A DNA stretch of 21,645 bases, taken from positions 1-21,645 of the IMG/VR virus record IMGVR_UViG_3300030107_002505. One strand, given 5' to 3'. The DNA comes from a virus. This document shows, one piece after another, positions 1 to 21,645 of the stretch (its first letter is position 1; every line of letters begins with the position of its first letter). The notes under the pieces are model-generated. The model saw only the letters and a list, made by a program, of their open reading frames with translations. It was not told the origin of the DNA and did not search any database. Made by a program: the position numbers and the translations under genes.

Positions 1-565
1 GCTCTGCCTGAAAGACAAACATAAAATTGAAAGTCCCTGAAATACCAAGAGGCATACCATCACTGAAACTCCCCTGCCCAAATGGGTACACAAGGAATAC
101 AGAAAAAGCTGCCGCAACAGGTGCGGAGTAAGCAACACATATCCATGGCCTCATTCCTAGTCGATAACTAAGTTCCCATTGGCGTCCCATGTATGCTGCG
201 ATACCAATGAGAAAGTGGAACACAATGAGTTGATATGGTCCTCCGTTATATAGCCATTCGTCGATGGTTGCAGCTTCCCAGATTGGGTAGAAGTGAAGAC
301 CGATTGCATTAGATGACGGGACAATCGCTCCCGAGATGATGTTGTTTCCATAGAGTATTGAGCCAGCTACTGGTTCACGGATTCCATCTATGTCAACTGG
401 TGGCGCAGCTATGAAAGCTATAATAAATGCTGTTGCAGCGGTTAATAGTGCAGGGATCATAAGAACACCAAACCAACCAACATAAAGTCGGTTGTTGGTG
501 CTCGTAGTCCAGTCACAGAAACGCTGCCAGTTGTTAGTTGGTTTTGTTAGTGTGGCTGTAGTCAT
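1..565 (-). CDS. psbA: Photosystem II D1 protein, N-terminal part (cut by window edge)
   Basis: The first 188 residues of PsbA are visible; the rest lies beyond the left edge. D1 is the photosystem II reaction-centre subunit in the thylakoid membrane and turns over quickly in light; phage copies are thought to keep photosynthesis running during infection. The sequence follows cyanobacterial D1 almost word for word: the N-terminal [10 protein letters not shown] segment, the first membrane helix, the [16 protein letters not shown] lumenal stretch, and [16 protein letters not shown], which carries the redox-active tyrosine (Tyr161 in standard numbering) and the Asp170 manganese ligand. No frameshift is seen. 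The ATG at 563-565 lies 11 nt after the hli stop, so the two are probably co-transcribed and late. Whether the D1 C-terminus is intact cannot be judged here. Confidence 0.98.
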
Positions 566-576
566 TTATAAAGGGT

Positions 577-771
577 TTAAAAAATGCCTGGAATAATTTG
601 TCCAGTGGTTATATATGCGCCGATAGCAGCAATGAATCCAACCATTGCAGCTCGACCATTGAGTTCTTCAGCGTCGTGAAGAATTACTTCTTGTTCTTTT
701 TCAGACATAAGTCGTGGGGGTGTTTCTTTTCCGAAAACGTTTTGTTTTCCGTATTCAGTTATTGTTGTCAT
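577..771 (-). CDS. hli: High-light inducible protein (Hli)
   Basis: A 64-residue single-helix chlorophyll a/b-binding-like protein of the Hli family. Such proteins sit in the thylakoid membrane and protect photosystems by binding chlorophyll and carotenoid and dissipating energy. The diagnostic block is ELNGRAAMVGFIAAIGAY (about residues 37-54), with the Glu and Asn chlorophyll ligands, followed by the typical phage ending TTGQIIPGIF. I choose the ATG at 771; the frame is open upstream to a TTG at 780 but nothing favours that codon. It lies just upstream of psbA, the usual pairing in cyanophages, and follows the 49-aa gene after 53 nt. Confidence 0.96.
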   Translation of the reverse strand: MTTITEYGKQNVFGKETPPRLMSEKEQEVILHDAEELNGRAAMVGFIAAIGAYITTGQIIPGIF

Positions 772-824
772 TGAATTCAAAGTAGGGGAATGGCGAGGAT
801 GATAGGTCAGGTCGCCATGCTCAT

Positions 825-974
825 CTACTTACTAGAGCCTAAACCATATTGTCTATAGAACTCTTCTCTTTCCTCAGCAGCTTTAGTTATCCCGCTTACT
901 ACGGATTTATTAGATTTTTTATTAAAATGTTTCTTGAGCATTTTTACAGCCCAATCAGATGCTTTTGTTCCCAT
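825..974 (-). CDS. Small basic protein (49 aa) between scaffold and hli
   Basis: A 49-residue ORF (ATG at 974, TAG at 825-827) starting MGTKASDWAVKML and ending QYGLGSSK. It is lysine-rich in the first half (KKHFNKKSNK) and acidic in the middle (AAEEREEF), with no membrane segment. It begins 2 nt after the scaffold stop, which suggests translation coupled to scaffold and a late, morphogenesis-time role. I do not recognise the family. It may be a conserved cyanopodovirus hypothetical, but that rests on position only. Confidence 0.65.
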   Translation of the reverse strand: MGTKASDWAVKMLKKHFNKKSNKSVVSGITKAAEEREEFYRQYGLGSSK

Positions 975-976
975 GA

Positions 977-1801
977 TTAAGAAAATGAAACGTCAGATCT
1001 AGATAATTTATCTATCACGTCTTGCCTATAAGCAGGATCACTATCGTAATCAGGATGACTCATAGCTTTAACTACTTCAGCCTGACTTCTATATACATCA
1101 CCTGAAGTTTGGGGTGCTTTACCTTGTAACATTCTTCCTTCGTATCCGTTTGCATTGTCGTATTGAGCTTTGATACCATTGATAGCTAGTTGTATCTGGT
1201 TTTGATCTCCCATCTGTACCATGTTGTCAAATGAGGTAAGTGTTGTTTGATCTAAATTAGAGGAAGCCCAATCAAGCATACGATTATAATTATTTTCTCC
1301 ACCAACTGAGTTATGGATAGAGTTCACTTGAGCATCAGTGAGTTCAACTCCTTGAGATTGACCAGGGTCTTCAAACCCTAGCTCCTTAGCTTTGGCATAC
1401 ATATCCATGTATGTATCTACCAAATCTTTGCTACTCATCTCATTGAACTTAGCTAATGTTTCTTGACTAAGCTCTCCATTCCTGGTGTACTCATCAGTGG
1501 CTAGTGTTATAGCTTCAACTGTAGGTGTTATCTCTATAGGAGATTCAGGAACCTCATCTGTTTTTTCTTCAGTTGAGGCTTCTGCTTCTTCTCCTTTCTC
1601 TTCATCTCCCGAACCCATTTTCTTTTGGAGTTCGATGTAAGCCTTCTCTAGCTGTTGAGCATTCTCATATTTACCAGCTAGAAGTTCGCTTTGTTGTTCT
1701 TGTATCTGTTCACCAACTTGCAGGGAATCCTGCTCTTCTGTAGTCAAACTATCAGCTGATGTCTGATCAGTAGTGTTGTCGAACGTTAATGTTTCTGCCA
1801 T
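977..1801 (-). CDS. Capsid assembly scaffolding protein (T7 gp9-like)
   Basis: A 274-residue protein directly after the portal gene, the position of T7 gene 9. Scaffolds drive procapsid assembly around the portal and leave before or during packaging. Composition fits: very acidic and glutamine-rich, with an N-terminal half of low complexity (residues about 15-85, EQIQEQQSELL and a Glu/Ala/Lys run), a predicted helical middle, and a C-terminal region with alternating charge (AYRQDVIDKLSRSD), the part that in T7-like scaffolds contacts the coat. Length is close to T7 gp9 (307). The ATG at 1799-1801 directly abuts the portal stop at 1802-1804. The family is assigned by position, composition and length rather than a strong motif. 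Confidence 0.85.
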   Translation of the reverse strand: MAETLTFDNTTDQTSADSLTTEEQDSLQVGEQIQEQQSELLAGKYENAQQLEKAYIELQKKMGSGDEEKGEEAEASTEEKTDEVPESPIEITPTVEAITLATDEYTRNGELSQETLAKFNEMSSKDLVDTYMDMYAKAKELGFEDPGQSQGVELTDAQVNSIHNSVGGENNYNRMLDWASSNLDQTTLTSFDNMVQMGDQNQIQLAINGIKAQYDNANGYEGRMLQGKAPQTSGDVYRSQAEVVKAMSHPDYDSDPAYRQDVIDKLSRSDVSFS

Positions 1802-3403
1802 TTATTCTTCAAAGGTAGGTGGTTCTTCTGGTGGACCTTCCTGTTCTGCTTGTTCAGATAGAGCTGGATTCTTTGCAGGGTCCATCATTGGTGAACTAGC
1901 AAACTGACCAACTTGCTCTAGCATTGCTTGCTGTTGTTGTGCTTGCTGTTGCTGTTGCATCTCAGCTTGTAGTTGCTGTTCTGACTTAACAAGGTTGAGT
2001 ACATCAATACCTTGAGAAGCTGCTAAACGTTTAATGTATTCACTAGGATCTATAAACTTCATCAATGCCTCTGGACCCATGGTTTGTGCAATGGTTCCAA
2101 TGAATTGTGTGAGGCTTTCTCTATCTTGTCCCCTACCTAGTGCGTTGACACCAGCTACTATTTGAGGACGTACTATATCTTTAGGTATCTTAGGTAGCTG
2201 TTGACTACGTTGAAGTATATGTAGTGTTCTATCTAGGTATGGTATGAGGAATTCAACTGTGAGCAATGAGAATAGTCCTCCCAATTGTTGCTCTAGGTCT
2301 AACTGAGTGAGTCGTACCTCCTCTGCTGTAGTCCTCTCGCTTTGTCTTATATTTAATACAAGGAAAGCTTCACTGATTCTTCTTTCGATTGTCTGAGCTT
2401 GTTCTGCAGCTGTTCTAAAGTCAGCTGTCTTACCGACTTGTATGACTGCTACATCCTCTGGTCTTCCTTGTACGATTGCGCCGTTACCAGCATCTGCAAT
2501 TGTCTTTGGCTTTGTAGTAGAGGATGGGCTAACCAGAAAGATTACTTTCGAGGCTGCACTTGATCCCTCCACTAGGGCTTGACTGAGATTATTAAGTGCT
2601 CTCAAGTCACCTAGAAATTCTTCTACCCTGCCACGACCATAGTCTTCTCCATCCACAGTATTAAATCTGAGGACGAGCCAGGGACTTGTATTCTTTGGAG
2701 CTGTACTACGAGTACCTTGAATGATCTTATCGAAGACCTCTTGGTGCCATGTCCAACGTCCACTGTTGTCATCTATCTTGACGCAGGTATAAACCTCAAC
2801 GTCTTTGTCATCAGTTCCATAGCCACCTTTGGATTCGTCAACAACTGAATTGGGTTGCTTAACTTCCTTTGGTAAGTCTAATAACTTGCGACTTATAAGT
2901 TCCTTTGTGACGATCTCTATGACGTTCCCGTTTCCATCACGATTAACTACGTAACGGTTGAGGGGATAGTGCTTGAGACCATCTTTACCCATAAAAATTA
3001 AAGCGTTACCAGAGACAACTAAATGTTTTAGTGCTTGGTTAAGAACTACTCTGTCACTAGAAGCATTGATGTAATCCATAACCATTCTCTCCATCTTGGA
3101 GAATGAAAGGTCTAGTTCACTTCTTACTTCTGCAGGTATTTCTTCACCTAACTTGTCATCTCTAACTTGTAACTTGAAGAAGGTTGTCTGTGGTGGTAGT
3201 AGTGCAAGACCAAGTTTCGCACTAAGGTTGACAACGGCTTTTGCTCCCACTGATTGCCAAGGTGTTCTTAGCATCTTGTGGTTGCTGTTGGTATCTTCTT
3301 TAACTAAATAAGGCAACGTAAGTTCTGAACATTCAACTGCTGTGTCAAGGAACTGAGACCGATTAGAGGACAGTTGATTGTATCTTTCACGTGCTGTTTC
3401 CAT
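1802..3403 (-). CDS. Portal (head-tail connector) protein, T7 gp8-like
   Basis: At 533 residues this matches T7 gp8 (536). The portal is the dodecameric ring at one capsid vertex through which DNA enters and leaves and to which the tail attaches. Visible hallmarks are the N-terminal METARERYNQLSSNRSQFLD, the helical TPWQSVGAKAVVNLSAKL block typical of podovirus portals, the central YGRGRVEEFLGDLRALNNL segment, and ISEAFLVLNIRQSERTTAEEVR (about residues 344-365). The C-terminus is glutamine-rich (LQAEMQQQQQAQQQQ) and then acidic, probably the flexible internal tail. The ATG at 3401-3403 overlaps the upstream stop by one base (TAATG), suggesting termination-reinitiation. Confidence 0.96.
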   Translation of the reverse strand: METARERYNQLSSNRSQFLDTAVECSELTLPYLVKEDTNSNHKMLRTPWQSVGAKAVVNLSAKLGLALLPPQTTFFKLQVRDDKLGEEIPAEVRSELDLSFSKMERMVMDYINASSDRVVLNQALKHLVVSGNALIFMGKDGLKHYPLNRYVVNRDGNGNVIEIVTKELISRKLLDLPKEVKQPNSVVDESKGGYGTDDKDVEVYTCVKIDDNSGRWTWHQEVFDKIIQGTRSTAPKNTSPWLVLRFNTVDGEDYGRGRVEEFLGDLRALNNLSQALVEGSSAASKVIFLVSPSSTTKPKTIADAGNGAIVQGRPEDVAVIQVGKTADFRTAAEQAQTIERRISEAFLVLNIRQSERTTAEEVRLTQLDLEQQLGGLFSLLTVEFLIPYLDRTLHILQRSQQLPKIPKDIVRPQIVAGVNALGRGQDRESLTQFIGTIAQTMGPEALMKFIDPSEYIKRLAASQGIDVLNLVKSEQQLQAEMQQQQQAQQQQAMLEQVGQFASSPMMDPAKNPALSEQAEQEGPPEEPPTFEE

Positions 3404-3771
3404 TAGTAAGTTGCAGCTCCTCCAACATTAGGGACACCTGCATTAGCAGTGTCACCACCTGCAATGTTTCCACCTATACTTCCTTGAGGTGTAGAGCCTG
3501 CTTGTGTAGTTGCAGTAGGATCTTTCTTCCTATCACGCATTAGCTTGGCATTCTTACTCGCTTCTGTTTGTCCTTTTTTAGTTTCGTCTTTTAACTCCTG
3601 GTCTTCTGTATCAAACGACTGATTACCAGTAAGTTTTGTAGCTGGTCTTGCGTTGATCTGAGGAGTCGTATCACCTCCTTGGTTTTTATTGCCTCCAAAT
3701 AATCTATTAGCTAGAGACGGTAATATCATCGGTGCGATGAATTTTAATACGGGTATGGCAGGTCCACACAT
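3403..3771 (-). CDS. Putative virion or head-tail assembly protein (T7 gp7.3 position)
   Basis: A 122-residue protein with a short hydrophobic N-terminus (MCGPAIPVLKFIAPMILPSL), a charged middle rich in Lys, Asp and Glu, and a Gly/Ala/Thr-rich C-terminus. Many T7-like phages carry a small protein beginning MCGP just before the portal; T7 gp7.3, in the equivalent position, is a virion protein of similar length and composition. That supports a structural role but is an inference. Both ends show TAATG overlaps (with the 63-aa gene upstream and the portal downstream), so the four late genes form one translationally linked chain. Confidence 0.7.
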   Translation of the reverse strand: MCGPAIPVLKFIAPMILPSLANRLFGGNKNQGGDTTPQINARPATKLTGNQSFDTEDQELKDETKKGQTEASKNAKLMRDRKKDPTATTQAGSTPQGSIGGNIAGGDTANAGVPNVGGAATY

Positions 3772-3962
3772 TAGATTTCTTCCTCCATTATGGAATTAAT
3801 GTATTCAATAACGCTGGCTTGACCAGCTCTGTACATGATTGATTCGATTGATTCTTTTGGGTGAACGGGTTTCCAACCGAAGTTTGCCTCAAGTCTGTCG
3901 ATAAGCTGATCCAATCTTTCGTTGTGGAGCTTAAGAGTATTGAGGGAGATTTGTGTTTGCAT
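3771..3962 (-). CDS. Small hypothetical protein (63 aa) before the gp7.3-like gene
   Basis: A 63-residue protein, MQTQISLNTLKLHNERLDQL at the start, predicted largely helical with a leucine-spaced N-terminal half (possible short coiled coil) and an acidic end (SIMEEEI). It overlaps the 3' end of the RNR beta gene by 32 nt in another frame and shares a TAATG junction with the next gene. Position at the head of the morphogenesis block is the only hint of function. I do not recognise the family. Confidence 0.65.
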   Translation of the reverse strand: MQTQISLNTLKLHNERLDQLIDRLEANFGWKPVHPKESIESIMYRAGQASVIEYINSIMEEEI

Positions 3963-4647
3963 GTTCGAAAAAAGCTGGCATGCGTGCTCTTCGTGTCTCA
4001 GAAAAACTTGGAGCTTTACCTTGATACATCAAGGAATCGCTTGCATCCAGCCAAAATTTTTTGTCCAAATATCTATCGGTAGTATTTATACCTAGGGGTT
4101 GTAATATCCAGTTAATTGTGGCCTTCCTAAGTTTATCCAGAGATTGACTAGGAGTAAGGCCCATATCAGTACATACGAGGCTATTAGTGGCCACATGTAT
4201 TTGTTCGTCTCTGGAAATATCAGCTGATACCGTTCTGAGACCAGCATCGCCATTAAACCTAAAAAAAGGCAAAAGTACAAAGAAAATTGCACGTTCTATC
4301 ACCAATGCTTTAGTGAGCATGTGATCTGGGTGTTCTTCCCATGCATCACGTAGAAGAAAAGCTTCTTTTTCTGCATTTTCATTTACGCCAATGGCTTTTG
4401 TTATGTAGCCGAGAGCGAGATCATGCTTTATTTCATCTTTTACATTTGACTCTAGAAGTTTCCGTGCACTAGCTGGTACATCCTTCTCAAGAGCTTCGGA
4501 GATAAAATCCCCGACTGGTAGCTCCATGTGACGTATTGCCAGAGCACGGTAGATGGTTTCTTCAGCTCCATCTTTAAGTGTTCCTCCTGTTGTCTGGACA
4601 GGAGTCCAGGTTCTCTTACGGTTAAGTAACTTTTCATATGGGTTCAT
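3931..4647 (-). CDS. nrdB: Class I ribonucleotide reductase beta subunit, lacking the radical tyrosine
   Basis: A 238-residue ferritin-like protein, small for NrdB (E. coli 376). It would house the dimetal cofactor that starts the radical used by NrdA to reduce ribonucleotides. The expected ligands are in place: Glu42, the first ExxH (Glu72, His75), Glu119, and the second ExxH (Glu148, His151). The residue four after the first His, the radical Tyr122 of E. coli, is Leu79. Thus the metal site looks intact but the usual radical carrier is missing, as in tyrosine-less class I subclasses. I choose the ATG at 4647 because it overlaps the nrdA stop as ATGA; a TTG at 4656 is also in frame. The 3' end overlaps the 63-aa gene by 32 nt. 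Confidence 0.9.
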   Translation of the reverse strand: MNPYEKLLNRKRTWTPVQTTGGTLKDGAEETIYRALAIRHMELPVGDFISEALEKDVPASARKLLESNVKDEIKHDLALGYITKAIGVNENAEKEAFLLRDAWEEHPDHMLTKALVIERAIFFVLLPFFRFNGDAGLRTVSADISRDEQIHVATNSLVCTDMGLTPSQSLDKLRKATINWILQPLGINTTDRYLDKKFWLDASDSLMYQGKAPSFSETRRARMPAFFEHANTNLPQYS

Positions 4648-6020
4648 TCTTGACAATCGCAGGTAACGGGTTCGGTTTTTAGAATCCCCGCTAAATAGTC
4701 TTCAACATCTTCTTTGTCTAACGCAGCATAAGCATCTGACTTATCTTGTACGTCTCCCATAACTTGAAGGCTATAATAAAGCGAGGTTTGGGGACTATCT
4801 AGCCACTCTTCCACGAACTCGTTGTCGTATTCTATAACGTCACTCCAAGAGTTAAAGCTATAGCCATGAAGAAGCCCTGTTTTATTTAGCATGTACATAA
4901 GTTGATCGGCTACTTTCTTATAAGCATCCCAACCAACTTCACTAGCGATTTCTACATCGCCGTAATCATAATGTTGTACACCAAAAGTATCGCTGTCCCT
5001 GTCTACTGACTGGGCTATAGGCGGAGCGATCTCCGGCGTGCAAGTGTATCCATCTATATCTTTACTCTTATAGGAACATGAGGCAGTAGGTGCTATAGCA
5101 AAAGCTCTATCCATTTTATTTATATGGGCAATCTGAGCTGCACCTTGTATGGCTAGGTATAACTCTTTAGCTGCAATACGTGCTCTACCTTGTAGTACAT
5201 TCCCTTTATTTACATCTTCTAATGCCTCACCAAATTCTTTATAGGTGAGTCGGTTTTGTCTTAGGAAGTTAGCTAATCCAAGCATCCCAAGTCCGACTTG
5301 GCGGTCCGTTTCCGGGGGTAAATATTCACCAGATTTTTCAACACCTGTTCTGCCATGAAGTTCGCACAATTCGGACATACCGAGAGAGAAAGCTTTACGG
5401 AGTTCTCCGATCTGGCAAGCTCCCAAGTTGATGTGCTGAAGCAAGCATGTGCCTCTAGATTTGAGGAAGACTTCAAGGCATACATTGCCGTAGATTCGTT
5501 CGCCATTTTTGTCATACCTTATTTTTGTGAGCCAAATATCCCCCGATTTGATTCCATGGAGGATGGCGGTTTTAGTAGCTTGAGGGATTTCTTCCCAGCT
5601 CCGTTTGTCAATGTTGACGCACCGTTTAATCCAGGGAAGTTCAGACCGGGGAGACTGCACGAACTCAAGAATATCGGGGTGAGTAATATCGAGATGAGCA
5701 ACAACGGCACCATTTTTGTAGACGCCGCCTCTTCTGAGTGTTTCATTTAGTGTTGAGTAGATTTTTGCGAAGGATACTGGGCCAGAAGCTGTAAGACCTT
5801 TGCCGTTTTCACTTCCTTTGGGTCGGAGCTTTGATAGATGGACAGCAACGCCTGCTCCAAATCTGAGTCCGTGGCTGACGTATCTCCATGATTTTTCGAT
5901 TCCATTATCGCCCTCCATTGAGTCTTCTACTACGAAGACAGTGCAACTGACGGGTAGACGTGATTCAGGATTATCCATCCAATTCTGAACACGGCCAGTT
6001 CTAGCTATTAATTCAGACAT
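4644..6020 (-). CDS. nrdA: Class I ribonucleotide reductase alpha subunit, compact
   Basis: A 458-residue catalytic subunit, far shorter than NrdA (761). The active-site set is visible: Cys26 and Cys202 (redox pair), Asn179-x-Cys181-x-Glu183 (thiyl radical Cys and its partners), a PTASCS phosphate loop near residue 311, and the Tyr415-Tyr416 pair that relays the radical from the beta subunit. The tyrosine pair and the adjacent beta gene make this class I, not class II, although short cyanophage enzymes have often been labelled class II. The C-terminal Cys454-x-Cys456 is the thioredoxin or glutaredoxin relay. The N-terminus starts only about 25 residues before the first Cys, so there is no ATP-cone and overall activity is probably not shut down by dATP. 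It would feed dNTPs to phage replication. Confidence 0.94.
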   Translation of the reverse strand: MSELIARTGRVQNWMDNPESRLPVSCTVFVVEDSMEGDNGIEKSWRYVSHGLRFGAGVAVHLSKLRPKGSENGKGLTASGPVSFAKIYSTLNETLRRGGVYKNGAVVAHLDITHPDILEFVQSPRSELPWIKRCVNIDKRSWEEIPQATKTAILHGIKSGDIWLTKIRYDKNGERIYGNVCLEVFLKSRGTCLLQHINLGACQIGELRKAFSLGMSELCELHGRTGVEKSGEYLPPETDRQVGLGMLGLANFLRQNRLTYKEFGEALEDVNKGNVLQGRARIAAKELYLAIQGAAQIAHINKMDRAFAIAPTASCSYKSKDIDGYTCTPEIAPPIAQSVDRDSDTFGVQHYDYGDVEIASEVGWDAYKKVADQLMYMLNKTGLLHGYSFNSWSDVIEYDNEFVEEWLDSPQTSLYYSLQVMGDVQDKSDAYAALDKEDVEDYLAGILKTEPVTCDCQE

Positions 6021-6395
6021 TTAAACAAGATCATTAAGTATTGGTGGTGTGTAATTTTTACCCTTTAATATTTTCCCATCCTCTCTACGGATAGGTTTTC
6101 CATCCTCTCCTAGTTTGGACATATTACTTTTATGGACACGACGTAGGGCTTCGTCTAAGTCCCATTGCATATTTTCTGCAAATTGATAGCAGACATAAAC
6201 AAGATCTGCTAACTCTTTCAATGTGTCTACGTGAGGTTCGTAGCTATCTCTCCATAGTTGCCCATTTGCTTCTATAAACTCATTAAATTCCTCTTCTATC
6301 AGAGTTTTCTGCATGGTACGAGTCTGCATATCCTTCGAATTGCGTACTTCGTAAGCTTTCCTGAACTCCCTTGCTTGTTCTAAATTCGACTTCAT
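6021..6395 (-). CDS. MazG-like nucleotide pyrophosphohydrolase
   Basis: A 124-residue all-alpha NTP pyrophosphohydrolase-like protein. These enzymes hydrolyse nucleotides such as dNTPs or (p)ppGpp to monophosphate and PPi. The metal-binding pattern is present: EEEFNEFIEA (about residues 33-42) and KELADLVYVCYQF (about 60-72), the E-E-x-x-E and E-x-x-D halves of the family signature. The C-terminal PIRREDGKILKGKNY tail matches that of phage HisE/MazG-type proteins. It abuts nrdA (stop 6021, nrdA ATG 6020), linking it to nucleotide supply. Its first ~110 nt overlap the end of the DUF3310 gene; an internal ATG at 6329 is an alternative start. Confidence 0.88.
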   Translation of the reverse strand: MKSNLEQAREFRKAYEVRNSKDMQTRTMQKTLIEEEFNEFIEANGQLWRDSYEPHVDTLKELADLVYVCYQFAENMQWDLDEALRRVHKSNMSKLGEDGKPIRREDGKILKGKNYTPPILNDLV

Positions 6396-6579
6396 TAGCT
6401 AAATAGTGGATGGCTTTGGATAAATCGGCTATATCATTTTCTTTATGACCTGCTCTACATACATACTTAACTACGTTTCCGAGGTGGAAGTTGAGTTCTT
6501 GATCACGTATAAAATCCCAGACTTGGATAGTGCCTCGTCTGTAATAAGCAGGTCCGGTATCATTGGTGGTTTCGGCCAT
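6283..6579 (-). CDS. DUF3310 protein (T7 gp1.7-like)
   Basis: A 98-residue protein with the DUF3310 pattern: YRRGTIQVWDFIRDQ at residues 13-27, then LNFHLGNVVKYVCRAGHKE and DLSKAIHYL (about 29-60). T7 gp1.7, which carries such a domain, is a nucleotide kinase that makes T7 sensitive to dideoxythymidine; whether this short version keeps that activity is unknown. The last ~38 residues lie past the domain and overlap the MazG-like gene by 113 nt. The start (ATG 6579) lies inside the preceding gene. Confidence 0.85.
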   Translation of the reverse strand: MAETTNDTGPAYYRRGTIQVWDFIRDQELNFHLGNVVKYVCRAGHKENDIADLSKAIHYLANEVEFRTSKGVQESLRSTQFEGYADSYHAENSDRRGI

Positions 6580-6788
6580 TGCTCTAGTAAATTTGTAAGA
6601 CTGTTACTCAGTACAAAAGCTTGCTTCTGAAGAGCTAGGAAGACAGTAATTATGTCCTCCTTCCTTGTCTCTTCTTTATTTAAAGCAATTTCTAATTGTC
6701 TAAGTTTGAACTCCTGCTCCGTCTTTAACTTTGTAATCGGAGGAGGCGGTCCATAGTATGGGTTGCTGTTTGTCGTAGTCATAATCAT
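6471..6788 (-). CDS. Hypothetical protein between exonuclease and DUF3310
   Basis: A 105-residue protein (ATG 6788, second ATG 6782) with a proline-rich start (NPYYGPPPPITKLK), a charged helical middle (EFKLRQLEIALNKEETRKED) and a mixed C-terminus. It overlaps the exonuclease gene by 89 nt and DUF3310 by 109 nt, and is the only reading frame that explains 6580-6699. The lysine/glutamate-rich helix looks like a real protein. I do not recognise a family. Because only about a third of it is free of other genes, it could still be spurious. Confidence 0.6.
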   Translation of the reverse strand: MIMTTTNSNPYYGPPPPITKLKTEQEFKLRQLEIALNKEETRKEDIITVFLALQKQAFVLSNSLTNLLEQWPKPPMIPDLLITDEALSKSGILYVIKNSTSTSET

Positions 6789-7455
6789 CTGTAGTTAAGA
6801 TCCTTGCAAGTCGTGCATTCATTAGAGCTACCTCTTCATCAAGGTCTTTCTCAGCAAATGCTTCGACTACTGTTTTCCAGCTATATCCCTTTTCGTTAAA
6901 CAACGACGCAGCACGCTTAACACCAATACCAGGGACACCTGAATAACCATCAGTGTTGTCTCCTGCCATTGTTTGAATGAGGTGCCATTTAGCTCCTTCT
7001 TCTTGAGTGATGAGTGTGCTTTCTTCAAAGTTATATAAAGTACCAGGTATTTGTCTCATATCTTTATCAGGGGAGACAATCACGTTCCCTGGATGTTTGG
7101 TCGCATAACACCCCATACCATCATCGGCTTCGAGTGTAGGCATTATTATCACTTCATACTCAGTCTTGAGTTTGTTGATAACACGCTTGTAGCCACAGGG
7201 TTTCTTACGATTTCTGTGACCTTTATAATCAGCTTGGATTTCCTTGCGGAAATTAGTACTGTCACTAAAGAACAGAATAAGATCAGTCCCATGTCTAAAC
7301 CGACTAGATATGCGTTTAAGTTCGCGTTCAACGCATCTGTAGGCTTCGGTGAATTTGCTAGTAACAACGATGACGTCATCGCCAAAGTCGATTTCTGATT
7401 CCGCCGCAGCACAACATTTGTAGCAGATAAAGTCTGCATCTATTAATAATTTCAT
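6700..7455 (-). CDS. 5'-3' exonuclease (T7 gp6-like)
   Basis: A 251-residue FEN/PIN-type nuclease. In T7, gp6 removes primers, helps degrade host DNA and acts in recombination. Acidic metal-binding residues are visible: MKLLIDADF at the N-terminus, ADDGMGCYA (residues about 109-118), SPDKDMRQI (about 127-135) and the helix-hairpin-helix GDNTDGYSGVPGIGVKRA (about 164-181), which binds the DNA backbone. Length is near T7 gp6 (300). It follows the polymerase after 2 nt. One copy of the CACACTCATCA motif lies inside the gene (7008-7018). Confidence 0.93.
   Translation of the reverse strand: MKLLIDADFICYKCCAAAESEIDFGDDVIVVTSKFTEAYRCVERELKRISSRFRHGTDLILFFSDSTNFRKEIQADYKGHRNRKKPCGYKRVINKLKTEYEVIIMPTLEADDGMGCYATKHPGNVIVSPDKDMRQIPGTLYNFEESTLITQEEGAKWHLIQTMAGDNTDGYSGVPGIGVKRAASLFNEKGYSWKTVVEAFAEKDLDEEVALMNARLARILTTDDYDYDKQQPILWTASSDYKVKDGAGVQT
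7008..7018 (-). promoter_or_regulatory. Repeated motif CACACTCATCA, copy in exonuclease
   Basis: Exact copy in codons reading AGC-ACA-CTC-ATC-ACT, i.e. Ser-Thr-Leu-Ile-Thr, a different frame from the copy in the primase-helicase, so DNA rather than protein is conserved. Confidence 0.5.
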
Positions 7456-7457
7456 AA

Positions 7458-8723
7458 TCAGTGGACTTCCGCCCAGTTCATTCCTGCCTTCGACTCAGCA
7501 GCAATGGTTACGCGTAGGTCGTAATAATCACCAGCTTGTGCAGCAGATCTCTCTAATAATTCTTTAAGGTAATCTACGTCTTTCTTTTCACATTCATATT
7601 GAAGTTCATCATGTACGAATGCAAGTTGGTGAGTAGTTTCTGGTAGGTTTTCATTTGTAAGTAACATCCAACGTTTCGCTAATACTGCACTTGAACCTTG
7701 GATGAGGTAGTTCAGTGCTTTGTGTTGGCTTTCGACGATGAGCGTCCGTCCATCGATAGCCAAGATCTTGCCTGTGGCAGACCGCTTCTTAACAGCCGAT
7801 AGCAATTCTGCCAAACCTGGGATTGCGTCAATGAATGCTTTCCTGACTTCTTTTCCCTTAGCTTTTGCTTTAGCTCTAGATAATTGCTTATCAACTGATA
7901 ATCCGATTTTTTCATCACCTGCTCCATATAAAAATGCGTAGGTTACTGTTTTAACTTGTCGCCTGGTAATTCCAATTTTATCGGCGTTTGTTTGATGGAT
8001 GTCTCCGTTGAGAAGGATTTCCGCATAGCGTCCTGCATCATATTTTGCAAGATAATGGGATAGTACTCTAAGCTCAACACCGCTAAGGTCAGCCCCGCAC
8101 ATAACCATGTCAGGGGATGCCGTAAATAATTTCCTAAATCTTTCATCACTAGGCGTTTGTCCGAGGTTGGGTTTTCGATGAGCACATCTAAATGTGTTCG
8201 TAGCCACTGAGCAGTGGTGATGTATCCGACTAGACGTCGTAACAAGCTTCAGCCATGCGTTCACGCCTTCGGATATCATCCCTAACGCTTTCTTCAGTTC
8301 CAAGCATTGGAGAAATTTCAGAGCAATATCCGTCCCAATATCCTTGAGAATGATCTCGTCGATCACTGGCTTTTGAGTCTTTAAGCTTATTGATGTAGGC
8401 GTCCAGCCATAATGTGTTTGTAATATCCATGAGATATGATCCCTTGATGTGGGATTTAACTCCTTAAGCCTGGTACTTGAAGCTCCAGCGACCAAGCCTC
8501 TGGTCCTATTATCTCGTTTAGGAGTAAATAGTGATCCGCTAACGAAAGGGTGCCTGTCTCGAAGTATTTGAGAAGTATCTTCCAACTCTTTTCGGAGAGT
8601 TGACTCAAGTTCCCATGCAGCGCGTTCATCAAAGTACCATCCATGTAGTTCTTGTTGTGTAAGTATGTCTGCTACCTTGTGCTCTAACGTGAGCCAGTCA
8701 GGTAGGGGTGAAAGTGGTCGCAT
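7458..8723 (-). CDS. DNA polymerase, family A polymerase domain (separate frame from the exonuclease domain)
   Basis: The polymerase half of a T7 gp5-like DNA polymerase. Motif A is GADLSGVELRVLSHY, motif B is RRQVKTVTYAFLYGAGDEKIG in full (tyrosine in the T7 Tyr526 place) and motif C is AFVHDELQYEC, with the catalytic aspartates in A and C. The frame is open to 8789 (TTG), and the first ATG that keeps all conserved sequence is at 8723, MRPLSPLPDWL. The homology to the exo-pol junction of T7 gp5 starts at PDWLTLEHKVADIL. The exonuclease domain lies just upstream in a frame one base away, so the enzyme is either made by a -1 frameshift near 8705, made as two polypeptides, or split by a mutation or sequencing error. 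There is no clear ribosome site before 8723. Fused length would be about 590 aa (T7: 704). Confidence 0.93.
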   Translation of the reverse strand: MRPLSPLPDWLTLEHKVADILTQQELHGWYFDERAAWELESTLRKELEDTSQILRDRHPFVSGSLFTPKRDNRTRGLVAGASSTRLKELNPTSRDHISWILQTHYGWTPTSISLKTQKPVIDEIILKDIGTDIALKFLQCLELKKALGMISEGVNAWLKLVTTSSRIHHHCSVATNTFRCAHRKPNLGQTPSDERFRKLFTASPDMVMCGADLSGVELRVLSHYLAKYDAGRYAEILLNGDIHQTNADKIGITRRQVKTVTYAFLYGAGDEKIGLSVDKQLSRAKAKAKGKEVRKAFIDAIPGLAELLSAVKKRSATGKILAIDGRTLIVESQHKALNYLIQGSSAVLAKRWMLLTNENLPETTHQLAFVHDELQYECEKKDVDYLKELLERSAAQAGDYYDLRVTIAAESKAGMNWAEVH

Positions 8724-9229
8724 AATTTTGTTGTCACAGCTACATCTTGTTCGCAATACATCTGCATTTCTGGAGACCATTCCTTCCAATCAGTAGTCTT
8801 TCCAAACTCTCCTTTATACTCATTCAATCTGTGACCCCAAGCTTCTAAGGAATGTCTACCAAATAGTTGTAAAGGCATATGTTTAAGTAAGCCTTTATCT
8901 TTACGTTTCCAATCTATCTCTAATAAATTTGGATGATATAGACGTGATAGAAGTAAGGTATCTAATACCCGTTTAGGAGGTTTGAAAAAAGCATAAAGCT
9001 TTCGTATGCAAGGTAAATCAAAACCACATATGTTGTGGCCGACAACCCAGTCTGCAACAGAAAGTAAGGATAAACCCTCAACGATTGAATATTGGTTATT
9101 ACGCTCGTCATTAAATGATTGAATTTCATTAGTCTCCGTATCGTATATAGAGAGACAATGAATACGTGTTAAATCATGTAGTAATCCATTTGTCTCTAAG
9201 TCAAAAACCATTGTCATTTTTTCTGCCAT
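8684..9229 (-). CDS. DNA polymerase, 3'-5' proofreading exonuclease domain
   Basis: A 181-residue ORF holding the DEDD proofreading domain of a T7 gp5-like polymerase. Exo I is VFDLETNGLL (residues 8-17, Asp and Glu), Exo II is VGHNICGFDLP, and Exo III is YCEQDVAVT (Tyr and Asp). All catalytic acids are kept, so editing should work. The frame ends at 8684 soon after the domain, where T7 gp5 would continue into the polymerase domain; that domain continues in the -1 frame. The last ~6 residues (LTGSR region) read past the homology. Start ATG 9229; the alternative ATG at 9217 overlaps the stop of the 53-aa gene (ATGA). Confidence 0.92.
   Translation of the reverse strand: MAEKMTMVFDLETNGLLHDLTRIHCLSIYDTETNEIQSFNDERNNQYSIVEGLSLLSVADWVVGHNICGFDLPCIRKLYAFFKPPKRVLDTLLLSRLYHPNLLEIDWKRKDKGLLKHMPLQLFGRHSLEAWGHRLNEYKGEFGKTTDWKEWSPEMQMYCEQDVAVTTKLCDHFHPYLTGSR
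8705..8711 (-). other. Frame-switch site in the DNA polymerase
   Basis: On the minus strand the sequence reads CACCCCTACC. The exonuclease frame reads CAC-CCC-TAC; sliding back one base lets the prolyl-tRNA re-pair with another CCC and continue CTA-CCT-GAC-TGG, giving ...HFHP-LPDWL..., which matches the family across the junction. The same result would come from one missing C in a C5 run. I see no strong downstream pseudoknot, so programmed shifting is possible but not shown. Confidence 0.6.
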
Positions 9230-9375
9230 GTATATGTCTTATCTTTAAACTTGGCTTTATCAATGGCTTCGGGTGTTGGTGGTTTTGGTTTATTCAATGC
9301 ATGCTCATACCATGGGTGTTTGTAACCACCATCAAAAATCCGTGGACGGGTTGAAGTCTTCGGTCTCAATTTCAT
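9214..9375 (-). CDS. Small Lys/Pro-rich protein (53 aa) between helicase and polymerase
   Basis: An ATG at 9375 opens a 53-residue frame ending TGA at 9214-9216. It begins MKLRPKTSTRPRIFDGGYKH and continues with a proline-rich stretch (NKPKPPTPEAIDK) and a basic tail ending TYTWQKK. It fills the gap between the helicase stop (9332) and the polymerase start, overlapping the helicase by 44 nt and the polymerase start by 16 nt (an ATGA junction if the polymerase begins at 9217). The composition looks protein-like and could suit nucleic-acid or replisome contact, but I do not recognise it. Confidence 0.6.
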   Translation of the reverse strand: MKLRPKTSTRPRIFDGGYKHPWYEHALNKPKPPTPEAIDKAKFKDKTYTWQKK

Positions 9376-10945
9376 TCTCTTGAAATTTACATGTGGATAA
9401 GTTGTAAGTAAGTTTTGAGCAAACGCCTACTTCGCCTGAATATCTATTCTTAAGCAGTCGCACAGTCGTAGCACTTCCTGCTTCACTGGATTGCTGATCT
9501 CTTTCGAGCGCAATGACCGTATCGCTAAGTTGAGATATCGAAGCACTTCCTCGGAGTTGCCCGAGAGTAACTCTCGCTCCCTCTTCATGGTTTTTATCCT
9601 GTTGTGTTCTTCTTAAATGACTAACTAGAAATAGTGATATACCAGTACGTTCGACTAAGCTTCTTAGCTTGGTCATTGTGATGTCTATCGTTCTACGTTC
9701 ATCTCCTTCAAGACCACTTAATAGTATTGATAAATGGTCTAGGAATACAACACGACAGTCCAATCCACTGGCAAGGTATTCGATCCTGTTGTAAATAACG
9801 TCCGGGTCAAAAGAACCAAAGCCATCAAAAAGGTAAAGGTTCCAATTAGCAATGGTATTACGAAAACACTCTTCGAGTTCTTCTCTGTCATGTTCACCTA
9901 AATGTAATGATTTACCTAACTTTGAGGACATCAGTCCTAAAGCTGTTCGTCTGTTACTTTCTTCAAGTGCCAGGTAGCCGACCCGTTCTCCCCTTTCGAG
10001 AAGGTGAGTTGCAAGCTCCCTGCAGAAGGAAGATTTTCCAATACCAGAACCTGCAGTAATCGTTGTAAGCTCTGCGTATCTGATCCCGTGTGTTTTATTT
10101 TGTAGTCCAATAAATGGGTACTCATGGTTACAAGGTGGTTCGGGTGTAGTAACTATGTCTAATAAGTCTGTTCCTTCAATAATTCCATCTGGTCTATATT
10201 CCTTAGCATCCCAAATAGCACGCCTTATCGCTTCTGTTTCTCCCGCTTGTAACGCGTCCGAAGCGTCCTTATATTCGTCAAGTCTCGCGATCTTGACCTT
10301 CCCAGGTGGTAGTACTGATGCAGCATCTTCCGCTGCTTTTCTGCCAGCTTCATCTCCATCAAAGAATAATACAATTTCTTGATATCCTTGAAAGAGGGGA
10401 ATCTGTTTTTGAATGTCCTTCTTGGCCGAAGCGGCTCCGTGTGGGAGTGAGACATGAGGCCAGCCAGGCATCGCTTCATAACCCGACGCAGCATCTAATT
10501 CACCCTCATAAATAACGATCCGTTTACCAGTATTAGGAAATAAATGCTGACCAAAGAAAGTATCAGTAGAATTCCCTTCATAATAGAAATCCTTTTGCTT
10601 AGTTTTTACTTTTGCTCCCTGAAGTACTCCGTCGCTCGTGTAATAATAGAAGCGTAAAAGTTCTCCGTCTCGGAAGATTTTATAGAATTGATTTGTCTTC
10701 TCGGATATACCTCGACGTTGCAGCCTTTGAGCTGATCCTCTAATTTGTACATCTGATTTCATTTGATGAGTGTGCTTTGTTTCTCCATTCGCTGGAGTGC
10801 GCGTATGACAAGCAAAGCAATACATATGGCCATCTGAATACAAAGAATTTGCATCAGATGAACCACAGTTATCGCAAGGCATATGTCTTTCGAATTCGCT
10901 TTCTATATCAACCATTCCATTGGTATATCGACCCATGATGTCCAT
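9332..10945 (-). CDS. Bifunctional DNA primase-helicase (T7 gp4-like)
   Basis: A 537-residue replicative primase-helicase (T7 gp4 566). The N-terminal zinc-binding module is CDNCG...CFACH (Cys at about residues 24, 27, 43, 46). Next is the TOPRIM region: VIYEGELDAASGYE with the catalytic Glu, then VLFFDGDEAGRKAAE (DxD). The RecA-like helicase follows, with Walker A AGSGIGKSSF (about 297-306), Walker B CRVVFLDHLSILLSG, the SHLRR switch segment and the late RNRYSGEVG arginine-finger-like motif. It unwinds DNA 5'-3' as a ring and primes lagging-strand synthesis. Several in-frame ATGs (10945, 10936, 10915) are possible; 10945 overlaps the endonuclease by 43 nt. A CACACTCATCA motif lies in the linker between zinc and TOPRIM domains (10764-10774). 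Confidence 0.96.
   Translation of the reverse strand: MDIMGRYTNGMVDIESEFERHMPCDNCGSSDANSLYSDGHMYCFACHTRTPANGETKHTHQMKSDVQIRGSAQRLQRRGISEKTNQFYKIFRDGELLRFYYYTSDGVLQGAKVKTKQKDFYYEGNSTDTFFGQHLFPNTGKRIVIYEGELDAASGYEAMPGWPHVSLPHGAASAKKDIQKQIPLFQGYQEIVLFFDGDEAGRKAAEDAASVLPPGKVKIARLDEYKDASDALQAGETEAIRRAIWDAKEYRPDGIIEGTDLLDIVTTPEPPCNHEYPFIGLQNKTHGIRYAELTTITAGSGIGKSSFCRELATHLLERGERVGYLALEESNRRTALGLMSSKLGKSLHLGEHDREELEECFRNTIANWNLYLFDGFGSFDPDVIYNRIEYLASGLDCRVVFLDHLSILLSGLEGDERRTIDITMTKLRSLVERTGISLFLVSHLRRTQQDKNHEEGARVTLGQLRGSASISQLSDTVIALERDQQSSEAGSATTVRLLKNRYSGEVGVCSKLTYNLSTCKFQENEIETEDFNPSTDF
10764..10774 (-). promoter_or_regulatory. Repeated motif CACACTCATCA, copy in primase-helicase
   Basis: Exact copy in codons for Lys-His-Thr-His-Gln in the linker after the zinc domain, preceded by AAAG as in the exonuclease copy. 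Confidence 0.5.
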
Positions 10946-11253
10946 GGGATTTTATGACGCTCACACCATTTGGCATAAGTCGTTTTAGATTTTTTTGAGA
11001 TTTTATTGTAAGGAGATTGAAACACCATCCTTATATCTAAGTAGGGGTTCTGCTCCTTTACAGCTTTCATCTTGCGCCTATCAGCTGCATCCCAATATCC
11101 TTTAGTTTCTAAATAGACCCCATTAGGGAGTAGAAAGTCAGGTGTGTAAAGGTGCTGGATCTGATAAGCAACTTGAGTTGGTTCATATTCATAATCAATA
11201 CCTAGTTCGCATAACAAATCTGATACCTGCTCTTCTAGACGTGAGCGAAACAT
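10903..11253 (-). CDS. Endonuclease I / Holliday junction resolvase (T7 gp3-like)
   Basis: A 116-residue PD-(D/E)xK nuclease. T7 gp3 cuts branched DNA, resolves junctions during packaging and helps break down host DNA. The family signature is visible: the early FRSRLEEQVSDLL helix with a catalytic Glu, YTPDFLL (Asp) and VYLETKGYWD (Glu-x-Lys), matching Glu20, Asp55, Glu65 and Lys67 of T7 in order. Length is near T7 gp3 (149). The ATG overlaps the SSB stop by one base (TAATG). Confidence 0.94.
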   Translation of the reverse strand: MFRSRLEEQVSDLLCELGIDYEYEPTQVAYQIQHLYTPDFLLPNGVYLETKGYWDAADRRKMKAVKEQNPYLDIRMVFQSPYNKISKKSKTTYAKWCERHKIPWTSWVDIPMEWLI

Positions 11254-11825
11254 TAGAAGTCATCTTCTACTGAACACGGTGTCCCTGCTGCTTCTGGATT
11301 AGGTGCATCTGCTTTATAGCCTTTACACTTACCAAACAATTCAGCTGCTGATTCCTCATCTAAATCACCTGAATCAACACCAGCTGACCCATTAACTGAG
11401 ACAACTTGTACTCCAGATAATTTAAGAGATGTACCATATGTGACACCATCTCTAAGTAGGTAAGGCTTTTGTATAAAACCTAGCTTTACCTTTGATCCTT
11501 CATATACAGGTGTGTTGTTATCGGATATAACTGTTCCTTCTGTATCTACAATCGGTGGCTTCTTATCTTCAGACCAAGAGAACTTGATTATATACTTACC
11601 CTTAGCTACTTCTTCCCAAGGTTCAGGTCTTAAGGTAGACCTCTTAGGATTCTTTAGCTTAGATTCTGCCCACTTAAGGCATTCAACTCTCTCGTCTTCT
11701 AAGGTATCGATTAACTCTTGCTTAACTTCAGCTCTTAAGCTGTAGCCATATTGACTAGGCTTAAGTACTGCTTGGTAACCAGATAGAGTTACAGGTGTAG
11801 GTGTTACATGTATAGCTCTAGACAT
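11253..11825 (-). CDS. Single-stranded DNA-binding protein (T7 gp2.5-like)
   Basis: A 190-residue protein at the place of T7 gene 2.5 (232 aa), between RNAP and endonuclease. The middle reads as a beta-rich OB-type fold (GKYIIKFSWSEDK, GSKVKLGFIQKPYLL, YGTSLKLSGVQVVSV), and the C-terminus is acidic and ends in an aromatic residue (SVEDDF), the tail that in gp2.5 recruits polymerase and helicase. It has a strong ribosome site, AGGAGG, on the minus strand about 8 nt before ATG 11825. The family call rests on position, tail and fold pattern. Confidence 0.88.
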   Translation of the reverse strand: MSRAIHVTPTPVTLSGYQAVLKPSQYGYSLRAEVKQELIDTLEDERVECLKWAESKLKNPKRSTLRPEPWEEVAKGKYIIKFSWSEDKKPPIVDTEGTVISDNNTPVYEGSKVKLGFIQKPYLLRDGVTYGTSLKLSGVQVVSVNGSAGVDSGDLDEESAAELFGKCKGYKADAPNPEAAGTPCSVEDDF

Positions 11826-12036
11826 TAGCTGTTACCTCCTCTTTCTTAGCTGGAGATAGCTGCTTCAATTCGTCCTGTAATTCAGAACGGTACTTAACTA
11901 ATTCATCGATCCTGTTATTAACAACAGTTATTTGGTTCTCTTTGAGTTCTAGTTCTTTCTGTTTGAGTCGCTCTTCTGAGACAACTATAACCCTAGTGGG
12001 TGCAAAGAAACTATCAAAAAGTGAGTAATTGTACAT
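11818..12036 (-). CDS. Small coiled-coil protein after RNAP
   Basis: A 72-residue protein, MYNYSLFDSFFAPTRVIVVS followed by a long charged helix (RLKQKELELKENQITVVNNRIDELVKYRSELQDELKQL, heptad-like) and a basic tail. Start ATG 12036 shares one base with the RNAP stop (TAATG); a TTG at 12042 is a weaker choice. It overlaps the SSB start by 8 nt and carries the SSB ribosome site in its last codons. Its place matches the small genes between T7 1 and 2.5, one of which (gp2) inhibits host RNA polymerase; there is no sequence evidence for that role here. Confidence 0.75.
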   Translation of the reverse strand: MYNYSLFDSFFAPTRVIVVSEERLKQKELELKENQITVVNNRIDELVKYRSELQDELKQLSPAKKEEVTANV

Positions 12037-14375
12037 TAACAAAAAAAGTATGTAGATTCGATTACGGATTCAGGTTGTAAGTCTCCGATAATCGGTGGTT
12101 CATCCTTCGCTCCAATAGCTTCAGCAAAGGTGTTTAAGTAGTCATGCTCTGCGAACAGGTGCATGTATGTGTCTCGTACTAAATGAGATAGGACTGACAT
12201 ATCAGTTGCACGACACAAAACCGAATCATGTATTAATGCAATCGGTGCATTGAACTTGAGTGTGCTTAAGTGAAGGAGACTTGCGTCAAGGCTATGTATG
12301 AGATTAGGAGCAGTAGCGTTCTTGTGATGGTTTAGGTCTACACCTTTCTCACCATCAGCTATGTGAACACGACATCTACCAAGTAGTTTTAATTCAATGA
12401 TCTTTACGTTCATCTTCATTAAACGTTGAGTCACTTCAAAACCAGATGGTGTCATCCATGTGAGTTCTTTAGCTCCTCCCTTGATAGCTCTAGCTACTTC
12501 TTTCTCTATCCATCTCATTACTTTCATTGGTCCAGGTACGACAACTTCCATTGCGTCCCTTACCGCCTTGACTACTTCTGTTAGTTCTTCCTTCTCAACT
12601 TCTATTCCTTTCTCTTTTAAAGCATCCCTAATGTACGAACGATTGCTGAAAGGCTTTGCGTTGTAAGGGATTGTCATAACTGTACGCTTAGTACATTTAC
12701 GATCCCAATAAGGATGTAGACGTTTAGGTATGTTAGGCAAAGCTGTTGTAGCTATAACCTTATAAGCATCTTGTGGTTCCTTACCGTCAATAACATTAAC
12801 TAAAGATGCAGTGGACTTATCTCGAGCCAAACCTGCGAGGATCTGTAATCCTGAGCAGGTGGCATCGGTTGCCACGGGTAAACCAGTTGTGGAACGGGTC
12901 TTTACTAAGACAACTGAATAGAATTCTTCACAAGCAGCTAAGAATTGCCAAGGTTCCTCAACATTTTCCCAATCTCCTATGTTGTCAATCGGGTTAGTTG
13001 CTACTCGGATAATCCTTTGCTTGTTCTCTTCTATATATGGCCAAGCTCTACGCTCATCCATTGTTGATTTATCAAGACCGAATGTTGTAGCCACTTGAAA
13101 GGCCAACCATTCGTTACCCTTATTGTTTATCTCTGACTCATTAGCAAATCTTATCAATGATTTACCAAAGTCAGTATCTTGAGGTGTAAGGAATGAGCAA
13201 ATAGGGTATGCCCTTCCACGATAATCAAACGACCAAGGTATGTAATAAGTTTTATCTTTGAATTCCTCTATACAATTCAATGTCATACGTGTACGACATG
13301 AAGCACGGAACTCATTTGCATTCTTATTACAAGCTTCAGTAAAAGCTTTCTTATATATAGACCTAGCTTCTTCATTAGTAGCTATATCTATAGGTTTATT
13401 AGGCAGGGGATGGTCGATAATTGGTCGAAACTTACCGACTGGTCTACCCTTCTCTTCAAGGTGTTTAGCAACACCAACTATAAAGGGACTAAGACGGTAC
13501 TTTACCTTCTGAATTTTGTTCAGAAATTCCCGAGGTTTTTTCCCCTGTATACGGAGGGGTATACCCCGTCTTACCATTTCGTGGCAACGAGTTAGGTCAT
13601 TTAAGTAATAACCTCCTTGCTCAAGTAATGACCAATCACGAGGTTCAATTAACATTGGCCAAGCTAATGGACTAAATAATTCAGTCTTCTTAACTATCTG
13701 ATCTTTATAATTAAAGAATTCAGGTGTTGGTACTAGAAACTTTTCTGTCTTTTTACCTGATCTCTTTAGCTCAGTATCGAACCAACCAGATGAAGCACAT
13801 AAAACATCTACATACCATATACCAACTTTAACTTTCTCAGTACGTGGCCATGCTACCCATCTCTCAATATTGTACTTATTAATAGTTGTCTGTATAGACT
13901 TCCTTTTATATTCAGTACCTTTAGATTGATGCCAGTAATTATCTTTTAATACTCTGAATAATCCAGGTGCTTTATCTTCATAGTGTCTCATTTGTAGTTC
14001 AGCTTCAATAGCTGATCCAATAGATTCACCTATAGCAGATACAGTTGAATTACGTTTACGAGTACCAAAGACTTTATCGAATACAAGTTTAAGTGTAATT
14101 GCACAGGCTGATTCAGTATCAATTGGGAGTATGTATGTTTTAAGTAACTCCATACGATAGCCATTGGCTTTCTTAATCCTTGCTTCTTTCTTCTTATTTA
14201 CTTCTTCAATAAATAATGGCAGAAGGTTTTCAATAGAAGCTGATCCATAACAAGTAGCAGAAGCATAGTCTTTTTCTTCAAGTTTCCTTGTTTGTGACCT
14301 TAAGCGTTCTAACCCTCCTGATATCTGTTTACGCTCAAAGCTTTCCTGCTTGAGCAGATCAGCATCTTTATACAT
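12036..14375 (-). CDS. T7-like single-subunit DNA-directed RNA polymerase
   Basis: A 779-residue phage RNAP (T7 883). Conserved parts in order: WSFDYRGRAYPIC (about residue 374, the DYRGR motif A region), ATDATCSGLQIL (metal Asp of T7 Asp537), KCTKRTVMTIPYNAKPF (T7 Lys631 and Tyr639 helix), ATAPNLIHSLDASLLHLS, and ALIHDSVLCRA (metal Asp of T7 Asp812). The end is YFFC, close to the FAFA foot of T7. The N-terminal promoter-binding domain is shorter than in T7. It would transcribe middle and late genes from its own promoters. The 26-nt repeat shared with the terminase 3' region lies in codons for RRGIPLRIQG (13541-13566). The leader holds a 14-nt promoter/operator-like motif 32 nt upstream. Confidence 0.98.
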   Translation of the reverse strand: MYKDADLLKQESFERKQISGGLERLRSQTRKLEEKDYASATCYGSASIENLLPLFIEEVNKKKEARIKKANGYRMELLKTYILPIDTESACAITLKLVFDKVFGTRKRNSTVSAIGESIGSAIEAELQMRHYEDKAPGLFRVLKDNYWHQSKGTEYKRKSIQTTINKYNIERWVAWPRTEKVKVGIWYVDVLCASSGWFDTELKRSGKKTEKFLVPTPEFFNYKDQIVKKTELFSPLAWPMLIEPRDWSLLEQGGYYLNDLTRCHEMVRRGIPLRIQGKKPREFLNKIQKVKYRLSPFIVGVAKHLEEKGRPVGKFRPIIDHPLPNKPIDIATNEEARSIYKKAFTEACNKNANEFRASCRTRMTLNCIEEFKDKTYYIPWSFDYRGRAYPICSFLTPQDTDFGKSLIRFANESEINNKGNEWLAFQVATTFGLDKSTMDERRAWPYIEENKQRIIRVATNPIDNIGDWENVEEPWQFLAACEEFYSVVLVKTRSTTGLPVATDATCSGLQILAGLARDKSTASLVNVIDGKEPQDAYKVIATTALPNIPKRLHPYWDRKCTKRTVMTIPYNAKPFSNRSYIRDALKEKGIEVEKEELTEVVKAVRDAMEVVVPGPMKVMRWIEKEVARAIKGGAKELTWMTPSGFEVTQRLMKMNVKIIELKLLGRCRVHIADGEKGVDLNHHKNATAPNLIHSLDASLLHLSTLKFNAPIALIHDSVLCRATDMSVLSHLVRDTYMHLFAEHDYLNTFAEAIGAKDEPPIIGDLQPESVIESTYFFC
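13541..13566. repeat. 26-nt exact repeat, copy A (inside RNAP gene)
   Basis: Identical over 26 nt to 20462-20487. On the plus strand it starts TCCCCTGTATACGGAGGGG and ends TATACCC. It holds two GTATAC palindromes and a CCCCT...AGGGG hairpin. This copy is coding sequence (RRGIPLRIQG). Confidence 0.95.
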
Positions 14376-14406
14376 AAATCGCAGTGGATAAGGTGTGTAG
14401 TTATCT

Positions 14407-14420
14407 ATACGTTAGTGGAT
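14407..14420 (-). promoter_or_regulatory. Early motif copy at the RNAP leader
   Basis: Minus strand ATCCACTAACGTAT, one of four copies of ATCCACTWASGTAW. It lies 32 nt before the RNAP start and contains the beginning of a -10-like TATAGA. The core also resembles the CACTAAAGGG core of T3-type promoters, so either a host promoter/operator or a phage promoter is possible. Confidence 0.55.
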
Positions 14421-14438
14421 ATATCAACAATAAAGATA

Positions 14439-14460
14439 GGCCAAGGGTTTTGCCTTAGCC
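14439..14460 (-). terminator. Hairpin before the RNAP gene
   Basis: Minus strand GGCTAAGG-CAAAAC-CCTTGGCC, eight pairs with one G-U, followed by TATCTTTATTG. It could terminate or attenuate transcripts leaving int, or mark the RNAP leader. The T tract is interrupted, so efficiency is doubtful. Confidence 0.5.
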
Positions 14461-14500
14461 TAAGTAGTTATGGTACATTAATGGAGCGTAGTCGAATTCG

Positions 14501-14541
14501 CTTTTAAGTCCGCTGCGTCTACCAATTCCGCCATGCTCCCA
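14501..14541 (-). other. attP candidate: 5' half of a tRNA-Leu(TAA) gene
   Basis: On the minus strand this is a tRNA-Leu 5' half: acceptor strand GGGAGCA, the complete D arm (GCGGAATTGGTAGACGC) and the start of the anticodon arm GCGGACTTAAAA, which includes anticodon TAA. After that the match to a tRNA stops: there is no pairing anticodon strand and no T arm, so it cannot be a working tRNA. About 40 nt of host identity beside an integrase gene is the classic form of a phage attachment site, and P-SSP7 is known to carry a 42-bp match to a host leucine tRNA near its integrase. The segment to 14482 ends GCTCC, which could pair with the acceptor GGAGC, perhaps by chance. Confidence 0.85.
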
Positions 14542-14639
14542 CAGGGTTTTGGGCGAATTTAGATTAGTGCAGTGGTTCAAAAAGTTCAACTTAAAATCCA
14601 GAAATGCATGTTTTTGCGACGTGAGTAGACGCTGTGGAA

Positions 14640-14650
14640 TGATGAGTGTG
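14640..14650 (-). promoter_or_regulatory. Repeated motif CACACTCATCA, copy after int
   Basis: Exact 11-nt copy two bases past the int stop codon, upstream of attP and RNAP. One of five copies in the window. It resembles the GCACACTATA part of the phage K11 promoter, so it may be a promoter for the phage RNAP. Confidence 0.55.
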
Positions 14651-14652
14651 CG

Positions 14653-15513
14653 TTAGAAAGAGAGAGCAGCTAAGTGCTTCTGTTGACTTTCATTCGTACT
14701 CTTTCCATAGATCAAGGTGGTAGTTAAGTTCGAGTGCCCCATCATCTCCATAACATCACGTGGTGGTACGTTAGATGCAAAGCACCAAGTACCAAACGAA
14801 TGACGTAAGGAGTGGATGGTGTAATCGATACCTAAGCCCATGTATCGTCTAGTCACGTTATAGAAAGCACGCCTAAGTTGATCAGGTGAATCCCATTCAT
14901 CCCCAAAGACCTTGATCTTTGGTTTAGTAAACTCACATCTCTTTTCGAGTATGGGTAATAGTTCAGGATGAATTGGGATGTTACGTGCTTTACCGTGCTT
15001 ACACTTCTGCAACTCAATTAAATTGGATGAGAAGTTTACCCATTCAGCTGGAAGATTAAGAGTCTCACCCAGTCTCATACCTGTTAAGGCTTGGAACTGT
15101 ATGAAGTCAGCTAGATCATCACGTAGGAATTGTGTCCTTGCGATGCTAACCATCTCACGTACTTGTTCTTTAGTGTAGAACTTACGTGTTGATTCTTCTT
15201 CCTTTCTTCTTCTGAAAGGTGTATCTAATTCAAATGTGATTACCTTATCTTCTTTACAGAAATTAAGAACACATTGAACAGCTGAGATAAAACGATTAAT
15301 ACCAGCATTGGTCATGCCTCGCTCTTCTAAAGCAACACATTCCCTTGACATTAATCCTTTATCTATTCTGATAGCTGGGAAACTCCGACCCACCGCTTCA
15401 GTCATAAGACCTGAATAATGAAGTGCGGACTTCCGTCCTCCTCCATTTCTCCATGTGTCCCTGTTATTAACGGTGTAATCAAGGCATGTTCCCCATGTAA
15501 GTGATTTACTCAT
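14653..15513 (-). CDS. int: Tyrosine-family site-specific integrase
   Basis: A 286-residue tyrosine recombinase. The catalytic set is visible: Arg in ALTGMRLGETLNL (about residue 147), HSLRHSFGTW (His-x-x-Arg, about 234-243), MMGHSNLTTTLIYGKS (His about 257, nucleophile Tyr about 265). The N-terminal ~110 residues form the core-binding helical domain. It would recombine attP, directly downstream at 14501-14541, with the host tRNA-Leu gene. In cyanopodoviruses integrase genes are common but lysogeny has rarely been shown. Its start overlaps the MarR-like gene by 8 nt, so the two are co-translated. There is no sign of inactivation. Confidence 0.95.
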   Translation of the reverse strand: MSKSLTWGTCLDYTVNNRDTWRNGGGRKSALHYSGLMTEAVGRSFPAIRIDKGLMSRECVALEERGMTNAGINRFISAVQCVLNFCKEDKVITFELDTPFRRRKEEESTRKFYTKEQVREMVSIARTQFLRDDLADFIQFQALTGMRLGETLNLPAEWVNFSSNLIELQKCKHGKARNIPIHPELLPILEKRCEFTKPKIKVFGDEWDSPDQLRRAFYNVTRRYMGLGIDYTIHSLRHSFGTWCFASNVPPRDVMEMMGHSNLTTTLIYGKSTNESQQKHLAALSF

Positions 15514-15859
15514 AGAGAATAGTTTTGATTTGTTTAACTAAATCCTCACCTTTTTTTGTGAGAGATAAAACTTGCCTCCTTCTGTTTGAGTCATCAAGGG
15601 ACTTACGGATTAAATCCAGCCCAGGTTTATTCAATCGATGATCTTTACTCAACCAATCAGTATTGCGTGAGCTACTAGCAATGGAGATGTTTAAGTCTTC
15701 TTCTAAAGCTCCTTTGTGACATCGATCATGTGATGCCACATATAAAAGTACTGACATAAGTTGAGCAGGAAACTCCCTGTCATATAGACGGAGGAGATTT
15801 ATCACCCTCAACAGACGATCGATCTTGACGTCCGTCAGTTGACGGCGATACGGGTCCAT
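15506..15859 (-). CDS. MarR-like winged-helix transcription regulator
   Basis: A 117-residue protein with the MarR layout: an N-terminal helix (VKIDRLLRVINLLRLYDREF), a winged helix-turn-helix starting PAQLMSVLLYVASHDRCHKG, with recognition helix SIASSSRNTDWLS, wing (LIRKSLDDSNRRRQVLSLT) and C-terminal helix KKGEDLVKQIKTILYE. MarR proteins bind inverted repeats as dimers. It is co-translated with int, so control of the integration decision or of early promoters is a fair inference. The family is short for MarR (usually ~140-150). One ATCCACTTAGGTAA motif lies 39 nt before its start. Confidence 0.82.
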   Translation of the reverse strand: MDPYRRQLTDVKIDRLLRVINLLRLYDREFPAQLMSVLLYVASHDRCHKGALEEDLNISIASSSRNTDWLSKDHRLNKPGLDLIRKSLDDSNRRRQVLSLTKKGEDLVKQIKTILYE

Positions 15860-15980
15860 CGGATTTAATACTTGGACCTTGGTATTCTATACGCAGTTTA
15901 CCTAAGTGGATCTGGATGTCATTAAACTTCTCTTCATCCACACCTACGTAAAAAGAACCAAATGAGAATAATGTTGCCAT
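15780..15980 (-). CDS. Small hypothetical protein (66 aa) upstream of the MarR-like gene
   Basis: A 66-residue protein, MATLFSFGSFYVGVDEEKFN at the start, then a short beta-helix-like middle (IQIHLGKLRIEYQG) and a polar Ser/Asp/Pro tail. The tail overlaps the MarR-like gene by 80 nt and is probably unconstrained. The N-terminal half looks like genuine protein. Its middle contains the motif copy at 15898-15911. I do not recognise it. Confidence 0.6.
   Translation of the reverse strand: MATLFSFGSFYVGVDEEKFNDIQIHLGKLRIEYQGPSIKSDGPVSPSTDGRQDRSSVEGDKSPPSI
15898..15911 (-). promoter_or_regulatory. Early motif copy before the MarR-int pair
   Basis: Minus strand ATCCACTTAGGTAA. Upstream lies ATGACA (one mismatch to TTGACA), 16 nt before TAAACT, a weak sigma70-type promoter that would produce a transcript for the MarR-like regulator and integrase. 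Confidence 0.5.
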
Positions 15981-16003
15981 ATTCGTAAATGATCGTATGT
16001 ATA

Positions 16004-16141
16004 TTAGGTGTTCCTACTTACAACTGCTGTATCTTCAGCAACTTGCTCGGCCATCAAATATATCAACTCATCCTTATGTGGATGGTTGTTGATTTCCTTT
16101 AGTAGCTCTTGATACCTAATTTCAAAAGTCCGGTTCGTCAT
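16004..16141 (-). CDS. Small acidic helical protein (45 aa)
   Basis: ATG at 16141, TAA at 16004-16006: 45 residues, MTNRTFEIRYQELLKEINNH at the start and ELIYLMAEQVAEDTAVV later. It is probably all-helical and acidic. It overlaps the end of the 106-aa gene by 20 nt. No family recognised. Confidence 0.55.
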   Translation of the reverse strand: MTNRTFEIRYQELLKEINNHPHKDELIYLMAEQVAEDTAVVSRNT

Positions 16142-16442
16142 TTCTAAAAAACTCCTCTGGTGTTATGTGGTGCATTGCGTCATAGGTAAGAACTGTGAAC
16201 TCCTTAGAGTCCTCCATTAACTTACTTACCTTTTTCTTTGCTGCGTGTAGACGCTTATACGCATGTTCTTTTATCTTTCCTTTAGGTGTAACTTCTCGTA
16301 CAACACATATATGAGAACGTTTGAGATCCCATAACTCCTTCATTTCCATAAAGAAATCAAAAGGTAATGTCTCGTACTTCTCTGAAGGTACATCTGAATA
16401 AGCTTTCCACTTATTAGGGAAGTCTGTCCTTGCTTTATTCAT
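16122..16442 (-). CDS. Hypothetical early protein (106 aa)
   Basis: A 106-residue mixed alpha/beta protein: aromatic, charged N-terminus (DFPNKWKAYSD), ICVVREVTPKGKIKEHAYKR in the middle (a strand-turn-strand rich in Lys), then a helix AAKKKVSKLMED and FTVLTYDAMHHITPEEFF. The pattern of short basic strands could be a nucleic-acid-binding fold, but I recognise no family. It starts inside the end of the 41-aa gene. Confidence 0.7.
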   Translation of the reverse strand: MNKARTDFPNKWKAYSDVPSEKYETLPFDFFMEMKELWDLKRSHICVVREVTPKGKIKEHAYKRLHAAKKKVSKLMEDSKEFTVLTYDAMHHITPEEFFRNDEPDF

Positions 16443-16560
16443 AGTCTTGTTCCTCTAGTTGTTCGTAGTATTTGTCAAGCTTTAAGTCCTCTTGAATAGC
16501 CTTTAATTCACTACGTTTAGCTTCTTTGTTGTCACTATCCGCGTGATGAGTGTGCTGCAT
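16435..16560 (-). CDS. Small acidic protein (41 aa)
   Basis: ATG 16560 to TAA 16435-16437: MQHTHHADSDNKEAKRSELK, then an acidic helical part ending LEEQDYE. The TAA overlaps the next ATG region. Codons 2-5 coincide with a copy of the CACACTCATCA motif, so if that motif is a promoter a transcript started there would miss this start codon. No clear ribosome site. Confidence 0.45.
   Translation of the reverse strand: MQHTHHADSDNKEAKRSELKAIQEDLKLDKYYEQLEEQDYE
16544..16554 (-). promoter_or_regulatory. Repeated motif CACACTCATCA, early-gene copy
   Basis: Exact copy about 100 nt before the 106-aa gene (start 16442), preceded by AG as in two other copies. Confidence 0.5.
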
Positions 16561-16590
16561 TAGTGTTAATTAGTGCTGGAAAGTTTACGC

Positions 16591-16821
16591 TTAAGTTGTT
16601 TTAATCTCTTCTTTGATTGTCGTATTGCTTGTGGTTTCTTTCTTCCTTTGTCTTTTCGCCGGACGTCTCCGTCCTTGTGTTTTAGTTGTTGGATACTGTC
16701 CATTGTCAATGCGTCCTAATAAGTCCTTACATTCCTGCGTCCATGTGTGAGTAGGATAGTTGTGAATGAATGCAAGTAACGCATTCTTTATTAATAACTC
16801 TTCAGTAATTTTGATAGACAT
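16591..16821 (-). CDS. Hypothetical protein with very basic tail (76 aa)
   Basis: ATG 16821 (a TTG at 16839 is also in frame). Residues 1-45 look folded (SIKITEELLIKNALLAFIHN, WTQECKDLLGRID); residues about 46-65 are strongly basic (TKTQGRRRPAKRQRKKET), suggesting nucleic-acid contact. The start overlaps the end of the 25-aa membrane peptide by 20 nt. Confidence 0.65.
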   Translation of the reverse strand: MSIKITEELLIKNALLAFIHNYPTHTWTQECKDLLGRIDNGQYPTTKTQGRRRPAKRQRKKETTSNTTIKEEIKTT

Positions 16822-16879
16822 AAAATAATAAATAAACAATTAAACTAACTAAACAAATGATTGGTATTAACCAACTCAT
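16802..16879 (-). CDS. 25-residue membrane peptide with strong ribosome site
   Basis: The frame MSWLIPIICLVSLIVYLLFY then VYQNY is almost wholly hydrophobic, a single membrane helix with short polar ends. It has the best ribosome site in the early region: AGGAGGT on the minus strand (16889-16895), nine bases before ATG 16879. It precedes the basic-tail gene and overlaps it by 20 nt, so it may also act as a coupling leader. Possible roles are an inner-membrane effector (exclusion or lysis timing) or a translational leader; neither is shown. Confidence 0.6.
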   Translation of the reverse strand: MSWLIPIICLVSLIVYLLFYVYQNY

Positions 16880-16912
16880 TTAAGTGGTACCTCCTGTAAT
16901 GTAAGGTTTAAA

Positions 16913-16929
16913 AGGGAGAGTGAGTCCCT
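16913..16929 (-). other. Early-gene leader hairpin 1
   Basis: Minus strand AGGGA-CTCACTC-TCCCT followed by TTTAAACC, 33 nt before the 25-aa gene. One of a series of hairpins preceding successive early genes. Confidence 0.5.
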
Positions 16930-16933
16930 CAGT

Positions 16934-16949
16934 CTGCCTCGAAAGGCAG
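16934..16949. other. CTGCCT hairpin with tetraloop
   Basis: CTGCCT-CGAA-AGGCAG on the plus strand, six perfect pairs, between the ribbon-helix-helix gene stop and leader hairpin 1. Possibly an mRNA 3'-end stabiliser. Confidence 0.5.
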
Positions 16950-16959
16950 AGGGAGAGAG

Positions 16960-17220
16960 TCAAAGTTGTTGTAGTGCTAAGTGTTCATATAGCTTGGTAA
17001 CTTCTTCATCTGAGTAATACTGATAAGAGTCCTTGTCTTGACTTTGGTCACGATCATTTTCAAGTTTCTTGATTACAATCTCGTGATTAAATCCATAACA
17101 ACTAACCCCTTCAGCTATAAACAAACCAAGTAAGTTAGCTAGCGTCCTTGATTCAGACTTAGCCCATGCTTCCATGACGTCATACTGTTTGTCAGTACAC
17201 TTAAGTGTTAATGATCTCAT
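16960..17220 (-). CDS. Putative ribbon-helix-helix DNA-binding protein
   Basis: An 86-residue protein. The first 45 residues fit the MetJ/Arc fold: a short strand (MRSLTLKC), a helix (DKQYDVMEAWAKSE) and a second helix after SRTLANL (LANLLGLFIAEGVS). The rest is polar and helical. Such proteins bind DNA as dimers with the strand in the major groove and usually act as repressors. Start ATG 17220 (TTG 17238 is possible). The leader holds both a motif CACACTCATCA and a hairpin. The fold is assigned by eye. Confidence 0.6.
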   Translation of the reverse strand: MRSLTLKCTDKQYDVMEAWAKSESRTLANLLGLFIAEGVSCYGFNHEIVIKKLENDRDQSQDKDSYQYYSDEEVTKLYEHLALQQL

Positions 17221-17240
17221 GTAATTAAGTATAAACAAAA

Positions 17241-17256
17241 GAGGGGAGAATCCCTC
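17241..17256 (-). other. Early-gene leader hairpin 2
   Basis: Minus strand GAGGG-ATTCTC-CCCTC followed by TTTTGTTTA, a terminator-like shape, 20 nt before the ribbon-helix-helix gene start. Confidence 0.6.
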
Positions 17257-17258
17257 AG

Positions 17259-17287
17259 CCTGACTGATGAGTGTGTGTTCAGTCAGG
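17259..17287. promoter_or_regulatory. Nine-pair inverted repeat displaying the CACACTCATCA motif
   Basis: CCTGACTGA and TCAGTCAGG flank an 11-nt spacer. The motif copy (17265-17275) occupies most of the spacer plus the last stem bases. As DNA it looks like an operator over a promoter; as RNA the motif would be in a loop. Confidence 0.65.
17265..17275 (-). promoter_or_regulatory. Repeated motif CACACTCATCA, copy before the ribbon-helix-helix gene
   Basis: Exact copy 45 nt upstream of ATG 17220, inside the inverted repeat at 17259-17287. It differs from the others in having A rather than G just before the core. Confidence 0.55.
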
Positions 17288-17296
17288 AGGAGAGAA

Positions 17297-17605
17297 TCAG
17301 CTACCGATGTTTAAGTTATCAAACTTATGTTTGTATTCCTTATACGTTTCAGTAGTGAAAGCAACACAAGAACGTAGGTCAGCCATGACTTCTTGCATCT
17401 CATACTTGTGTACGTCCATGCGATTACCGAAGTCATTCATATATTCTTGCCAGCTAATTAGCTTGGCATTTGGTTTACTTAGGCGTGTGCGTCCTTGTGT
17501 ATTAGCAGGCACGATTGCACGCACGGGCGTAGGTACAGGTGTACTCGCAGGCTTGCGCTTGCGCGCGCGACGTGCAGGGCGTGACTTGCTTGTTGTTGTT
17601 GTCAT
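17297..17605 (-). CDS. Arg/Pro-rich basic early protein (102 aa)
   Basis: From ATG 17605 the N-terminal ~50 residues are basic and proline-rich (KSRPARRARKRKPAS, VPTPVRAIVPANTQ, RTRLSKPNAK), likely disordered; the second half is a helical domain (WQEYMNDFGNRMDVHKYEMQ). It may bind nucleic acid. The basic part is encoded by an unusually GC-rich patch (about 17511-17585, GCTTGCGCTTGCGCGCGCG) in an AT-rich region. An ATG at 17644 is also in frame but would lie almost at the predicted transcript start, so I prefer 17605. A sigma70-like promoter (17654-17681) precedes it. Confidence 0.7.
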   Translation of the reverse strand: MTTTTSKSRPARRARKRKPASTPVPTPVRAIVPANTQGRTRLSKPNAKLISWQEYMNDFGNRMDVHKYEMQEVMADLRSCVAFTTETYKEYKHKFDNLNIGS

Positions 17606-17623
17606 CTGTTTACATGTGAACAA

Positions 17624-17644
17624 ATGAAGGAATGAATCCTTCAT
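17624..17644 (-). other. Early-gene leader hairpin 3
   Basis: Eight perfect pairs, ATGAAGGA/TCCTTCAT with a five-base loop, followed on the minus strand by TTGTTCA, 18 nt before ATG 17605. It would sit at the very 5' end of a transcript from the promoter at 17654-17681. Confidence 0.65.
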
Positions 17645-17653
17645 CCTGCCTAT

Positions 17654-17681
17654 ACTATACCTAAGTGGATAGCATAAGCAA
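17654..17681 (-). promoter_or_regulatory. Sigma70-type early promoter with 14-nt motif
   Basis: Minus strand -35 TTGCTT (17676-17681), 16-nt spacer, -10 TATAGT (17654-17659). The motif ATCCACTTAGGTAT (17657-17670) covers the spacer and the first half of the -10. Confidence 0.65.
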
Positions 17682-17691
17682 GAGGAAAGAA

Positions 17692-18033
17692 TCAGAAGTT
17701 ATTAGTAAAGAATGCAAAGCCATTGCTGTACTTAACCATGAAATAATCAAAGGTAAGTTCACGAGACCAGACAGACTTCCAATCAATGTGAGATTGTATA
17801 AACATAGGGAGATTGGATTCACTTAAGTAACCGCAATCATCACATAATTGTTCAGCAAACTCAGCACCTGATTGATACTGTCCATGATATGCTTCTTCAA
17901 ACTGACTAACTGTTTCTATTCCATAGTCCATGAGTTCTTGAACAAACTCATTGGATAATGTATCAATCATACCAGTATCTTCTATCTCTTTCTTAAGAGT
18001 TTCAACTGGTGATGATAGAATAGTTAATGACAT
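17692..18033 (-). CDS. ArdA-like antirestriction protein (short)
   Basis: A 113-residue acidic protein whose second half follows the ArdA pattern: FEEAYHGQYQSGAEFAEQL (about residues 45-63), then CDDCGYLSE, a hydrophobic helix, HIDWKSVWSREL and a final aromatic strand (FDYFMVKYSNGFAFF). ArdA proteins are DNA mimics that block type I restriction enzymes. The first domain of the typical ~165-residue ArdA is missing. Its place among the first transcribed genes equals that of T7 gene 0.3 (Ocr), another DNA mimic. A hairpin 15 nt before ATG 18033 and the tRNA-Asp lie directly upstream. Confidence 0.75.
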   Translation of the reverse strand: MSLTILSSPVETLKKEIEDTGMIDTLSNEFVQELMDYGIETVSQFEEAYHGQYQSGAEFAEQLCDDCGYLSESNLPMFIQSHIDWKSVWSRELTFDYFMVKYSNGFAFFTNNF

Positions 18034-18048
18034 GATTAAACATAGACT

Positions 18049-18061
18049 CTCTCAGTGAGAG
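18049..18061 (-). other. Early-gene leader hairpin 4
   Basis: CTCTC-AGT-GAGAG, five pairs, 15 nt before the ArdA-like start and just after the tRNA-Asp; followed on the minus strand by AGTCTATGTTTA. Confidence 0.5.
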
Positions 18062-18065
18062 CCAA

Positions 18066-18137
18066 CGGTCTATGCGAGGATCGAACTCGCATTACCAGCG
18101 TGACAAGCTGACGTCCTAACCATTAGACGAATAGACC
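18066..18137 (-). tRNA. tRNA-Asp(GTC)
   Basis: A complete cloverleaf on the minus strand: acceptor GGTCTAT/ATAGACC with discriminator G, D arm GTCT...GGAC, anticodon arm TCAGC-TTGTCAC-GCTGG with anticodon GTC, and T arm GCGAG-TTCGATC-CTCGC. CCA is not encoded, as is usual in cyanobacteria. It lies inside the early transcript between the KTSC gene and the ArdA-like gene, so its release would cut that mRNA. It may offset low Asp supply for phage translation. Confidence 0.93.
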
Positions 18138-18210
18138 AATAAAGAATGGACTTATACTCAATGATTAATGTATGAAAGCGTGTCATACCCATTGGATGCC
18201 ATAGTATTAA

Positions 18211-18222
18211 GGACTTGCGTCC
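18211..18222. other. Short GGAC hairpin after the KTSC gene
   Basis: GGAC-TTGC-GTCC on plus (GCAA loop on minus) in the 92-nt gap between the KTSC stop and the tRNA. No gene is seen in that gap apart from a 14-codon frame I do not accept. Confidence 0.4.
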
Positions 18223-18229
18223 CTGTTAG

Positions 18230-18475
18230 TTATACAAATGAAGGAAGAGATACTTCACTACGTGTAGCATTTACACAGTTATTATTAATCCAGAATCCAA
18301 GGGATACATCAGGATTAAATAATACATTAGCAATAGCTCTCTTGCTTACATTTCCATACTCGTATGTGTCACCACCTTTAAAGGTAGCTATTACTTTCTG
18401 TGCTAATAGATCCACACTAAGTGATTCAATAGCAGCAGATGTACGAGATGGAACGTTGATAAACATGTTGAACAT
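18230..18475 (-). CDS. KTSC-domain protein
   Basis: An 81-residue protein (ATG 18475; ATG 18466 also possible). The KTSC pattern is clear: SAAIESLSVDLLAQKVIATF then KGGDTYEYGNVSKRAI and SLGFWINNN, a small beta-rich domain found in phages and bacteria, sometimes fused to lysyl-tRNA synthetase-like or RNA-binding proteins. Its molecular role is unknown; nucleic-acid binding is suspected for the family. It is in the earliest gene block, so a host-takeover role is plausible. Confidence 0.75.
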   Translation of the reverse strand: MFNMFINVPSRTSAAIESLSVDLLAQKVIATFKGGDTYEYGNVSKRAIANVLFNPDVSLGFWINNNCVNATRSEVSLPSFV

Positions 18476-18495
18476 AATAGATAAGTTGAATAAAT

Positions 18496-18510
18496 GGGAT
18501 GTAATATCCC
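18496..18510 (-). other. Early-gene leader hairpin 5
   Basis: GGGAT-GTAAT-ATCCC, followed on the minus strand by ATTTATTCA, 20 nt before the KTSC gene start. Confidence 0.55.
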
Positions 18511-18520
18511 AATGAAAGAG

Positions 18521-18537
18521 TGAGGATTTGATCCTCA
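18521..18537 (-). other. TGAGGAT hairpin after the first early gene
   Basis: TGAGGAT-TTG-ATCCTCA, seven perfect pairs, then CTCTTTC on the minus strand, just after the stop of the 70-aa gene. Possible 3'-end or attenuator hairpin. Confidence 0.5.
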
Positions 18538-18546
18538 GCATCACGC

Positions 18547-18759
18547 TTACAAGCTGTACTCTTCCCAGTATTCCTGAAGTAACTCAGGATCTGTGATCTC
18601 TTGACTGAGATCCTCTACATAAGTATGAGATCCAAGACCTGAGCTTGTATAAGCCCAGTCTTTCTCTAGTATATCGAGCACTAACTGAGAGCAGTTAGGT
18701 GATACTAAAGCAACAGGATTCTCACATCCTTGTGGAGTGAATGGAATTAATTTTTTCAT
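18547..18759 (-). CDS. Acidic first early protein (70 aa)
   Basis: MKKLIPFTPQGCENPVALVS at the start, then a helical, strongly acidic C-terminal half (SQEITDPELLQEYWEEYSL). I choose ATG 18759 because upstream in-frame codons run through the tRNA-like fold. It is the first gene after the early promoter at 19065-19093. An early acidic protein could mimic DNA, but nothing specific shows this. Family not recognised. Confidence 0.65.
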   Translation of the reverse strand: MKKLIPFTPQGCENPVALVSPNCSQLVLDILEKDWAYTSSGLGSHTYVEDLSQEITDPELLQEYWEEYSL

Positions 18760-18780
18760 GATGAAAATATATAAACAAAC

Positions 18781-18835
18781 AGTCGTGGTCAGGATTCGAA
18801 CCTGAAGGTGTTCCCTATTTCCGTGAGTCACGACT
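18781..18835 (-). ncRNA. Minimal tRNA-like fold: acceptor stem and T arm only
   Basis: On the minus strand AGTCGTG pairs with CACGACT (seven pairs), and inside is a perfect T arm, TCAGG-TTCGAAT-CCTGA with the canonical TTCGA loop. Only 23 nt lie between the 5' acceptor strand and the T arm, too few for D and anticodon arms. It cannot decode. It resembles the minihelix recognised by RNase P and by tRNA 3'-end enzymes, or it is a decayed tRNA. It lies 21 nt before the first early gene, where other early genes have a hairpin. Confidence 0.7.
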
Positions 18836-19058
18836 CTGTTCATGTCACATGTTGTTGATGCAACCCATCAACTAGCCTCCAGCTCATTTCATACGCTGCT
18901 GGATCAGCGGAGCTAGCTGCTTGTCGGTTGCTAGCGGCACCATCGATGAAGCACTGGGCGGCTTATTTGTGAGAGGCTATTGACTCTGATTGAATCTTGA
19001 GAACTCTCTCACCCTCTAACGAGAGTTCGATAGATCTCAATCTTCAAAGAGTCATATA
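18836..19058 (-). ncRNA. Structured leader RNA of the early transcript
   Basis: A transcript from the promoter at 19065-19093 would start near 19058 and run about 300 nt before the first gene. It folds into adjacent domains: a long hairpin 19054-18981 (TGACTCT/AGAGTCA, GATTGAATC with one bulge, and GAACTCTC/GAGAGTTC around a 12-nt loop); a branched domain closed by TAGCCTC/GAGGCTA (18979-18973 with 18879-18873) containing GCTAGC/GCTAGC and CAGC/GCTG hairpins; then GTTGATG/CATCAAC (18872-18854). Only one base separates the first two domains and none the next, before the tRNA-like fold. There is no convincing ORF. Folds were found by eye. Confidence 0.65.
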
Positions 19059-19064
19059 GAATCT

Positions 19065-19093
19065 ATGATACCTTAGTGGATCGGTTAGGTCAA
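19065..19093 (-). promoter_or_regulatory. Strong sigma70-type early promoter
   Basis: Minus strand -35 TTGACC (19088-19093), 17-nt spacer, -10 TATCAT (19065-19070): five of six matches in each box. The motif ATCCACTAAGGTAT (19068-19081) spans the spacer and -10. It is well placed to drive all early genes by host RNA polymerase, like the A promoters of T7. Confidence 0.75.
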
Positions 19094-19154
19094 GTAACAA
19101 ATGATACAAGTCCAGCTGAGACAGGGCGAGAAGCCAGTCATACCAAGAGTCATT

Positions 19155-19195
19155 AGCATTGCTTATCAATCGAATGGTCAACGATAAGCAAAGCT
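19155..19195. repeat. Twelve-pair inverted repeat upstream of the early promoter
   Basis: AGC-a-TTGCTTATC and GATAAGCAA-a-GCT with a 15-nt spacer; nine uninterrupted pairs, then one mismatch and three more. It could be an operator for a dimeric regulator or an RNA hairpin. The spacer contains a second TTGACC on the minus strand without a good -10. Confidence 0.65.
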
Positions 19196-19199
19196 TAAG

Positions 19200-19262
19200 G
19201 TGCGGCGACAGATCGCGAGAGAGTGACGCGTGCGTGAAACGACCTACCGCGTGCGCCTGACG
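19200..19262. other. GC-rich patch with 21-nt-spaced CGCGTGCG repeats
   Basis: About 60 nt of high GC (GCGGCGACAGATCGCGAG, GACGCGTGCG, CCGCGTGCGCC) in an AT-rich genome. CGCGTGCG occurs at 19227-19234 and 19248-19255, 21 nt apart, two helical turns. No ORF. It lies where the genome ends are expected, so a packaging or terminal-repeat signal is a candidate role. Confidence 0.5.
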
Positions 19263-19293
19263 CGCCAGTTTTCCTTTAAACCCCAGTAATAAT

Positions 19294-19324
19294 CAGTGGA
19301 TATTCAATCCACTGCGGGTTTTTT
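19294..19324 (+). terminator. Plus-strand intrinsic terminator facing the late genes
   Basis: CAGTGGAT-ATTCA-ATCCACTG, eight perfect pairs, then CGGG and TTTTTT. The T run lies on the plus strand, opposite to every gene. It abuts the stop of the 73-aa gene. On the minus strand the hairpin is followed only by ATTATTA, so it may serve weakly both ways. Confidence 0.65.
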
Positions 19325-19547
19325 ACCCCCTCCTTGGGGTGAAGTGCCGCCCTGTGCCCTCGTTACTAGGCTTCTCAGATTTCTGCCAAATTTTAAGGGC
19401 TTCTACAATTATTTCCGTTAGTTCCTTACGTTCCATATCTGTAAATACGGTTCTTTTATTCACCTTCATAGGAGGATAGACCCGATTAGGATCTACCTTC
19501 CCTCCTGGCGCAGACATACCTTGAGTATCTATCTTATCCACGAGCAT
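19323..19547 (-). CDS. Small hypothetical protein (73-74 aa) after talC
   Basis: From ATG 19547: MLVDKIDTQGMSAPGGKVDP, then a positively charged stretch (PPMKVNKRTVFTD) and a helix RKELTEIIVEALKIWQK, ending with a basic tail. Overlaps the end of talC by 14 nt, so translation is coupled. A TTG at 19565 is in frame. Not recognised beyond a likely cyanopodovirus hypothetical. Confidence 0.7.
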   Translation of the reverse strand: MLVDKIDTQGMSAPGGKVDPNRVYPPMKVNKRTVFTDMERKELTEIIVEALKIWQKSEKPSNEGTGRHFTPRRG

Positions 19548-20172
19548 CTCGGTTGAATTGTTCAATACCAGCAGTCGTTAAGACGTGATCTGTCATTTTA
19601 TCGAAGACACCAACAGGAACAGTACATATATCAGCATCTTGTCCAAAAGAGTTCTCTACAGACTGAACATCCCTTAAAGAAGCCGCTAAAACCTTAGTTT
19701 TTATTGATTTTAAATTGTATAGATGACTAATTGCACCTATCAAACCAATACCATCAACAGAATTATCGTTTAACCTCCCAACAAAGGGAGAAACGTAGGT
19801 AGCACCTGCCATTGAGCATAATATTGCTTGACTTACACTGAAAATAAGGGTCATATTCACTCTTATCTGTATATCTGATAATCTTTTACAAGCTTTTAGC
19901 CCATCAACAGTACAAGGAAGCTTGATTGTTGTTTGATCTCCATAAGTACGATGATGTTCCACACCATATTTAAAGAAGTCAGCCTCATTATCAGCTACCA
20001 TTTCCATGCTGATATCAGGTATACCCATATCTACTAATTCTTTGTAGACATCTTGGGGATTCCTACCACTCTTTTTAATAAGGGTAGGGTTAGTGGTTAC
20101 ACCAGAAATAAAACCAGATGAGAGCCTCTGCTCTATCTGTTGCACATCTGCTGTATCTAAGAATAATTGCAT
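19534..20172 (-). CDS. talC: Transaldolase-like protein (TalC/MipB type)
   Basis: A 212-residue short transaldolase of the TalC/fructose-6-phosphate aldolase group, a (beta/alpha)8 barrel. Seen are MQLFLDTADVQQIEQ, GVTTNPTLIKKSG, ISMEMVAD, TTIKLPCTVDGLKAC with the Schiff-base Lys near residue 84, VNMTLIFSVSQAIL and the SPFVGRLND phosphate-binding loop. It moves a dihydroxyacetone unit in the pentose phosphate pathway; in cyanophages it is thought to push host carbon toward NADPH and ribose for nucleotides. The ATG starts one base after the stop of the 49-aa membrane gene. Confidence 0.96.
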   Translation of the reverse strand: MQLFLDTADVQQIEQRLSSGFISGVTTNPTLIKKSGRNPQDVYKELVDMGIPDISMEMVADNEADFFKYGVEHHRTYGDQTTIKLPCTVDGLKACKRLSDIQIRVNMTLIFSVSQAILCSMAGATYVSPFVGRLNDNSVDGIGLIGAISHLYNLKSIKTKVLAASLRDVQSVENSFGQDADICTVPVGVFDKMTDHVLTTAGIEQFNRDARG

Positions 20173-20173
20173 A

Positions 20174-20323
20174 TTAAGTCAGTGATAATTTTAAAGCTTC
20201 TGCTAGATATCTGTAGCTAAGTGCTACATACACTTGTCCTGCTACTACTGCTACCGTAGCCATAGACCAAAAGACGTAATACCAATGAGACTTAATCTGT
20301 TTAGGTTGAGTGGGTAGAGTCAT
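20174..20323 (-). CDS. 49-aa single-pass membrane protein between terminase and talC
   Basis: ATG 20323 to TAA 20174-20176: MTLPTQPKQIKSHWYYVFWS, then a hydrophobic helix (ATVAVVAGQVYVALSY) and a short tail (RYLAEALKLSLT). Basic N-terminus followed by one membrane helix suits an inner-membrane protein. Its place next to terminase, where T7 keeps lysis genes 17.5 to 18.7, makes a holin-like or spanin-related role possible but unproven. One nt separates it from talC. Confidence 0.7.
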   Translation of the reverse strand: MTLPTQPKQIKSHWYYVFWSMATVAVVAGQVYVALSYRYLAEALKLSLT

Positions 20324-20461
20324 ATATTATTAATATACGTATATTACGTATACCGTTTAGTTAGGGGGATAGTGAAGATATTTGATAATCACCCTCTTAC
20401 GAGAGTTGATAAAGGGAGAATTGGTTGTCTCCCTAAACCCAGAGGAGAGTCCACCCTTCTC
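20324..20461. other. Terminase-downstream intergenic region with palindrome and hairpins
   Basis: Non-coding. AATATACGTATATT (20332-20345) is a perfect 14-nt palindrome near the 49-aa gene start. On the minus strand AGGGAGA-CAACCAAT-TCTCCCT followed by TTATC (20414-20435 area) is terminator-like, and GGAGAG/CTCTCC (about 20444-20464) forms another hairpin. CCCTAAACCCAG (20431-20442) repeats the sequence at 20485-20496 across the terminase stop. I see no gene. Confidence 0.55.
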
Positions 20462-20487
20462 TCCCCTGTATACGGAGGGGTATACCC
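20462..20487. repeat. 26-nt exact repeat, copy B (touching the terminase stop)
   Basis: Identical to 13541-13566 in the RNAP gene. On the minus strand it begins in the last base of the terminase TAG stop and forms CCCCT-CCGTATAC-AGGGG, the first of three hairpins after terminase. Confidence 0.95.
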
Positions 20488-21645
20488 TAAACCCAGGTAG
20501 GGGTTGACTTTCCTCCTTGTAGACCTCTAGCTCTTTGTCTTTGTTCTTTATTCATCCCAAACACTAGATGGTTAGCTGAGTCTTCTGGGTTATCTATTGT
20601 GTCTTTAAGGATAGCTTCAAACTCGTCTACCCTTCTTTGTAATATCTCTCTTTCCGCGGATATAGATAAAGCGTCAGTGTAGTATTTAACACCTTGAGCT
20701 AAGCAGTCTAATCTGTCGTCATGTTTAACTGCGAACTTCTCTCTACACATTCTAGACATTTGGTAGAAGAGCATATAGAGAAGTCTTTTTTCTGAAGCTT
20801 CTTCTTTATTTGAATGGTAGTCCCAATCTATAACCGACTTATTAACCACCAATCTATGCTGATTAAGGACAGGTTCAAGAGAATCAATGATACGGTCTTC
20901 TTTTCGAACATTAGCTCTAGTCTCCTCTATATGAATAGATTGTTTAGTGTTAATTAGATGTTTTTTAAATAGTTCAGCTACTATTCCATCACCAAAGTTA
21001 GATTCAATGAGGAGTGTGGAAGCATTAAATTTCTTACAACCTTCAAGGATGTCTAACAGGGTAGTATCACTGTATCCATCCCTGTACGCACGCATTTCAT
21101 GCAAGTAGAGGAACCCATTTCGTTGCGATAGGTACGCCGCTGTCGTTTCATCGCTACCTCGGCCCGATGGGTCAACGCTGCAAATTGTTTCTGAGTAATC
21201 TTCCCATTCTCCAACAAGTTGCATTGGAGAGTAAAAGTAATCTCCTGGGAGACCGACTGTGGGGAGATCTTTGATAACGTTTGCTGGGTCTGAGCACCAA
21301 ACGACGGATTCGGGGGCTTTAGTGGGATTAACACTAGTAACCACAAGGTCAGCCATTTTAAGGGGGAACTTTTCAGCGTCAGATAGAGACGTGTCAAGCA
21401 TGAATTGCAACATGAAGTTGCTACGTCCCATGGACGCTTCTCTTTGAAGTAGGTCATCACTATCAAATCTGTCTGGGTCTGTTGTTTCCCACGGTTGAGC
21501 ACCGTTGTCTAAGTCTTCTTGTAGTTGAGGAGCTATTAATCCTTCATAGTTTGCAAGTTTACGGGGGAATCTTGCTGGCCAAACGAACGGACGGTAACTG
21601 CGCTCTGCCAACTTACGATAAACAGTAAAAGTAGTCTGAGGAGTC
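20487..21645 (-). CDS. Terminase large subunit, C-terminal part (cut by window edge)
   Basis: The frame stays open to the right edge (TVYRKLAERSYRPFVWPARF), so the gene is partial; a TTG at 21611 is not a true start. Visible is the nuclease half of a T7 gp19-like packaging motor: SVDPSGRGSDETTAAYLS (RNase H-like first Asp, about 500 nt in), LLIESNFGDGIVAEL (Glu/Asp) and KHDDRLDCLAQGVKYY (last metal acids). The ATPase half lies outside. The nuclease cuts the concatemer as the ATPase pumps DNA through the portal. It ends at TAG 20487-20489. Confidence 0.95.
   Translation of the reverse strand, partial: TPQTTFTVYRKLAERSYRPFVWPARFPRKLANYEGLIAPQLQEDLDNGAQPWETTDPDRFDSDDLLQREASMGRSNFMLQFMLDTSLSDAEKFPLKMADLVVTSVNPTKAPESVVWCSDPANVIKDLPTVGLPGDYFYSPMQLVGEWEDYSETICSVDPSGRGSDETTAAYLSQRNGFLYLHEMRAYRDGYSDTTLLDILEGCKKFNASTLLIESNFGDGIVAELFKKHLINTKQSIHIEETRANVRKEDRIIDSLEPVLNQHRLVVNKSVIDWDYHSNKEEASEKRLLYMLFYQMSRMCREKFAVKHDDRLDCLAQGVKYYTDALSISAEREILQRRVDEFEAILKDTIDNPEDSANHLVFGMNKEQRQRARGLQGGKSTPTWV

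Follow-up and report, generated by a model that had tools for sequence, protein, structure and literature searches.

A covarying 5' hairpin and recurrent tRNA-like structures at the head of the early operon of P-SSP7-like cyanopodoviruses, with a predicted role in early RNA processing

Among the viruses that infect the dominant phototrophs of the ocean, cyanopodoviruses are some of the commonest, and their host lacks Rho. The locus described here, almost 280 nt of structured RNA predicted at the start of the first early transcript of such a virus, lies in a stretch of 21,645 nucleotides, referred to below as the window, which is part of a virus record of 24,082 bases (IMGVR_UViG_3300030107_002505) and was identified as a P-SSP7-like cyanopodovirus with a T7-type RNA polymerase about 69% identical to the P-SSP7 counterpart. 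An integrase, a transaldolase, a T7-type large terminase and a tRNA-Asp are also encoded, and all main genes of the window are carried on the minus strand.

The leader (18781–19058, minus strand) is placed directly upstream of the first early gene and follows an early promoter (19065–19093, minus strand) with the hexamers TTGACC (19093–19088) and TATCAT (19070–19065) separated by 17 nt. In most relatives about 8 nt separate the -10 hexamer from stem P1 of a rod hairpin, and 15–18 nt separate it from helix P2, so that the early transcript is predicted from sequence to start a few bases before, or within, this hairpin. Downstream on the same strand come a 70-aa ORF of unknown function with no Pfam match (18547–18759), a second ORF for a conserved protein of unknown family (18230–18475; start inferred from relatives), a complete tRNA-Asp (GTC) found by ARAGORN, Rfam and a both-strand scan (18065–18138), and, about 32 nt after the tRNA end, the gene of an ArdA-type antirestriction protein (17692–18033; PF07275, E 1e-6).

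An earlier note, made from the letters of this DNA alone, had proposed that the leader is a stably folded functional RNA that starts the first transcript, holds no ORF and matches no described family. The minus strand of 18781–19058 folded at -94 kcal/mol, compared with -74.3 ± 4.7 kcal/mol for 200 dinucleotide shuffles (z -4.2), and none of the 200 shuffles was as stable. No conserved ORF was found in the leader. Rfam 15 returned nothing at or above the gathering threshold for the hairpin or the tRNA-like structures, and a literature search, outside which most subscription journals lay, gave no earlier description of tRNA-like or antitermination elements in cyanophages. The proposal of a functional leader RNA is strongly supported.

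The 5' part of the leader is a type 1 rod hairpin of about 76 nt (18980–19055, minus strand), recognised by conservation and covariation, in which about 28 pairs with small internal loops form a variable basal stem (P1), a near-invariant UUGAAGAUUGAG...UUCAAUCA core and an apical purine/pyrimidine helix. A hairpin had been claimed here before, and both the covariance model and compensatory changes showed it to be real: the window scored 80 bits (E 3e-15) with a model whose alignment includes the window itself. In an alignment of 22 distinct sequences 98.4% of cells were paired and 90 cells carried double changes (23 in shuffles), and sliding the partners by 1–3 columns reduced pairing to 37–49%. 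In a wider alignment of 60 distinct sequences, split at fixed landmarks, the first six positions of P1 were each paired in 93–100% of sequences; pairing in P1 was mostly kept via several different Watson-Crick pairs, and the core was almost invariant. Relatives had been gathered via a neighbouring protein and three DNA patterns. The second pattern gave at least the matches counted here, and more relatives exist; exact-pattern sampling biases the conserved positions of the hairpin. The covariation in P1 is not a product of the search, since the patterns were anchored in the apical part and P1 lay outside them. Kinship among the sequences inflates the shuffle-based significance, a weakness of which the slid-partner and strand controls are free.

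Nearly all of the relatives gathered have this hairpin where the early region begins. It heads the early transcript of more than 150 IMG/VR stretches and also occurs in isolates, and every isolate match fell in the early leader region. Scores of 75–90 bits were obtained for S-SBP1, S-CBP4, S-CBP3, S-TIP37, S-RIP2 and the fosmid S45-C4 (AP013538), with lower scores for P-SSP2 (42 bits) and P-SSP3 (37 bits) and a weak match in P-SSP7 (336–413; 21.5 bits, E 0.055). One relative (L015) had a tRNA-like structure yet no rod hairpin. None of the 84,980 species genomes searched, bacterial and archaeal, matched the exact type 2 core pattern, and the model had no match in 31 Prochlorococcus genomes, a search set without a positive control; a host origin of the hairpin was rejected on these results. 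Four pattern hits (L029, L063, L071 and L086) were set aside because they look like chance or coding matches.

The hairpin may also assist annotation of the early region, as it is now covered by opposite-strand protein genes in S-CBP4 (S-CBP4_0001; L100 257–652, minus strand) and S-CBP3 (S-CBP3_0015; L099 704–934, minus strand), which are probably not genes. Two further features were noted within it. The apical helix has two mutually exclusive registers, formed by tandem pyrimidine and purine copies (for example L060/L007 as opposed to L041), and the differences between L041 and L060 are compensated in either register, suggesting a hairpin that is bistable or rearranges co-transcriptionally. 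In the motif UUGA-N-G-R-U ... UUCAA-Y-C-A the R and Y positions covary perfectly among the 60 aligned sequences (G with C, A with U), although in the nested rod they are not partners of each other; a tertiary contact or an alternative pairing is possible.

The middle domain (18836–18979, minus strand) is shared by the window only with L002/L003 and L015, and a scan for further copies found none beyond L002/L036 and L015/L341. Here the earlier reading did not hold, as the seven-pair closing stem that it described (UAGCCUC/GAGGCUA) is absent from the minimum-energy fold, which uses UCACA/UGUGA instead, and neither version is kept in the two relatives that share the domain. Compensatory changes were seen in two of its inner hairpins, in three sequences only.

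The leader ends in a tRNA-like structure (TLS1; 18781–18835, minus strand) composed of a 7-bp acceptor (AGTCGTG/CACGACT), a GG-bearing spacer and the T-arm TCAGG-TTCGAAT-CCTGA, with 23 nt between acceptor and T-stem. The T-arm/acceptor minihelix claimed for these positions was upheld by full pairing and covariation. All 108 cells were paired (100%) in an alignment of nine sequences including the window, 30 of them with double-sided change; 9 of 12 pairs covaried, and none of 500 shuffles reached either the paired percentage or the covariation score. The eight relatives have quite different acceptor sequences and keep every pair. The window copy scored 52.9 bits (E 8e-11) with a model whose alignment again contains it. 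In a second, larger class a short hairpin replaces the D- and anticodon arms, and 96.6% of its cells were paired, with 50 double-change cells compared with 14 in shuffles; classes A/B and C/D were aligned apart.

A second structure in the window (TLS2; 18514–18565, minus strand) has the acceptor GGAAGAGT/ACTCTTTC and the arm TGAGG-ATCAAAT-CCTCA, and gave an Rfam tRNA match at 18513–18565 of 23 bits, below the cut-off of 29. It is overlapped by the 3' end of the first early ORF and stands 38 nt before the second. The acceptor stacked on a 5-bp T-stem with a 7-nt TTCRANN loop, which characterises tRNA-like structures, is complete in TLS1, and TLS2 has the stems with an altered loop (ATCAAAT). 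Neither forms the full cloverleaf of a tRNA gene, and in the window ARAGORN called only tRNA-Asp; it reported no tmRNA there, and a tmRNA was rejected. The common plan of these mini-tRNAs is an acceptor stem, a short GG-bearing hairpin or spacer and a T-arm without an anticodon arm. A clear D-like stem is missing from the window copy, and the acceptor is followed by sequences such as -UUG or -UUU, not by CCA. The model had no match in one Prochlorococcus genome, again without a positive control among the genomes searched. A further class of about 80 nt, with a long extended arm (CTATACAAA...TTTGTATAG) and AGATAG/CTATCT acceptors, was seen at L048 530, L064 608 and elsewhere (coordinates relative to the hairpin).

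The recurrence and strand of these elements were then compared across leaders. Only part of the leaders contained them: the strict form occurred in 38 of 128 (0–1 in shuffles) and the T-arm alone in 66 of 128 (about 1 in shuffles). Known phages with such structures include S-SBP1 (two, with acceptor boundaries at about 587/633 and 1324/1371), S-RIP2, S-CBP3, S45-C4 (two), S-TIP37, P-SSP10 and P-SSP7 (601–652; E 1e-8), and P-SSP2, P-SSP3 and P-GSP1 by pattern. When both strands of 140 distinct loci were counted, with mini-tRNAs and true tRNA-Asp pooled, 64 sense and 0 antisense elements fell in the first kb 3' of the hairpin, and the following 4 kb held 22 sense elements, again with no antisense one (86 and 0 within 5 kb); the 633 kb upstream of the hairpin held 2 sense and 6 antisense elements. 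A both-strand scan of the whole window found exactly three, TLS1, TLS2 and tRNA-Asp, all early and on the minus strand. The tRNA-like fold is therefore one of a series between early genes, beyond the mere 3' end of an RNA of about 280 nt as first described.

Placement was read in the window, S-SBP1, S-RIP2, S-TIP37, P-SSP10 and AP013538. The structures often overlap the previous stop codon by 6–19 nt and often end 11–51 nt upstream of the next start (21 nt for TLS1 and the first ORF), and some in P-GSP1, AP013538 and P-SSP7 are exceptions that sit 90–431 nt before the next annotated start. This arrangement fits the geometry that would be expected if their ends become mRNA ends.

Leader alignment also revealed a boxA motif, GAACCTYGACAACTKCATA, which was matched at no fewer than 16 of 19 positions in 105 of 134 leaders and in 0 of 2680 shuffles, at a widely varying distance from the hairpin. 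The rRNA leader of Prochlorococcus contains the same core, GAACCTAGACAACT, 347 nt before 16S, and it recurs as GAACCTTGAAAACT between tRNA-Ala and 23S. Of 31 Prochlorococcus genomes, 26 carried the core in one to three copies, frequently as two sites about 2.3 kb from each other, which marks the rRNA operon. In the host, too, the rrn boxA follows a hairpin, which the phage hairpin does not resemble. The position of boxA 3' of the hairpin in most relatives points to RNA polymerase modification. In the window no boxA was recognisable (the best sites matched 11–12 of 19 positions, the chance level), nor was one in P-SSP7, P-SSP2 or P-SSP3, and antitermination in this genome is thus an extrapolation from relatives. 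The rrn antitermination complex of E. coli requires boxA for its formation, and boxA alone suffices for it (PMC10250234). Separately, a contig of Prochlorococcus AG-363-C20 (L231) has a perfect boxA-like site at 1989–2008, followed by a second, partial copy, in a stretch where no rRNA was found; it is possibly a non-rRNA boxA in a host.

Taken as a whole, we consider it probable, at roughly 60%, that the first transcript, made by the host polymerase, opens with a structured 5' leader encoded here and that tRNA-like elements then punctuate the early operon as sites for RNase P and RNase Z. From the observed structures, covariation, strand, position and recurrence of the elements, we infer cleavage at the mini-tRNAs by these enzymes and an effect of hairpin and boxA on the polymerase. 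With transcription starting at, or a few bases before, the rod hairpin, the 5' end would be closed in a helix and shielded from 5'-end-dependent decay. In most relatives, where a host-type boxA follows, the hairpin would then play the boxB-like role in an antitermination signal of rRNA type, by which the host polymerase is modified. The first tRNA-like structure, about 200–300 nt downstream, would be a target of the host enzymes that mature tRNAs: RNase P would cleave on the 5' side of the acceptor stem, and the cut beyond the acceptor would fall to RNase Z or to 3' exonucleases. Cuts at TLS1 would free the leader and leave the first mRNA with a new 5' end, 21 nt ahead of its start codon, and later mini-tRNAs and the real tRNA-Asp would act likewise between the following genes, splitting the polycistronic early RNA into mRNAs. 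Counting against this reading are the lack of a recognisable boxA in the window and in P-SSP7, P-SSP2 and P-SSP3, the relative L015 with its tRNA-like structure but no rod, the leaders in which no mini-tRNA was found, the elements that end far from the next annotated start, and the missing CCA and clear D-like stem. On the evidence of these sequences, the virus probably uses host tRNA-cutting enzymes for RNA processing. Among the three roles first suggested for the leader (stability element, host-factor decoy, or regulatory RNA released at the tRNA-like fold), processing emerged as the best option, and the decoy gained no specific support. A more tentative extension, possible if short of probable, is that the early operon is disguised as a host rRNA operon, its boxB/boxA-like leader capturing the host Nus-factor antitermination complex and its mini-tRNAs recruiting RNase P and RNase Z.

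The tRNA-like structures could alternatively be decaying tRNA genes, surviving by chance or as points of integration or recombination in an otherwise ordinary leader. In favour of this, the region also holds complete tRNA-Asp genes, an integrase is encoded by the phage, and the similarity of the window to several relatives begins or ends at these structures. We nevertheless regard this as highly improbable, as the pairs of acceptor and T-stem covary in elements that have no anticodon arm, which argues that the pairing itself is selected; in addition, several copies occur per genome on the sense strand only, and their sequences vary freely among genomes, unlike an att core. It is also unlikely that the rod is an RNase III processing site with the mini-tRNAs as 3' or 5' stabilisers that RNase P does not cut. 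T7 early mRNA is cut by RNase III, and the leader hairpin of this T7-like early transcript, with its roughly 28 pairs and small internal loops, would suit that enzyme, the T7 sites (R0.3 to R1.3) being irregular rod hairpins on the early transcript of a phage of the same family (Autographiviridae). However, the likeness ends with the rod shape, as the hairpin here is one site only, placed at the very 5' end, and its core sequence is conserved; this near-invariant apical core exceeds the usual needs of RNase III, and the T-loops and acceptor stems would be left unexplained.

Two other explanations concern the hairpin itself. As a 5'-end stabiliser only, it would block 5'-dependent attack by RNase E, which would be useful because P-SSP7 infection raises host RNase E, while antisense RNA is said to protect the transcripts of the phage (PMC9692554). 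The predicted start site at the hairpin agrees with this, but any stable hairpin would suffice, and the invariant core, the second apical register and boxA would need another reason; we find a purely stabilising role doubtful. A better case can be made for a cis-acting antiterminator RNA or, with boxA, a site of rrn or nut type, the mini-tRNAs forming a separate processing layer, and we hold this to be possible, if short of probable. It is favoured by the promoter-proximal place, the invariant core and the downstream boxA of 105 of 134 leaders, which is close to the host GAACCTAGACAACT. HK022 put RNA, whose put sequence forms two stem-loops, acts directly on RNA polymerase; the phage hairpin resembles it in position only. 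The rrn boxB-boxA and lambda nut sites likewise join a promoter-proximal hairpin to a boxA, as in most relatives, but the phage hairpin is larger and unrelated to these, including that of the host rrn leader, its spacing to boxA is variable, the window has no recognisable boxA, and no N-like protein was identified.

Punctuation by tRNA-shaped elements on the sense strand between genes is found in mitochondria and in bacterial tRNA-mRNA operons. The phage elements differ in being mostly minihelices that lack an anticodon arm and in belonging to the early operon of a phage; their cleavage is predicted. Known RNase P substrates include pre-tmRNA, phage M3 RNA, phage C4 RNA and polycistronic mRNAs, and the model and phage-derived ones share with the mini-tRNAs the acceptor and T-arm as the minimal recognised shape (PMC11143913), whereas the elements described here form a repeated, covarying family within one operon of a single phage group and lack CCA. 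The tRNA-like domain of tmRNA has the same acceptor, GG-bearing D-like loop, T-arm and missing anticodon arm; unlike tmRNA, the mini-tRNAs carry neither a tag reading frame nor CCA and occur in several copies per transcript. The promoter hairpin and the mini-tRNA set constitute two new, searchable RNA families, and the latter suggest that tRNA punctuation, best known from mitochondria, has been reached by a lytic phage via degenerate tRNAs.

Several smaller features were recorded around the early region. Upstream of the promoter, a block at 19134–19222 shares 75% identity with the left end of S-SBP1 (172–259), has weak similarity to S-TIP37, and is perhaps a terminal repeat or an upstream promoter element. 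A strong terminator-like hairpin at 19294–19314 separates the transaldolase gene region from the early promoter. The closest relative (L003) has a tRNA-Leu (TAA) at 3595–3681 (minus strand), some 370 nt upstream of the hairpin and on the strand opposite to it. In Syn5 (EF372997) the tRNA-like model matched outside the early region, at 19840–19887 (E 7e-4), between the scaffolding and major capsid genes.
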